A DNA stretch of 59,661 nucleotides from Plebeiibacterium marinum. GTDB lineage: Bacteria > Bacteroidota > Bacteroidia > Bacteroidales > Marinilabiliaceae. Each line of letters starts with the position of its first letter. The first letter of the stretch is position 1. The stretch is taken from positions 1 through 59,661 of the forward strand of contig NZ_JAPDPI010000032.1 in the NCBI RefSeq assembly GCF_026013615.1, in the 5' to 3' direction. The notes beneath the pieces were generated by a model, which saw only the letters and a program-made list of their open reading frames with translations, ran no database searches and had not been told where the DNA came from. Position numbers and translations under genes: made by a program. This document shows, in pieces, positions 1 to 59,661 of the stretch.

Positions 1-32
1 AAAAAAGAGGAAGCTGTTACTTCCTCTTTTTT
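1..32. terminator. Rho-independent terminator, bidirectional
   Basis: A perfect inverted repeat has 13-bp arms (1-13 and 20-32) and a 6-nt loop. The arms begin with six A and end with six T, so the hairpin has a U-tract in both directions. It lies 20 nt beyond the frr stop codon and should end frr transcription; it could also end a convergent gene outside the window. Confidence 0.85.
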
Positions 33-51
33 GTGGTTATTTAATATGTTC

Positions 52-615
52 TTAGATAGTAAGAATATCTTTTTCCTTTTTGGAAAGGTGCTCGTCAATT
101 ACCTTTGAGTATTGATCGGTTAATTTTTGAACTTCTGCTTCGGCATCTTTTTCAAGATCTTCACCCAGTCCGTCTTTTTTCATCTTTTTTAGTTCATCGT
201 TGCATTCTCTTCGGATGGTTCTGATACTAATGCGGGCATCTTCAGCTTCCTTCTTAGCTTGTTTTACTAAGTCCTTACGACGTTCTTCTGTTAACGGGGG
301 AACGTTGATTCGAACAATCTCTCCGTTATTCTCAGGATTAAATCCGAGGTTTGCAGCCATAATTGCTTTCTCTATCGGTTCAATCATGGTCTTTTCCCAA
401 GGTTGTATAGCAATTGTTCTTGGATCGGGAGTGTTAACGTTAGCTACTTGTTGAAGAGGGGTCATGGATCCATAATAATCAACCATAACGCCTTCTAACA
501 TTCCCGGGCTGGCCTTTCCTGCCCTGATTTTGATTAATTCATGTTCCAGGTGAGTAATGGTTTTATCCATTCTCTCTGTGGCCATTTCCATTAAAATATC
601 TATTTCTTCTGTCAT
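52..615 (-). CDS. frr: Ribosome recycling factor
   Basis: Ribosome recycling factor works with EF-G to split post-termination ribosomes in the cytoplasm. The 187-residue length is normal for the family. The sequence shows the N-terminal helix with the motif KIRAGKASPGML, the domain II segment around DPRTIAIQPWE, the conserved NGEIVRINVPPLTEERRKDL stretch, and a charged C-terminal helix rich in Lys, Glu and Asp. The start is the ATG at 615, giving MTEEID. An in-frame TTG five codons upstream is less likely because family members begin near MTEE-like sequences. It is transcribed toward the hairpin at 1-32. It is a housekeeping gene and the assignment is firm. Confidence 0.97.
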   Translation of the reverse strand: MTEEIDILMEMATERMDKTITHLEHELIKIRAGKASPGMLEGVMVDYYGSMTPLQQVANVNTPDPRTIAIQPWEKTMIEPIEKAIMAANLGFNPENNGEIVRINVPPLTEERRKDLVKQAKKEAEDARISIRTIRRECNDELKKMKKDGLGEDLEKDAEAEVQKLTDQYSKVIDEHLSKKEKDILTI

Positions 616-673
616 AACTGTGAATTTCAACGCCGTTTAACTAAAACTGTAGTTTAAAAAACATAAACTCAAA

Positions 674-681
674 CAAAAGTA
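674..681 (-). promoter_or_regulatory. Candidate -7 element for frr
   Basis: On the minus strand this reads TACTTTTG, an exact match to the Bacteroidota -7 consensus TAnnTTTG. It would give a leader of about 50 nt before the frr ATG. No clear -33 TTG is seen at the expected distance. Confidence 0.35.
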
Positions 682-957
682 TAAAACTTTGCTCTAATTA
701 AAAAGGAATATAGGACACCATAAAAAATGCATTCTACTTTCGGAGTGTATTTTTCTAACTAATTTTGGCCTTTGTAAAATAGTTATTAAATGTTAAAACA
801 TGTTTTAAAACAATCAGCTTTATTTTTATAATTGACAGAAGTGTGTTTTAAGATATGAAAGTGGCATGTAAAATGGTTTTGTAAATATCAGTGAAACAGA
901 TTGGTAGTTGGTGATTCTTAGACGGATTTTAAATAAAGATTTTTTTCTTTATTCTCA

Positions 958-987
958 TTGAATTACACAGCTAACACACTACCTTTG
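958..987 (+). promoter_or_regulatory. Bacteroidota-type promoter of sdhCAB
   Basis: TTG at 958-960 is followed after 19 nt by TACCTTTG at 980-987, which matches the -33/-7 arrangement recognised by the Bacteroidota primary sigma factor. Transcription would begin near 993, about 45 nt before the sdhC start. Confidence 0.7.
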
Positions 988-1037
988 CAACTCAAATTTT
1001 TGAAAAAATATAATTAGAGATTTAATATTTTAACTTT

Positions 1038-1712
1038 ATGAGTAATCTTTTTTGTTCATCGATTGGAAGAAAGCTCTTGATGAGTTTGTCAGGACTTTTC
1101 TTGATTATCTTTTTGATAGTCCATCTTTCCATTAATTTATTGTTATTGGTGCCGGATAACGGGGAAGCCTTTAATGTGGCAGCTAATTTTATGGCATTGC
1201 CGGTGATTAAGTTTGGTCTTCAGCCCGTATTGGCATTAGGTTTTATTGTGCATATTGCTTATGGAGCGATTTTGACAGCACAAAACAACAAAGCACGTGG
1301 AAATAGCAAGTATGCTTCTGGTAACAAAACCAAAGAAGTAATGTGGGCATCTAAAAACATGTTTGTTTTGGGTATCACAGTATTTGCTTTTTTAGCTGTT
1401 CACTTAGTTGACTATTGGGTGCCTCTTCAGATTACGCACGGTGCTCAGGAAATTACTATTGGTGGTGTTACAATGCACGACACTTATGGTTTAGTGAAGG
1501 AAACGCTACAGAATCCATTAAAAGTAGCTCTTTACATTATTGGTTCTTTAGGTTTGGCGATTCACCTTACTCATGGATTTTGGTCTGCATTCCAAACGTT
1601 AGGTGCTAGCAATAGTATTTGGCGTAAGCGTTGGACTGTAATCGGAACTGTTTTCGCCTGGGTTGTAAGCCTTGGATTTTGTGTGATTGCGATTACAATG
1701 TTTTTATCTTAA
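1038..1712 (+). CDS. sdhC: Succinate dehydrogenase/fumarate reductase cytochrome b subunit
   Basis: This is the diheme-type membrane anchor (b558 family) of complex II, which passes electrons between the iron-sulfur subunit and menaquinone. The 224 residues contain about five hydrophobic helices. The first lies near residues 10-35 and carries SIGRKLLMSLSGLFL followed by a VHL histidine. Further candidate heme histidines are seen near VHIAYG, AVHLVDYW and IHLTHGFW. It is the first gene of the operon, 19 nt before the flavoprotein gene. Whether the enzyme works mainly as succinate dehydrogenase or fumarate reductase cannot be told from sequence. Confidence 0.95.
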   Translation: MSNLFCSSIGRKLLMSLSGLFLIIFLIVHLSINLLLLVPDNGEAFNVAANFMALPVIKFGLQPVLALGFIVHIAYGAILTAQNNKARGNSKYASGNKTKEVMWASKNMFVLGITVFAFLAVHLVDYWVPLQITHGAQEITIGGVTMHDTYGLVKETLQNPLKVALYIIGSLGLAIHLTHGFWSAFQTLGASNSIWRKRWTVIGTVFAWVVSLGFCVIAITMFLS

Positions 1713-1731
1713 TCCTTTAATTTATTAAGAA

Positions 1732-3669
1732 ATGAAGTTAGATTCAAAGATACCTGAAGGGCCGTTGGCTCAGAAATGGGAAAATTACAAAGCAGGTCAG
1801 AAACTGGTTAACCCTGCAAATAAAAGAAACCTTGATGTTATTGTGATTGGTACAGGATTAGCGGGTGCTTCAGCTGCTGCTTCTCTTGGTGAAATGGGTT
1901 TTAAGGTAAAAAACTTTACAATCCAGGATTCTCCTCGTCGTGCACACTCTATTGCTGCACAGGGAGGTATCAACGCTGCAAAAAACTATCCAAACGATGG
2001 TGACTCTGTACACCGTTTGTTTTATGATACTGTAAAAGGTGGTGACTACCGTGCCCGTGAGGCTAATGTTTATCGTTTGGCTTCTGTAAGTAACGATATC
2101 ATCGACCAGTGTGTGGCACAAGGTGTGCCTTTTGCTCGTGAATATGGTGGTTTGTTAGATAACCGTTCTTTTGGTGGTGCACAGGTAAGTCGTACTTTCT
2201 ATGCTAAGGGACAAACAGGTCAGCAGTTATTAATTGGTGCTTACCAGGCTTTAATGCGTCAGGTAAATGCAGGTACTGTTGAAATGCATACCCGTACCGA
2301 GATTGTTGATTATGTTATCGTTGATGGAAAAGCACGAGGTGTGATTGCCCGTGATTTGGTAACTGGAGAATTCTCCCGTCACTTTGGTCATGCTGTTGTA
2401 ATGGCTACAGGTGGTTACGGAAACACTTTCTTCCTTTCAACAAACGCTATGGGTTCTAACGGTTCAGCAGCTATTAAAGCTTACGAAAAGGGAGCTGCTT
2501 TTGCTAACCCATGTTTTGCTCAGATTCACCCAACTTGTATTCCTGTTCATGGTGAGTTCCAAAGTAAATTAACCTTGATGTCGGAGTCGTTACGTAACGA
2601 TGGACGTATCTGGGTACCTAAAAAGAAAGAAGATGCTGAGGCTATCCGTGCCGGAAAATTAAAGCCAACTGATATTGCTGAGGATAACAGAGATTACTAC
2701 TTAGAAAGAAGATACCCTGCTTTCGGTAACTTAGTACCTCGTGACGTTGCTTCACGTGCTGCTAAGGAGCGTTGTGATGCAGGTTTTGGTGTTGGAACAA
2801 CTGGTTTAGCTGTATACCTTGACTTTAAAACATCGATTGAGCGTTTAGGTGAAAATACAATTCGTGCCCGTTATGGAAACTTATTCCAAATGTATGAGAA
2901 GATCGTTGACGACAATCCATACGAAACACCTATGATGATCTATCCGGCTATTCACTATACAATGGGTGGTATTTGGGTTGATTACGAATTACAGACTACT
3001 GTTCCTGGTTTATTCGCTGCTGGTGAAGCTAACTTCTCTGATCACGGTGCTAACCGTTTAGGAGCTTCTGCATTGATGCAAGGATTGGCTGATGGTTATT
3101 TTGTACTTCCTTATACAATCCAAAATTATTTAGCTGATGATATTCGTACACCTCGTATGACTGGTGACGAAAAAGAATTTGTTGAGGCTGAAAAAGCAGC
3201 TAAAGCTAAATTCGAAAAACTAATGTCTATTAAAGGAAATCGTTCTGTAGACAGCTTACACAAAGAGCTTGGTTTAGTAATGTGGGATTTCGTTGGTATG
3301 GCTCGTAACAAGAAAGGTCTTGAAGAAGCGATCGAAAAAATTGCTGCTATTAAGAAGGAGTTCTGGACTAATGTTAAGATTCCAGGATCAAGTGAAGGTA
3401 TGAACGTTGAGCTTGAAAAAGCATCTCGTTTAGCTGACTTTATTACTACAGGTGATTTGATGGCACGCGATGCTTTAAATCGTGAAGAGTCATGTGGTGG
3501 TCACTTCCGTGAAGAGTTCCAAACAGAAGAAGGTGAAGCACAACGTCAGGATGACAAATTTGCTTACGCTGCTTGTTGGGAGTACCAGGGTGAAGATAAA
3601 GCACCTGTAATGCATAAAGAAGATCTAACATTTGAGGTTGTTAAAGTTGCTCAACGTAACTATAAATAA
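1732..3669 (+). CDS. sdhA: Succinate dehydrogenase/fumarate reductase flavoprotein subunit
   Basis: This is the catalytic FAD subunit that interconverts succinate and fumarate. The 645 residues begin with an FAD-binding Rossmann motif ([16 protein letters not shown], about residues 38-53). His72 in [13 protein letters not shown] fits the residue that binds FAD covalently. The active-site segment [12 protein letters not shown] and the late FAD-contact stretch [14 protein letters not shown] are present. The length fits the Bacteroidota/Wolinella-type enzyme that pairs with a five-helix cytochrome b. It sits between sdhC and sdhB in one operon, and its GC-richer, regular codon use fits high expression. 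Confidence 0.97.
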
Positions 3670-3711
3670 TCCGGCAGATCGAATTAATGTTCATTAGTTA
3701 AACAGAGAAAA

Positions 3712-4467
3712 ATGGAAAATACAATAAATTTGACGCTTAAAGTTTGGCGCCAGAATGGTGCAAAAGACAAGGGTCGTTTTGAAACATATAGTTTAGAAAA
3801 TATATCAACTGATAGCTCGTTCCTTGAAATGATGGACGTGCTAAACGAGCAATTGATTGGAGAAGGCAAAGAGCCTGTAGCTTTCGATCACGATTGTCGC
3901 GAAGGTATTTGCGGTATGTGTTCGTTGTACATCAATGGTCGTCCTCATGGACCAGATGATGATGTAACTACTTGTCAGTTACACATGCGTAAGTTCAAAA
4001 ATGGTGAAACCATTACTATTGAGCCTTGGCGTTCGGCAGGTTTCCCAGTTATCAAGGATTTAATTGTAAACCGTAGCGCTTTTGATCAGATTATTGCAGC
4101 TGGAGGTTATACTTCAGTAAGTACTGGTGGAGTGCCTGATGCTAACGCTATTCCAATTCCAAAACCAGATGCTGATGAGGCTATGGATGCGGCTTCATGT
4201 ATTGGTTGTGGTGCATGTGTTGCTACTTGTAAAAATGGATCGGCTATGTTATTCGTTTCTGCAAAAGTAAGTCACTTAGCATTGTTGCCACAAGGTAAAG
4301 TGGAGGCTGCACGCAGAGCTAAAAACATGGTAGCGAAAATGGATGAGCTGGGTTTTGGTAACTGTACCAATACTGGTGCTTGTGAGGTTGAATGTCCTAA
4401 GGGAGTTTCAATTTCTAATATCGCTCGCTTAAATAGAGAATTTTTAAAGGCAAAGTTAGCTGACTAA
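3712..4467 (+). CDS. sdhB: Succinate dehydrogenase/fumarate reductase iron-sulfur subunit
   Basis: This subunit carries electrons from FAD to the membrane heme/quinone through three Fe-S clusters. The [2Fe-2S] cysteines are visible at about residues 62, 67, 70 and 88 (CREGICGMC, then a later TTC). A ferredoxin-type [11 protein letters not shown] follows, and the last cluster ligands lie in [14 protein letters not shown]. The 251-residue length is typical. It is the last gene of the sdh operon, 42 nt after sdhA, and is followed by a strong terminator. Confidence 0.96.
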
Positions 4468-4486
4468 TTATTCTTAAAGACAATAT

Positions 4487-4523
4487 AAAAAAGCGGTTAC
4501 TTTTAGGGAGTAGCCGCTTTTTT
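4487..4523 (+). terminator. Rho-independent terminator of sdhCAB
   Basis: Arms 4487-4500 and 4510-4523 form a 14-bp stem with one G-U pair. The stem ends in a T run, 19 nt after the sdhB stop. The A-rich left arm makes it usable in both directions. Confidence 0.85.
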
Positions 4524-4573
4524 CATTTATAGCCTCCGTAGTTTTATTAATTTATGCTAAAGGAAATAAGATT

Positions 4574-4616
4574 ACAAAAAAAGTAAAGGCTGCCGGGTAA
4601 AATCCAGACAGCCTTT
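4574..4616 (-). terminator. Rho-independent terminator of the GH2 gene
   Basis: AAAGGCTG (4585-4592) pairs with CAGCCTTT (4609-4616). On the minus strand the stem is followed within two bases by seven T residues. It lies 24 nt past the GH2 stop codon. Confidence 0.75.
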
Positions 4617-4640
4617 GGAATCAGGTTTAAAATTGGTTGT

Positions 4641-6506
4641 TTATTTGGTTTCAGGAGTTTTACTGAAAATGGCTTTTATTTTATTCATATCAAATTTAGT
4701 AGTCCGATCATAAAAATATATACCGTTTTGCTCCTGTTCTACGTCAGTGAGTTGGGTATAGCAATAGCCCCAAACCTGATCTTTTAACGATAATATGGCA
4801 TCAACCTGAGACTCTAGCCTGGTGTATAACTCATCCAGGGTTTTGGGTGCATTGCCATAACCCCATGAACCTCCTTTGTTTTTCTGTTGATCAACAGTCC
4901 ATTTAATTCCACCAAATTCATCAATTAAATAAGGTTGGCCACCTGTATATTTTGGAAAATCAAATTGAAGACTATGTGCTAAGCCATTAAAGCCTATGTT
5001 CATGTTTTTTCCATGGTTGATATGGTTTGGAGTTTGTTTAAACTCTCCTTTTTCGTTGTATAGGATATTTTTTAATCGTTTACCATCTTGTTCATAGTCA
5101 TGAACCGTATATATATCAGTAACAATATGAACGCCTCCACTAACTGTGTTTACCGGACGGGTGGGATCGAGATTTTTTGCCATCTCGTATAAATCAGTCA
5201 CAAACCTAGGGTATTGAACCTGATCTGGCCACCAGGCCTCGTTCATAGGTGTCCATACCAGTAAACTTGGGTGGTTGCGGTCGCGGACTACAATATCTTC
5301 CCATTCACTTAAAAAATTCCTGGCCGTAATCTCAGAATTACAATCCATACCCCAGCTGGCTGCTTCTCCCCAGGTTATGTACCCAAGTCGGTCAGCATGG
5401 TAATAAAATCTTTCTTCAAAAACTTTTTGATGCAGGCGAGCACCATTAAATCCAGCTGCCATTGATAATTTAATATCCTCGATTAAATCCTCATCAGACG
5501 GAGCAGTCCAAATGCCTTCAGGATAAAATCCCTGGTCAAGGACTAATCTATGATAAAAAGGCTTGTTGTTTAAGTAAATTTTATTGCCTTCAATATGTAC
5601 TTTTCGCATTCCTAAGTACGATTGAACTTTATCTAAAACCTGGCCTTTTTCATCAGTTACTTCATATACAACATCATAAAGAAAAGGGTTTTCCGGGCTC
5701 CATAGCTTTGCTTTTTTTACCGGAATTATTGCAATTGATGAGTTGTTTGCTTTTACTGTAGTTTTGCCAATTTTCCGTCCTTTTTCAAGTATGGTAATGT
5801 TTAAATTATTTCCCGATTCACTATAAAAGCGCGGGTGTATAATAATTTTTGATTGGTCAATATCGGTAATCACCTGGGCAGATTGTAATCCTTTCTGATC
5901 AATAGCTTCGAGCCATACTGTTTGCCAAATTCCTGTAGTCCGGGTATAGTTGCATCCATATGATTTGCACTGCAGGTTTTGTTTCCCGGCACCCTGGTTT
6001 GCGCTTCTTAGATCGCTATGTGCATATACAACCAGGTTATGTTTTTTACCTGCTTCTACAAAAGATGTGATATCAGCGGAGAAAGAAGTTGACCCTCCAA
6101 AGTGGCGTAAAACAAATTTCCCATCTATATAAACTTCTGCAGTGTAATAAACAGCACCAAAATTTAATTTGATATTTTTCCCATCCCAACCTTCGGGAAT
6201 TTCAATTTTCCTATGATACCAGATATTGTTAATAAAATCCTTGTATCCAACGCCCGATAATTTGCTTTCAGGGCAAAATGGGACCACGATTTTTGCGTCA
6301 AAACCTTCAGAATTAAATAGCCCTCTTTCCAGTCCGGATTCACTAAAGTCAAAAGTATAAGTCCACTCTCCATTTAAATTCGCCCATTCGTTGCGCTCAA
6401 ATTGAGGCCTGGGGTGCTCAGAACGAGGAATTTGAGCCCTTATGTTTATGGCTGAAGTAAGAAGAATAGCCAATATTACAACACACATCTTTTTCACATT
6501 CATCAT
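4641..6506 (-). CDS. Secreted glycoside hydrolase family 2 (beta-galactosidase/beta-glucuronidase-like)
   Basis: This is a retaining GH2 exo-glycosidase of 621 residues, about the size of a beta-glucuronidase. A signal peptide ending near residue 24 (AQ) sends it to the periplasm or surface. The domains in order are a sugar-binding jelly roll (about 30-200), an Ig-like domain (about 205-305) and a TIM barrel (about 305-615). The acid/base is Glu423 in TPMNEAWW and the nucleophile is Glu530 in YLIDEFGG. Other GH2 marks are TTGIWQTVWLE and GARLHQKVFEERFYYHADRLG. It has its own terminator and no adjacent SusCD, so its substrate cannot be assigned. Confidence 0.9.
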   Translation of the reverse strand: MMNVKKMCVVILAILLTSAINIRAQIPRSEHPRPQFERNEWANLNGEWTYTFDFSESGLERGLFNSEGFDAKIVVPFCPESKLSGVGYKDFINNIWYHRKIEIPEGWDGKNIKLNFGAVYYTAEVYIDGKFVLRHFGGSTSFSADITSFVEAGKKHNLVVYAHSDLRSANQGAGKQNLQCKSYGCNYTRTTGIWQTVWLEAIDQKGLQSAQVITDIDQSKIIIHPRFYSESGNNLNITILEKGRKIGKTTVKANNSSIAIIPVKKAKLWSPENPFLYDVVYEVTDEKGQVLDKVQSYLGMRKVHIEGNKIYLNNKPFYHRLVLDQGFYPEGIWTAPSDEDLIEDIKLSMAAGFNGARLHQKVFEERFYYHADRLGYITWGEAASWGMDCNSEITARNFLSEWEDIVVRDRNHPSLLVWTPMNEAWWPDQVQYPRFVTDLYEMAKNLDPTRPVNTVSGGVHIVTDIYTVHDYEQDGKRLKNILYNEKGEFKQTPNHINHGKNMNIGFNGLAHSLQFDFPKYTGGQPYLIDEFGGIKWTVDQQKNKGGSWGYGNAPKTLDELYTRLESQVDAILSLKDQVWGYCYTQLTDVEQEQNGIYFYDRTTKFDMNKIKAIFSKTPETK

Positions 6507-6850
6507 TTTAATTTAATTATGGTTTTTAATATTTCTGTTTCTACACTAATATTAAAAGATAATATGTGTTTTTACTCATCTAAAAATATTAAGGAAGTGT
6601 ATTTAGTATAAAAAATCAGTTCATAATGATGTGTTAGTATGATTATGTCAAAAGGACTAAAAATTTTACATGAATCTATTTACACTTGTAATTTTGTAAT
6701 AAGCAGAAATTCAACGTGATAGAAAGTTTGTTTTTGAATGATACTTTTGAATTGTTTTATAATCATATATGATTGTTATGCTATTGGTTTGTAGATATTT
6801 ATATTTTTTTCTAATTTAGGTGCGAATGCTTCATACTTAAATTTATATTA
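6507..6850. other. AT-rich divergent intergenic region
   Basis: This 344-nt gap lies between the GH2 gene and the unknown at 6851. It contains a perfect 14-bp palindrome AATCATATATGATT (6761-6774) that could be an operator, and a -7-like TACTTTTG (6742-6749) facing the plus-strand gene without a good -33. Nothing else is apparent. Confidence 0.4.
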
Positions 6851-7552
6851 ATGCCCTACAGACGACTACCTAATACAGATCAGGCTCGGTTGCGTGCTTT
6901 AAAATCAGCCTTGGATCAGGGGAGGTTGAAATACCCATATGATCTAGCATATCCCCAACAGTTATATCACGATATCCAATCGGTATTTCCTCAGTTTGAA
7001 CAGGCAGTTTCTCAATATAATTTTAGTAAAGAACGACAAGCTAAATATGGTAAGTTGTTATCCGATCAATTTAAAGAGTCGCGTATTTATGTATCTCATT
7101 TTATTCAAGTATTAAACTTTGGAATAATCAGGAAAGAGATAAAGCCGGAGGTTAGGGAAGATTTTGGCTTGGACATTGATGATAAAGCTGTGCCGGAGTT
7201 AGGTACAGAGCAGCAGTTGATGCATTGGGGGAAAAAAGTTATCCAGGGCGAAGAGGCCCGGATGATGAAAGGGGGAACCCGTATATATAATCCTTCCATT
7301 GCAATGGTCAGGGTTAAGTATGAAAAATTTATTGAATATTATAATAACCACAAGAACCTTCAGAATACCACCCAAAAAATGCACGACAAGGTCATTGAAA
7401 TGCGGAATGTAGTGGATAATTTGATTTTGAAGGTGTGGAATGGAATTGAAGAAACATATAGTGATTTGCCAGGCGATGACAAACGAAGTGCTTGTTCTGA
7501 TTATGGGGTAATTTATATGTACCGTAAAGATGAAAAGCCTATGGAGCAATAA
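6851..7552 (+). CDS. Conserved hypothetical protein, cytoplasmic
   Basis: This 233-residue soluble protein has no signal peptide or membrane segment. It is rich in charged residues and Tyr, with predicted helices throughout and a C-terminal segment with three Asp/Lys-rich turns. It resembles the conserved helical hypothetical proteins common in Bacteroidota, but I cannot name a family. Codon use matches its neighbours and the frame is uninterrupted, so it is probably a real gene. It has its own upstream region with a TACTTTTG element and its 3' end overlaps the convergent CPBP protease gene by 14 nt. Confidence 0.75.
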   Translation: MPYRRLPNTDQARLRALKSALDQGRLKYPYDLAYPQQLYHDIQSVFPQFEQAVSQYNFSKERQAKYGKLLSDQFKESRIYVSHFIQVLNFGIIRKEIKPEVREDFGLDIDDKAVPELGTEQQLMHWGKKVIQGEEARMMKGGTRIYNPSIAMVRVKYEKFIEYYNNHKNLQNTTQKMHDKVIEMRNVVDNLILKVWNGIEETYSDLPGDDKRSACSDYGVIYMYRKDEKPMEQ

Positions 7553-8441
7553 CTTTATTTTGTTTCTTAAAATAAAGGATAATCATCAAAATACCAACAA
7601 TACTAAAACCGACTAAAATTATGTTAGGATAATCATTGTTTGCAACAAGGGGTGTTGTATTATCCGATCCGTTTTTTATTGCATAGATATAATAAATATA
7701 AGCACTTGCATTATTTATGAAGTGGGCAATTATCGGCAACCATAAATTTCCTCCGTATATAAACAGATAACCAAATATGGCACCTAAAAAAAAACGGGGT
7801 AAAAATCCAAAAAACTGCATGTGTAATGCGCTGAACAAAAAAGCAGTTATTAATATGGAAATGTGATGGTTTTGGGTGATTGAAATAAGTAGTTTCTGTA
7901 TGCTTCCCCTGAATAGCAATTCTTCACCTACGGCAGGAATGATGGCAATAATGATAATGTTTAAAATAATCTGGGTCCAGTGTGTGGTAGTTAAGAAGGT
8001 TGTGGTTATCAGTAATGCTTGATTTTCTTTTTCTCTCATCCAATTTTCAATGGTTGCCATAGGATCAGGCAAGTGTAATTGAGCATTAAATACTCCGGAA
8101 AAACTTATAAATGGTTGGGCAACCAGCACTGCAATTATTGATAATATAAAAAAAGTGAGTTTGGGCGAAATGACTTTTAACCATTGATGAGTATTGTAAC
8201 CACATAGTTTGGTGAAAATTATTGGGGGAAGGATGAATAATCCTATACTTTGTATCGTTTGAATATATTTTAAATATCCAGGATGTTTTAACGCTATGTT
8301 GAAATCTGATATTGTTTTATAGTCCCAAATTATAATACCAATTAGTGATCCAATGATATTTGTTATAAGCCATGATAATATGATGAGGAAAAATAATAAT
8401 ATGAGTTGTTGAAAAGAAGAGAGCGCTTTTAAGTTCTGCAT
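7539..8441 (-). CDS. CPBP family intramembrane glutamic endopeptidase
   Basis: This polytopic membrane protein of 300 residues has the CPBP (CAAX protease and bacteriocin-processing) signature. The EExxxR motif is GEELLFRG, a second motif contains ALHMQFFGFLPRFFLGA, and a third is HFINNASAY. Members cleave within membranes or act in bacteriocin self-immunity, and substrates are unknown for most. About eight hydrophobic stretches are visible. The tail ends in a short basic segment. The 3' end overlaps the convergent gene by 14 nt. It is one of three CPBP members in this window. Confidence 0.9.
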   Translation of the reverse strand: MQNLKALSSFQQLILLFFLIILSWLITNIIGSLIGIIIWDYKTISDFNIALKHPGYLKYIQTIQSIGLFILPPIIFTKLCGYNTHQWLKVISPKLTFFILSIIAVLVAQPFISFSGVFNAQLHLPDPMATIENWMREKENQALLITTTFLTTTHWTQIILNIIIIAIIPAVGEELLFRGSIQKLLISITQNHHISILITAFLFSALHMQFFGFLPRFFLGAIFGYLFIYGGNLWLPIIAHFINNASAYIYYIYAIKNGSDNTTPLVANNDYPNIILVGFSIVGILMIILYFKKQNKVIAP

Positions 8442-8543
8442 TTTATGTTGTTTATTTGAGTAAAAGTGGAGGTTTTATGTTAGGGCGAATTTAACTCAAA
8501 AAAAATTAATTGCACACTTTGGTGCCATAGATGTGGCAATATT

Positions 8544-8578
8544 AAAAAGCCCCATACGATAAAATTACGCATGGGGCT
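8544..8578 (-). terminator. Rho-independent terminator (minus strand)
   Basis: AGCCCCAT (8548-8555) pairs with ATGGGGCT (8571-8578). Read on the minus strand, the stem is followed by TTTTAAT. It lies 20 nt after the stop of the gene at 8599. Confidence 0.75.
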
Positions 8579-8598
8579 GAATTTATTATTAAGATGTT

Positions 8599-9075
8599 CT
8601 AGGCTAATTTTTGTGCAATAAGCTTTTCGTTTAGCTGTGTTCTTGTTTTGGAGCCAAATCTATATGATTCGCTTGTATGATCATGTGGTGTATTGGTTTT
8701 ATGATTTGTATTAAACTTGGGATAATTTAAAAAGGTTTCATAAAATTTCACTTGTTCAAAATAGTTTAACCTCACCTTTGTAGGGGAAGTGAGATATATT
8801 TTAAGCCAAAAGTTAATGGGCTTATTAATATCAAGAACCTGTAATCCTTTTATTTTGTAAAAGTAATCAAGCACCAGGTTGTCACTTAGTCTTTTGCTGG
8901 TAACTTCATGTATTGTTTCAAGAACCACACTTTTGTTGAAGTTTGGTGTGCCAAAAAGAATTTTCTCAATTTTTGGGATAGCTCTTTTTTCAGCAATTAA
9001 TCTTAAAATTGGCTTATGCGCTACGCCTAGCGTAAGTGTCAATCCTGAAACCAATGCAATAATAAAATAAATCAT
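8599..9075 (-). CDS. Hypothetical membrane-anchored protein
   Basis: I chose the ATG at 9075 (158 residues), which starts MIYFIIALVSGLTLTLG. It has an AAAGGAGA-like ribosome-binding site five bases upstream and puts a signal-anchor helix at the N-terminus. In-frame starts at 9201 (200 residues) and farther upstream would add an odd, poorly structured extension, and the longest version would overlap the glycosyltransferase gene. After the anchor come a basic region, a mixed alpha/beta segment containing LDYFYKIKGLQVLDI, and a hydrophilic tail rich in Thr, His and Asn. I recognise no family. It is the last gene before a terminator and may be cotranscribed with the glycosyltransferase. Confidence 0.6.
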   Translation of the reverse strand: MIYFIIALVSGLTLTLGVAHKPILRLIAEKRAIPKIEKILFGTPNFNKSVVLETIHEVTSKRLSDNLVLDYFYKIKGLQVLDINKPINFWLKIYLTSPTKVRLNYFEQVKFYETFLNYPKFNTNHKTNTPHDHTSESYRFGSKTRTQLNEKLIAQKLA

Positions 9076-9271
9076 CTCTCCTTTTTTTAATTCCACGTCG
9101 CCCAACGGTTGCTCTCTGATCTTTTGTTGTAAGCGTCCCCTTTTTTTTACTTGTGTACTTTGTACAAACAAAATAGTTTGTAAAAATTGACGAATTACCA
9201 TTATAACGAAATGAATGGATAAAATGTTACAATGAAATGTATGGGTAGATTTTAAATTTGAAACGCAATTA

Positions 9272-10285
9272 TTATAGGTTTGATTTAGCGATAACCTGTT
9301 CAATTTTAGACAAAGAAATCTGGTCTTGGTTAAGGCGAAAGTGCTTTGTTGAATGGTGTTGCGATAAATATTCTTGTTCCGTTTGCCCTGGTGTAGGAAT
9401 AAGCAGAGCTTGTCTGTTAATCGCGTCCAGATCCATAATTGTGGAATAGCCGGGTCTGCAAATAATTAAACGGGCATTAACCAGATAGCTTTTAATTTGT
9501 TGGGAAGTTGTACCGGGTACAATCGTAATATTTTTGAATTGCTCTTTCGACTGAAAATCCATCTTTCCCTGGATGATAAGCGTTTTTTGAGTGCTTTTTT
9601 TAAGAGCCGAGATTAATGTGCTTTCAAATTCGGATCGAGCAGGTTCTGGTCCTGATAGTATGGCAACAATATCAAATTTGGGTGTGTCAATTAATTTTTT
9701 AATTTCTGAAAATCGGGTGAGAGGGAAGATAAAAGTTGAGTTTTGGGGCTGTGGGTATTTATGGCTTAAATCGCCACTTAAGTTATTGTCAGGATCGGGA
9801 TAATCAGGAATCCAGCATTCATCGTATTTGTTGACAATGGAATTGATGATTTTATGTATGGCATACTCAAATAAAGAAAACTTCCCGGGGAGTTTAATCA
9901 TGAGTTGATGGGTGATAAAGACTGATTTTGTTTTTTTGTTCCAAAGTCCATACCTGTTGTCAGATACTATAATATCAATATGGTGGGAGCCGAGGATTTT
10001 TTTTAGCCTGAAATGCTCTCCTACAGCATTTATTATAATGGCAGGTATTAGCTTAATCAGTTTAAATGAGTTTTTGTTGGATGAAAACTTAATGTTTACA
10101 TCTTTAAGTCTTATATGTGTCAGGTTTGGAAATTCTTTTGCTGTGTAAGTAAGAGCATTTCCATCGGCAGCAATAATAACTTTGTGACCCTGATTTAAGA
10201 ATGTGTTAATTAAGGGAACCATGCGTGAAGCATGGCCTAGTCCCCAATTTAGTGGACAAACCAGATATGTTAATTGGTCATTCAA
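9272..10285 (-). CDS. Glycosyltransferase, GT28/MurG-like fold
   Basis: This 337-residue protein has a GT-B-type layout. The N-terminal donor/acceptor lobe carries CPLNWGLGHASRMVPL, equivalent to the glycine-rich GxGHxxR loop of MurG-like enzymes. The C-terminal lobe carries RPGYSTIMDLDAINRQALLIPTPGQTE-like sequence, the usual nucleotide-sugar contact region, here with PGQTEQEYLSQHH. It lacks a signal peptide and probably acts at the inner membrane face on an unknown lipid or glycan acceptor. It follows the radical SAM gene by 4 nt, so the two form an operon. The specific sugar and acceptor cannot be assigned. Confidence 0.85.
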   Translation of the reverse strand: MNDQLTYLVCPLNWGLGHASRMVPLINTFLNQGHKVIIAADGNALTYTAKEFPNLTHIRLKDVNIKFSSNKNSFKLIKLIPAIIINAVGEHFRLKKILGSHHIDIIVSDNRYGLWNKKTKSVFITHQLMIKLPGKFSLFEYAIHKIINSIVNKYDECWIPDYPDPDNNLSGDLSHKYPQPQNSTFIFPLTRFSEIKKLIDTPKFDIVAILSGPEPARSEFESTLISALKKSTQKTLIIQGKMDFQSKEQFKNITIVPGTTSQQIKSYLVNARLIICRPGYSTIMDLDAINRQALLIPTPGQTEQEYLSQHHSTKHFRLNQDQISLSKIEQVIAKSNL

Positions 10286-10289
10286 TGTT

Positions 10290-11069
10290 TTATCCCGACA
10301 CTTGTGTTGTAATGCCTATATTTTCAATTCGTAGTGCTATTTCTTTTAATTTTGCCAGAGAAACTTTTTCAAGCTCATCAATGGGGGTGTCTCGTTCAAT
10401 AGTATAAATCATTACCTGTTTTGGGGCAATTTCTTTAATTAATTTTACCCATGATGTAATGTCCTCTTCAGTGGTATTGTCAATAGGATTTCCTTTGTAA
10501 GTTCCCTTAACAAACATCGTCTGGATGATTAAATTTCCTTTAAACTTCTTAAGGTTTTTGACTGTGTCGTTAAGGGAGAATGGTGCTACCGGTTGGTCAA
10601 GCATAACAATGCTATCGGTTAAACCAGAATCCAGTTTCAGAATGTTGTCATCAATTTTATTCAGTGCCCTAAATACATTGGGTTTATTAATTAAGGTTGA
10701 GTTTGAAAGTACTGCAATTCTAGCCTTAGGGTAATAGTGATTCCTTAATTCAATAGTTCCATCTATTATTTCCTCAAATTCTTTATGTATTGTAGGCTCT
10801 CCGTTTCCAGCAAAAGTAATAACATCCAACGGGCTTTCTTTATGTTTCATTTCAACAAGTACTTCCTTCAGTCTTGTTAGTACTTCTGTCTTTGAGGGCA
10901 TCTGTGTTTTAATGTCTGCATGTTCGTTGTTGAACCCACATTCACAATATATGCAGTCGAAAGTACATATTTTTTTATTTACGGGTAAAAGGTTTATGCC
11001 CAATGATACGCCCAGCCTTCGGCTCTTTACCGGGCCAAATATAATATCCTCAAAAAGAAAAGTTCCCAT
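10290..11069 (-). CDS. Radical SAM protein (COG0731-like)
   Basis: The CxxxCxxC motif that binds the [4Fe-4S] cluster is at Cys35, Cys39 and Cys42 (CTFDCIYC). It is preceded by FGPVKSRRLGVSLGIN, which is typical of the COG0731 radical SAM group related to TYW1/wybutosine-type enzymes. A GNGEPT motif (part of the SAM-binding site) follows in the mid region, then VIQTMFVKG and a late segment VMIYTIERDTPIDEL. Length is 259 residues. It starts an operon with the glycosyltransferase. The reaction is not known; tRNA modification is only a guess from the family. Confidence 0.88.
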   Translation of the reverse strand: MGTFLFEDIIFGPVKSRRLGVSLGINLLPVNKKICTFDCIYCECGFNNEHADIKTQMPSKTEVLTRLKEVLVEMKHKESPLDVITFAGNGEPTIHKEFEEIIDGTIELRNHYYPKARIAVLSNSTLINKPNVFRALNKIDDNILKLDSGLTDSIVMLDQPVAPFSLNDTVKNLKKFKGNLIIQTMFVKGTYKGNPIDNTTEEDITSWVKLIKEIAPKQVMIYTIERDTPIDELEKVSLAKLKEIALRIENIGITTQVSG

Positions 11070-11100
11070 TGTTTGTAATCATCAATTTTCAAAAATCATC

Positions 11101-11108
11101 CAAAAGTA
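11101..11108 (-). promoter_or_regulatory. Candidate -7 element for the radical SAM operon
   Basis: The minus strand reads TACTTTTG, a TAnnTTTG match, about 32 nt upstream of the ATG. No good -33 element is visible. Confidence 0.35.
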
Positions 11109-11201
11109 GTGCTTGTGGTATTAAGTATAAAATGATTTGGGAGGTTTTTACGTATTGCAATACTTTTTTTAAAATATTTCTTCAAAAAAATCAAAATATA
11201 A

Positions 11202-11231
11202 TTGGATTTTTATAAATTATCATTATCTTTG
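11202..11231 (+). promoter_or_regulatory. Bacteroidota-type promoter of a candidate small RNA
   Basis: TTG at 11202-11204 and TATCTTTG at 11224-11231 are 19 nt apart, the same geometry as the sdh promoter. The next plus-strand signal is an intrinsic terminator 44 nt downstream, with no ORF between them. Confidence 0.55.
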
Positions 11232-11236
11232 TATTA

Positions 11237-11310
11237 ACTCATAGTTTAGGGTTAGGTTTGGTTAAAGATTGGAAAGCATCTGTATGAACGTTATACAGAT
11301 GCTTTTTTTA
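11237..11310 (+). ncRNA. Candidate small RNA or attenuated leader
   Basis: A transcript from the promoter at 11202-11231 would start near 11237 and stop at a strong intrinsic terminator. The terminator has 11-bp perfect arms at 11275-11285 and 11293-11303, a 7-nt loop and then seven T residues. The predicted RNA is about 70-75 nt, with a G/T-rich 5' half (GGTTAGGTTTGGTT). It has no coding capacity. It could be an independent sRNA or a leader that is mostly terminated upstream of holB, which also has its own -7 element at 11398. Confidence 0.4.
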
Positions 11311-11397
11311 TTTAGGTAAACCAGGTTAAACTATTTCTTCTAACATCTGGTAGTGATGTTATCATTGTCACCTTTTTAATACTATCCGTGATTTTGT

Positions 11398-11405
11398 TAT
11401 CTTTG
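11398..11405 (+). promoter_or_regulatory. -7 element of the holB operon
   Basis: TATCTTTG matches TAnnTTTG and lies about 28 nt before the holB ATG. The -33 region is only weakly conserved. Confidence 0.5.
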
Positions 11406-11433
11406 GCAAATTGTAAATTAATGCAGAAAATAC

Positions 11434-12576
11434 ATGTTGTTTAAACAGGTTGTAGGTCAGCAAGATATAAAAAACAGACTGGTTAGGATGGTGCACGAAA
11501 ATAGGGTAAGCCATTCACTACTATTTACCGGGCCGGAAGGAAATGGAAAATTAGCTGTAGCTATAGCGTTTGCTCAATATATAAATTGTCTTGCTCCAAC
11601 CGGGGGAGATTCTTGTGGCGTATGTTCTTCGTGTATTAAATATAACAAGTTGGTTCATCCCGATCTTCACTTTGTTTTTCCTGTAATTAAAACTACATCA
11701 GAAAAAAATCCGGTTAGTGACACCTATATTTCCGAGTGGAGGGAATTGGTAAATGAAAATCCCTATTTCACATTAACATCCTGGTTGAATAAAATCAGAA
11801 AAGAAGGTGAGAATAAGCAAGGGGCGATTTTTACAGCAGAGAGTTCTGAGATTATCCGTAAACTAAGCCTTAAAACTTTTGAAGGGAAGTTTAAGGTGAT
11901 GATTGTATGGATGCCGGAAAAAATGAATGAGGCAACAGCTAATAAGTTGTTGAAAATACTTGAAGAGCCTTACCCAAATACTGTTTTTATTTTGGTTTCC
12001 AATACTCCGGATCAAATGATTTCCACTATTTTGTCACGTACGCAACAATTAAAAATTCCTGCTTTGGCAGAGAATGAAATAGCGCATTTCCTGGCAGATA
12101 AATATGGAGTTCAGGAAGAAGTAGCTTTAGGAGCAGCCAAGGTGGCTAATGGCAGTATAATAGAAGGGATTGAACAGGTTCAGATGAGTGAGGATAATCA
12201 GTTCTTTTTCGAAAGTTTTAAGCAGATGATGCGTCATAGCTATGCCAGAAAAGTTAAAGATATGCTTGCTTGGGTAGAGGATATGAGTAAGCAGCCACGT
12301 GAAAAGCAGCGAAATTTTTTAAACTACGCGATTAAAATGATTCGGGAGAATTATATTATGAACTTTAAGCAACCTGATATTGTTTACCTGACTTCGGAAC
12401 AGCATGAATGGTCAAAAAAGTTTTCGCCGTTTATTAACGATAAAAATGCTTTGATGATAGCAGAAGATTTTGCCCTTGCTGATTCGCATATTGGGCAAAA
12501 TGGGAATAGTAAAGTTGTTTTATTTGACCTGGCCCTGAAATTGATTATCTCCATTAAAACAGGAGTTGAAAGTTAG
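11434..12576 (+). CDS. holB: DNA polymerase III delta' subunit
   Basis: This is a clamp-loader AAA+ subunit that helps load the sliding clamp during replication. The 380 residues begin with a Walker A-like GPEGNGKL (residues 33-40). Zinc ligands follow at Cys52, Cys61, Cys64 and Cys67. A KLLKILEEP segment and LSRTQQL take the place of the usual SRC sensor. Delta' proteins often have degenerate ATP sites, which fits the altered sensor motif. The gene starts a run of housekeeping genes with ricT-like and gldH, an order common in Bacteroidota. DnaX-type gamma/tau is excluded by the short length and degenerate motifs. Confidence 0.92.
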   Translation: MLFKQVVGQQDIKNRLVRMVHENRVSHSLLFTGPEGNGKLAVAIAFAQYINCLAPTGGDSCGVCSSCIKYNKLVHPDLHFVFPVIKTTSEKNPVSDTYISEWRELVNENPYFTLTSWLNKIRKEGENKQGAIFTAESSEIIRKLSLKTFEGKFKVMIVWMPEKMNEATANKLLKILEEPYPNTVFILVSNTPDQMISTILSRTQQLKIPALAENEIAHFLADKYGVQEEVALGAAKVANGSIIEGIEQVQMSEDNQFFFESFKQMMRHSYARKVKDMLAWVEDMSKQPREKQRNFLNYAIKMIRENYIMNFKQPDIVYLTSEQHEWSKKFSPFINDKNALMIAEDFALADSHIGQNGNSKVVLFDLALKLIISIKTGVES

Positions 12577-12768
12577 TTTGGAAAGTTTGAATAGCTTGAC
12601 TATTTTTAACAAGTTAATTTTTAAGCAGGAAGAAGAAACTTGTATCTGAAAATTAATGCAAGAACAAGTAAGCAGCTTGATTAGAATAATACTGATGATT
12701 CAGATTAGTTTTTTCGGATAGCTGCTAAATAATATATACTCAGGCATTACGCCTTTAAAATTTTATAC

Positions 12769-13911
12769 ATGGAAGAAGTACAATCAAAGTGCAGTACTTG
12801 TGTTGACAGATGTGGAAAATTAGATGTTTATGACTGGTTGGCAGATGTGCCTGAGAGTTGTAATGTATCTGATGTTGTTGAAATACAGTTTAAAAACACC
12901 CGCAAAAGCTACTATAAAAATACAAACGGTTTAAGGTTAAAAAAAGGTGATGTTGTTGCAGTGGAGGCTTCTCCGGGGCATGATATAGGAACCGTTTCAT
13001 GTACAGGCGAAATTGCAGTTATGCAAATGAAAAAGAACCGTTTTAATATTTCAGATTACGAATTTAAAAGGGTTTACCGTCATGCAAAGCCTGTTGATTA
13101 TGAAAAATGGGAAGAGGCAAAAGGTCTTGAGCATCAAACCATGATTGAGAGCAGGCAAATATCTGCAGACCTGAATCTGAATATGAAGATTGGGGATGTG
13201 GAGTATCAGGGAGACCGGACTAAGGCAATATTCTATTATATAGCTGATGAAAGGGTAGATTTCAGGCAGTTGATCAAAGTGCTCGCAGATCGTTTTAAAG
13301 TGCGTATTGAAATGCGTCAGATTGGGGCACGTCAGGAAGCCGGTAGGATTGGTGGGATTGGTCCTTGCGGAAGGGAATTGTGTTGCAGCTCTTGGATAAC
13401 AAACTTTGTATCAGTAACTACTAATGCAGCTCGCTATCAGGAAATTTCATTGAATCCTCAAAAACTTGCCGGGCAGTGTGGAAAACTAAAATGTTGTTTG
13501 AACTTTGAGTTGGATGCCTATATTGACGCGCAAAAGGATTTTCCATCGACAGAAATTGCTTTGGAAACGCAGGATGGTACTTTTTATCACTTTAAAACAG
13601 ATATTTTTAAAGGGGTAATGAGTTACTCCAGCGATAAAAATATACCAGCTAATATTACCGAGGTCCCAGTGGACAGGGTAAAAGAAATTATTCGTTTGAA
13701 TAAGAGGGGTAAGAAGGTTTCCGGGTTGGTTGATGACAGGAATGTTGCTCAGGTAAGCAGGACCAAGCAGCTCGATTACCAAAATGTGGTAGGCGAAGAT
13801 AGTATTTCGCGTTTTGATGAGCCAAAGAAAAGTGGTAATAGAAACCGGAACAAGCGAAGAAGAAAGCCCAATAACAGAAACCAGAATCAAAACCCAAAAA
13901 ACAAAAAGTAG
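12769..13911 (+). CDS. ricT: PSP1 domain protein, RicT/YaaT-like
   Basis: This cytoplasmic protein of 380 residues carries the PSP1 C-terminal domain. The RicT-type cysteine-rich signature is GPCGRELCCSSW followed by GQCGKLKCCLNFE, which in Bacillus RicT takes part in an Fe-S-binding RicAFT complex affecting RNase Y and development. Extra cysteines occur near the N-terminus (CSTCVDRCGK). The C-terminus ends in a strongly basic Asn/Lys/Arg tail, which suggests RNA or ribosome contact. Partners RicA and RicF are not in the window, so the role here may differ. The stop is 1 nt before the gldH start, giving likely translational coupling. Confidence 0.88.
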   Translation: MEEVQSKCSTCVDRCGKLDVYDWLADVPESCNVSDVVEIQFKNTRKSYYKNTNGLRLKKGDVVAVEASPGHDIGTVSCTGEIAVMQMKKNRFNISDYEFKRVYRHAKPVDYEKWEEAKGLEHQTMIESRQISADLNLNMKIGDVEYQGDRTKAIFYYIADERVDFRQLIKVLADRFKVRIEMRQIGARQEAGRIGGIGPCGRELCCSSWITNFVSVTTNAARYQEISLNPQKLAGQCGKLKCCLNFELDAYIDAQKDFPSTEIALETQDGTFYHFKTDIFKGVMSYSSDKNIPANITEVPVDRVKEIIRLNKRGKKVSGLVDDRNVAQVSRTKQLDYQNVVGEDSISRFDEPKKSGNRNRNKRRRKPNNRNQNQNPKNKK

Positions 13912-13912
13912 C

Positions 13913-14371
13913 ATGAGACTTTTGTTGTTAGTGCTTTCTGTTGTGTTGGTATGTTCATGCGGTCCTGCAAAATGGTATGATCATGAAGTCGCTATTCCGG
14001 AAACAGGTTGGCATAAAGATACTGTAGCTGTTTTTAATAGTAACATTACCAAGTTAGATGAGTCATGCCATTTGTTGATACAAGTATCAAACGTTGATCA
14101 ATACAGTTATAGTAATCTATGGCTGTTTGTAGATGCGGTGTCTCCTTCAGGAAATGTTCAGCGCGACACATTGGAATGTATACTCGCTAATCATGAAGGC
14201 AAGTGGTTTGGAGATAAGACCAGGGATACATATAAAAGTTTGCATCCCTATAAATTAAATGTCCGTTTTCCAGAAGAGGGGCTATATAAATATTATTTGG
14301 TTCAGGGTATGCGGGATACTGTGCTGACTGGGGTAAAATCGATTGGGGTACAAATTATAGAAACAAAATAG
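13913..14371 (+). CDS. gldH: Gliding motility lipoprotein GldH
   Basis: GldH is a lipoprotein needed for gliding in Flavobacterium and associated with the type IX secretion/motility machinery. The start at 13913 gives 152 residues with a lipoprotein signal ending VLVCSC. The GldH body is recognised from the YDHEVAIPETGWHKDTVAVF opening, the central SYSNLWLFVDAVSPSGN and the late EGLYKYYLVQGMRDTVLTG. An in-frame ATG 99 nt upstream lies inside ricT and would hide the signal peptide, so it was rejected. Many non-gliding Bacteroidota also keep gldH, so motility is not proved. Confidence 0.9.
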   Translation: MRLLLLVLSVVLVCSCGPAKWYDHEVAIPETGWHKDTVAVFNSNITKLDESCHLLIQVSNVDQYSYSNLWLFVDAVSPSGNVQRDTLECILANHEGKWFGDKTRDTYKSLHPYKLNVRFPEEGLYKYYLVQGMRDTVLTGVKSIGVQIIETK

Positions 14372-14438
14372 TTGAGTCTCCAGCTTTGTGCCTTCAGAAA
14401 AAAAAAGGTATGAGCTGTGATTTTTATATTGAATTAAG

Positions 14439-15203
14439 GTGGGAAAGAATAAGTTATACAAGTTTGCAAAATTAGAGACCTATCCGCATGTTTTCCAGGT
14501 AAAATTTGATGAGCCTGACAGGGAAGATTTTCATATGAAAGGGAAGTGGAAAAGGGAATTTTTTAAAAATGATAATCCTTTAGTGCTTGAACTAGGCTGT
14601 GGAAAGGGAGAGTATACTGTAGGACTCGGAGAGTTATATCCTGATAAAAATTTTATTGGGATGGATATAAAAGGAGCCAGGATTTACACAGGGGCTACTC
14701 AGGCCTTAAAAAAGGAGTTAAACAATGTAGCTTTTATTAGAGCTAAGATTGAATTGATTACATCGTTTTTTGATGTAGATGAGGTAGATGAAATATGGAT
14801 CACTTTTCCTGATCCGCAAATGAAAAAAACAAGAAAACGTTTAACCTCAACCCGCTTTCTTGAGTTTTATAAAGAGATACTAAATCCGGAAGGGATTATA
14901 CATTTAAAAACAGATAGTAACTTTTTATATACATATACCGATGCTGTGGTAAAAGAAAACAATCTCCCTTGCGAGATCAATACTTCTGATTTGTACAACA
15001 GTGATCTTGTAGATAAGATACTTAGCATAAAAACTTTTTACGAAGGACAGTTTTATGAGCAAGGTATCCCGATTAAGTATATAAAGTTTGTAGTACCCAA
15101 GAGTAAAGAATTGGTGGAGCCTGAAATTGAGATAGAATACGATGATTACCGGAGTTATAACCGGGGTTCAAAAATGCCGGAAAACAGAAAAATGGGAAAG
15201 TAA
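14439..15203 (+). CDS. trmB: tRNA (guanine-N7-)-methyltransferase
   Basis: TrmB uses S-adenosylmethionine to form m7G at position 46 of tRNAs. The SAM-binding motif [20 protein letters not shown] lies near residues 50-70, and the characteristic [15 protein letters not shown] follows near 124-140. Length is 254 residues with a Bacteroidota-specific C-terminal extension. Translation starts at a GTG giving [20 protein letters not shown], which matches the conserved start of the family in this phylum. The next gene starts 6 nt downstream. Confidence 0.95.
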
Positions 15204-15209
15204 TTTGAT

Positions 15210-15548
15210 ATGGATCAGGATTTTTTTCAACAAGTTTACCTGGTCGTAAAACAAATTCCTTACGGAAGGGTTACATCATATGGCGCCATTGCCAGATACC
15301 TTGGTGCTGCCAGGTCGAGCAGGATGGTTGGTTGGGCGCTGAACAATTGTAAAATGAATATTGATTACATTCCTGCGCATCGGGTGGTTAACAGAAATGG
15401 TTTGCTTACCGGCAAGGCAGCTTTTCCAGGAAATAATACTATGGCAGAGATGCTTCTTAGTGAAGGGGTAAAGGTGAAAGATGATCGGGTTGTTGACTTT
15501 AAAGATGTTTTTTGGGATCCTGAGTTGCTGAATCCTGAGTTGGATTAA
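15210..15548 (+). CDS. Alkyltransferase-like protein (MGMT family, ATL)
   Basis: This 112-residue protein matches the DNA-binding domain of O6-methylguanine-DNA methyltransferases (PYGRVTSYGAIARYLG, then SRMVGWALNNC). The PCHRV active-site motif is PAHRVVNRNG, so the acceptor cysteine is replaced by alanine. Such alkyltransferase-like proteins bind alkylated guanine and hand it to nucleotide excision repair instead of repairing it directly. It is cotranscribed with trmB (6-nt gap). The assignment to the ATL group rests on the Cys-to-Ala change, which is clear in the sequence. Confidence 0.93.
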   Translation: MDQDFFQQVYLVVKQIPYGRVTSYGAIARYLGAARSSRMVGWALNNCKMNIDYIPAHRVVNRNGLLTGKAAFPGNNTMAEMLLSEGVKVKDDRVVDFKDVFWDPELLNPELD

Positions 15549-15642
15549 TAATCGGGAGCAAAGATCTCGTGTTTTCGTAAAGCTTTATATAATTGCACAA
15601 AAAAACATATTGAGAATATGCTCATGAGTGAAAGATATGTTA

Positions 15643-15650
15643 TATATTTG
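15643..15650 (+). promoter_or_regulatory. Candidate -7 element upstream of mrp
   Basis: TATATTTG fits TAnnTTTG about 100 nt before the mrp start. No -33 match is visible, so this is tentative. Confidence 0.3.
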
Positions 15651-15748
15651 CAATTATTTAAATTCAATTCAAATAAAGATAAGGCGTGGGTTGAATAATT
15701 TTAACATACAATGTTAAGGGTTTAGTATAGAATTAAAATAATTAAGAT

Positions 15749-16858
15749 ATGAGTTTTTATCCGCAGTTGGTTTTAGATGCGTTAAAGCATGTGCGTCATC
15801 CGGGAAAAGGGAAAGATATTGTTTCATTGGAAATGGTTGAGGATGATATCAGGATTGATGGTAAGAGGATTAGTTTTAGCTTGTTGTTTGACAGGGCAAA
15901 TGATCCTATGATTCCATCCATTAAAAAAGCATGTGTGCAGGCTGTTTTGACCTATGTAGGAGAAGATGCCGACATTAAGGGTAACATCTATGTAAAGGTT
16001 AAAAACAAACCCAGTGTAGCTCCGGAACAGCCCTTAAAAGATGTAAAAAATATTATTGCGGTAGCATCCGGAAAAGGAGGGGTGGGTAAATCAACTGTTA
16101 CTTCAAACTTAGCGGTGGCTTTGGCTAAAGAAGGTTATAGGGTTGGTTTGCTAGATGCCGATATTTTTGGCCCTTCTATACCAAAGATGTTTAAGACTGA
16201 AGATGCCCGGCCGGTTTTGGAAAAAGTAGACGGAAAGGATAAAATCATACCAGTTGAAAAATATGGTATCAAGATGCTTTCCATAGGCTATTTCGTAGAC
16301 CCCAAAGATGCCACTATCTGGAGGGGGGCAATGGCAACGAATGCCATTAAGCAGTTAATTACCGAGGGAAATTGGGGTGAGCTGGATTACTTGTTAATAG
16401 ACCTTCCTCCGGGAACCAGTGATATTCATCTGACAATGGTGCAAACATTGGCCATTACCGGAGCTGTAATTGTTACTACGCCTCAGGATGTAGCTCTTGC
16501 AGATGCTATTAAGGGGGTCAGCATGTTTAATAGTAAAAATATTAATGTGCCGATTTTAGGATTGGTTGAAAATATGGCTTGGTTCACTCCTGCAGAGTTG
16601 CCGGATAACAAGTATTATATTTTTGGGAAAGATGGTGGTAAGAAGTTGGCAGAAGAATTGGGTGTTAGTTTGTTGGGGCAGATCCCTATTGTACAGAGTA
16701 TACGTGAAGGAGGAGATTCCGGGGCACCATCTGCAACTAATGAGAATACACTGACAGGTAAAGCTTTTATGGAAGTTGCCGGCAAAATTGTTGAAATCAT
16801 AGATAAGAGAAATTCAGACCTGCCACCAACAAAGGTGGTTGAGATAAAAACTCGTTAA
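15749..16858 (+). CDS. apbC: Mrp/NBP35-type Fe-S cluster carrier ATPase
   Basis: Mrp/ApbC proteins bind and transfer Fe-S clusters with ATP. The 369 residues start with a MIP18/DUF59-like domain (about 1-90). A deviant Walker A follows at about 108-116 (GKGGVGKST), then DADIFGPSIPKMF and LIDLPPGTSDIHLT. The usual CxxC of Mrp proteins is absent at the VENMAWFTPAELP position, where it would normally follow. This form is common in Bacteroidota, though it makes the cluster-binding mode less certain. It is followed 2 nt later by a NifU-domain gene, consistent with a shared Fe-S role. Confidence 0.93.
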   Translation: MSFYPQLVLDALKHVRHPGKGKDIVSLEMVEDDIRIDGKRISFSLLFDRANDPMIPSIKKACVQAVLTYVGEDADIKGNIYVKVKNKPSVAPEQPLKDVKNIIAVASGKGGVGKSTVTSNLAVALAKEGYRVGLLDADIFGPSIPKMFKTEDARPVLEKVDGKDKIIPVEKYGIKMLSIGYFVDPKDATIWRGAMATNAIKQLITEGNWGELDYLLIDLPPGTSDIHLTMVQTLAITGAVIVTTPQDVALADAIKGVSMFNSKNINVPILGLVENMAWFTPAELPDNKYYIFGKDGGKKLAEELGVSLLGQIPIVQSIREGGDSGAPSATNENTLTGKAFMEVAGKIVEIIDKRNSDLPPTKVVEIKTR

Positions 16859-16860
16859 TT

Positions 16861-17100
16861 ATGGATAAACTGAAATACGAAAAAGTTGAGGAAGCTTTAG
16901 AAGCAGTCAGACCTTATTTAAAGGCTGATGGCGGTGATATTTCATTGGTTGAGGTTACGGATGATTTTATTGTTAGGGTGAAATTAATGGGGGCTTGTAA
17001 TGGTTGTCCAATGAGTTATCAAACAATGAAATTTGGAGTTGAACAGGTTGTGAAAAAAATGTTGCCCGAAGTTAAAGCTGTGGAAACAGTTCAGGGGTAA
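16861..17100 (+). CDS. NifU C-terminal domain Fe-S scaffold/carrier
   Basis: This 79-residue single-domain protein resembles the NifU C-terminal (Nfu) domain. It has the CxxC ligand pair at Cys46 and Cys49 in GACNGCPMSYQTM and the preceding YLKADGGDISLVEV strand typical of the fold. Nfu domains carry a [4Fe-4S] cluster to apo-proteins. It is in an operon with mrp, with an overlap-like 2-nt spacing, and is followed by a terminator. Confidence 0.93.
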   Translation: MDKLKYEKVEEALEAVRPYLKADGGDISLVEVTDDFIVRVKLMGACNGCPMSYQTMKFGVEQVVKKMLPEVKAVETVQG

Positions 17101-17126
17101 ATATTTAACGAATTTTTTAGATGATG

Positions 17127-17160
17127 AGCCATGGTTTTTATGACCGTGGCTTATTTTTTT
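17127..17160 (+). terminator. Rho-independent terminator of mrp-nifU
   Basis: AGCCATGG (17127-17134) pairs with CCGTGGCT (17144-17151) with one G-U pair, followed by an A and eight T residues. It lies 26 nt after the stop. Confidence 0.8.
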
Positions 17161-17184
17161 TGAGCTAATTACTAGTTTTGTTTG

Positions 17185-17883
17185 ATGGAAAAGAAGTTTA
17201 AATGGATTGGCTTTGATGCTGATGATACATTGTGGGAGAACGAACCTTATTTCAGGGAAGCAGAGCGCTGTTTTTGTGAGTTGCTAAAAGAGTATGGAAG
17301 TGAGGAGGAGTTGGTTCGGTCATTATTAGATACCGAGATTGGCAATATTGAGTATTATGGCTATGGTATTAAAGGCTTTATACTTTCCCTTATTGAAACT
17401 GGTTTAAAAGTGTCTGATGGAGAATTGCCTCAATCTGTAGTAAATAAACTTATTGACTTGGGTAAAGAGTTGCTTTGTAAACCGGTTGTTCTGTTAGATG
17501 GGGTGGAGGAAGTTCTTATTTCACTTGTAAATGCAGGGTACAGGCTTATTGTTGTTACCAAAGGTGATCTTTTGGATCAGCAAAGGAAACTACAGAAATC
17601 AGGACTTGAAAAGTATTTTCATCATATTGAAATTGTAAGTGAAAAGAATGAAGATAATTACAGGAAACTGCTCGGGCATCTTGATGTGGATCCTAAAGAT
17701 TTTTTAATGGTCGGCAATTCTTTAAAGTCTGATGTTATGCCGGTTTTGGGTATTGGAGCATACGCAGTACATGTGCCTTTTCATACTACATGGATTCATG
17801 AACATGTAGACAATGTTGATCAGATACACCATTATTGGGAGATTGAAAAGATTGCTGAAATTCATAAAATTCTGGATGTCTAA
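17185..17883 (+). CDS. HAD-family hydrolase
   Basis: This is a haloacid dehalogenase-like phosphatase of 232 residues. Motif I is FDADDTLW with the nucleophile Asp11 and acid/base Asp13. The cap is helical (about 17-95). Motif II is VVTKG, motif III is around KNEDNYRKLL, and motif IV is MVGNSLKSD. A small phosphorylated metabolite is the likely substrate, but it cannot be named. I chose the ATG at 17185 over the TTG immediately before it. It lies after a terminator and before another, so it is probably monocistronic. Confidence 0.9.
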   Translation: MEKKFKWIGFDADDTLWENEPYFREAERCFCELLKEYGSEEELVRSLLDTEIGNIEYYGYGIKGFILSLIETGLKVSDGELPQSVVNKLIDLGKELLCKPVVLLDGVEEVLISLVNAGYRLIVVTKGDLLDQQRKLQKSGLEKYFHHIEIVSEKNEDNYRKLLGHLDVDPKDFLMVGNSLKSDVMPVLGIGAYAVHVPFHTTWIHEHVDNVDQIHHYWEIEKIAEIHKILDV

Positions 17884-17895
17884 ATTCAATAAAAT

Positions 17896-17931
17896 GGGTA
17901 ATGTGTTGAATATTACCCTATTGTGATTTTT
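17896..17931 (+). terminator. Probable Rho-independent terminator
   Basis: GGGTAAT (17896-17902) pairs with ATTACCC (17912-17918), with a T-rich tract starting about ten bases later. The stem is short, so this is a moderate call. Confidence 0.5.
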
Positions 17932-18074
17932 GAATTAATCAGCAAGTTTGGTCGGTTCGTCAAAGGTTTTTATATTCTTGTCAAAGCAAAGTATACGTAT
18001 ATAGTTTGTTACGTAACATTGTTCAACTGCACTATGCTGTTGTAATACACAGGTAGTCTATTAAATACAGTGTT

Positions 18075-18593
18075 ATGAAACAAATTTTTTTATTATTACT
18101 TGCATTCGTTGGAATTGCAAAAATTGGGATGTCACAAAATTATGCTTCTTTGAGTGAAGTGAAATTTACAGACAAGGAAATACATAATGAATATATAGAT
18201 CAGGTGTTTGATTGTTGTTGCTATTTAATGCAAACCCCTGATAATAAGAAAGACGAGAATAGGGAGGTGGCCATTGATTTTGTTCTTCGCTGGGCAAATG
18301 CGTCCACAAACCATATGGTTGAATTAGATGATCAGATTAAAGAGTTGCTGGAAGAAAGGGAGGATTTGTTAAGGTTATATTCCGTTTTCTACGTAAATGC
18401 ATCAATGGAAAGTAATGGGCAAGAAAAAGAAGAGGTAAGGAGAAAAGCCCTGGAATCGTTTGAGAGGTATTGCTTTAATTCATCTAATAAGGTAAAGGCT
18501 ACAAAGCCAATGAAAGAACTCTATCAATTGAAAAGTGAAGGAGATATTGTTTCGATTGATGATTATTATGCATTAAAAGAAAGGATAAACTGA
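18075..18593 (+). CDS. Hypothetical secreted protein
   Basis: This 172-residue protein has a signal peptide (MKQIFLLLLAFVGIAKIGMSQ) that suggests periplasmic or surface location. The mature part is mainly helical and acidic, with a FDCCCYLM cysteine cluster and a charged coiled-coil-like segment DDQIKELLEEREDLLRLY. I do not recognise a family. It stands alone before a hairpin that overlaps its stop codon, and it is convergent with the histidine kinase gene. Confidence 0.65.
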   Translation: MKQIFLLLLAFVGIAKIGMSQNYASLSEVKFTDKEIHNEYIDQVFDCCCYLMQTPDNKKDENREVAIDFVLRWANASTNHMVELDDQIKELLEEREDLLRLYSVFYVNASMESNGQEKEEVRRKALESFERYCFNSSNKVKATKPMKELYQLKSEGDIVSIDDYYALKERIN

Positions 18594-18607
18594 TAAAGTT
18601 TATCCTT
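18581..18607. terminator. Hairpin overlapping the stop codon of the secreted unknown
   Basis: AAGGATAAACT (18581-18591) pairs perfectly with AGTTTATCCTT (18597-18607) around a 5-nt loop. The left arm includes the last sense codons and the first base of the TGA. No strong T-run follows on the plus strand, so it may be a transcript-end structure rather than a classical terminator. Confidence 0.5.
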
Positions 18608-18687
18608 GCCATTTTGTTGTAATATTTTAAAGTTGATGACTGGTGTGCTGGTATAGAAAAGCTGTGGTTCTAAATTAATCTGAAGGC

Positions 18688-20634
18688 TTAATTTAAAACA
18701 ATAGCGTTTTCTTTTGTGGGCAAGGTAATGATAAACGTAGATCCCTGGCCTATGGTGCTCTCAACTGTTATTGTACCTTCGTTTTTTTCTATGTACTCCT
18801 TACTTATTATCAGCCCTAAGCCAGTCCCTTTTTCTCCATTTGTACCACATGTTCTGATTGAGTTTTCAAGACTGAATAAATTTTTAATGGTTGTGGCGTC
18901 CATACCAATGCCATAATCTTTAATAAACAATGTGGTGTTTTGACTTTTTGATTCCGAGTATATATCAATCCGGCTTCCGGTGTGCGAAAATTTGATGGCG
19001 TTGTTGATGATATTTCTGATGGCCAGTTTAATCATGTCCTTGTCCCCATATATAGTTGTGGCTTTTTGGACTGTTGAGATAATGTTTATTTTCTTTTTTA
19101 AAGAGGCTAATTTGTAAAGGTCAATTTTTTCATCTATAAGTTCCTTCAGGCAGAACCTGGTTTTAACCAGGCTTATCCTGTCGTTTTGGCTTCGCGACCA
19201 CGATAGTAAGTTCTCTATCAATGTGCAAACTCTTTGTGAAGACGTCTCAATGAGTTTGATGTAGTTTTTCCTTTTCTCGTCTTCTAAATCGTTATACCCT
19301 TCGTATAATAAGGTGGAAAAACCTAATATAGATTGAAATGGGCTTCGGAGGTCATGTGCAATGATGTCAAAAAATCTGTCTTTTGAAGAGTTTGCTTTTA
19401 AATATTTCTGACTGGTTTCTTCCAGTTTGAGTTTTTGCTTTTTGATTCTTTGCTGACTGGAAAGGAGCTGTTTGTTGGCAATTTGTAGTTTTGATGATTT
19501 TTCTTGAATAAACTTATTTTGCAATACAATTTCTTTGTTCTGATTTTTTAGAGTGGTATTCAAAAGCTTGAGTCTATAATAATTAACTGCAATAATGGTG
19601 CTGATTAAGATTATTGATAGCAAAAAAGTTATTAGCAACAAACGAATCAGGCGTTGTGTTTTAATTGTAGCTTTTTGGATAAGTATTTCATTGTCTTTGT
19701 TTTTTGAGTTAAACTGAACGTGTAACTGGCTTATTTGTTGGGACATGGTTGAGTGAAAGAGTATTTTTTGTGCATTGATGTGTTGCATAAGAAAATCATA
19801 CGCTTTGGCGGTGTCCCTATTGCTGATATATAGCTTGCTAAGTTCGTACAGGGTATTTGATGTACGGTCTTTAAAGTGGTTTTTCTCTGAAATAAAAAGC
19901 GCTTTGTTGTAGTAATATAAAGCCGAGTCTTTGTTGTTTAATTTGGAGTAATAGTTTCCTATGTTGAAAAACAAGTTGGTAGTTTTATATGGATTGATTT
20001 CTTCCTGTTTTTCTAAAAGACATAAAGCTTTTCGAAAATATTGTGCCGCAGTTACTAAATTATCTGTTTGAAAATACAACTCACCTATGCTCTCCAATAG
20101 TTCAGCCTTTAGGTTGGTGTTATTACTAACGTTAGCTGTTTTCAGGGCATTCTTGAGGTGGCTAAGTGCTAAACCCATTTCATTTATACTGCAATGATAA
20201 TCAGCCAGGTTAATTTGTAAAACTATCTGTTCTTCAGGATCGGGATATTTGCTCAGCAAATGTTCTGCTTTGTTTGAATAAACTATGGCCTCGTTGTACC
20301 TGTTCAAGTGGTTTAATGAGTAGGCAAACAGGTTGTAAATTGGAATTAGTTTTGATGAATCTTCTTGTAGTTCAGTGATTTTTAGTGCGTAGTAGAAGCT
20401 GTTAATAGCCTTTGCAAATGCACCGGTTTTATTGTAGGTTTTACCCATTGAAATATAGAGGGAAGCTTTTATGTTGTAGTTGCTGATTTTATCGGCCACC
20501 TCCGATATTGTATAATTATTGTCAATTAAAGTCGCAGAATCAATACTTTGATTAGTATGGGCCTTGCCCGTATATGATAAAGTTAAGAATAATATGAATA
20601 ATAGGAGTTTGGGTTGTGATCTTTGAGGTGTCAT
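18688..20634 (-). CDS. TPR-containing sensor histidine kinase
   Basis: This protein of 648 residues has a signal peptide, a periplasmic series of tetratricopeptide repeats (about 50-320), one membrane helix (LLLITFLLSIILISTIIAV, about 335-355) and a coiled-coil linker. The HisKA domain has FDIIAHDLRSPF, with the phosphorylated His427. The HATPase_c domain has the N box NIINNAIKFSHTGS, G1 DYGIGM and G2 KGTGLGLIISKEY. TPR sensors of this kind sense unknown periplasmic ligands. No response regulator lies next to it. It is divergent from the PUL sensor at 20890, with 255 nt between starts. Confidence 0.93.
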   Translation of the reverse strand: MTPQRSQPKLLLFILFLTLSYTGKAHTNQSIDSATLIDNNYTISEVADKISNYNIKASLYISMGKTYNKTGAFAKAINSFYYALKITELQEDSSKLIPIYNLFAYSLNHLNRYNEAIVYSNKAEHLLSKYPDPEEQIVLQINLADYHCSINEMGLALSHLKNALKTANVSNNTNLKAELLESIGELYFQTDNLVTAAQYFRKALCLLEKQEEINPYKTTNLFFNIGNYYSKLNNKDSALYYYNKALFISEKNHFKDRTSNTLYELSKLYISNRDTAKAYDFLMQHINAQKILFHSTMSQQISQLHVQFNSKNKDNEILIQKATIKTQRLIRLLLITFLLSIILISTIIAVNYYRLKLLNTTLKNQNKEIVLQNKFIQEKSSKLQIANKQLLSSQQRIKKQKLKLEETSQKYLKANSSKDRFFDIIAHDLRSPFQSILGFSTLLYEGYNDLEDEKRKNYIKLIETSSQRVCTLIENLLSWSRSQNDRISLVKTRFCLKELIDEKIDLYKLASLKKKINIISTVQKATTIYGDKDMIKLAIRNIINNAIKFSHTGSRIDIYSESKSQNTTLFIKDYGIGMDATTIKNLFSLENSIRTCGTNGEKGTGLGLIISKEYIEKNEGTITVESTIGQGSTFIITLPTKENAIVLN

Positions 20635-20889
20635 GTTTTTTAGGTTTGTAATGTTCGAGTGGGTTTTGTAATGTATTATAAGTTAATGTTATATGGTTGA
20701 TTTTTTTTGAGCGAATCGAAATTAATAAAATTATTTAAAAGAGCCAATAGTTATATTTGTTTCCCATGTTGCGATATTTTGTTAATTTAACTGAGATCTT
20801 GTATTGATAGGCTTTTCGGAAGTTTTACTGAATGAAATATTTAGTAAAAAATTATAATAGTTAGTTTTATAGATAGTAAACCGAGGAAA

Positions 20890-23787
20890 ATGATAAAAGC
20901 ATTTAGATTTTTACTGTTTTGGTTAATCATCCTGAATGGGAGTCTTGCAACTTCTCAAAACAGCAAGATTGGTATCCCCGAGATTGAATATTATAATCGC
21001 CGTGTATATCATGCAGCAACCCAAAATTGGGATATCACCCAGGGAGCCACAGAGATGATGTATTTTGCCAATAACACAGGAATGCTTGAATACGATGGTA
21101 CTAACTGGAAAAAATATTCAGATTTCGGGGGTGTGGTTATGCGTTGTGTACAGGCTGTAGGTGACAAAATTTATACAGGAGCTTATAATGAAATAGGATA
21201 TTACTCCCCTGATGAAAATTGTAATCTGGTGTATAAGTCCTTGGTTCAGGACCCTAGGATAAGGGAGCTTGAAGATTTTTGGTCTATCCATAGCTGGAAT
21301 AACAAGGTTGTATTTCTTTCGCTGAAGGGATTGTGTATTTATGAAAATGATAAGCTGCAGTCCATAATCCCATCTTCATCGCGTTTTATCTCATCATTTG
21401 TTGTAAATGGTTTGCTGTTGGTGCAGGATGAGAAGGATGGTTTAATGGAAATCAGGGGGGATAAGTGTTATCATGTTGCCAATGGAAAAGTACTTTCGGG
21501 TAAGCAGGTTTCTACTATCATGTCTCTATCTGAGTCTGAACTGCTGATAGGAACGATTAATGATGGGTTTTACATATGGGATATGCAAAACATTTACCCC
21601 TGGGAGGTATCATCTAATAAGTTGCTGAAAGAGGTGAATATATATCGGGGACAAAAGTACAGTGAGGAGCTTTTTGCCATTGGTACCATTCAGGGAGGTC
21701 TTGTGATGATTGACCGGCGGGGTGATGTGTTTATGCAGATTGATAAAGACAGGGGTTTAAACAACAATACTTTGCTGAGTATATTTGTTGATAGGGAAGG
21801 TAATATTTGGGGAGGACTGGATAATGGGATTGTAAAAATAAATTTTAATTCAAGTATTTCCTTTTTACAAGGTTATTACAATCTGGGAACGGGATATACA
21901 ATGGATAAGTTTGGGGGGGATTATTATTTTGGAACCAACCAGGCCTTGTATAAAATCAGTGAGGAAGGATTTCGTAACCCTTTAAAGGATAGGGATGATT
22001 TTGAAAGGATAGCTGGAACTGAGGGACAGGTGTGGAGTGTGTATCATGATGAAAATACGTTGTTGTGTGGACATACAAACGGGGTTTTTCAGGTTAAGGG
22101 TAATAAAGGAGAATTGCTCTCTTCGGAAGAGATAAGCGGGGTTTGGGTTTTTAAAAGAGTTCCTGGGCATGAGGACTTATTGATGTTGGGAACCTATTCC
22201 GGATTGATAGTTCTTGAAAAAAAAGACGGAAAGTGGCACTATAGAAATAAAGTAAAAGGGTTTGATGAATCTTCCAGGTTTCTTGAATTTGATAGTTTTG
22301 GAAACCTATGGGTTTCACATGGTTATAGGGGAATCTATAAAATGCATATTAATGAGGGTATTACCGAGGTTAAAGATGTTATGCGATTTAAAAATGAAGA
22401 GGTTGCGGATAATAAGAGCTCGTTGGTATTGTCAAAAATAAATGGGGAGTGCATTTTTACCAGTGAAGATGGGGTGTATTCTTATGATTTAGAAGAAAGC
22501 AGTTTTGTAAGAAATAAAAAGTATGAAACAATTTTTGAAAAAATAGATTTCCCCAATTCAATTATTCAGGATGATTACCGGAATTTATGGTGCTTCTCCA
22601 GTGGTACCACATACGTTCTTCGGTATTTGGAAGATGGTTCATATAGAAAGATTGAATATCCGTTTCTTCCTTTGCATCAAAAATTGGTTAATGCTTTTGA
22701 GTCATTGTATATTGAAGATGCTGATAATGTGTTTTTTGGTATAGAGGATGGTTTTGCTCATTATTCGTCAGATGCCTTTAAGAATTATAAAACGCCTTTT
22801 AATGTGCATATAAGATCCTTTCAGGAATCTAAGGATTCAGTCAGTTATTTTTTACATGGTAATGTATTGTCGCAGCAGGCTATACCTGAGTTCCCTTTTA
22901 AGAAAAATGCTTTTGAAATTAGTTATGCAGCAACCTTTTTTGAGGATCTTAATATTGAATATACAACAAACTTAAAAGGGTATGATAGTTACCATAGCAC
23001 ATGGACAAGAGTTAATAAGGTTAATTATGCCAATTTACATGAAGGAGAATATGTTTTTGAAGTAAAGGCCAAAAATAGTTATGGTATTGAGTCTTTACCA
23101 ATTCAGTTTAAGTTTGTAGTGTTGCCTCCATGGCATAGGAGTACCTCCGCAAAAACAGGATTTGCCATACTGTTTGTTGTGCTGTTGGCTTTGGTGTATT
23201 ATTTCTTTTCAAAAAGGATAGAATTGAGCCGACAGAAAGAAAAGGCAAAGCAACAGGAGCGGTTCAGGATAAAAGAAGAGCAGTTGAAAAATGCCGCCCT
23301 GGTATCGGAAAAAGAAATGATTCGCTTAAGAAATGAAAAACTCCGCAGTGAAATGGTTTTTAAGGAAAAGGAGCTTGCCAATTCAACGGTGCATATAATA
23401 CAAAAAAATGATTTCTTATCAGAGATAAAGGACCAGCTAAAGCGAATTGTTAAAGTTGGCGATAAAAATGAGTGGGAAAGAAAGGTGCGGAGTTTAATTA
23501 AAAAAATTGACAGGGATATTGCCAATGAGAATAACTGGGAGGTTTTTGAAACCCATTTTGGTCAGGTGCACGAGGCTTTTTTCCAAAGGCTTAAAGAAAA
23601 GCACCCTGAATTAACTTCCCGGGAACAAAAGCTGTGTGCCTATGTAAAAATGGGTATGGCCAGTAAAGATATTGCCTCATTAATGAATATTACTACGCGG
23701 GCAGTTGAAAACAACAGATCAAAGTTGCGTCAGAAGCTTGGCATGGTTCAAGGCGACAACCTTCTCGATTATATAGAACAGCTATAG
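20890..23787 (+). CDS. PUL sensor: two-component-type propeller, Y_Y_Y domain and LuxR-type HTH
   Basis: This is a membrane-spanning transcription regulator of 965 residues. The N-terminal signal peptide is followed by a beta-propeller of two-component sensor repeats (about 30-650), a Y_Y_Y (triple tyrosine) domain (about 690-760), one membrane helix (about 763-780) and a coiled coil. The C-terminal LuxR/GerE-type HTH is recognised from LTSREQKLCAYVKMGMASKD followed by NITTRAVENNRSKLRQKLGM. There is no kinase or receiver domain, so it probably binds an oligosaccharide in the periplasm and regulates DNA directly. It lies just upstream of SusC in the same direction and is likely the local PUL regulator. 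Confidence 0.88.
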   Translation: MIKAFRFLLFWLIILNGSLATSQNSKIGIPEIEYYNRRVYHAATQNWDITQGATEMMYFANNTGMLEYDGTNWKKYSDFGGVVMRCVQAVGDKIYTGAYNEIGYYSPDENCNLVYKSLVQDPRIRELEDFWSIHSWNNKVVFLSLKGLCIYENDKLQSIIPSSSRFISSFVVNGLLLVQDEKDGLMEIRGDKCYHVANGKVLSGKQVSTIMSLSESELLIGTINDGFYIWDMQNIYPWEVSSNKLLKEVNIYRGQKYSEELFAIGTIQGGLVMIDRRGDVFMQIDKDRGLNNNTLLSIFVDREGNIWGGLDNGIVKINFNSSISFLQGYYNLGTGYTMDKFGGDYYFGTNQALYKISEEGFRNPLKDRDDFERIAGTEGQVWSVYHDENTLLCGHTNGVFQVKGNKGELLSSEEISGVWVFKRVPGHEDLLMLGTYSGLIVLEKKDGKWHYRNKVKGFDESSRFLEFDSFGNLWVSHGYRGIYKMHINEGITEVKDVMRFKNEEVADNKSSLVLSKINGECIFTSEDGVYSYDLEESSFVRNKKYETIFEKIDFPNSIIQDDYRNLWCFSSGTTYVLRYLEDGSYRKIEYPFLPLHQKLVNAFESLYIEDADNVFFGIEDGFAHYSSDAFKNYKTPFNVHIRSFQESKDSVSYFLHGNVLSQQAIPEFPFKKNAFEISYAATFFEDLNIEYTTNLKGYDSYHSTWTRVNKVNYANLHEGEYVFEVKAKNSYGIESLPIQFKFVVLPPWHRSTSAKTGFAILFVVLLALVYYFFSKRIELSRQKEKAKQQERFRIKEEQLKNAALVSEKEMIRLRNEKLRSEMVFKEKELANSTVHIIQKNDFLSEIKDQLKRIVKVGDKNEWERKVRSLIKKIDRDIANENNWEVFETHFGQVHEAFFQRLKEKHPELTSREQKLCAYVKMGMASKDIASLMNITTRAVENNRSKLRQKLGMVQGDNLLDYIEQL

Positions 23788-24246
23788 TAACCTGCGTTTA
23801 ACATTTTATACTTCGCTATCCTCTTTTTGATTTTTGTTTACAGTGATTCACATTAGTAATGTGCAGCACAAAGTATATACGATGGGTTAAATGTGAATAA
23901 ATGTAAAAATATTGATAATTAATTGGGATAGGTATAATGAGTTGTTGGTATGTTGTTAAAATGAACTTTTAGAATATGTAAATGTTAGAAATAGAGTGAT
24001 ATATAAAATGTAATATGAGGTTTTAATGAGGTTTTTTTTGTGATAAAATGAGTATTTTATGATGTGCAAAATTATAATACATTAACATTTGATTGCAAAT
24101 TTGTGCTTAGTTAATTCTAAATCCCATAAGCACGGAGTTGATTAGTAATTTATCTTTCAAACTGTGCACAACTGAAAGATGATTATAAAAAGCTCTTCCG
24201 CTAACTGGAAAGTTTAAGTGGAAAATGAAAAATTAAATTTAAACGT
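23788..24246 (+). promoter_or_regulatory. Regulatory region upstream of susC
   Basis: This 459-nt AT-rich gap should hold the PUL promoter. A perfect inverted repeat CACATTA-g-TAATGTG lies at 23849-23863 and is a candidate operator for the neighbouring HTH sensor. No strict TTG-N19-TAnnTTTG promoter is evident; the nearest resemblance is TAACATTTG (about 24083-24091). No ORF is seen. Confidence 0.4.
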
Positions 24247-27200
24247 ATGAAACATTTATTTGGAACATTTCTCCTGTTTTTGTGTAGCACCATAATCTGG
24301 GCACAAGAAGTTACAATTACAGGAAAAGTTACATCCGCAGAAGATGGCATGCCAATGCCGGGAGTGAGTGTGGTAATAGAGGGTACCACAATCGGAACAA
24401 TTACCACTATTGATGGTGATTATTCTTTAGCTGCTAATAAAGGGGATGTTATCCTTTTCTCTTTTATTGGTATGCAATCGCAAAAAATCACTGTTGGTGA
24501 TGAAGATGTTATTAATATAGTTTTACAGTCAGAAATATCAGACCTTGATGAGGTGGTTGTTGTTGGGTACGGGGTACAGAAAAAAAGGGACCTGACAGGT
24601 GCTGTTTCAATGGTGGGCTCTAAAACAATTGAAGCACTTAAACCGGTTAAGGCAGAACAGGCTTTGCAAGGTACCGTATCTGGTGTAAATGTAACATCTG
24701 GTTCAGGAGCCCCTGGCGCTGATTTAGATATTAGGATCCGGGGTATTTCAACAAATGGAGATGCTGCTCCTGTGGTTATTATTGATGGCTATCAAGGTGA
24801 TTTGTCGTTAATTAACCCTACTGATATTGAGAGTATAAGTGTGTTAAAGGATGCCCAGGCTGCAATATATGGTACCATTGGGGCTAATGGTATTATTTTG
24901 GTCACTACAAAATCAGGTAAAAAAAATAGTCCTACAAGAGTTACCGTAAATAGTTCTGTGGGTATCCAGGAAACTTCGCGTAAGCTGCCGGTTTTAAATG
25001 CTACAGAATATGCAGTTTTGCTTAACGAAGCCTATGCTGCCAATGGCGAAAGTTTGCCGTTTGCAAACATTGCGACTTTGGGAACAGGCACAAACTGGCA
25101 AAACGAATTGTTTGACAGGGCGCCTGTATACAATACGGACATTAATATTTCCGGAGGCTCTGAAAAAATGACCTACTCAATGAGTGCTTCCGGTCTGGAC
25201 CAAAAGGGAATTGTTGGGGATGATAAATCGGGCTATAAAAGAAATACTGCTAAATTAAATTTGACTGCCGATTTATCAGATAAACTGAAATTGCGCACCT
25301 CGCTTTTTTATACTTCCGCAACCCGAAAAACAATCAATGAAAATGGTTTGGGTTCGGTGTTGTTTAATGCCTTAAATATGCCGTCTACCATGCCGGTGTT
25401 TAATGGAGAGGGCGAATATTATTTAGCACCTACCAGTCTGGGAAATGAAATAATTAACCCATTGGCTCAAATAGAAAATACTTATAACGATTACAACCTA
25501 AGTAAATGGAATGGTAGTTTTTCTTTCGATTATGCATATAACCAACATTTAAAGGCAACTGCACGGATTGGCTTTAATACCACCAATGATAAATCCAAAG
25601 AATTTTCGAAAGAGATAGATTACGGAGGAAAAGTGTTTGATGTTACCAGAAGTTCTGTTTATCAGGAACAGAATAATTATAACGATTACACTTTTGATGC
25701 ATTTATTACTTATGATAATACATTTGGTGAGGCACATCATTTTACCGGCACACTTGGAACCACCATTTTTAAAGAATGGGGAGATCACCTGGATGGAACA
25801 GGGTATGATATTCCGAATAATTCGTGGGAGTATGCGGATATTGGTTTGGCTTCTGGTGTTAGTGATACAAAAACGGCTGGCTCATGGACTTATGACCAAC
25901 GAAGGCTGTCGTATTTTGCCAGGATGCAATATGATTTTAAAGGAAGGTATTTGTTATCTGCCATGATGCGCCGTGATGCATCAACCAAATTTGGTCCTGA
26001 CGAAAGTGTTGGATATTTCCCTTCGGCTACTGCGGGTTGGGTAATTTCAGATGAAAGCTTTTTAAAAGACGTTGAGGCCTTCGACTTTATTAAGCTGAGG
26101 GTGAGTTATGGTATTCTAGGTTCCGATAAGATTGATAGTTACCAGTATATCTCAAGCCTGGATGGCGAAGCAACCTATGTTCTGAATGGCAGTTTAGTAA
26201 ATGGCCGGGCGGTTGGCGGATCAGTTAACCCTGGCGTAAAATGGGAAGAGTCAGAGCAGTTTGATGTTGGTTTTGATATTAAAATGTTGGGAAACAAACT
26301 GGATTTAGTTGCAGATTATTTTGTTAAAACTACCAATGATTTGCTGATTCAGGATGTTCCGGTTTCGGGTATCCTGGGAGTTGGAGCTCCAGGGGCAAGC
26401 GGGCCAACAATTAATGCAGGAGAGGTGCAGAACAAAGGTTTTGAGTTTGCAATTGGTTACAGAACAAATATCACTCCGGATATGGTTATTAAAGCCAATT
26501 ACAACATCACAACCCTGCATAATGAAGTTACCAAGGTGAATAATGGCACCGGTTTTATTGAAGGAGGTGCATTTGGGGTAGGACAGCCGGCACCCTCTCG
26601 CATGGAAGTAGGCCTGCCAATTGGATATTTCTATGGTTATAAAACAGACGGCCTTTTCCAGAGTCAGGCAGAGGTTGAGGCTCATCCATCACAAATTGAC
26701 CTGGGTGCAGAGGCCTCGCCAGGAGATATTAGATATGTTGATGTGAACAAAGATGGTGAAATCAATGATGAGGACAGAACAAATATTGGCGATCCTATTC
26801 CGGATGTGACCATGGGGTTGAACTTATCATTAGATTATAAAGGGTTTGACTTTACTGCTTATGCTTTTGCTTCGTTAGGCAATGAAATGGTTCGTAATTA
26901 TGAAAGGACTAATGCTAACGTAAACCGATTGAGTACCAGTTTAAACAGATGGACAGGTACGGGGACAAGCAATACCGTTCCAAGGTTAACAACAGCAGCA
27001 ACAGCTAACAATGTTTTTTCTGATTATTATGTAGAAGATGCATCCTATCTTAGAATACAGAACATACAATTAGGTTATAGCTTGCCCAAAAGCATAACTG
27101 AAAAATTAAAAATCAACAGTTTACGGTTTTATGCTGCGGTGAGCAATCTGTATACTTTCACCGAATACACGGGGTATGACCCTGCCGCAACCAGCGGAAC

Positions 27201-27279
27201 GCCTATAGGAGGAGGAATAGATTATGGATTCTATCCTGCTGCCAGAACATATACATTTGGATTGAACCTAAACTTTTAA
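24247..27279 (+). CDS. susC: SusC/RagA-type TonB-dependent outer-membrane transporter
   Basis: SusC-like proteins import oligosaccharides across the outer membrane with energy from TonB/ExbBD. This one has 1010 residues, a signal peptide ending WAQ and a carboxypeptidase-regulatory-like domain (about 20-100: ITGKVTSAEDGMPMPGVSV). The SusC-family signature is EVVVVGYGVQKKRDLTGAV, then a plug domain (about 120-225) and a 22-strand barrel. It is paired with SusD 12 nt downstream, so a SusC-SusD lidded transporter is expected. The PUL enzymes suggest beta-1,3-glucan oligosaccharides as substrate. Confidence 0.95.
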   Translation: MKHLFGTFLLFLCSTIIWAQEVTITGKVTSAEDGMPMPGVSVVIEGTTIGTITTIDGDYSLAANKGDVILFSFIGMQSQKITVGDEDVINIVLQSEISDLDEVVVVGYGVQKKRDLTGAVSMVGSKTIEALKPVKAEQALQGTVSGVNVTSGSGAPGADLDIRIRGISTNGDAAPVVIIDGYQGDLSLINPTDIESISVLKDAQAAIYGTIGANGIILVTTKSGKKNSPTRVTVNSSVGIQETSRKLPVLNATEYAVLLNEAYAANGESLPFANIATLGTGTNWQNELFDRAPVYNTDINISGGSEKMTYSMSASGLDQKGIVGDDKSGYKRNTAKLNLTADLSDKLKLRTSLFYTSATRKTINENGLGSVLFNALNMPSTMPVFNGEGEYYLAPTSLGNEIINPLAQIENTYNDYNLSKWNGSFSFDYAYNQHLKATARIGFNTTNDKSKEFSKEIDYGGKVFDVTRSSVYQEQNNYNDYTFDAFITYDNTFGEAHHFTGTLGTTIFKEWGDHLDGTGYDIPNNSWEYADIGLASGVSDTKTAGSWTYDQRRLSYFARMQYDFKGRYLLSAMMRRDASTKFGPDESVGYFPSATAGWVISDESFLKDVEAFDFIKLRVSYGILGSDKIDSYQYISSLDGEATYVLNGSLVNGRAVGGSVNPGVKWEESEQFDVGFDIKMLGNKLDLVADYFVKTTNDLLIQDVPVSGILGVGAPGASGPTINAGEVQNKGFEFAIGYRTNITPDMVIKANYNITTLHNEVTKVNNGTGFIEGGAFGVGQPAPSRMEVGLPIGYFYGYKTDGLFQSQAEVEAHPSQIDLGAEASPGDIRYVDVNKDGEINDEDRTNIGDPIPDVTMGLNLSLDYKGFDFTAYAFASLGNEMVRNYERTNANVNRLSTSLNRWTGTGTSNTVPRLTTAATANNVFSDYYVEDASYLRIQNIQLGYSLPKSITEKLKINSLRFYAAVSNLYTFTEYTGYDPAATSGTPIGGGIDYGFYPAARTYTFGLNLNF

Positions 27280-27291
27280 AAGATTTTTACA

Positions 27292-28773
27292 ATGAAGAAT
27301 ACAAGATATATAAAAGGAATACTAGGGGTTTTAATCTCACTGTTTTTGATGAATTCATGTTCTGATGACTTTGTGGAACAGTCTCCTGAATATTCTATCG
27401 ATTCAGAAAATTATTTTAATTCTGAAAATGATTATTACGAAGCATTAATTTCCAGTTATGATGTGTTACAAAGTACGTATGTAAATGCTATCCTGGGGGA
27501 AATTGCTTCAGACAATACGCTTTGCGGAGGTGAGAGTGCTACGGATGTAATCGGGTGGCAACAAATTGACGACATGATCCACACCCAGGTAAACGATAAT
27601 CTTAAAAATGTTTGGGATTGGATGTTTGCGGGGGTACAGCGTACCAACTATTTTATGGAGTTCAAGGATAAAACCGATTTTGAAGGTAAGGAAAGCATGA
27701 TTGGAGAAATCCGTTTTTTAAGGGCGTATTATTATTTTGAGTTAGTAAAATGGTTTGGAGAAGTGCCCTTAAAGGTTGACCAGCGTTTTATCCTGGGAGA
27801 TGAAACTTCGGTACCCCGCTCTTCTGTTGCTGGTGTATATGAGCAGATAGAAACAGACCTGGATTTAGCTATTAAAGTATTGCCCGTTACACAAGAGGAA
27901 GTAGGCAGGGTAACTAAAGGAGCAGCTCAGGCCTTGCTTGGAAAAGCGTATCTATACCAGGAAAAGTTTACAGAAGCTGCCGCGGTATTGGAGAGCCTGA
28001 TTGCAGATGGTAACTATTCATTAATAGAAGACTACAATGAAATTTTTGAGTTTGATGGAGAAAATGGTGTTGAGTCGGTATTTGAAGTTCAATATACCGA
28101 TGTGGAAGGGGCCAGTTTTGACTGCCTGCAATGTAGTGAAGGAAATGTAGCGGTAGGTTTTAGCGGCGTAAGGGGGTATGATGGACCATTGTTTTCGTCG
28201 GGTTTTAGTTTTAATGTTCCTACAGAAGAGGCCGTGGATGAATTTGAACCTGGCGATTTACGTAAGGATGTTGCTATTCTTGATATTGTAGCCTGGGCCG
28301 AAGAAACCGGAGCCGCATACAGTGAAGGATATGAACATACGGGTTATTTCAATAGAAAATATCTTCCCCGTAAAAGAAGTTCGGAAGCACAGGGAGACCT
28401 GAACCTTACCAATCCAAATAACTATCGTGCTATTAGGTATGCCGATGTTCTGTTGATGGCAGCAGAGGCTTATAACCGGGGCGGCATTGATGATTCAAAA
28501 GCCCAGGAGTACTTATCGCAAGTGAGAAGAAGGGCATTTGGGGATACAAACCATGATATAACTTACACTGGTGCTGCTTTAACAGATGCCATATATCATG
28601 AGCGAAGGGTTGAACTGATGGGCGAAGGACATCATTTCTTCGACTTGGTGAGAACGGGCAGGGCTGCCGATGAAATTGATGGCTTTACTGCTGGTAAAAA
28701 CGAAGTGTTCCCTATCCCGCTTCAGGAAATTCAATTTTCAAATGGAAACTGGGTGCAAAATCCTAACTATTAA
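27292..28773 (+). CDS. susD: SusD/RagB-type surface lipoprotein
   Basis: SusD-like lipoproteins bind glycans at the cell surface and act as a lid over SusC. The 493 residues begin with a lipoprotein signal ending LMNSCSDD, where the acidic residues after Cys are typical of Bacteroidota surface-export signals. The SusD helical TPR core runs about 60-330 (FLRAYYYFELVKWFGEVPL), with the C-terminal SusD motif HERRVELMGEGHHFFDLVRT. It sits between SusC and the glycan-binding lipoprotein with 11-12 nt spacings. Confidence 0.95.
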   Translation: MKNTRYIKGILGVLISLFLMNSCSDDFVEQSPEYSIDSENYFNSENDYYEALISSYDVLQSTYVNAILGEIASDNTLCGGESATDVIGWQQIDDMIHTQVNDNLKNVWDWMFAGVQRTNYFMEFKDKTDFEGKESMIGEIRFLRAYYYFELVKWFGEVPLKVDQRFILGDETSVPRSSVAGVYEQIETDLDLAIKVLPVTQEEVGRVTKGAAQALLGKAYLYQEKFTEAAAVLESLIADGNYSLIEDYNEIFEFDGENGVESVFEVQYTDVEGASFDCLQCSEGNVAVGFSGVRGYDGPLFSSGFSFNVPTEEAVDEFEPGDLRKDVAILDIVAWAEETGAAYSEGYEHTGYFNRKYLPRKRSSEAQGDLNLTNPNNYRAIRYADVLLMAAEAYNRGGIDDSKAQEYLSQVRRRAFGDTNHDITYTGAALTDAIYHERRVELMGEGHHFFDLVRTGRAADEIDGFTAGKNEVFPIPLQEIQFSNGNWVQNPNY

Positions 28774-28784
28774 AAAGAATCAAA

Positions 28785-30860
28785 ATGAAGATATTATATA
28801 AGTTAACAGCATTTATTTTTATCGCATCCCTGTTTTTTGCTTGTGAAACAGACGAAGATAAAATGTATAACCTTGATTATATGAAGGCGCCTTCAAATAT
28901 ATCGGCGATCTTTGATGTTACTCAGGATAATACAGGACTGGTAAGCATTACTCCAAATGCAGAAGGAGCTCAAAGCTATGTAATTGATTTTGGCGACGGC
29001 GCAGATACGGAAGAATACAAAGTAGGTGAAGCCATAGAGCATATCTTTTCGGAGGGGGTTTATAATGTTTCGATTACAGCTGTGGGAATAACAGGATTGG
29101 AAACTGATTTTACCCAGGAGCTGAATGTTACCTTCAAAGCACCCGAAAATGTTGAGGTTACTATTGCAAATGATAATGTAAACCCACGTATTGTTTCAGT
29201 AACAGCAAAAGCTGACTATGCCACTGTATTTGAAATTTATTGGGGCGATGCAGTTGATGAGGAACCCACAATGGCTATGCCGGAAGAAGCGGTTACGCAT
29301 ACTTATGAAGAACCGGGAGATTATGACTTGAAGGTAATTGCCAAAAGTGCGGGTGCCGCAACTACTGAGTATACCGAAACGGTTAATGTTCCAGCGGCTT
29401 CGGATCCCATCACTTTACCGGTTAACTTTGAATCGTTTACTGTTAATTATGCCTTTGCTGATTTTGGTGGGGTAACATCATCGGTGGTTGATAACCCGGA
29501 TGCCAGTGGAAATAATACCAGTGATAAAGTGGGTCATTCGGCTAAGCCTGCAAGTGCCGAAACATGGGGCGGATCTGTAATGACACTTGGAAGTCCAATC
29601 AATTTTGCTGACAAAACATTTAAGGTGAAAGTATGGTCTCCAAAAACAGGGGCAATAGTTAAACTAAAGGTAGAGAATCTGGATAATGGTGATATTAACC
29701 ATGAGGTAGACGCCACCACAACAGTAGCCAACGAATGGGAAGAATTGAGTTTTGATTTCTCAGGGATTGATACAAACAATGAATACCAGAAAGTGGTGCT
29801 GTTCTTTGATTTTGGGAATATGGGAGAGGACTCAAACTACTATTTCGATGATATTAAGTTAGTAACGGAGTCGGCAGCAGGAACCGGGATTGAAGGTATT
29901 TGGAGTGTTGCGTCTGAGGCAGGCTCAATAGGAGTTGGCCCCGGATTGGGCGATACTTCGTGGTGGACTATTGATGATGCGGGTGTTGCAGAAAGGGCCT
30001 GTTTCTTTGATGACACTTATATTTTTGGGGCTGATGGTTCCTTTAGTAATGTGTTGGGTGGAGAAACCTGGGTTGAAGGTTGGCAAGGCGGATCGGATGC
30101 TTGTGGTGCTCCCGTTGCTCCTCACAATGGTTCAAACCAGGCAACATATACCCACGATACAGGTGCCGGAACAGTTACGATCAGTGGTCTTGGTGCTTAT
30201 CTGGGAATTCCTAAAGCGGTTAATGGCAGTGAACTGGCAAGTCCTGATGACGCTGCTCAATCCATAACCTATGATGTAGAGCTTTCTGAAGGTAACACGG
30301 TAATGACCGTTGATATCTTTATTGGTGGCGAAGCCTGGTGGAGGTTTAAACTTGTTAAAGTAGGGGAGGTTTCTTCTTCGCCTTTGGCCGGATCGTGGAG
30401 CGTTGCGTCTGAGGCCGGGGCTATAGGAGTAGGTCCCGGAATGGGCGATACCTCATGGTGGGCTATTGATGATGCGGGTGTTGCAGAAAGGGCCTGTTTT
30501 TTTGATGATACTTATGTTTTTGGTGCAGATGGCTCGTTTAGCAATGTGTTGGGTGGAGATACCTGGGTTGAAGGATGGCAAGGCGGATCAGATGCTTGTG
30601 GTGCCCCGGTTGCTCCTCATGATGGCTCTAACCAGGCCACATATACTTACGATGAAGATGCCGGAACGATTACCCTGAATGGTCTTGGTGCTTACCTGGG
30701 AATACCTAAAGCGGTTAATGGCAGTGAACTGGCAAGTCCTGATGACGCTGCTCAATCCGTAACCTATGATGTAACACTTTCGGAGGGTAACACGGTAATG
30801 ACCGTTGATATTTTTATTGGAGGCGAAGCCTGGTGGAGATTCAAGCTTGTAAAAAACTAA
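28785..30860 (+). CDS. PKD-domain surface glycan-binding lipoprotein with a duplicated C-terminal domain
   Basis: This PUL lipoprotein has 691 residues, a signal ending LFFACETDED, two PKD domains (about 30-115 and 125-205), a carbohydrate-binding-like jelly-roll (about 215-365) and two C-terminal domains of about 153 residues. These two domains (about residues 373-525 and 538-690) are about 91% identical by direct count. No catalytic family is recognised. Position after SusD and the lipoprotein signal suggest a SusE-position surface glycan-binding protein. The repeated domain resembles the middle domain of the GH16 protein downstream, which suggests a beta-glucan-binding function (inference). 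Confidence 0.82.
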   Translation: MKILYKLTAFIFIASLFFACETDEDKMYNLDYMKAPSNISAIFDVTQDNTGLVSITPNAEGAQSYVIDFGDGADTEEYKVGEAIEHIFSEGVYNVSITAVGITGLETDFTQELNVTFKAPENVEVTIANDNVNPRIVSVTAKADYATVFEIYWGDAVDEEPTMAMPEEAVTHTYEEPGDYDLKVIAKSAGAATTEYTETVNVPAASDPITLPVNFESFTVNYAFADFGGVTSSVVDNPDASGNNTSDKVGHSAKPASAETWGGSVMTLGSPINFADKTFKVKVWSPKTGAIVKLKVENLDNGDINHEVDATTTVANEWEELSFDFSGIDTNNEYQKVVLFFDFGNMGEDSNYYFDDIKLVTESAAGTGIEGIWSVASEAGSIGVGPGLGDTSWWTIDDAGVAERACFFDDTYIFGADGSFSNVLGGETWVEGWQGGSDACGAPVAPHNGSNQATYTHDTGAGTVTISGLGAYLGIPKAVNGSELASPDDAAQSITYDVELSEGNTVMTVDIFIGGEAWWRFKLVKVGEVSSSPLAGSWSVASEAGAIGVGPGMGDTSWWAIDDAGVAERACFFDDTYVFGADGSFSNVLGGDTWVEGWQGGSDACGAPVAPHDGSNQATYTYDEDAGTITLNGLGAYLGIPKAVNGSELASPDDAAQSVTYDVTLSEGNTVMTVDIFIGGEAWWRFKLVKN
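29901..30854 (+). repeat. Intragenic direct repeat, period 495 nt
   Basis: Copy 1 spans 29901-30360 and copy 2 spans 30396-30854, both within the glycan-binding lipoprotein. The copies start with TGGAGTGTTGCGTCTGAGG and TGGAGCGTTGCGTCTGAGG. About 14 of 153 encoded residues differ, mostly conservatively, which points to a recent duplication. Confidence 0.9.
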
Positions 30861-30872
30861 AAGGAATAAATA

Positions 30873-32522
30873 ATGAAGACATTAAAATATATACCGATAA
30901 TTTTATTCACATGCCTGGCATTGGTTTTTACAGGTTGTGAAGAAGAATACAGCTTAGGAGAGTTAAAAACCCCTTCGAATGTAAGTGTTACGTTTGAAGT
31001 GGTTGGGGTGGATGATGAGAATCCTTATGGTGACGGCAGTGGATTGGTGAATTTTACGGCAACTGCCAACGATGAAATCACTTTTAACTACATTTTTGGA
31101 GATGGTACCAATACGGGTGTGTCGGCCGATGGTAAAATTACCCACCAGTTTTCTAAAAATGGAGTGAACACCTATACGGTTACAGCAGTAGCCGTGGGTA
31201 CCGGGGGCATTTCTTCAAGCGCATCTGTTCAGGTTGAAGTTTATAGTAGCTTTAGCGATGAGGAAGCACTGGAGTTCCTGACCGGAGGAAGCTCAAAAAC
31301 CTGGTATTGGGCAGCCGATCAGGCAGGCCATGTTGGATTAGGCCCTAATTCGTATGATTCGGAGGGTTACCATACCTGGGCTTATTGGTTTAATGCGGCA
31401 GCTTATGAAAAAACATGTATGTACGATGCCGAGTTTGTGTTTACAAAAGATGCCGCAGGTGGCATAACCTTTGAGCAATCGGCAGGGAATGCTTATATAC
31501 CGGGAACCTATGCCGGTAAGATTGGGGTTGAAGGTGACAATTGTTACGGCGACGATGTGGCAACAACCATGTATGGCGTTAAAAATGTAACCTTTGCTCC
31601 GGCCAATTCTATTGCCACAGAAGATGGCCAGTACAGGGGAACCAGCTTTACCATTAAAGATGGTGGATTTATGTGCTGGTACGTGGGAGCAAGTACCTAT
31701 GAAATCATTGAAGTTACAGACAATATTCTTAAAGTCAGGATTGAAGAAGATGGCACCTACGCCTGGTATCATACATTCACCAGTACAAAACCGGGTGACG
31801 AAAGTGGGAATGAAGAGTTGGATGTGGAATATACTAACCTGCTTTGGGCTGATGAATTTGATACGGATGGGGCTCCTGATGCAACCACCTGGACTTATGA
31901 TTTAGGTGCAACGGGTTGGGGGAATAATGAGGTTCAGAATTATACTAACAGCCTGGATAATGCCAGTGTTTCGGATGGGATACTGAAGATTACGGCAAAG
32001 AAAGATGGTAGCAGCTATACTTCTGCCCGTTTAAAAACGCAAGGTTTACGCGAATTTACCTATGGGCGGGTAGATGTTAGGGCAAAACTTCCTGAAGGGG
32101 GTGGAACCTGGCCTGCTATCTGGATGTTGGGCGCAAACTTTTCAACAGTGGGATGGCCCAATTGTGGCGAGATTGATATTATGGAAGGAATAGGAAATAC
32201 GCCCGGTCATGTTCAGTGTGCCTTGCATACGCCATCCAGTAGTGGGGCTACTGTAAATATGGAAAGCACTACGGTAAACGATGCCTCTTCTGAATTTCAT
32301 GTGTATTCGGTTAACTGGTCAGAAAATCAGATTTCATTTTTAATAGATGACGAAATCTACTATACCTATAAGCCTGAAACAAAGAATAGTGACACCTGGC
32401 CTTTTGATGCAGATCAGTTTATTATTTTAAATGTTGCCATGGGCGGTACTTTGGGTGGCGATATCGATCCTGCTTTTGTAGAATCTGCCATGGAAATTGA
32501 TTATGTGAGAGTGTATCAGTAA
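30873..32522 (+). CDS. GH16 endo-beta-1,3-glucanase (laminarinase-like) lipoprotein with PKD domain
   Basis: This PUL enzyme has 549 residues. It has a lipoprotein signal ending FTGCEEEYS, a PKD domain (about 30-130) and a middle domain (about 135-305) resembling the duplicated domain of the upstream lipoprotein. A C-terminal GH16 domain starts at LLWADEFDTDG (about 320-549). The catalytic signature GEIDIMEGIG has nucleophile Glu433, helper Asp435 and acid/base Glu438. This ExDxxE form fits the laminarinase group GH16_3, which hydrolyses internal beta-1,3 or beta-1,3-1,4 glucosidic bonds. It probably acts at the cell surface. Confidence 0.9.
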   Translation: MKTLKYIPIILFTCLALVFTGCEEEYSLGELKTPSNVSVTFEVVGVDDENPYGDGSGLVNFTATANDEITFNYIFGDGTNTGVSADGKITHQFSKNGVNTYTVTAVAVGTGGISSSASVQVEVYSSFSDEEALEFLTGGSSKTWYWAADQAGHVGLGPNSYDSEGYHTWAYWFNAAAYEKTCMYDAEFVFTKDAAGGITFEQSAGNAYIPGTYAGKIGVEGDNCYGDDVATTMYGVKNVTFAPANSIATEDGQYRGTSFTIKDGGFMCWYVGASTYEIIEVTDNILKVRIEEDGTYAWYHTFTSTKPGDESGNEELDVEYTNLLWADEFDTDGAPDATTWTYDLGATGWGNNEVQNYTNSLDNASVSDGILKITAKKDGSSYTSARLKTQGLREFTYGRVDVRAKLPEGGGTWPAIWMLGANFSTVGWPNCGEIDIMEGIGNTPGHVQCALHTPSSSGATVNMESTTVNDASSEFHVYSVNWSENQISFLIDDEIYYTYKPETKNSDTWPFDADQFIILNVAMGGTLGGDIDPAFVESAMEIDYVRVYQ

Positions 32523-32573
32523 TAATTGTTACATAGTGCTTGCAAAAAAATATTTTTATTATTAAAAATTTAG

Positions 32574-33377
32574 ATGATGAGGTGGTTGCTGTTAATTTTT
32601 TCAATACTGGTTATTGCTGGCTGTGGTTGTGGTAATCAAAAAAATAAATACAAATTGGTGTGGAGTGATGAGTTTGACTACACTGGTTTGCCCGATGGGT
32701 TAAAGTGGAATTATGATACTGTAGGCAATTCCTGGGGTTGGGGTAACAATGAACTGCAATATTATACCTCAGAAAGAAAAGAAAATGCCTGGGTAAATGA
32801 TGGGAAACTGATTATTACTTCACTTCAGGAAGAGGGTTTTCCTGCTAAATATACTTCTGCAAGGTTAACAACAAAACATAAGGGCGACTGGCTTTATGGC
32901 AGAGTGGAAGTGCGTGCCAAAGTAAGTAAAGGTACCGGGATTTGGCCTGCCATATGGATGTTGCCAACAGAAAACAAGTATGGGGAGTGGCCCCATAGTG
33001 GTGAGATAGATATCATGGAGCATGTGGGGTATGAGCCGGATACAGTTTGTTTTACGGTGCATACGGGCGCCTATAATGGGATGTACCAGACCCAGAAATC
33101 CCAGCCGGTATATTTGCCTGAGGCGGAAGATGCTTTTTACACTTATGCTGTGGAGTGGACAAAATCAAAATGCGATTTTTTTGTGGATGATAACAAAGTG
33201 TTTTCGTTTAAAAAGAAATCGGACAATACCGAAGAATGGCCTTTCAACCACCCTTTTCATTTATTATTGAATGTGGCTGTTGGCGGAAACTGGGGTGGCA
33301 AGCATGGTGTGGATGATTCCATTTTTCCACAGTCGATGGAAGTGGAGTATGTTAGGGTGTACCAGATGGATAAATAG
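32574..33377 (+). CDS. GH16 endo-beta-1,3-glucanase lipoprotein
   Basis: This is a second, compact GH16 enzyme of 267 residues. The lipoprotein signal ends VIAGCGCGN and there is almost no linker before the catalytic jelly-roll (LVWSDEFDYTGLPDGLKWNY). The catalytic motif GEIDIMEHVG has Glu144, Asp146 and Glu149. The C-terminal end FPQSMEVEYVRVYQ is typical of laminarinases. It lacks the extra binding domains of its neighbour and may act in the periplasm or on different chain lengths. Two adjacent ATG codons are possible starts. Confidence 0.9.
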   Translation: MMRWLLLIFSILVIAGCGCGNQKNKYKLVWSDEFDYTGLPDGLKWNYDTVGNSWGWGNNELQYYTSERKENAWVNDGKLIITSLQEEGFPAKYTSARLTTKHKGDWLYGRVEVRAKVSKGTGIWPAIWMLPTENKYGEWPHSGEIDIMEHVGYEPDTVCFTVHTGAYNGMYQTQKSQPVYLPEAEDAFYTYAVEWTKSKCDFFVDDNKVFSFKKKSDNTEEWPFNHPFHLLLNVAVGGNWGGKHGVDDSIFPQSMEVEYVRVYQMDK

Positions 33378-33394
33378 CTATAATGGTTTTATAT

Positions 33395-33435
33395 TAACCT
33401 GAGTTCGACATAAAATTTTAATCGAACTCAGGTTA
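33395..33435. terminator. Strong hairpin between GH16 and GH3 genes
   Basis: A 14-bp perfect inverted repeat (33395-33408 and 33422-33435) with a 13-nt loop lies 18 nt after the GH16 stop. There is no T-run on the plus strand. It may stabilise the upstream mRNA or partly end transcription before the GH3 gene. Confidence 0.5.
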
Positions 33436-33569
33436 TTAAGTACAAAAATTTCGTGGTTAAAAACATAAAAACGATATTGCAGAAGGAAAAAAATACACAA
33501 ATAATATCGCAAATTATAAATTGGAGCAAGGAGCTCTTGCCTCTGATCTAAAAACTAATTTTATTCAAA

Positions 33570-35837
33570 ATGAAAAAAACAAAATTGTTGCTTTTCGCCA
33601 TTCTATCTATTCTTGTGTTTAACGCTTGTAATCCGGGTACTTCAAATATGAATAAGGATGCTATTGATAAAAAAGTGGAAGCATTGCTTACCCAAATGAC
33701 CATAGAAGAAAAAGTGGGACAGATGGTTCAGTACAATGGTTTTTACGATGCTACAGGACCGGCCCCTTCTGATGGGAACGCGCAAAAAAAATATGAGCAT
33801 CTGAAAAACGGGATGGTGGGCTCTTTTTTAAATATTAAAGGGGTTGAACAGGTAAGGGCTCTGCAAAAAATTGCCGTTGAGGAAACCCGTTTGGGAATTC
33901 CACTGATATTTGGGTTGGATGTGATTCACGGACAAAAAACTTTGTCGCCAATCCCTTTGGGTGAATCGGCCAGCTGGGATTTAAAAGCTATTGAAAAGTC
34001 GGCCAGGGTTGCTGCTGTTGAAGCTTCGGCCATGGGTGTAAACTGGACTTTTGCCCCAATGGTTGATATTTACCGCGATGCCCGTTGGGGACGCGTGATG
34101 GAGGGTGCCGGTGAAGATCCTTACCTGGGTGCCAAAATTGGCGTGGCCCGTGTTAAAGGTTTTCAGGGTGATGACCTTACTGCAAATAATACTATAGCAG
34201 CTTGTGCCAAACACTTTGCAGCTTATGGTTTTGTTGAGGCCGGAAAGGAATACAATACCGTTGATGTGGGCACTTCTACGCTGTTTAATATTGTGTTTCC
34301 GCCGTTTAAGGCTGTTGTGGAGGCTGATGTAAAAACCGTGATGAATGCTTTTAATATTGTAAACGGAATTCCGTCTACCGGTAATAGTTTTATGCAACGC
34401 GAAGTATTAAAAGGAATGTGGGGCTTTAAGGGTTTTGTAATTTCAGACTGGGCCAGTGGTGCCGAAATGGTGAGCCATGGTTTTGCCAGGGATCTAAAAG
34501 AGGCGGCCATGCATGCTGCCAATGCAGGTTCGGATATGGATATGGAATCGTATGCTTATGTTGAATATTTGGTCGACCTGGTTAAAGAAGGTAAGGTTAA
34601 TGAGTCGGTTATTGATGAGGCTGTAGGCCGGATTCTTCGGGTGAAGTATGAACTGGGACTTTTTGATGATCCATATAAATATTGCGATGAGGCTAGGGAA
34701 AAAGAACTGGTGTGCCATAATGACCACCAGCAAGCAGTATTGGATATGGCCCGCAAGTCGATTGTTTTGTTAAAGAACGACGGAAAAGTATTGCCACTAA
34801 AAAAATCACAAAAGAAAATTGCCGTTATCGGAGATTTGGCCGATGATAAAACCAGTCCGCTGGGAAGCTGGAGGGTTAGTGCCGACGATGAAACGGCCGT
34901 GTCGGTAATTGAAGGTTTAAAAAAATATACTTCGAACTTTGCTTATGCCAAAGGAGTGGATTTGGTAACCAACCCGGTTAGCTTTGTAACAGAACTGGAT
35001 ATTAATACCACCGATAAACGCGGTTTTAAGGAAGCAGTTAAGTTGGCCAAAAAGTCGGAGGTGGTAGTAATGGTATTGGGCGAGCATGGTTTTCATTCAG
35101 GAGAAGGGCGAAGCCGTACACGGATAGGATTGCCCGGATTGCAGCAGGAGTTGTTGGAAGAGGTTTATAAGGTTAATAAAAATATTGTTTTGGTGCTGAT
35201 GAATGGCCGTCCGCTGGCATTGCCATGGGCTGCTGAGCATGTTCCTGCTATTATGGAAACCTGGCACCTGGGTACCCAATCGGGTAATGCCATTGCCGAT
35301 GTGTTGTTTGGCCAGTATAATCCATCCGGTAAGTTGCCAATGAGCTTTCCCCGCAGTGTGGGACAATGTCCTATCTATTACAACCACTTTAATACCGGTC
35401 GCCCGGGAAATTCCGGGGATAATGTGTTCTGGTCGCATTATACCGATGAGGAAAATACGCCGTTGTACCCCTTTGGTTTTGGCTTGAGTTATTCCGATTT
35501 TGAATACAGTGATTTGGTTATTGATGATGCTGACCAAAAGAATATCAAGGTGTCGGTTAAGGTAAGCAATGTGAGCAATGTAGAAGGCGAGGAAGTAGTT
35601 CAGCTATATATCCGCGATAGGGTTGCTGCGGTTGTGCGTCCGGTTAAAGAGTTAAAAGGCTTTGAAAAGATTGTGCTAAAAGGAAAAGAATCCAGAACCG
35701 TTACCTTTTTGCTTACCGAAAAAGAGCTTGGTTTTTACAATGGCGAAGGAACCTTTATGGTTGAACCAGGTGAGTTTGATGTTATGGTAGGAACCAGTTC
35801 GGCAGAAGGATTAACCGGAGCTTTTGTGCTGAAGTAG
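33570..35837 (+). CDS. bglX: GH3 beta-glucosidase, BglX-like lipoprotein
   Basis: This retaining exo-beta-glucosidase of 755 residues releases glucose from short beta-glucans. The lipoprotein signal ends LVFNACNPG. The GH3 N-terminal TIM barrel (about 35-365) carries the nucleophile Asp293 in VISDWASG, with KHFAAYGFVEAGKEYN and the substrate-contact GLDVIHGQKT. A GH3 C-terminal alpha/beta domain (about 410-640) and a fibronectin III-like domain (about 665-750) follow. It ends the laminarin-type PUL and should degrade the oligosaccharides imported by SusCD. It has a 192-nt upstream gap and may also have its own promoter. Confidence 0.94.
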   Translation: MKKTKLLLFAILSILVFNACNPGTSNMNKDAIDKKVEALLTQMTIEEKVGQMVQYNGFYDATGPAPSDGNAQKKYEHLKNGMVGSFLNIKGVEQVRALQKIAVEETRLGIPLIFGLDVIHGQKTLSPIPLGESASWDLKAIEKSARVAAVEASAMGVNWTFAPMVDIYRDARWGRVMEGAGEDPYLGAKIGVARVKGFQGDDLTANNTIAACAKHFAAYGFVEAGKEYNTVDVGTSTLFNIVFPPFKAVVEADVKTVMNAFNIVNGIPSTGNSFMQREVLKGMWGFKGFVISDWASGAEMVSHGFARDLKEAAMHAANAGSDMDMESYAYVEYLVDLVKEGKVNESVIDEAVGRILRVKYELGLFDDPYKYCDEAREKELVCHNDHQQAVLDMARKSIVLLKNDGKVLPLKKSQKKIAVIGDLADDKTSPLGSWRVSADDETAVSVIEGLKKYTSNFAYAKGVDLVTNPVSFVTELDINTTDKRGFKEAVKLAKKSEVVVMVLGEHGFHSGEGRSRTRIGLPGLQQELLEEVYKVNKNIVLVLMNGRPLALPWAAEHVPAIMETWHLGTQSGNAIADVLFGQYNPSGKLPMSFPRSVGQCPIYYNHFNTGRPGNSGDNVFWSHYTDEENTPLYPFGFGLSYSDFEYSDLVIDDADQKNIKVSVKVSNVSNVEGEEVVQLYIRDRVAAVVRPVKELKGFEKIVLKGKESRTVTFLLTEKELGFYNGEGTFMVEPGEFDVMVGTSSAEGLTGAFVLK

Positions 35838-35856
35838 AGGTTAGGGCGCTTTTATT

Positions 35857-35876
35857 ACTCACAGGGTGACTATTAG
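35857..35876. repeat. REP-like element, half copy
   Basis: ACTCACAGGGTGACTATTAG is one arm of the palindromes at 36071-36134 and 37058-37140. It lies 20 nt after the GH3 stop. Confidence 0.7.
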
Positions 35877-35882
35877 GAATTT

Positions 35883-35935
35883 AGGAACCGATCTTAATAT
35901 GCATCATGCAAAAAAGATCGGTTCCTTAGTTTTGT
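35883..35935 (+). terminator. Rho-independent terminator at the PUL end
   Basis: AGGAACCGATCTT (35883-35895) pairs with AAGATCGGTTCCT (35914-35926), followed by TAGTTTTGTTT. It lies 46 nt after the GH3 stop. Confidence 0.75.
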
Positions 35936-36026
35936 TTAGGTTAATAACTTCAAGTTGTTTCTTGCTAAGCCGCTAAGTGGCCTCGCTAAGAGCGCAAAAG
36001 AGTAAAACTACATCCTGAGAATCAAT

Positions 36027-36064
36027 CTTCCCCTTGATAAGGGGAAGTACTGCGCAAAGCGCAG
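36027..36064. repeat. Two adjacent perfect hairpins
   Basis: CTTCCCCTT-gat-AAGGGGAAG (36027-36047) and CTGCGC-aaa-GCGCAG (36050-36064) lie directly before the REP-like palindrome. Together they make three consecutive hairpins in 110 bp, which looks like a composite dispersed repeat. Confidence 0.6.
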
Positions 36065-36070
36065 GGAAGG

Positions 36071-36134
36071 GGTCTGTATACTCACCGGGTGACTATTGGC
36101 ATTTTGCTAATAGTCACCCTGTGAGTATTAGACC
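36071..36134. repeat. REP-like palindrome at the FKBP gene 3' end
   Basis: This 64-bp imperfect palindrome has arms of about 30 bp. The left arm starts GGTCTGTATACTCAC and the right arm ends GTGAGTATTAGACC; only a few positions mismatch. It begins 6 nt past the stop codon of the minus-strand FKBP gene and lacks a T-run on that strand. Confidence 0.8.
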
Positions 36135-36140
36135 ATAACG

Positions 36141-36992
36141 CTAAAAATCCAGCAAATCGATTTTAAATTTTAAAACTTCATTGGCTATTTTATTTGAGGT
36201 TCCTCTGTAAGCCTGACTGCTTGGGATATATAAATAGGCCTCTCCTCCTTTTTTCATTAAAGGTATACCAACTTGCCATCCTTTGATAAGACCACCTAAA
36301 TTAAAAGTTACTGCTTCATCCGTTTTTTCAATTTCTTCATCATTAGGAATGGTGTAAAGTTCATATTTTACTGTTATATTAGAATCTGTTTCCGGAAAAT
36401 CCTCTCCAGATCCTTCAGCAATATGCTGAATATAAACGCCCGATTCCTCATCTTTAATGGCATTGGTAATTTCATTCGCAACAAAATACTCTTGAATGAT
36501 TTTATCATCCATTTCCTCAATTGTTTCAGCGTAATCGTTTAAAGTAACTCTAAATCTTAAAACAGAATTAGCCTGCGGACTTGTAGAGCCATAAAAGGCA
36601 TATCTGCATGGGATATAGATATCGGCTACTCCTCCTTCTTTCATATATGGGATACCGATATTTAGGCCTTGAAGTGTTTTCTCCAACTCCCATTTGGTTA
36701 AATCTTCAACTTCTGCTACTAGTTTATTGCTTGGTAATGAATAATACTTATAATATACCCTCACAACACCTCCTTCTTCAGGACTTTCTCCTTCTCCTTC
36801 TTCAATAATATCAATGTACACACCACTTTCATCAGCAATAGCGTTTTCAATATTATTGGTGGTAAAAAAGTCCTGAATAGTTTTATCATCTCTCTCAATA
36901 GTTTCTTCCATAGTAGGATAATCATCTGAGTCATCCATACAACTTGATAAGGCCAATAACACACCAAACACCAATAAAATTCTTCTCTTCAT
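36141..36992 (-). CDS. Lipoprotein with two FKBP-type peptidyl-prolyl isomerase domains
   Basis: This 283-residue protein has a lipoprotein signal ending LLALSSCMDD and two tandem FKBP-like domains (about 30-150 and 155-283). Each domain contains GVYI, a VxVxYxxY strand, a GIPYMKEGG or GIPLMKKGG loop, a YIPCRYAFYG or YIPSSQAYRG segment, and a final LRFRV or LKFKI strand. FKBP proteins catalyse proline isomerisation and assist periplasmic folding. Some active-site aromatic residues of canonical FKBP are not obvious, so activity is uncertain. The family includes gliding protein GldI. REP-like palindromes bound it on both sides. Confidence 0.85.
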   Translation of the reverse strand: MKRRILLVFGVLLALSSCMDDSDDYPTMEETIERDDKTIQDFFTTNNIENAIADESGVYIDIIEEGEGESPEEGGVVRVYYKYYSLPSNKLVAEVEDLTKWELEKTLQGLNIGIPYMKEGGVADIYIPCRYAFYGSTSPQANSVLRFRVTLNDYAETIEEMDDKIIQEYFVANEITNAIKDEESGVYIQHIAEGSGEDFPETDSNITVKYELYTIPNDEEIEKTDEAVTFNLGGLIKGWQVGIPLMKKGGEAYLYIPSSQAYRGTSNKIANEVLKFKIDLLDF

Positions 36993-37057
36993 AATTATTA
37001 TTTTTTAGTAAAAAACTCGATGTGTATGACTGGTGAAAAACGTAAGGGTTGCGTTTG

Positions 37058-37140
37058 TTACTCACAGGGGTGACTTATACTCACGGGGTGACTATTAGCA
37101 TGATGCCAATAGTCACCCTGTGAGTAACATAGTCACCCCT
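37058..37140. repeat. Nested REP-like palindrome at the DUF6261-like gene 3' end
   Basis: The inner palindrome (about 37079-37126) has arms TACTCACGGGGTGACTATTA and TAGTCACCCTGTGAGTA with GC-AT linkers. An outer pair AGGGGTGACT (about 37066-37075) and AGTCACCCCT (37131-37140) encloses it. Both arms repeat the same 16-20-mer found at 35857 and 36071. It ends 4 nt from the stop codon at 37145. Confidence 0.8.
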
Positions 37141-37144
37141 AAAA

Positions 37145-37897
37145 TTATTCTTCATTATTTATTACTTCAGGTTCAAGCTCAATTGAACCATTTTCTTTTC
37201 TTGTTTTGCGAGCTTTGGCTGTGGAAGTAATGTTTGTGATTGTTTGATTGATACCGTCAATTAATTCCTTTATACTTTCATTGGGGTTGAATTCAGCTTC
37301 ATATTCCAATGCATTTATAACAGAACAAAAGTCCTTGTGCAAATCCTTTCTGGAGCTCATCACCAAAGGCTTTTCCTTGCCCTCAAGGTTATCCCTTTTT
37401 ATAGAAATCTCCTCAAAAGCTTTTTGTGCAATACTTACCTGGTTAATATGCTCTCCACATGCTGTAGTTTCAATGTGTGGAAGATTTATTTCAAGATTTA
37501 TTTCGGCAAGTAACGACTTAGTTAGGCTAGTTTGTTTTGCATCACCCTCGTTATGCATCGACCATCCATGCCGTTTAATAATGTTGTAAATAACCTTTGC
37601 CGATGCTGCAATTTCTTCCTGCCAATGGTAACACTGAGAATCAATAAGGTTTCTGAAACCTAAAAATCGAAAGTCGCGGGTTTGCTCTGCCTGGTTTACT
37701 TCAATGGTTAACGGACTGCTTTGTTGTCTTTTAATAGCTATTTCAAACTCATTTAAATGGTTATCGATTTTAGCGATAAGTTGGTTTTTTTTGTCTTCAG
37801 AGAGATTTGAAGATTTAATAGCTGTTTTAATTCCGTTAACCATAGCATAAAATTCACCACTGGTTAAAAGGTGGTGATAAATTGGTTTTAAGTTCAT
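37145..37897 (-). CDS. DUF6261-like conserved protein
   Basis: This 250-residue cytoplasmic protein is helical, without signal peptide or membrane helix. It shows the opening SGEFYAMVNGIKTAIKSS, a middle RDFRFLGFRNLIDSQCYHWQ and a C-terminal lysine/glutamate-rich tail. From memory this fits the Bacteroidota family DUF6261 whose function is unknown; I cannot confirm it here. It is not in an obvious operon: a REP-like palindrome follows it and a 1.48-kb gene-poor region with the tandem array precedes it. Confidence 0.65.
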   Translation of the reverse strand: MNLKPIYHHLLTSGEFYAMVNGIKTAIKSSNLSEDKKNQLIAKIDNHLNEFEIAIKRQQSSPLTIEVNQAEQTRDFRFLGFRNLIDSQCYHWQEEIAASAKVIYNIIKRHGWSMHNEGDAKQTSLTKSLLAEINLEINLPHIETTACGEHINQVSIAQKAFEEISIKRDNLEGKEKPLVMSSRKDLHKDFCSVINALEYEAEFNPNESIKELIDGINQTITNITSTAKARKTRKENGSIELEPEVINNEE

Positions 37898-38256
37898 GTT
37901 AAAAAAGATTTAAAAAATTATTGTGGCCGCAATGTACTATGTATTTTGAGATTACAAAAAATCGCGATTTTTAATAGAAAACACATTCGTCTAAAAAATG
38001 CATAAGTTTATCAATTAAAAAATCCTGATCATCATAACCAATATTGAATTAGTCAATATTAAAAAAATATAGGTTTGTAGGTTATTGTAAAAATCATATG
38101 GATTTAGGCCAAATGATAAACTAAATGACAAAATGATAAGTTGTTGGTTTTTATTAGTAGTTATCAGAAATAGAAAGAGATGTAAGGTGCTGTTAACTGT
38201 TGATTTGTGGCGACATGCTGTTTTTATTAAAAAGTCAAATGTTAAAAAGTATTAAT
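37898..38256. other. AT-rich gap before the tandem array
   Basis: This 359-nt stretch has no ORF. It contains poly-A/T-rich sequence and short direct words such as AAATGATAAACTAAATGACAAAATGATAAG-like repeats around 38111-38141. It presumably includes the promoter of the DUF6261-like gene on the minus strand, but no TAnnTTTG match was found. Confidence 0.35.
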
Positions 38257-39008
38257 ACTGACAACCCCAATCAAACGCTACATTGAGAGAAAATAAAAAC
38301 TGATAGCCCAAATGAAGGCCTTCAATGACATGAATCAAAAACTGACAGAGCCAATAAAGCACTACATTCACAATAAAAAATGCTGATGCACCCAATGAAG
38401 CGTTACATTGGGAGAAAAACATAACTGACAGCCCCAATCAAACGCTATATTGAGAGAAAATAAAAACCGACAGACCAAATGAAAGCCTTCAATGACACAA
38501 ATCAAAAACTGACAGAGCCAATAAAGCACTACATTCACAATAAAAAAATGCAGATGCACCCAATGAAGCGTTGCATTGGGAGAAAAATAAAACTGATAGC
38601 CCCAATCAAACGCTACATTGAGAGAAAATAAAAACCGACAGACCAAATGAAAGCCTTCAATGACACGAATCAAAAACTGACAGAGCCAATAAAGCGCTAC
38701 ATTGACAATAAAAAATACTGACGTTCTCAATGAAGCGTTACATTGGAAGGATAATAAAACTGACAGCCCCAATCAAACGCTACATTGAGAGAAAATAAAA
38801 ACCGACAGACCAAATGAAAGCCTTCAATGACACAAATCAAAAACTGACAGAGCCAATAAAGCGCTACATTCACAATAAAAAATGCAGATGCACACAATGA
38901 AGCGTTACATTGGAAGGATAATAAAACTGACAGCCCTAATCAAACGCTACATTGAGAGAAAATAAACCTGATACACCCAATGAAGGACTTCAACGACACG
39001 AATCAAAA
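38257..39008. repeat. Higher-order tandem repeat array, 18 units of 41-42 bp
   Basis: Eighteen degenerate units fill 752 bp. Unit types a-b-c-d repeat in order four and a half times, with starts of type a at 38257, 38424, 38592, 38759 and 38926, so the higher period is 167-168 bp. Consensus parts are ACTGACAG, CCAAT-nn-AAG, CATTG and an A-rich AAAATAAAA end. Type d contains CCAATG-N8-CATTGG, and type b1 contains the palindrome TGAAGGCCTTCA. The last unit (38967-39008) begins like d and ends like b, a hybrid. Long minus-strand frames across it have 14-residue periodicity but change frame where units have 41 bp, so a protein is unlikely. Confidence 0.92.
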
Positions 39009-39056
39009 ACCATTAGAAATTAATCATCACCAATCAATAATTAAAGACAGCCGTTA

Positions 39057-39085
39057 TTGAATAGACGAACAAATTAGTATATTTG
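39057..39085 (+). promoter_or_regulatory. Promoter candidate after the array
   Basis: TTG at 39057-39059 precedes TATATTTG at 39078-39085 with 18 nt between. It lies 49 nt past the array and 292 nt before the CPBP gene at 39377, so the leader would be about 285 nt. Confidence 0.45.
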
Positions 39086-39376
39086 ATTGGCAAATAACAA
39101 AAGAAATCAAACAATTATGACTATTTACCGATAAAGCCAAAATGCAAAAATAATTATAACCCAATATATACAAAATATATATAAGTTCGTTAAATCAATT
39201 AGTTACAGAGGTTTTAAACCTTGCATATAATATATGTAAAGTGAATGGGTTTAGCGAAATGTTGGCGGGCATAATAACGCGAGAATTTATATCATGGTAG
39301 GATGATTTTAACAACTTCAAATAATAAAAAAATCTCTATAAAATAACTTAAGCTTTTATTCCAAAAAAATAGATTT

Positions 39377-40219
39377 ATGAATCGTTTAAAAATTTATACA
39401 ACTGGATTTCTTTTGCTTCTTCTTTCAATTGGATTGAGTTTTTTAATATTCAAATTTAGGTCTTCAGTTAATTTCGGAAGTTATATTGACCCGATTTATC
39501 ATTTATGGTTATTTGGACCAACTTTAGCATCAATAGTTTTCATATTCGTAATTAAAAAGGATTCTTTCAATTTGATTTCTTTAAAAAATATTCAAAACAA
39601 GAGGAGTTTCTTTGCCACGATAATTGTTATGATATTTTCTGTTTTACTCGCAACTTTGATTCAATATATTCTTGGATATACAGAATTTCAAAGAAGTAAT
39701 CAATTGTTCTTTCTTTTTAACTATCAGTTTTCTCCAATGGCAGGGTCGATTTTGTATTTAATGTTGCTTCTAATTCACGCAGGATTTGCGGAGGAATTTG
39801 CATGGAGAGGATACTTGTTTTCAAAATTAAAGACCCTATCTTGGCTTGAAATGATTATACTATTAAATTCTATATGGGCAATATGGCATTTCCCTTTTAT
39901 GCCTTTTAAAGAGTGGTATCAATATTTATTATTTTGGATTCTTTGCATTGAACTTGGTACGGTTTTAATTTATGTTCGAATTAAAACGAAATCCGTGCTT
40001 TCTTCAATGATTTTGCATCCATTAGTTGTTTTTACTTTATCAGTGCTTTTTGTGCCATATTTCAAGATTATAAGTAAAAATGGAGCTGGTTGGCCAAACT
40101 ATATAGTAGCCTTGATTTTCTTACCAATAAGTATCTACTATTTTAAAAAGGGACAAATAATATATAATAGTTACGCCCCCCCACACACACGGCATCATAA
40201 ACCATGCGGGGCGCAGTGA
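39377..40219 (+). CDS. CPBP family intramembrane protease with altered C-terminus
   Basis: This 280-residue polytopic protein has the CPBP EExxxR motif in FAEEFAWRGYLF and a second motif in AIWHFPFMPF. A third histidine appears in MILHPLVVF. The gene is AT-rich compared with the surrounding housekeeping genes. The last 17 residues (SYAPPHTRHHKPCGAQ region) are encoded by a MITE-like palindrome starting near 40175, so the natural C-terminus was probably replaced by an insertion. It is the first gene after the tandem array. Its role, possibly in protein maturation or immunity, is not known. Confidence 0.82.
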   Translation: MNRLKIYTTGFLLLLLSIGLSFLIFKFRSSVNFGSYIDPIYHLWLFGPTLASIVFIFVIKKDSFNLISLKNIQNKRSFFATIIVMIFSVLLATLIQYILGYTEFQRSNQLFFLFNYQFSPMAGSILYLMLLLIHAGFAEEFAWRGYLFSKLKTLSWLEMIILLNSIWAIWHFPFMPFKEWYQYLLFWILCIELGTVLIYVRIKTKSVLSSMILHPLVVFTLSVLFVPYFKIISKNGAGWPNYIVALIFLPISIYYFKKGQIIYNSYAPPHTRHHKPCGAQ

Positions 40220-40383
40220 TTCGCTAGGTTGCGGTTATTTCAATAAGTCCGCCCAATGTTTTTAAAGAAACTATTTATTGTTAAATTTAGTCCCTGTAAA
40301 AACATTGGGCTAAGTGCGATGAAAGAAAGGTCGTACTATTTCAATCCCCGCACGGTTCATATGCCCAATCCGTCCGTTGGGGC
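40175..40383. mobile_element. MITE-like palindromic element, 209 bp
   Basis: The element is bounded by GCCCC (40175) and GGGGC (40383). Imperfect terminal inverted repeats are visible at 40191-40211 and 40346-40365 (GGCATCATAAACCATGCGGGG against the reverse complement of the right end, with a gap and two differences). A second, perfect 14-bp inverted repeat is inside (40251-40264 and 40297-40310, GCCCAATGTTTTTA). It has no ORF of its own and encodes the last residues of the upstream CPBP protein. No target duplication was identified by eye. Confidence 0.6.
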
Positions 40384-40401
40384 AATTAAATCCTATAAAA
40401 C

Positions 40402-41028
40402 ATGAAACATCTTATTTGCGCAATTATTATATTAAGTTCAATCCAAAATTCATTTGGTCAGAGATCGAAAAAATTACCAAGATATTTTGTCGAACCTATC
40501 GGAATTGACAGTACAGCCACAGTTATGATTCCAACTAGATATAATTCAGATTTACTTTCATCAAGTAAAATTGCACTGTGGAATAATTTCTATGCAAATA
40601 TTATCTTTTACAACTTTGAGAATGACTCTACGCACAAACTCTTTGATAAAGATACATTCATACAAGGATTTAGAAGTAATTCTTCATATTACTATAACAT
40701 GAGTGCTGATAAAAAAAATATTAGTTCTGAATGGATCTTCTATTTTGTAAAAACCATTGACTTTAATCAGAGCGGGAGAATTGACAATGAAGATCCCTCA
40801 ATTTTATATGTCTCAGATAAGTTTGGTAAGAATTTAAAACCTATAACACCAAATAATGAAAACGCAGTTAGCATTGAGATTTATAACGAGAAAGATTTTG
40901 CTCTAATTAAAATGCAAAAAGACCATAACGGAGATAGAAAATTTAACAATAAGGACAAAGAATATTATTTTATTAGCCTGAGTTTGAAGAACCTTGAGTT
41001 TGGAAAGAAAATAGAAATTGATAAATAA
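40402..41028 (+). CDS. Hypothetical secreted protein with EF-hand-like loops
   Basis: This 208-residue protein has a signal peptide ending SFGQ and a mature part rich in Asn, Lys and aromatic residues. Two calcium-loop-like stretches are visible: DFNQSGRIDNED and DHNGDRKFNNKD, each with acidic or amide residues at positions 1, 3, 5 and 12 as in EF-hand or dockerin loops. No family is recognised. The gene is AT-rich and lies between the MITE-like element and a terminator, so it may be a recently acquired gene. It is not obviously linked to the TlpA cluster downstream. Confidence 0.65.
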   Translation: MKHLICAIIILSSIQNSFGQRSKKLPRYFVEPIGIDSTATVMIPTRYNSDLLSSSKIALWNNFYANIIFYNFENDSTHKLFDKDTFIQGFRSNSSYYYNMSADKKNISSEWIFYFVKTIDFNQSGRIDNEDPSILYVSDKFGKNLKPITPNNENAVSIEIYNEKDFALIKMQKDHNGDRKFNNKDKEYYFISLSLKNLEFGKKIEIDK

Positions 41029-41390
41029 TTGGCCACAACAATAAATATGTTTTATGACATGCCACTAAAATATGCGGAAAATGGAAATCTGATTTTCACC
41101 ATTGATGAATAATAAAAAACACATGATAGCATTCATAAATTGACAAGTAGCAAATATGATGAAAATGAAAAATTATAACTAAATCAATAAAAACGGACAA
41201 TTCATTTCTTATTAATGACAGTGAGTTCGATCAAAGGAAGCAAGTGAATTCAAAAGGAAACTAATAATAGAATAACCAAATCATATGTTTGAAATAATGT
41301 GTCAATTTACTACATTAGTTCTCGCTTTGTTATGAGAACTAATTTTTAATCCTTGCTATCGGAGTTACACACTAAATACAACTTAATCCT
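41029..41390. other. AT-rich intergenic gap
   Basis: This 362-nt region separates the secreted unknown from the TlpA-like gene. The only clear signal is the terminator at 41314-41347. The rest looks like decayed sequence, with many short A-rich words and no intact ORF. Confidence 0.4.
41314..41347 (+). terminator. Rho-independent terminator
   Basis: ATTAGTTCTC (41314-41323) pairs perfectly with GAGAACTAAT (41334-41343), followed by TTTTAAT. It is 44 nt before the TlpA-like start. Confidence 0.7.
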
Positions 41391-42896
41391 ATGAAACGAA
41401 TAATCCTTTATGTTATCTCGGCACTTGCTTTTTTAGCCTGTACCCCTAACCAAAACCCTCAAACAAAAAAAGCCATTGTAGCTGGTTGTGTTTCTAACTA
41501 TGATAAAGTGTCGGATCACAATATTATTGAGATTTTTTATGATGATATTCTTGCCGGACAGATAAAACTTTCTGAAAAAATAAACCCGAACGGGCAGTTT
41601 AAGTTTGTAGTTGATCTGGATTACCCTACCGCATTTTATTTAAAGTACAGCGGACTTTTAACTTACCATATATCACCGGGCGATAGTTTGCACTTTGAAA
41701 TTAATGCCGATTGCTGGAGCAAAACATCAAATTCCTTTGCCGAAGAATACAGTTTTTATAAAGTTTCCGGCACCTCAAAAAAAATGAATAATGATGTGGC
41801 AGCTTACACGGCATTTTTTATCGACTCCATTAATAATATGGATGAACATGATGAAATGGTTAAAAATGCTTCGCCGCTGGAATACCGGAGTTACGTTGAG
41901 GCGTTAACAAAAGAGCGGATAGGGATTGTTGAAGAATTTAATAAAACCAATAATACTTGTCCGCAGTTTCGGAATTGGGTAAACCATAAACTAGAGTATG
42001 ATAAATGGGATGAGTTGATGCGGTATAGGTGGTTGCACCCAATGCACAATCAAAAAGATATGGATGAGTTTATGGGTTCAATACCTCGTGAATATTTTGA
42101 TTTTTTTAGTGGCTGGGACAAGGATAATAAGGAATGCCTGAGCAGTAATAGCTATTTGAGTTTTTTGCATGAATATACCATGTACGTAGACCAGTGCGTT
42201 CCACAGGATAGCCAAAAGGTTTATCGTGCCTTGTATAATACAGATTTTGAAAAGAGCATGGGATTCTTTTTGCGTTATTACCCCTCAGTAGAAACGGGCT
42301 TTATTAAAGATGTACTTATATCAAAGTTTTATTACAGGTTGCTTGGAGCAAAGTATTACGACAAGATTAAAAACATTTACTACCCTGAGTTAATTGAAGA
42401 TGAATACTTAAAGCAGCGGGTGCAAAGTAAATTTAAAATTGAGAAAGACCTGTTTGAAAATCCTCAGTATGCAGCAGGTTCAAAAATCAACCAATTGGCT
42501 ACGGAAAACAATTACTTGAATAGTCTGAAAGAAAAATTTCCGGGTAAAGTATTGTATATAGATTTCTGGGCTCCTTGGTGTAGTCCATGTATGGGTGAAA
42601 TGCCTCATGCAAAAAACATTAAAAAACACTTTGAAGGCGAAGACGTGGTGTTTATTTATCTCGCTAACCGTTGTGAGGAGAGTGCATGGAAAAGTACAAT
42701 TGCAGAAAAAAAGATTGAGGGAGAGCATTTTCACTTAAACGACAAACAGTTTGCCGAACTGGGACAGGTTTTTAATATAACAGGCATCCCCCATTATGCC
42801 CTGATCAACAAAGAAGGGGTGGTTGTGAGAAATAAAGCCCCCCGACCAAGCAATGGGAAGGAACTAATTGAGCTGATTGAAAAACAGTTGAATTAA
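41391..42896 (+). CDS. TlpA-like thioredoxin lipoprotein
   Basis: This 501-residue lipoprotein (signal ending LAFLACTPN) has an N-terminal beta-rich domain (about 30-130) and a helical middle. The C-terminal thioredoxin/TlpA domain (about 375-501) has the redox motif WCSPC with Cys397 and Cys400 and a cis-proline loop TGIPHYALI. Such proteins reduce or isomerise disulfides in the periplasm, commonly for cytochrome c maturation or stress resistance. It is followed by a T9SS cargo protein and a second TlpA-like lipoprotein. The specific client is not known. Confidence 0.88.
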   Translation: MKRIILYVISALAFLACTPNQNPQTKKAIVAGCVSNYDKVSDHNIIEIFYDDILAGQIKLSEKINPNGQFKFVVDLDYPTAFYLKYSGLLTYHISPGDSLHFEINADCWSKTSNSFAEEYSFYKVSGTSKKMNNDVAAYTAFFIDSINNMDEHDEMVKNASPLEYRSYVEALTKERIGIVEEFNKTNNTCPQFRNWVNHKLEYDKWDELMRYRWLHPMHNQKDMDEFMGSIPREYFDFFSGWDKDNKECLSSNSYLSFLHEYTMYVDQCVPQDSQKVYRALYNTDFEKSMGFFLRYYPSVETGFIKDVLISKFYYRLLGAKYYDKIKNIYYPELIEDEYLKQRVQSKFKIEKDLFENPQYAAGSKINQLATENNYLNSLKEKFPGKVLYIDFWAPWCSPCMGEMPHAKNIKKHFEGEDVVFIYLANRCEESAWKSTIAEKKIEGEHFHLNDKQFAELGQVFNITGIPHYALINKEGVVVRNKAPRPSNGKELIELIEKQLN

Positions 42897-42961
42897 GGGA
42901 TAGTTCGAAGATGGTATATATCGTTTTAAAACTCCGTGTAATATAAACTCTACAACAACTA

Positions 42962-44332
42962 ATGAGAATAACAATTTTGCTGACTGGACTAATGTTATTA
43001 TCGCTTGTGGGATTGGCCCAAAATGGTGTAAATTATAATGATGTTGCTGTAATAGTAAATGACAATAGTAATGTGTCATTAGAAATTGGGGCATATTTTC
43101 AGGAACAGAGAAAAATTCCTGATGAAAACATGATTCATATTTCTTCGACCACTGATGAAGAGATCAATTTGGCAACATTCAATGATATAGCAGGTCAAAT
43201 AGAAACCTGTTTGCTGTCAAAAAGTTTATCAAATTCAATTAATTATTTAGTAACAACCAAAGGTGTTCCATTAAAAGTTAAAGTAGGGGAACTTAACGAA
43301 GAAGATTTTTCCAGTTACTTGAGCAGTGCTGCTTTTGAATCAGAGTTATGTGCGTTTTTAAGTAGTAGTTCCAGAGATGAAATTGGAAAATCCAGTTTTG
43401 TGAAAAATCCATATTTTTTAAAGGACTGTAATTTTTCCAGGGAGGAGTTTGATATTTTTTTGGTTAGCAGACTTGATGGTTATACCAAAGAAGATGTTAT
43501 AGGTTTGATAGATAGAAGCGGTCCTGATATTAAAGTTGACATGGTTAGTGTTTTGTCTGTTTTTGATATTAATGATGTAGATGAAGGAGATAATCTTGAA
43601 GCAGCTGAAATGAAAATGAATTCTACAGTTTCTTGCTTTGAGGATAATGGTTGGCCGGTAATATATGATAAAGATATTGATGTTTTGCAGGAACAAGAAA
43701 ACGTTTTGTTATATAGTTGCGCAAACCTTGTAAACTATAATAAAGTAGTTAATAATGCTTGGAGCGATGGATCTGTTGCTGAGATATTAGGAATGTTTTC
43801 AGCTTGTACATTTGAAAAGGGCAGTAATGATAATAACGTTTTCTTGGTTGCTGATTTAATTAACGAAGGGGTTGGTGCAGGAATAGGGTATGTCTATATT
43901 CCATATATTCAAACGTCTTTCTTAAATAAAGAATTTTTCAAAAGTTATTTGGGGTCTGATAATCAATATAATTTGGCAGAAAGTTATTATAAGGCAGTTA
44001 TGCATTTGTCATGGATCAGTGTATTAATAGGGGATCCTAAAACATCAATTATAGTTGAAGATATTGAAGCTTCAACTATAGAGGAGAACTTAAGTGGTAG
44101 TGTAAAAATATTTCCTAATCCAGTTAGTGATGTTGTTTTTATAAAAGTGGAAAATACCCTGGTTAATTCAGTTAGTGTCTATAATACAGCCGGGCAATTA
44201 TTAAAATCAAAAATTAGTTACGACTCATTAAATCAATGCTCAGTTGATTTGTCAATGCTCAGCAAAGGCCTTTATTTGATTAAGGTTGTAACAGCTAAAG
44301 GTGGTGTTAGTAAAAGGGTATTGGTAAAATAA
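42962..44332 (+). CDS. TIGR03790-like secreted protein with T9SS type A sorting domain
   Basis: This 456-residue protein has a signal peptide ending GLAQ. The body resembles the TIGR03790 family: YNDVAVIVNDNSNVSLEIG, then NYLVTTKGVPLKV, a FLVSRLDGYTKEDVIGLID motif and a late MHLSWISVLIGDPKT. The C-terminal 80 residues (from VKIFPNPVSDVVFIKV to KRVLVK) are a type A T9SS sorting domain, so the protein is secreted through the type IX system to the cell surface. The function of TIGR03790 is not established; a surface enzyme with a peptidase-like fold is speculation. It lies between two TlpA-like lipoprotein genes. Confidence 0.82.
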   Translation: MRITILLTGLMLLSLVGLAQNGVNYNDVAVIVNDNSNVSLEIGAYFQEQRKIPDENMIHISSTTDEEINLATFNDIAGQIETCLLSKSLSNSINYLVTTKGVPLKVKVGELNEEDFSSYLSSAAFESELCAFLSSSSRDEIGKSSFVKNPYFLKDCNFSREEFDIFLVSRLDGYTKEDVIGLIDRSGPDIKVDMVSVLSVFDINDVDEGDNLEAAEMKMNSTVSCFEDNGWPVIYDKDIDVLQEQENVLLYSCANLVNYNKVVNNAWSDGSVAEILGMFSACTFEKGSNDNNVFLVADLINEGVGAGIGYVYIPYIQTSFLNKEFFKSYLGSDNQYNLAESYYKAVMHLSWISVLIGDPKTSIIVEDIEASTIEENLSGSVKIFPNPVSDVVFIKVENTLVNSVSVYNTAGQLLKSKISYDSLNQCSVDLSMLSKGLYLIKVVTAKGGVSKRVLVK

Positions 44333-44466
44333 AAATGTGTTTGTTATTAGAAAGTATTTGTAAGATCTAAATCTATGCCAACCGGTAATAATAATAGATG
44401 ATTGCCGACAGAAATGTAAATACCGATAACCATTAATCAATATATTAACCTATTAAAAATTACCAA

Positions 44467-45936
44467 ATGAAAAATCACATTTTAGCTTTAATGTTGCTAA
44501 CCCTTTTGTTTGTTGCTTCTTGTACTCCCAAACAAGAAACCCATACCGTAACCATAAAAGGAAAAGTTTTATCAGGCGATGCCAAACAGGTGAAGTTTGA
44601 CTGGCTGGTGGATAACCCGATTACCAGGAAGGGCGAATATTATGCTGCCGATATTGACAGTAATTCTAATTTTGCCATAACCATTCCTATACAGCGAATT
44701 ACTTCAGGACGAATAACTGTAGGAAGGTTTTATCATGATATTTGCTTGCTTCCCGGAGATGACCTTTTTATAAAGGTTGATGGAGACACCATCAGCTACC
44801 AGGGAAAGGGGGCTGCCAAAAACAACTTTTTATACAAAAACGAAAGGGCAGGACTCTGGGATCGATCCTATTATAGAGAATCGAATAATGGCAAACTCCA
44901 TCCCAAGGATTTTGTAAAGGAGATGACAGATTTTAAACAAAGAAGGCTTGCATATCTGGAGGGCTATACGGATACGGTAGAGCTTGATGCGCAGTTTGTT
45001 GAGCTTTATAAAATAGAAACACAGGTAATTTATAATAACCTGATTCAAGGATACCCCAGGAGGTATGCCTATAAAAACAAGCTGAACAAGGATTCGCTGG
45101 AACTGCCTAAAGAATATGAGTTGGCAAATTATTTTTCTACTTATGTGGATGACTCAAAAGTGATATGTACAGACTATGTGAGCAATCTAAGAAATGGTAT
45201 TTATTCAAAGGCCAGGGAATTAGCTAAGATTGATTCAACAAAAAATTGGGATAATGCTATTTATACCATATTGTTTGATTCTTTGTCGGGAAAAACAAGG
45301 GAGTATGTTTTAACCAGTTATATCATCTCTGGATTTTCTCAAGACAGGTACGATTCGGTTGCCATTAAAAAATTCAACGAGATAGAAAAGGATTTGTTGG
45401 CACAGGAAGCGTTTGATGCAGGCCTGAATAAGTATAGAGAAAAACGAGCCTTAATAGGACAGCCATTACATACTGAGTTCTCGTTAACCCAATTGAAAGA
45501 TACTGGTGAAGTGGCATTGACATTTGGTGAAATGATGGAGAAATACAAAGGGAAAGTGGTTTATCTTGACATCTGGAGTTTAGGCTGTGGCCCATGTATT
45601 GCTGCCATGCCAAATTCAAAAAAGCTGAAAGAAAAACTATCAGACCTGCCAATTGAATTTGTTTATATATCTCAGGACAGGCCTGGTAAAGAGCTTTGGC
45701 AGAATATATTTGAAAAAACCTTTACTACAGAAAACCAATACAGGATGGTTAACTACCAGTGGGGAACATCCAGGATGCTGAAATTTATGGAGATAGCCTG
45801 GGTGCCTTGCTATATGATATTTGATAAACAAGGGCAATTGGTGGATTTTAATGCCGACAGGCCGTGGCGTGTAGTGGAGAATGCAGAATCGAAACTGGAG
45901 AAAACACTAAAAGAGTTGGCCGCTGCTGAAGGATAA
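44467..45936 (+). CDS. TlpA-like thioredoxin lipoprotein
   Basis: This 489-residue lipoprotein (signal ending VASCTPK) has an N-terminal beta domain (about 25-110), a helical middle and a C-terminal TlpA domain (about 350-489). The redox pair is Cys374 and Cys377 in LGCGPC. It differs from the first TlpA-like protein in the WSLGCGPC context, and the cis-Pro loop is WVPCYMIFD with a third Cys beside it. It lies downstream of the TIGR03790-like gene by 134 nt. The pair probably provides redox service to a surface or periplasmic partner. Confidence 0.88.
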   Translation: MKNHILALMLLTLLFVASCTPKQETHTVTIKGKVLSGDAKQVKFDWLVDNPITRKGEYYAADIDSNSNFAITIPIQRITSGRITVGRFYHDICLLPGDDLFIKVDGDTISYQGKGAAKNNFLYKNERAGLWDRSYYRESNNGKLHPKDFVKEMTDFKQRRLAYLEGYTDTVELDAQFVELYKIETQVIYNNLIQGYPRRYAYKNKLNKDSLELPKEYELANYFSTYVDDSKVICTDYVSNLRNGIYSKARELAKIDSTKNWDNAIYTILFDSLSGKTREYVLTSYIISGFSQDRYDSVAIKKFNEIEKDLLAQEAFDAGLNKYREKRALIGQPLHTEFSLTQLKDTGEVALTFGEMMEKYKGKVVYLDIWSLGCGPCIAAMPNSKKLKEKLSDLPIEFVYISQDRPGKELWQNIFEKTFTTENQYRMVNYQWGTSRMLKFMEIAWVPCYMIFDKQGQLVDFNADRPWRVVENAESKLEKTLKELAAAEG

Positions 45937-46128
45937 TGTAATTATTTAAATGTAGGCTTAGGCAAGCTGGAGCATTATTTATAGAATAGTTTTACCACAG
46001 AGGCAAAGAGTTGCAAATAAAATATAGAGACGGTGAATATTTGTATCTTATTGTCTCTGGGGTAATACTAAAGTGATCTTGTGACTGAAACTCTTTTGAA
46101 ACACCCTGTTTTTGTAATTTAATTGTCA
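45937..46128. other. Intergenic region with a nested inverted repeat
   Basis: TACCACAGAG (45993-46002) faces CTCTGGGGTA (46055-46064), and an inner pair AGAGAC (46026-46031) and GTCTCT (46053-46058) partly overlaps it. This could be a 3' structure for the TlpA-like gene. No T-run follows. Nothing else is apparent. Confidence 0.35.
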
Positions 46129-46293
46129 ATGGAGAAAACGTATTACAACATTAAAAAATGCGGAATCCCATTTTACGATGGAGCGCCAGTTTTTAAAAAA
46201 GCAAGATATAAGCTTCGAGCTCGTGTATTGTCTCGTATCGCTGTGCAGATTGCTGAGTTTACTGATGTTTTAGTTATGATCTTAAACTTATAA
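46129..46293 (+). CDS. Small basic hypothetical protein, 54 residues
   Basis: The ATG at 46129 opens a 54-residue frame to TAA at 46291-46293. The protein begins MEKTYYNIKKCGIPFYDGAP and is basic in the middle (KKARYKLRARVLSRIA), ending in a hydrophobic helix (TDVLVMILNL). The pattern of a basic segment followed by a hydrophobic end suggests a small membrane-associated protein. Its 3' end overlaps the convergent flavoprotein gene by 6 nt. No family is recognised and no promoter match is seen, so it remains a candidate. Confidence 0.4.
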   Translation: MEKTYYNIKKCGIPFYDGAPVFKKARYKLRARVLSRIAVQIAEFTDVLVMILNL

Positions 46294-47790
46294 TTTAGGA
46301 GTCCCGTTAAAGTAGGTTTGTTTATTTTCCATAATCTCCCAAAAAACATTTGCCTGGTGATGGAAAGTTTCTTTTGATACCATTGGTTTTTGTATTTCAA
46401 GCATACTTTTTTTATTAATATATCCTTCTTTTATAATCTGAATTCCTGCCTGATAGCATATCTCAGCTACTGTGTTTTTTCTTTCGGCATAAACGGAGTG
46501 TGTTATTAGTTCTGCGGCAGGAAGTAAAAATTCGCCCATCAGGCAAGAGTTTTCATGATGTGAATCCATGCATCGAAACAGACTGGTTAATCCCTCAAAA
46601 TTTTGGGCTGTTTCAGGAAAACCAGCAGCACTAAAAATAACAAAACCCTGCTTTTTGTTATTGGTGAAACGTCGGGGGTGAAAGGTTAGCCCATTGTGTG
46701 CTTTCTTCATATATGGCATCAGTTCCGGTAATAACCTATCCATAAACGATTTCATGATTCCAGTAACACTGTAGACGTATAGGGGAGAGGCAAATATCAA
46801 CAAATCGGCATTTCTGTATTTTTCTCTAAGCAAGGTCATGTCATCATTAAATATGCATTTGCCAGGGCTTTTGGTCCAGCAATGGTAGCAACCAACACAT
46901 TTTTCTATTTTGTATTGGTTCAGTTTAAAGTACTCTGTTTTTGCTCCGGCACTTTGGGCTCCTTTTAAAAAGTTGCTTACCATAAAAGATGTTTTGCTAT
47001 AGCCCGAACTCCTTGCTCCGCCATCAAAAACAACAATATTCTCAATCTTTTTGTTTGTCATGCTTTTGTATTCATAGTCGAGAAACACCCATTCGTCCGG
47101 TTCTGTTTTTTGGGGAGGAGAAAACATGTCGTGGAGTTTTAATAAAATGCCTGCGTTACCTTCTATTTCAAAATTATTGTTTAAAAACTCTTTAGACCTG
47201 TCAGTTTCCTGGTTCGATATTTTCAACCATAACTCCGAATCGCTTTTTATGGTAGATGTTGGGTTTGCATATTCTCCATGGGTGTATGTACAGGTTTTAT
47301 TTTTTATTGTAAGATAACCTGTGATGGGCTCTTTTCCGGTTAAGAAAAACTGAATGACAGCATTGGTGTTTCCGGCAGCTTTTTTATTTAATCCATAAGG
47401 CATACAGGTAAACATCTCCTGGAGCGAGTTAAACCTAATGCTTGAACCTCCAATAATTTGGGTTAACCGTGATGGCAGGTGTTTGGTTAACGGTATCCCG
47501 ACTATGATAAAAAGAAGTATAGGTACAGCCGCTGAAAAAATGGCATTGGTTATTTCGTTACTGTGATAGGTTAATGATTGTAACCCTATGGCCAGCAAGA
47601 ACAATCCGCCCCATATAAAGGACATGATGTTGTTGATCCGTAAAAACTGTTGTCCTGATGTAATAGGTGACGGGTATTTTTTTTGTGTGAGATAATATGT
47701 AAAAGGTTTTGTTTTAAATAAGGGAGGCAGTATGGCCATTGCAGATAGTAAGCCGTAAATTAGTGTAGTAAAACGTTCCAGGTTCTCCAT
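46288..47790 (-). CDS. Fused membrane, SCP2-like and iron-sulfur flavoprotein
   Basis: This 500-residue protein combines three regions. Residues 1-105 contain two or three hydrophobic helices. About 120-235 resembles the SCP2 sterol-carrier fold (VIQFFLTGKEPITGYLTI, then the late FEIEGNAGILLKLHDMF). From about 255 a flavodoxin-fold NADPH-dependent FMN reductase domain begins with IENIVVFDGGARSSGYSKTS. The CVGCYHC...C motif near 305-320 has spacing CxxCxxCx7C, which matches the compact [4Fe-4S] motif of iron-sulfur flavoproteins. An electron-transfer role at the inner membrane is likely; the substrate is unknown. Confidence 0.82.
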   Translation of the reverse strand: MENLERFTTLIYGLLSAMAILPPLFKTKPFTYYLTQKKYPSPITSGQQFLRINNIMSFIWGGLFLLAIGLQSLTYHSNEITNAIFSAAVPILLFIIVGIPLTKHLPSRLTQIIGGSSIRFNSLQEMFTCMPYGLNKKAAGNTNAVIQFFLTGKEPITGYLTIKNKTCTYTHGEYANPTSTIKSDSELWLKISNQETDRSKEFLNNNFEIEGNAGILLKLHDMFSPPQKTEPDEWVFLDYEYKSMTNKKIENIVVFDGGARSSGYSKTSFMVSNFLKGAQSAGAKTEYFKLNQYKIEKCVGCYHCWTKSPGKCIFNDDMTLLREKYRNADLLIFASPLYVYSVTGIMKSFMDRLLPELMPYMKKAHNGLTFHPRRFTNNKKQGFVIFSAAGFPETAQNFEGLTSLFRCMDSHHENSCLMGEFLLPAAELITHSVYAERKNTVAEICYQAGIQIIKEGYINKKSMLEIQKPMVSKETFHHQANVFWEIMENKQTYFNGTPKL

Positions 47791-47901
47791 TATTTTCTGT
47801 TTTAGTTAAATATAACAATATCGCGTTTAAAAAGCCATAAGTATTTTATTGCTAAAAACAGGCAACTGGATATTCTTATTAAAAATGTGGAAATTACATA
47901 A

Positions 47902-49008
47902 ATGTTTAATTCAATCTTAATACTTATGGAAATGAAACTGAAACGAAATAATTATTGTAGTAACCCAAAGCGTTTTTATATAAGAGTTTTGTTGGCCATT
48001 ATATCCGTTTCTTTAGTTTTTGAATGTTCAAAAAGAGATAATGTAATTAATGAAACATTGCTTTGGCCGGAAATTGAACCTTTTCAAACGGGATACATTA
48101 AAGTATCTGACATGCATGAAATATATTATGAGTTGAGTGGCAACCCGGATGGAATACCTGTGTTTGTTATTCATGGAGGGCCAGGTGGGGCATGTTCCCC
48201 AAAAATGCGACAGTTTTTTAATCCGCAAAAGTATTTGATTGTTTTGCACGATCAGCGCGGTTGTGGAAAATCTATGCCCAATGCAGAGTTGAAAGACAAC
48301 AATACGCAGGCTCTGGTTGAGGATATAGAAAGGTTAAGGGTAAAGCTAGGTCTTGATAAAATAATTTTATTTGGAGGGTCATGGGGATCCACACTTAGCC
48401 TGGCATATGCAGAGAATTATCCCGAGAATATCAAAGCAATGGTATTGCGTGGTATTTTTCTGGTAACACGGGCAGAAGAGCAATATTTTTACTCAACGCT
48501 CTCGAATCATTTTCCTGAGTTGGTGCAGCAATTTATTGAATCATTTCCTGATTCCACTTATGGGTTGAATGACTCAGATATTTTTAAACTGTTTCAATAT
48601 GAAGATGAAGAGCAGAGGAGTTTGTATATGAAACAATTTAATAAGATTGGTGCTATGGCCTCAGGAATATATGTCAATGAGAATGTAATTGATACTTACA
48701 ATGATTCTGAAGCTAACTTCCGGCAGATTTATACCATGCAACTGGTCTCATTTTATTATTATGCAAATGGTTGTTTTCTTGAAGAAGGTCAGTTGTTAAA
48801 GAATATTGGTAATATACCAGATGTTCCGATTTTCATTGTTCATGGGCGTTACGATATGATTTGTCCTCCCCTGATAGCATATAAATTGCATAAAAGTATG
48901 CCTGGTTCAAAATTAACAATTGTTGAAGGTGCCGGGCACAGTATGTTTGAAGAGCCAATAGCTGAGGAATTGGTATTGACAATGAAAGAACTTGGAGTGT
49001 TGGAATAG
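47902..49008 (+). CDS. pip: Proline iminopeptidase-like alpha/beta hydrolase, secreted
   Basis: This serine hydrolase of 368 residues (peptidase family S33) has the oxyanion HGGPGG motif, the DQRGCGKS element and the nucleophile elbow GGSWGS with Ser160. The likely Asp is in HGRYDMICPP and the His in GAGHSMFEEP. Family members remove N-terminal proline from peptides. An N-terminal basic stretch and hydrophobic helix (RVLLAIISVSLVFECS) indicate membrane or periplasmic placement, and the Cys there lacks a standard lipobox. An internal ATG at about residue 9 is an alternative start. Confidence 0.85.
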   Translation: MFNSILILMEMKLKRNNYCSNPKRFYIRVLLAIISVSLVFECSKRDNVINETLLWPEIEPFQTGYIKVSDMHEIYYELSGNPDGIPVFVIHGGPGGACSPKMRQFFNPQKYLIVLHDQRGCGKSMPNAELKDNNTQALVEDIERLRVKLGLDKIILFGGSWGSTLSLAYAENYPENIKAMVLRGIFLVTRAEEQYFYSTLSNHFPELVQQFIESFPDSTYGLNDSDIFKLFQYEDEEQRSLYMKQFNKIGAMASGIYVNENVIDTYNDSEANFRQIYTMQLVSFYYYANGCFLEEGQLLKNIGNIPDVPIFIVHGRYDMICPPLIAYKLHKSMPGSKLTIVEGAGHSMFEEPIAEELVLTMKELGVLE

Positions 49009-49125
49009 TAATGTATGGATTAATTAATGGTTCGTGGATGTTAACAATGAGAGTGGGGTGCAATTGTTATGTACTTGCTTTTTAGTCCAGAAAAATAGTT
49101 GTATTCTTGTGAAAATTTTGGATTT

Positions 49126-49749
49126 ATGATACTGGAATATGAATACTCAGATAAGATGTTGAGTAAAACCGTTGCCGAACTTTATAAATATGTTGATGAG
49201 AAAGACAGGTTTCAGGAAGGAGCTGTTTTGGCAGCGGCAAGGGAATTGCTTAAGAGGGGGGAGACTCGGGAAGACTTGAGTGATGTAATATATGAGATGG
49301 AGGTGTTTTTTCTGGAACAGAAAGGTATAGTTGACGTTGAGGATGCGGAGCCTGATGTAAATGAAAATAATATTCCAGTAATTTACCACCCCAGGTTTAT
49401 CAGGATATTCGGAGTGCTTTTCTCAGTGTTTGCCGGTTCAATTTTAATGGCCATGAACCTGTCGCGACTGCATAAAGAAAAAATGGCAAGGCAAACTGTT
49501 TTAGCGGGTTTGGCTTATTCAATTGTTCAGGGGACTATTTTCTACAAATTCAATATTCAGGTAACAGGGCTTACCCTTATTGTTAGCCTGATTGGGATGA
49601 ATGTATTGGAGTTCTTTATCTGGAATAAACAGGTGCCTGTCAATATGAAGTTCAGAAACAGGAATGTATGGGTGCCTTTGCTTGTGGGTGTTTTGGTCTT
49701 GATTCCGCTGGTATATTATGTGGTTTCAACAGGAGGACTGCTTCAATAG
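49126..49749 (+). CDS. Hypothetical membrane protein
   Basis: The ATG at 49126 gives 207 residues. An upstream in-frame TTG (49099) would add nine residues of unlikely sequence. The N-terminal 90 residues are acidic and helical (LSKTVAELYKYVDEKDRFQE). Four hydrophobic helices follow, with a polar loop between them, and the last ends close to the C-terminus. I recognise no family. It may be cotranscribed with the DUF1456 gene 56 nt downstream. Confidence 0.7.
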   Translation: MILEYEYSDKMLSKTVAELYKYVDEKDRFQEGAVLAAARELLKRGETREDLSDVIYEMEVFFLEQKGIVDVEDAEPDVNENNIPVIYHPRFIRIFGVLFSVFAGSILMAMNLSRLHKEKMARQTVLAGLAYSIVQGTIFYKFNIQVTGLTLIVSLIGMNVLEFFIWNKQVPVNMKFRNRNVWVPLLVGVLVLIPLVYYVVSTGGLLQ

Positions 49750-49805
49750 CTAAATGCCAAAAATAGTCTGATACTTATATTTTGAGATTTAAAAACTGAT
49801 CAATT

Positions 49806-50264
49806 ATGAATAACAACGATGTATTCAGGAACCTAAGGTATATATTCGATTTTGACGACAATAAAATGATGAAGTTGTTTTCATTGGGGAATAAGGCGGT
49901 TACCAGAGCCCAGATAAGCGACTGGTTGAAGAAAGAGGATCATGAATCGTATAAAACCATTGTGGATGAAAATTTATCGGCGTTTTTAAATGGGTTGATT
50001 GTTTTAAACAGGGGGGCTCAGGATGGATCTCCGGCTGTAAATGAGAAAAGGTTAAACAATAACCAGATCATGCGAAAGCTAAAGATTGCCCTTCAGCTTA
50101 AAGATGAAGATTTGATTGAAATATTATCCCTGATTGATTTTAAGATTAGTAAACATGAGCTGAGTGCCTTTTTCCGTAAGCCGGGTCATAACCATTATAG
50201 GGTTTGTAAGGATCAAATACTTAGGAAATTTATTTTCGGACTGCGTGCCAAATATCGCCCATAG
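49806..50264 (+). CDS. DUF1456 family protein (YehS-like)
   Basis: This 152-residue cytoplasmic protein consists of two related halves of about 70 residues. Each starts with NN-(D/Q)-x-x-R-x-L, contains a helical DxKxxxLFSL or DEDLIEILSL element and ends with a (F/Y)xLRxK motif. The arrangement fits DUF1456, of which E. coli YehS is a member. The function is not known. It is convergent with the FecR-like gene, with only 7 nt between stop codons. Confidence 0.85.
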   Translation: MNNNDVFRNLRYIFDFDDNKMMKLFSLGNKAVTRAQISDWLKKEDHESYKTIVDENLSAFLNGLIVLNRGAQDGSPAVNEKRLNNNQIMRKLKIALQLKDEDLIEILSLIDFKISKHELSAFFRKPGHNHYRVCKDQILRKFIFGLRAKYRP

Positions 50265-50271
50265 TTTTATA

Positions 50272-50622
50272 TTAATTGAGGTTCACCCTCTTCTTTTTCG
50301 ATAAGGGAGAGGAAGGGGATAATGTTTTTTTATTCTCGGGCTTTTGGGTACATTCTATATAGTTGATTCCGGTTGAGTCAATTTTAATGTTTATCCCTGA
50401 AACGTTAGATTGCAAGATGGTGTCGCGGTTTGCCTCAAGCTCAATTCTTCTCCCATCAGATAAAATTAATGTGGCTTTTTTCTTACCCGGTTTAATTTCA
50501 GTGGTAATCTTTTTTTCGTCTTTGATTATTTGACTATTTCCGGCAGAAAAACTACTTAATAAAGCCGAAATTGTAATGGCAAATAAAAAATTTTTTGCCA
50601 TGAATTGTTTTTTTCTTCTCAT
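50272..50622 (-). CDS. Small secreted FecR-like domain protein
   Basis: This 116-residue protein has a signal peptide (ITISALLSSFSAGNSQ) and a single domain with the strands ATLILSDGRRIELEANRDTIL, NIKIDSTGINYIE and a polar tail. The order resembles the middle part of Bacteroidota FecR anti-sigma factors, where DGRxIxL and Gxx(I/V)xY strands recur, but there is no cytoplasmic sigma-binding region or TonB-linked C-terminal domain. It is either a truncated FecR or an independent small surface protein. No sigma factor or TonB receptor is adjacent. Confidence 0.6.
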   Translation of the reverse strand: MRRKKQFMAKNFLFAITISALLSSFSAGNSQIIKDEKKITTEIKPGKKKATLILSDGRRIELEANRDTILQSNVSGINIKIDSTGINYIECTQKPENKKTLSPSSPLSKKKRVNLN

Positions 50623-50665
50623 TTTTATTTTTTGCTTAAGGTTGGTGTTATTATTTACATCAACT

Positions 50666-50698
50666 AAAAAAGGTTGATAATCTCAATTACCAACCTTT
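50666..50698 (-). terminator. Terminator of the first initiator tRNA
   Basis: AAAGGTTG (50669-50676) pairs with CAACCTTT (50691-50698). On the minus strand the stem leads into six T residues, 8 nt after the tRNA 3' end. Confidence 0.8.
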
Positions 50699-50705
50699 CT
50701 CTTTG

Positions 50706-50778
<73 letters not shown>

Positions 50779-50816
50779 GTATATTTTTAACTGCGCATTT
50801 GCACAAACTTGTTTCA

Positions 50817-50844
50817 GAAAAAACCGAAAGACTTTTCTTTCGGT
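50817..50844 (-). terminator. Terminator of the second initiator tRNA
   Basis: ACCGAAAG (50823-50830) pairs with CTTTCGGT (50837-50844). On the minus strand the stem is followed by TTTTTC, 5 nt after the tRNA 3' end. Confidence 0.8.
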
Positions 50845-50848
50845 GTAG

Positions 50849-50921
<73 letters not shown>

Positions 50922-51110
50922 ATATATCTTAAACTGTATTAGTTTTCTTTTTTGCGGTTGCAAATATATGACCTTATTTTTCTTTTACCAAACAAAAATA
51001 GGATTATTTTTATTGTTTGTGCTGAAACGTAAGTTGTGGTTTGTGGCAACCCCTTGCTGTCCTTGGGATTGTATGGTTTGTGTTGCCGGATATTATTTTA
51101 TAAAACAATA

Positions 51111-51863
51111 CTATTCTTCAAGTTTTATTACCCCTCCTGAACTTTCCATATCAGGTAAGTCGAAATGCTCAAACAATATTTCCGGGCTTCCATAGTAGTA
51201 CGTGTTTCCTGCAGAATAGCTTTTTACATCTAACCTGTCTTTAACGTTCACCATACAGTCGTCAATTGATTTATGGGTAACATTTACTTTGTTGCACTCA
51301 AGTTTTAATGCCTCTACAAGGATGGTGCCCTCCAGCACAAAAGAGGCTTCAGCTGCTTTGCCCGAAAACTCAAATGTACCCATATTGTCGTAACCATAAG
51401 CTGCCAAATGCAGTTTGTTGCAATCTATTTTGAGCCAGGCTTCAGAATATTGTGCCCTGCCGTTAAAAACCAATGACAGGTTTTGTAAATGAATAGTTTC
51501 CTCGCTTAATACCTGGGCAGGGGTATTTACTGTGATCCTATTTAGTAATTGCGCAGGAATCCTCACTTGAACCAGCTTGCTTTTTTGTAACAGGTGGTGC
51601 TCATGATCAATTTTTAACACCCCATCGTTGTTTGTAAATGAAAACCCCTCCACTAAATAATCAACCCCTTCAATATTTATGGTTTCATCCTGCTCATTTG
51701 TTAATATCAGCTTACAGGATGCATCAACAACAACTTGCTTTATCGAACCTGTATTGATCTGTTTTTGTTCTATGTTGCCTTTGGCTGTTAATATTTCAAT
51801 GTAGTCACACGACACAAATAATATGATAGATATGAAAATAATGGCGATGTTACTTTTTCTCAT
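51111..51863 (-). CDS. GIN-domain (DUF2807) lipoprotein
   Basis: This 250-residue lipoprotein (signal ending LFVSCDYIE) shows the head-GIN/DUF2807 pattern: FTNNDGVLKIDHEHHL, VQVRIPAQLLNRITVN, then parallel beta repeats (SLVFNGRAQYSEAWLKI, ASFVLEGTILVEALKLECNKV). Such domains form a right-handed beta-helix-like fold with unknown surface or periplasmic function. It is 4 nt downstream of the PagL-like gene and so shares its transcript. Confidence 0.82.
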   Translation of the reverse strand: MRKSNIAIIFISIILFVSCDYIEILTAKGNIEQKQINTGSIKQVVVDASCKLILTNEQDETINIEGVDYLVEGFSFTNNDGVLKIDHEHHLLQKSKLVQVRIPAQLLNRITVNTPAQVLSEETIHLQNLSLVFNGRAQYSEAWLKIDCNKLHLAAYGYDNMGTFEFSGKAAEASFVLEGTILVEALKLECNKVNVTHKSIDDCMVNVKDRLDVKSYSAGNTYYYGSPEILFEHFDLPDMESSGGVIKLEE

Positions 51864-51867
51864 AATG

Positions 51868-52998
51868 TTAGTTTTTAGTATTAAAACGATAACCTAATCC
51901 AAATTCTAAAAATTCAGACGAAAAGAAACTGGCTTTAACCCCGAAACTTGCCAACAGGTTATTGGTTAGCATCTGGCGTATTCCCAGGCGGGGATAGATT
52001 GGCTGGCTTGGTTTTATACCGGTATGTATATAGGCCCCCAGGTTTAAAAATATGATGGTTTTGCCCAAAAATACATTGTATGAGGCAAATACACTGCTCA
52101 CTAAATAATCTGAAGTACTAAATGTTGTTTGTGACTGATCCTGGTTAAAATCGATCCAGGTAAAAGGAATGCTCTCTGAATAGATTTGGTCATATCCAAT
52201 CCCTATTGCTTTTTTTTCTGTCAGATGCCACAGGTAGTTAATGTTAATTCCTGCATTCCAGTATTTATTATTGTTGTAATTGGCGCTCTGACTCCTTCCG
52301 AGACTGCCAATAATCATCATTTCCTGCTGGTTGCTTTTGGGAGCTTTTATTTTATGATACTGTGGTGTAGGGTTGGGGTTGAAATGATATTTGGCTCCAA
52401 TGCTGGAGGTTAATGTATTGATTCCGTGATTGGGTTTTTTTGTTGCCCCATTTGAAAAGTGTGTTAACGAAGTTGTGAAGTTTAACGAAAACCTTTCCTG
52501 GATTCGATAATCTGCGACAAATGCTAAACCGATATAGGCATTAAAGTGTGTGCTCACTACAGAATTGTATGGGTTACTTTTTCGGTCATACGGTTTGGTG
52601 GCATATCCCAGTCCTAACGCCACCTTGTTCTGCAAGGTAAAGCGAGGCGTACGTTTCATTACATGGTTTATATAAGGAAAAACAGCGATGCCGGATCCAT
52701 AAATATCTTTATTGCCAAAACTTCCGTAATATAAGCCTACCCCAATTTCAGGATAATTAAAATAACTTTCCCACGAATCCTTTGAAAACAGGCTTCTTCC
52801 ATAATTTACTTCGATTCCCCCAACAAACTCTTCAACGAAATATAACATGGATGAATGATGGGGAGCCACTAATCCTCCGTGGATGCGCGTTGTTAAATAG
52901 GGATGCTTAAATTCTTTGTTTATGTTATCAACCACTTGCCCTTTTGAAATCATGGATATCAGGAGCATGGCAGGTAATAGAATAAATTTGGTTCTCAA
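51868..52998 (-). CDS. Outer-membrane acyloxyacyl hydrolase (PagL-like lipid A 3-O-deacylase)
   Basis: This 376-residue beta-barrel-like protein has a signal peptide ending SKGQ and alternating hydrophobic strands. The motif LTHFSNGATKKPNHGIN contains the HxS pair used by PagL enzymes to remove the 3-O acyl chain of lipid A. A related motif is the FGVKASFF-rich C-terminal barrel. The length is larger than Pseudomonas PagL and fits Bacteroidota acyloxyacyl hydrolases. It is first in an operon with the GIN-domain gene. Actual lipid A activity is inferred from the motif. Confidence 0.82.
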   Translation of the reverse strand: MRTKFILLPAMLLISMISKGQVVDNINKEFKHPYLTTRIHGGLVAPHHSSMLYFVEEFVGGIEVNYGRSLFSKDSWESYFNYPEIGVGLYYGSFGNKDIYGSGIAVFPYINHVMKRTPRFTLQNKVALGLGYATKPYDRKSNPYNSVVSTHFNAYIGLAFVADYRIQERFSLNFTTSLTHFSNGATKKPNHGINTLTSSIGAKYHFNPNPTPQYHKIKAPKSNQQEMMIIGSLGRSQSANYNNNKYWNAGININYLWHLTEKKAIGIGYDQIYSESIPFTWIDFNQDQSQTTFSTSDYLVSSVFASYNVFLGKTIIFLNLGAYIHTGIKPSQPIYPRLGIRQMLTNNLLASFGVKASFFSSEFLEFGLGYRFNTKN

Positions 52999-53571
52999 TG
53001 TTTGTTACGTTTAAATTAGTTGGCGAAGATAAAAAAGAATCTTTTTTTCTGAAAACCAAATACATAATAATTGTATATAACGATAGGCAGAGCAATTGCT
53101 TTTAAGAGAAAACCTCTTTTTTTCGGAGTAATTTTCATTTGCTCAAGCCGCAAAGGCTTTTACTTTTTTTTCTTTCAAGATTATTGCATCGTTCGGCATA
53201 GCTCAAGTAAACTTGGCTTTGCTCTCTCTTATGGCAATAATTCTACAGTCAAAAAAAGTAAACAAAAAAGTCCGCCGACTGCAACACTCACTTACCCACT
53301 ATTTTCTTTATTTTGAGACAGAAAGAACTCCCTGCGGTCAAACAGCTTTAGTTCACTAAAGCTTATTTTAAAGGAGTTCATGATTTCCGCTTCGCTGCAA
53401 TTCTGTCTTTTCAAAATCAAAGAAAAGTGGGTCCCAAGCTACGTTGTTGATGTCGGTTACTCGACCTGAAAACCTCTTTAAATTCTAAGCGTATTTTCCT
53501 TGCTGGATCACACTACATATTCTCATTTTTTCAACCCTTTTTCTATCTTTAGTCCAAATTTTATAGAAACA
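52999..53571. other. Intergenic region with dispersed-repeat character
   Basis: This stretch of about 570 nt has no intact gene. It contains GCTTTAGT-tc-ACTAAAGC (53347-53364), T-rich and AAAAAAAGTAAAC-type tracts and a CGCTTCGCTGCAATTCTGTC segment. The composition looks like a decayed element, unlike simple AT-rich promoter sequence. A -7-like TATCTTTA lies near 53543, about 30 nt before the CPBP gene start. Confidence 0.4.
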
Positions 53572-54378
53572 ATGGAAGAATTAAACAAAAATCATTATCC
53601 CGGTATATCTCAAAGCTGGGGGATAGTGGGCATAGCCATCCTTGCACAAATTGTATTGGCTCCTGTATACATGGGGGTGATCAACCCAATGGGAAAGGAG
53701 CTTGCCATGCTTTTTTATTACATACTAACCATAGGTGGTGCGTTTGCCTTTGCTCACTATATCCGTAAAAGAGATACGGGATTGGATAGCTATCCCATTA
53801 AGGGAGACTCTGTAAAACTGATTGTTTTAATCTCGGTCTTCACTCTTGCTGTAGGGGTAGGGGTTACAGATCCTGTTACCAGTCTTATACCAATGCCTGA
53901 TTTTTTTATAAAGGCCTTTGCCGAAATGATGGGTGAAAAAGGAATATTTGCTTTTATGACTATTGCCATTGCAGCCCCGGTTCTTGAAGAACTGATTTTT
54001 AGGGGAGTTATTCTGGATGGGTTGTTAAAGACCAAAACACCTCAAAAGGCCATATTGTTTTCTAGCTTTTTATTTGCGTTTTTGCACTTAAATCCCTGGC
54101 AGTTTATTGCTGCTATGGTTATTGGTAGTTTTGCAGGGTATATATATTATAAAACCCATAACTTATTGCTCTGCATTATTATACACTTTATTAATAACAG
54201 CACGGCATTTTTAATGGGGCTGTTTTTTAATGCAGAAGAAGAGATAGGGCAGTCGCTGGTTGATGTATATGGAAGTGCCACTAATGTGCTCTTTGTAGTA
54301 GGAGGGGGCATTATTATTTCTGCAATAAGCATGTTTTTAATTATAAAAGAATTTAAAACACGTAATATAGAAGTATAG
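53572..54378 (+). CDS. CPBP family intramembrane protease
   Basis: This 268-residue membrane protein has about eight hydrophobic segments and the CPBP signature: EELIFRGVILDGLLK, then FLHLNPWQFIAAMVIGSFAG and HFINNSTAFLMG. I chose the ATG at 53572 (MEELNKNHYPG); an upstream in-frame TTG at 53500 would add an unlikely Phe/Ser-rich extension. It is monocistronic, between a repeat-rich gap and a terminator. It resembles the CPBP protein at 7539 more than that at 39377 in motif spacing. Confidence 0.9.
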   Translation: MEELNKNHYPGISQSWGIVGIAILAQIVLAPVYMGVINPMGKELAMLFYYILTIGGAFAFAHYIRKRDTGLDSYPIKGDSVKLIVLISVFTLAVGVGVTDPVTSLIPMPDFFIKAFAEMMGEKGIFAFMTIAIAAPVLEELIFRGVILDGLLKTKTPQKAILFSSFLFAFLHLNPWQFIAAMVIGSFAGYIYYKTHNLLLCIIIHFINNSTAFLMGLFFNAEEEIGQSLVDVYGSATNVLFVVGGGIIISAISMFLIIKEFKTRNIEV

Positions 54379-54403
54379 ATCTAATCAGTAACAAAACGTA
54401 TTC

Positions 54404-54457
54404 AAGGCTATCTGTTCTGATCTTTTGGTATCAGATAAGGATAGCCTTTTTATTTTT
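54404..54457 (+). terminator. Rho-independent terminator
   Basis: AAGGCTATC (54404-54412) pairs with GATAGCCTT (54440-54448), with an inner CTGAT/ATCAG pair, followed by TTTTATTTTTT. It lies 26 nt after the CPBP stop. Confidence 0.85.
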
Positions 54458-54665
54458 TGCCCTGTATATTCCACATTACTACCTACATTTTGTAGAATCA
54501 TATCCACATTGGTTAATCAGTAATTCTTTTTCGTATCAAGTTGAAAGTTGTTTAATAGCTTGGTATGTTGCTAATTGCAAACGTTATCTGTACGTATGTG
54601 TTTTCCTGGCATCATAATTATATAATACAAAGTGTATTATTAACAATCAAAAAAAATCAACACTG

Positions 54666-54986
54666 ATGAAAAAGAACATTTTAATTTTTACGCTATTTGT
54701 TGCATTGGTAAGCACCCCTGCTTTATACCTAAATGCAAATTCTAACTTAAACCAAACAGCCATTAATGCTGAAGAAGACTTACAGTTCAGCAGTATTGAT
54801 ATAGATCAACTGCCGGAAGCTATTGTAGATGTAATTACAAAAAAGTATGAGGGAAATACAGTTGACAGTGCAGCTGTAGCAAAAACAAAAGATGATGTAG
54901 CAGTTTACCAGGTTGTTTTAAAAGATGCTGAAGGTAAACTTACCAAGTGCTTATTTAATGAGGACGGAACTGTGTATGAAAAATAG
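54666..54986 (+). CDS. Small secreted PepSY-like protein
   Basis: This 106-residue protein has a signal peptide (MKKNILIFTLFVALVSTPALY). A single compact domain follows, with a helix (QLPEAIVDVITKKYEGNTVD) and the strands VAVYQVVLKDAEGKLTKCLFN. The helix-strand pattern resembles the PepSY-like/DUF2874 family of small periplasmic proteins. The function is not known. It is preceded by a 287-nt gap containing the CPBP terminator and followed by the palindrome array. Confidence 0.7.
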   Translation: MKKNILIFTLFVALVSTPALYLNANSNLNQTAINAEEDLQFSSIDIDQLPEAIVDVITKKYEGNTVDSAAVAKTKDDVAVYQVVLKDAEGKLTKCLFNEDGTVYEK

Positions 54987-55067
54987 GTAATTAAATTTAA
55001 GTACTTTCAGATTAGCCAAGGCCTGTATCAATTATATTTTGATATAGGTCTTATTTTTTAAATCTCA

Positions 55068-55250
55068 TCGGTACGCGCCGAAACCACTATTTCAACAATT
55101 TGCCTTTCGGCATACGCCGAAAGGCTATTTTCTTAGAAAGTTGGCTTTCGGTAAGTGCCGATGAGCCATTTTTCGAAAAAGATGGGTTTTGGCATATGCC
55201 GATGGGATATTTTTTTAATAAGACGCTGTTTCGGCATTTACCGATGATGA
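55068..55250. repeat. Phased palindrome array, five copies
   Basis: Five 14-bp palindrome-like copies (consensus TCGGCATACGCCGA) start at 55068, 55107, 55148, 55189 and 55231, spaced 39, 41, 41 and 42 bp. Copy 2 is in a perfect 24-bp hairpin (55102-55125, 10-bp arms, ATAC loop). Copies 3-5 are followed by T-rich tracts on the plus strand. The short plus-strand frame across it also has 14-residue periodicity but no recognisable protein. The array lies between convergent genes. Confidence 0.88.
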
Positions 55251-55324
55251 TTTTTTTTTGCCATACATGTTTTGGGCATTTTATAATCTAAAATAATAGT
55301 TTGATTATTATTGTTTGGTGTAAG

Positions 55325-55361
55325 GAAAGGATCTGATTTGCATCTCGCTTAAACAGATCCT
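55325..55361 (-). terminator. Probable terminator of the OmpA/PorP operon
   Basis: AGGATCTG (55328-55335) pairs with CAGATCCT (55354-55361). On the minus strand the stem is followed by TTCCTTAC, a weak T-tract, 54 nt beyond the OmpA stop. Confidence 0.55.
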
Positions 55362-55414
55362 ATCCTTATAATTATATCCCAGACCTTTCTTATGGTTTGT
55401 ATTATATAGCTATA

Positions 55415-57688
55415 TTACATATCAGTAATAGTAACCTCACTACGACGGTTTGCCTGATGATCTTCCTCTGAACATCGTACTCCATCGGCACACTGGTTTT
55501 TAAGCTTGGTTTCACCGTAACCTTTAGCCGTAATTCTATCTGCAGAAATACCGCGATCAACCATGTATTTTACAGCAGATTCTGCTCTTTTTTGAGATAA
55601 AACCTGATTGTAACGAGCCGATCCTCTGGAATCGGTGTGGGATCCCAGCTCAATTTTTATTTCAGGATTATCTTCAAGGAACTGTATCATGTCATCCAGT
55701 TCAACGGCAGCATCCTCACGAATATCCCACTTGTCCAAATCGTAAAGGATCATGATTTCGATACTTTTACCAACCTCTGCTTTTTCAAGCTCCAATTCTA
55801 AAAACTCGTTTACATTTATGTATCCGGTATCTTTTCCTACTGTTGTATATTTAACACGCTTTGTAAAGAAACCTTTTTTGGTAAACACTAAATCATAATC
55901 AGTATCCTCATCAAGTTTTGTCCGGAATGTGCCATTATTTCCGCTCTTTACGGTAAGCAGGTCTCCATTGCCAGTTTCAGCACGCAAGATAACCTCAGGT
56001 ATTGGAGTCATTTCAGGCAATAGAAATACATTTCCATATATTCCCCAAAAAGGTTCCGGAGTCAGCTTCATTAAAATTTCAGAAGTCTCCTCATTGATTT
56101 CAAACTCTTCCTTATAAGGGAAATAATCTTCTTTATTAACTACGGCCGTTAACGAAGTTACTTCTTCTAATTCTGTTTGAATCATACCTTCAGCATTGGT
56201 TGTTAGTTTGGCAACAACAGCACCCTTGGCATCCATTAATTCAACCGGCGTATTTTTTATGATATTACCGGTGTTCCGGTCAATAAGTTTTCCTTTTAAG
56301 GGTTTGCTAAAAGTAATCTCATCCAGTATTTTAAACTTATAAATATCATCGTCGCCGGTTCCGCCTTCCCTGTTTGAAGCAAAATAACCATGAACACCAT
56401 CCTTCTCCAAAAAGAAGCTAAAATCATCCTTTGAGGAATTAAGGGGAGCACCCATGTTTTTAACTTTATACTTTCCGCCTTTAACAGCAGCTACAAAAAC
56501 ATCTAAGCCACCCAAGGTTAACTGTCCGTTTGAACAGAAATACAGCTGTCCATTTTCATGGATAAATGGGAACATTTCCTCTCCTTCGGTATTTATTTCC
56601 GCACCTAAATTTTCAGGCTCTCCCCATCCTTCTTCTGTACGGGTTACTTTATATATATCTGAACCTCCATAACCTCCCGGCATATCGGACACAAAATACA
56701 AGGTATTATTATCAGGAGATAAGCAAGGATGGCCACATGAATATTCGTAGCTGTTAAAAGGAAGTGCTTCTGGGTAATTCCATTCTCCACCTATGCTTTT
56801 TGTGGCATACATAATCATCAGGTTATTTACGCCAGACTTACTCTTTTTAGGCACTGCTTTATTTATTACACCAATATGCTCTATTACTTTTGTTTCAGTT
56901 TTTGGCACAAACTTGTTGTAATTATTACGTGTAAAAAACACTTCTGAACCATCGTTATTAAAACAAGCCGGACCATCGTGATAAGCTGAAGACAATTTGC
57001 CGGATAATAGTTTTGCCGAAGCTAAAACACCGGCATCCTTCTTAATTCTAAAAAGATCCAGATAAGGAGTTTCGTCCCAGGCATATTCCCTGCGAATAAT
57101 CTTTTCATCATTGCGGGCAGTTGTAAAAACAATATCATCACCCATAACAACTGCACCAAAATCTGATTTTGAAGAGTTGAAATTTACTTCTTCCACTTCA
57201 TATCTTTCCTTTTCAACAATGGCAAATATTTTGGGAGCTGATTTATATTGAATCTCAGAACGCGAGTCTTCACTTTTAACCTGATGGAATTTGTCCATCC
57301 ATACATCAGCCTCCCGGTATTTTTTATTGTATTTAAGAGTTTGTGAATAACAATAAAAATCACCTGGTGTGGCATAATCCCCCATCACAACCTCTTTAAA
57401 CAAAGGTTCTGCCATTTGGGTATTTCCCACCTTTAGGTAGGCTGTTGCCAGTTTACTTTTTAAAGTATCTCCCCCAACCTCTTTGGCTAAAAGCTTTTCG
57501 TATTTTTCAATAGCCTGCATATAGGCCATGTTTTCAAACTTTTTATTTGCTCTTTGGTGCCTTTGACTTAAGACAATAGAATCTGCTTTATCAATTGTTT
57601 TTTCAACAAAATTTTGTGCACCTATATTGTTTGCGTAAAAAGCTATAAAAATCAATATCGGTAATATCTTTCTTTTTAATTGTATCAT
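55415..57688 (-). CDS. OmpA-family protein with TPR, WD40-like and carboxypeptidase-regulatory domains
   Basis: This 757-residue protein has a signal peptide ending NIGAQ, a TPR region (about 40-130), a WD40/PD40-like propeller (about 190-440, with repeated DGSEVFFTRN and DNNTLYFVSDM), a carboxypeptidase-regulatory-like domain (about 460-630) and an OmpA C-terminal domain (about 640-757). The OmpA domain has ELGSHTDSRGSARYNQVLSQ and RAESAVKYM. The architecture matches PorE-like components that anchor T9SS-associated complexes to peptidoglycan. It follows PorP/SprF by 23 nt and ends the operon, so it probably supports export or anchoring of the upstream adhesin. Confidence 0.9.
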   Translation of the reverse strand: MIQLKRKILPILIFIAFYANNIGAQNFVEKTIDKADSIVLSQRHQRANKKFENMAYMQAIEKYEKLLAKEVGGDTLKSKLATAYLKVGNTQMAEPLFKEVVMGDYATPGDFYCYSQTLKYNKKYREADVWMDKFHQVKSEDSRSEIQYKSAPKIFAIVEKERYEVEEVNFNSSKSDFGAVVMGDDIVFTTARNDEKIIRREYAWDETPYLDLFRIKKDAGVLASAKLLSGKLSSAYHDGPACFNNDGSEVFFTRNNYNKFVPKTETKVIEHIGVINKAVPKKSKSGVNNLMIMYATKSIGGEWNYPEALPFNSYEYSCGHPCLSPDNNTLYFVSDMPGGYGGSDIYKVTRTEEGWGEPENLGAEINTEGEEMFPFIHENGQLYFCSNGQLTLGGLDVFVAAVKGGKYKVKNMGAPLNSSKDDFSFFLEKDGVHGYFASNREGGTGDDDIYKFKILDEITFSKPLKGKLIDRNTGNIIKNTPVELMDAKGAVVAKLTTNAEGMIQTELEEVTSLTAVVNKEDYFPYKEEFEINEETSEILMKLTPEPFWGIYGNVFLLPEMTPIPEVILRAETGNGDLLTVKSGNNGTFRTKLDEDTDYDLVFTKKGFFTKRVKYTTVGKDTGYINVNEFLELELEKAEVGKSIEIMILYDLDKWDIREDAAVELDDMIQFLEDNPEIKIELGSHTDSRGSARYNQVLSQKRAESAVKYMVDRGISADRITAKGYGETKLKNQCADGVRCSEEDHQANRRSEVTITDM

Positions 57689-57711
57689 CTGATATAATCC
57701 TTTTATTCAGG

Positions 57712-58665
57712 TTAGAAATAACGAGGTGATTTCACTTTTTTATTCAGGAATCCATCAAAATCATAGCTTATGATGATTTCGTGTGATCCATTATTATAAC
57801 TGGCCATGCTTGAAACTGAGAAATCATATGAATAACCAACCATAAGCTGTCTGTTTAACTGAACATTTGCTAAAAACGCCACAGCATCACCTAATCGATA
57901 AGTAGCTCCTACCCAATACGTGTTTTTATATAATAATTGAGCCGTAACATCTGTTGATAAAGGAGCCCCTTCTACTACCTTATTGATAAACGATGGTTTA
58001 AATTTTAAATCGTTATTGACATCAAAAACGTATCCGGCCATTAAAAAATAGTGCCTCTTTAAGTCGGATATATTACTGGCTGCTGTTTGAGTACCTGTTA
58101 AATCTGTTTGAATGAGTTTTGGAATTGAAAATCCGGTATACCAGTTCTTTCCGTACAAGTATAATCCCATACCCGCATTGGGTTGAAATTTCTTTTCGTA
58201 GGTTCCATTAAACGAAACATCACTATCGCTACCTACATTCAGATCGTATAATCCTACATGGTAATTATAAATTCCTCCTTTTATACCCATTGACAATACC
58301 GTTTCTTCAGTTATATTGATTCTATAGGCATAATTAAAATTAAAATAGGTATTATCTACCGGGCCATAACTATCTGCCACAATAGAAAATCCCAATCCCA
58401 TTTTATAATTATTAATGGGGGTATGCATGGTAAAGTTATAGGTACGAGGAGCCCCTTCCAGTCCTGCCCATTGAACGCGGGATAACAATAGCATATTCAT
58501 GGCATTTCTGGTACCGGCATACGCAGGGTTTACAGATACCGTATTAAACATGTATTGTGTATATAATGGTTCTTGTTGTGCTTGTACTTTGACTGAACAA
58601 AGGGCCAACAACACAATAGAAACCCAGAATATTTTCTTTAATGATATTATTTTTTGCATGATCAT
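57712..58665 (-). CDS. Type IX secretion system membrane protein PorP/SprF family
   Basis: This 317-residue outer-membrane beta-barrel has a signal peptide (LCSVKVQAQ) and the PorP/SprF opening QEPLYTQYMFNTVSVNPAYAG, which is diagnostic. A mid region DSYGPVDNTYFNFNYAYRI and the end MVGYSYDFSVSS and HEIIISYDF follow. SprF-type proteins are required for T9SS export of adhesins that carry type B C-terminal domains. The upstream gene encodes such an adhesin. Two adjacent start codons (residues 1 and 3) are possible. Confidence 0.94.
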   Translation of the reverse strand: MIMQKIISLKKIFWVSIVLLALCSVKVQAQQEPLYTQYMFNTVSVNPAYAGTRNAMNMLLLSRVQWAGLEGAPRTYNFTMHTPINNYKMGLGFSIVADSYGPVDNTYFNFNYAYRINITEETVLSMGIKGGIYNYHVGLYDLNVGSDSDVSFNGTYEKKFQPNAGMGLYLYGKNWYTGFSIPKLIQTDLTGTQTAASNISDLKRHYFLMAGYVFDVNNDLKFKPSFINKVVEGAPLSTDVTAQLLYKNTYWVGATYRLGDAVAFLANVQLNRQLMVGYSYDFSVSSMASYNNGSHEIIISYDFDGFLNKKVKSPRYF

Positions 58666-58734
58666 AATTAATTAATGTATGATACAGATTTGAGATAAGA
58701 GACACTTACATCTCTTACCTCAATTCCATTGATC

Positions 58735-59661
58735 TTATCTGGTCAAATAAATAAATCCGGTTAACTTTTTATCAATATCATGTATATGAATGATGTAGTA
58801 ATATGTACTTTCCGGAAGCTCGTCTCCAACTTTTAAACCAGTATTACACTCGCCATTCCAGTTGTTTTCATATTTACTTTGTTTGTATACAACATTACCC
58901 CAGCGGTTAAATATTTCAATGCTCACTTTCGAGAATTGGTTTAACCAGGGAATGCTGTACGTATCATTGTCACCATCATTATTTGGCGAGAATCCTTCGT
59001 ATAATTCCAATTCATCAATATCATAACATTTATCCGAATCCAGCCTGTTAGGAATTCCATCATTATCACAGTCTCCCTCAGCTTCATCTACATCAAGTAT
59101 GCCGTCATTGTCAGCGTCTGTATCAACCATATCTAAAATGCCATCGCCATCGGTATCTTCATTGCCTTCTTCAACATCAGGAATTCCGTCGCCATCGGTG
59201 TCTTCATCCCTGTAGTCCTCGATACCATCTCCATCCAGATCCAGATCCCCTTCATCTTCGTCAAGGATTCCATCATTATCCGAGTCCGGATCTCTGTAAT
59301 CTTCAATGCCATCGTTATCGGTATCCACAAACCCTTCATCTTCATCAATAATACCATCATTATCCGAATCCAGATCTCTGTAGTCTTCTATTCCGTCGCC
59401 ATCACTATCCTGATCGCCTTCGTCAGCATCCAGGATTCCATCATTATCCGAATCGGTATCATCCCTATCCAGGATTCCATCACCATCGGTATCCTCGTCT
59501 CCTTCATCCACATTCAGAATTCCATCATCATCATTATCTGTATCAAGAACCGAGATAGTTACCGTGGCCTGATCGCAAGCTCCTTCTGAATCACATACTT
59601 CATACACAAAACTATCTTCTCCAATAAAATCTTTATCTGGAGTGTAAGTATAAGTGCCATC
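58735..59661 (-). CDS. T9SS type B adhesin-like protein, partial (5' end outside window)
   Basis: The minus-strand frame is open to the window end, so the gene begins beyond 59661 and only its last 308 codons are present. The visible part starts in an Ig-like/cadherin-like repeat ([25 protein letters not shown]). About ten thrombospondin type-3-like calcium repeats follow ([19 protein letters not shown] and variants). The last 90 residues are the gliding motility-associated C-terminal (type B) sorting domain, with [29 protein letters not shown] and YYYIIHIHD. It is probably a large surface adhesin exported with PorP/SprF. Its full length and ligand cannot be seen. Confidence 0.92.

Follow-up and report, generated by a model that had tools for sequence, protein, structure and literature searches.

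The sopC (parS_F) site of the F plasmid consists, according to the excerpts of its description used here (PMC6238139), of a 43-bp repeat in twelve tandem copies with inverted repeats of 16 bp, to which a plasmid-coded protein binds. In type III toxin-antitoxin systems such as ToxIN, CptIN and TenpIN, tandem repeats are located upstream of a single gene, as stated in the excerpted part of a published account (PMC8860590), and REP elements and REPINs are presented in excerpts of two papers (PMC3116915, PMC3733652) as palindromic extragenic repeats belonging to a nearby gene, with copies elsewhere.

The window analysed here, meaning the whole stretch of 59,661 bp, is the entire contig C113 of a 5.62-Mb genome of Plebeiibacterium marinum assembled in 187 contigs. 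It carries at 38253-39010 a long tandem array next to a gene of DUF6261, to our knowledge a family of unknown function. An earlier note on this DNA described the array and missed its pairing with the gene next to it. We show that DUF6261 genes are usually paired with such adjacent arrays, and the results are indicative of a protein that is coupled to a satellite DNA of its own, an arrangement not described so far; a literature search, with most subscription journals outside its reach, found no description of a DUF6261-array association or of such repeats.

Architecture of the array and its neighbouring gene

The array in the window consists of about 18 units of 42 bp arranged in a 167-bp tetramer, as the earlier note had proposed, and TRF reports periods of 42 bp (17.5 copies), 167 bp (4.5 copies) and 335 bp (2.3 copies), with a score of 1339 as compared to a best score of 126 in 200 dinucleotide shuffles of 38001-39300 under the same settings. 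Units of type a start exactly where that note had placed them, at 38257, 38424, 38592, 38759 and 38926. The tetramers resemble each other closely (88.6-95.2% identity) and the unit types are more diverged, with a mean identity of 91.6% between units of the same type versus 64.6% between units of different types. These unit identities support the suggested history of an early 42-bp amplification followed by amplification of the tetramer. The last unit, at 38968-39009, is indeed a d/b hybrid, since its first half matches best to d1 (85%) and its second half to b3 (91%).

A hairpin in the units, also claimed previously, is present with the consensus CAATGTAG-CG-CTTCATTG, but it is moderate (p 0.075 versus shuffled units), and the pairs counted over all units comprise 99 Watson-Crick, 10 G-T, 5 A-C and 30 other combinations. 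No frame is open across the array. A coding repeat was considered, as 42 bp equal 14 codons and one frame resembles a 14-residue repeat, and was rejected because of the stops and frame shifts that break it; a CRISPR array was likewise rejected, the units lying head to tail without spacers. An Rfam search of 36500-41500 at E values up to 1 returned just two plant miRNA matches, far below the cut-off. When the array was used in DNA searches, as had been recommended, nothing similar was found in 40 relatives, nor in plasmids or phages, and a single related piece was found in its own genome, on contig C102. Two other repeats were noticed in the window: a 495-bp in-frame duplication at 29901-30854 (88% matches), inside a 691-aa ORF at 28785-30860, and 84- and 168-bp repeats at 59032-59538, within a frame that is open close to where the contig ends, which may be aspartate-rich calcium-binding repeats.

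The adjacent DUF6261 gene is located at 37145-37897 on the reverse strand, with its start codon 355 bp from the array, and encodes a protein of 250 aa. Its membership of the family is clear from a PF19775 score of 69.3 bits (E 4.6e-19) with a curated cut-off of 27. The protein is predicted to be all-helical (AlphaFold2 model with pLDDT 93.4 and pTM 0.68), and the model matches no PDB fold at E 0.001. DUF6261 proteins are acidic, with a median pI of 5.4 (n=56) and a value of 5.8 for the protein in the window, and no Pfam DNA-binding domain was found in a scan of this protein and 28 aligned members. The stretch between gene and array (37898-38252, read on the reverse strand) contains a perfect 16-bp palindrome, AAAAATCGCGATTTTT, at 37957-37972, which may lie in a promoter of the DUF6261 gene; scans of this stretch with consensus promoters and terminators, which are weak evidence, remained at chance level. 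Scanning of four neighbouring proteins identified DUF6261 itself, an FKBP/DUF4827 protein, a CPBP protein and one without a family. When the FKBP neighbour was used as a query, eight of the nine genomes examined from the genus yielded relatives of it. No ParA or ParB family was among the four proteins scanned, and the partition role that had been suggested finds no support in its strict sense.

DUF6261 is rare in the phylum, being present in 6 of 296 sampled genomes with the one under study included. Its genes are mostly intact, 81 of 83 matches lacking inner stops, and are under purifying selection in the two pairs with measurable dS out of six tried (dN/dS 0.11 and 0.02). No match was obtained in plasmids or phages with a single DUF6261 protein (L154) as query, nor in viral contigs with one family alignment (A2). 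No recurring partner gene was evident by eye among the nearest neighbours at ten named DUF6261 loci.

Association of DUF6261 genes with tandem arrays

A translated search with the array gave weak matches outside arrays (E 0.003 or worse) and by chance exposed 42-bp arrays of other sequence in the same genome and in a relative. Further such arrays were present in a 2.06-Mb sample of four genomes, one of them just upstream of a DUF6261-like gene, which suggested that an array of this kind might accompany DUF6261 genes in general. PF19775 is present in 17 of 41 genomes with 83 matches, of which 52 were examined, namely 30 cut out in the family search, 20 fetched later, that of the window and one from a sampled stretch. 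Using TRF rows with a score of at least 100 and a period of 15-100, and taking the row with the smallest period if several fitted, an array was found upstream at 37 of these 52 loci, downstream at 2 and on neither side at 13. Upstream arrays have a period of 41 or 42 bp in 36 cases and of 21 bp in one (L187, where a period of 42 was also found), and the two loci with a downstream array of 41 or 42 bp are paralogues of one genome. In comparison, the sampled stretches provided 1199 control ORFs, of which only 47 have any upstream array with a period of 15-100 and only 12 one with a period of 20-22 or 40-43; four of these 12 hits are due to the window's array and that of contig C110 themselves (37/52 versus 12/1199, Fisher p 2e-48).

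Individual assignments in this count deserve mention. The absence of an array at L131 rests on TRF of the segment, and L163 is counted among the 13 negative loci, its 41-bp array with a score of 117 having been dropped by the filter through the start codon chosen. L177, which is AT-rich and gives several TRF periods, was counted as having an array. At L166, whose protein is 43% identical to that of the window, no array was found by TRF or by eye. Fifteen named DUF6261 loci comprised five already counted and ten further ones, and an array of 40-42 bp is present at seven of the latter. It is located upstream in Thermophagus xiamenensis and in MAGs of Marinifilaceae, Bacteroidetes and Chitinophagaceae, and just downstream in Aquimarina atlantica, A. 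sediminis and a Bacteroidia MAG; none was found in Ancylomarina, Aquimarina algiphila and an uncultured Aquimarina. At three distant loci, taken from other taxonomic families within the order, the class and the phylum and examined on the upstream side only, a 41-bp array was found at the class and phylum loci and none at the order locus. Taken together, an array accompanies DUF6261 at 48 of the 65 loci examined and is absent from 17, with 31 of the 83 family matches lying outside the set of 52. The distance between start codon and array varies from 33 to 1021 bp and is often 100-250 bp. The earlier note had recognised no known class with such an architecture, and since this same architecture recurs at other DUF6261 genes, it constitutes a class.

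A set of 46 DUF6261 arrays, defined by TRF rows with periods of 38-45, comprises 41 arrays upstream and 5 downstream of the gene. Their sequences are mostly unrelated, and nonetheless the consensus unit measures 40 bp in 5, 41 bp in 22 and 42 bp in 19 of them. Similarity between units tracks similarity between the DUF6261 proteins (Mantel r 0.50, reached in 0 of 2000 permutations), and units from the relative G009 (L187) and from a Bacteroidia MAG (L211) have TTGCTGCA-NGA-TGCAGCAA in common. Plain co-inheritance may be the sole cause of this co-divergence. Palindromes in the consensus units have a mean z of 1.64, with 16 of 46 units at p <=0.05 and 30 not significant.

A second protein family with 21-bp steps

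Arrays with a step of 21 bp were found in two relatives, G006 (L077:233-482 and L088:10303-10537) and G011 (L129:6408-6607), near genes of a second helical family, designated PQLLE-like. The G011 protein matches NCBIfam NF052641 (PQLLE) at E 6e-10 with 39 bits, below the curated cut-off of 80, and the G006 gene is split into two ORFs, whose NF052641 matches score 49 and 99 bits. With the G011 protein as query, 39 matches were obtained, spread over 13 of 41 genomes. At a TRF score of at least 90, an array with a period of 20-22, 41-43 or 63 bp is present downstream at 18 of the 25 PQLLE-like loci examined and upstream at none of them, as compared to 17 of 1080 ORFs in a matched control (Fisher p 2e-24), where two of the 17 are the G011 array and one is a G006 array. 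At the split G006 gene, which is outside the 25, the array lies upstream instead. The 21-bp rows at these loci are often degenerate, with 57-70% matches in many.

The PQLLE-like model is, like that of DUF6261, all-helical with a predicted 56-residue helix in both, and it has no PDB match at E 0.001. Homology between the two families was considered and is not claimed, given an hhalign probability of 4.8%. No description of an array link was found for PQLLE in the literature searched.

Possible helical register of the units

The purine/pyrimidine power of the DUF6261 units at a quarter of the unit length (about 10.4 bp) exceeds that of dinucleotide shuffles, with z 3.9-4.7 for the 46 units and 3.6-4.2 for 21 non-redundant ones (p 0.001), this being one of 36 harmonics over three encodings. 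The half-unit harmonic reaches z 3.3-4.6 in the full set and 1.1-1.9 in the non-redundant set; AT content at 3.5 bp is also prominent (z 4.2), without a reading, and the window's own 42-bp unit carries no quarter-unit (10.5-bp) signal. Quarter-unit power and the 21-bp steps of the second family favour a register set by two or four turns of the DNA. The earlier suggestion of a phased DNA locus built on four helical turns gains from this power, from the 40-42-bp units and from the 21-bp family. Its part concerning A-tract curvature finds no support, as neither AT nor AA/TT content is in excess at the quarter period across the DUF6261 arrays, and A-tracts recur on one helical face because of the period alone.

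Arrays without a DUF6261 gene

DUF6261 matches of the genome are confined to contigs C113, C110, C122, C44 and C163, and all five of their arrays have gene-less relatives elsewhere, at ten places with one to three per family. The array of the window is represented by the piece on C102, that of C110 by an array on C113 itself starting at 55068, that of C122 on C157 and at C98:258, that of C44 on C55, at C98:926 and on C121, and that of C163 on C187, C107 and C97. The solo array on C113 (55068-55281) has 41-bp units with the palindrome TTTCGGCA-TGCCGAAA and matches the DUF6261-linked C110 array over 149 bp with 77% identity (blastn, E 1e-29); it lies 17 kb from the DUF6261 gene of the window and is unrelated to the array of the latter. 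Four solo arrays, one of them from the relative G020, each find their best match in a linked array of their own genome, with E values from 1e-27 to 1e-66, and some solo arrays are 87-93% identical to their linked relatives.

Within the C44 family, homology covers two TRF arrays and little more. On C98, homology to C122 extends past the array to the contig start, so that a segmental duplication is possible, and the stretch in common may hold the start of what we take to be a DUF4230-like gene. C98:1-1161 (L273, L275) also places solo arrays of two DUF6261 families side by side within 1.1 kb of the contig start. The solo arrays are intergenic, some upstream and others downstream of unrelated genes, and occupy no consistent place. 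Two further arrays of longer period were noticed in this genome, one of 170 bp (L058:16386-17162, 4.6 copies), situated immediately 3' of the DUF6261 gene on C110, and one of 166 bp (L067:9190-9674, 3.0 copies); neither contains an open frame, and TRF reports no 42-bp substructure in them.

Discussion

DUF6261 genes and their arrays occur together, and we propose that they constitute a two-part module in which the DUF6261 protein, by binding to the array beside its gene, forms a nucleoprotein assembly in helical phase, a reading of the binding to which we assign an even chance. According to this proposal, DUF6261 would recognise the core of its own unit, which is partly symmetric, with one assembly per unit, and because the unit equals four turns of B-DNA, the bound protein would line up on one face of the DNA. 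Nucleoprotein arrays of regular structure would thereby form at the locus as well as on the solo arrays, akin to that which SopB forms on sopC with its 43-bp repeats. The protein would drift together with its array, whereby each paralogue would acquire an address of its own. At the level of the cell, such an assembly could bridge or cluster the sites marked by arrays, silence them locally or merely maintain the satellite, and of these consequences clustering or silencing is the one that we think most likely.

Explanations other than binding by DUF6261 were weighed against the same data. The array could be a selfish repeat that is amplified or dispersed with the help of DUF6261 on the plan of REP elements and RAYT transposases, with the solo arrays as its offspring. 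The one to three solo relatives of each of the five families, some of them 87-93% identical, the restriction of C44-family homology to little more than the arrays and the proximity of two families' arrays at the start of C98 would be expected from such dispersal; DUF6261 however matches no transposase or nuclease family and no PDB fold at E 0.001, there are only ten solo places, and the C98-C122 homology runs past the array in the manner of a segmental duplication, and this explanation appears unlikely, although it is the strongest of the four considered. Slightly less probable again is that transcription of the array yields a repetitive RNA with DUF6261 as its protein partner, as in type III toxin-antitoxin systems, and a structured RNA had also been among the suggestions of the earlier note. 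Several copies of about 40 nt, in arrays of which 41 out of 46 precede a single gene, would suit this arrangement. RNA hairpins on one strand should moreover give more G-T than A-C pairs, and the 16 arrays with the clearest stems lean in this direction (26 versus 15), though with p 0.12. Over all 46 arrays the excess vanishes (68 versus 62), the sense strand folds better than the antisense strand in just 25 of 46 (p 0.24), and the palindrome arms show no covariation between units, which speaks against selection on pairing within the arrays in general; these tests covered nested folds and strand asymmetry. The promoter motif TANNTTTG is not enriched on the sense strand 5' of the 41 upstream arrays (0.44 per kb versus 1.43 on the other strand), no ToxN-like fold was matched, and the five downstream arrays as well as the solo arrays fit poorly with a transcript of this kind.

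The upstream position of 41 of the 46 arrays, with ends often 100-250 bp from the start codon, and the location of several solo arrays upstream of genes could also be read as the mark of an operator through which the DUF6261 gene regulates itself and the genes near solo arrays are controlled. We give this reading a lower probability than the RNA partner, since the distance to the gene varies from 33 to 1021 bp, five arrays lie downstream of it, other solo arrays are downstream of genes, and 2 to 18 phased copies in our judgement exceed the needs of a switch. The arrays might finally be functionless by-products of slippage in long intergenic regions near DUF6261 genes, as could be argued from the fast turnover of array sequence between loci and from the 13 of 52 loci without an array. 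This is very improbable in view of the enrichment over control ORFs (37/52 versus 12/1199), the single unit length across unrelated sequences and the matching solo arrays in trans.

Returning to the proposed binding of DUF6261 to its own array, the second family allows a wider and more tentative generalisation, which we hold to be somewhat short of an even prospect: Bacteroidota may possess a module in which a small all-helical protein reads its own locus-specific satellite in 21-bp, two-turn steps. At least two families without detectable homology would use it, DUF6261 with 42-bp arrays mostly upstream and the PQLLE-like family with 21-bp arrays mostly downstream, with pairs that co-diverge and several orthogonal pairs per cell, each marking or gathering its solo arrays, and such a module would be a bacterial counterpart of centromere satellites and their binding proteins. 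Co-evolution of satellites with their binding proteins has been studied mostly at eukaryotic centromeres, and if DUF6261 binds its array, the pairs would offer a small bacterial model of this process, with each paralogue serving as an orthogonal, naturally tandem DNA address for marking loci. A family of unknown function thereby gains a testable partner, and the presence of 42-bp arrays in these genomes an explanation, while the 21- or 42-bp phase rule provides a simple guide in the search for further families of this kind.

Relation to described systems

DUF6261 arrays resemble type III toxin-antitoxin loci, to the extent that the excerpted account of the latter describes them, in being tandem repeats upstream of a single gene. 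However, a promoter upstream of the repeats and a terminator before the gene were not found, the window being at chance level and TANNTTTG without enrichment in consensus scans that are weak in themselves; none of the endoribonuclease toxin families ToxN, CptN and TenpN was matched in Pfam, NCBIfam or PADLOC, and no PDB fold at E 0.001. An RNA signal is lacking, and solo and downstream arrays occur with DUF6261. With REP elements and RAYTs they have in common that copies of the array are dispersed in the genome, at ten solo places over the five families and at one for the array of the window; in contrast, no HUH tyrosine transposase was found beside the array, and the DUF6261 arrays are long, tandem and of fixed period with few solo places.

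As for sopC and SopB, DUF6261 matches no ParB family (28 aligned members scanned), and, in contrast to ParABS systems, no ParA is encoded among the four neighbouring proteins scanned. DUF6261 gave no match when plasmids were searched with a single query (L154), and its context is of chromosomal type with several different protein-array pairs per genome. In spite of these differences, the tandem layout is the same as that given for sopC in the excerpted source and the period is nearly the same (42 versus 43 bp), with an inverted repeat in the units of the window that is moderate (p 0.075). The class proposed here, the DUF6261-linked phased array, is defined by 40-42-bp units beside a DUF6261 gene, and the array of the window belongs to it.
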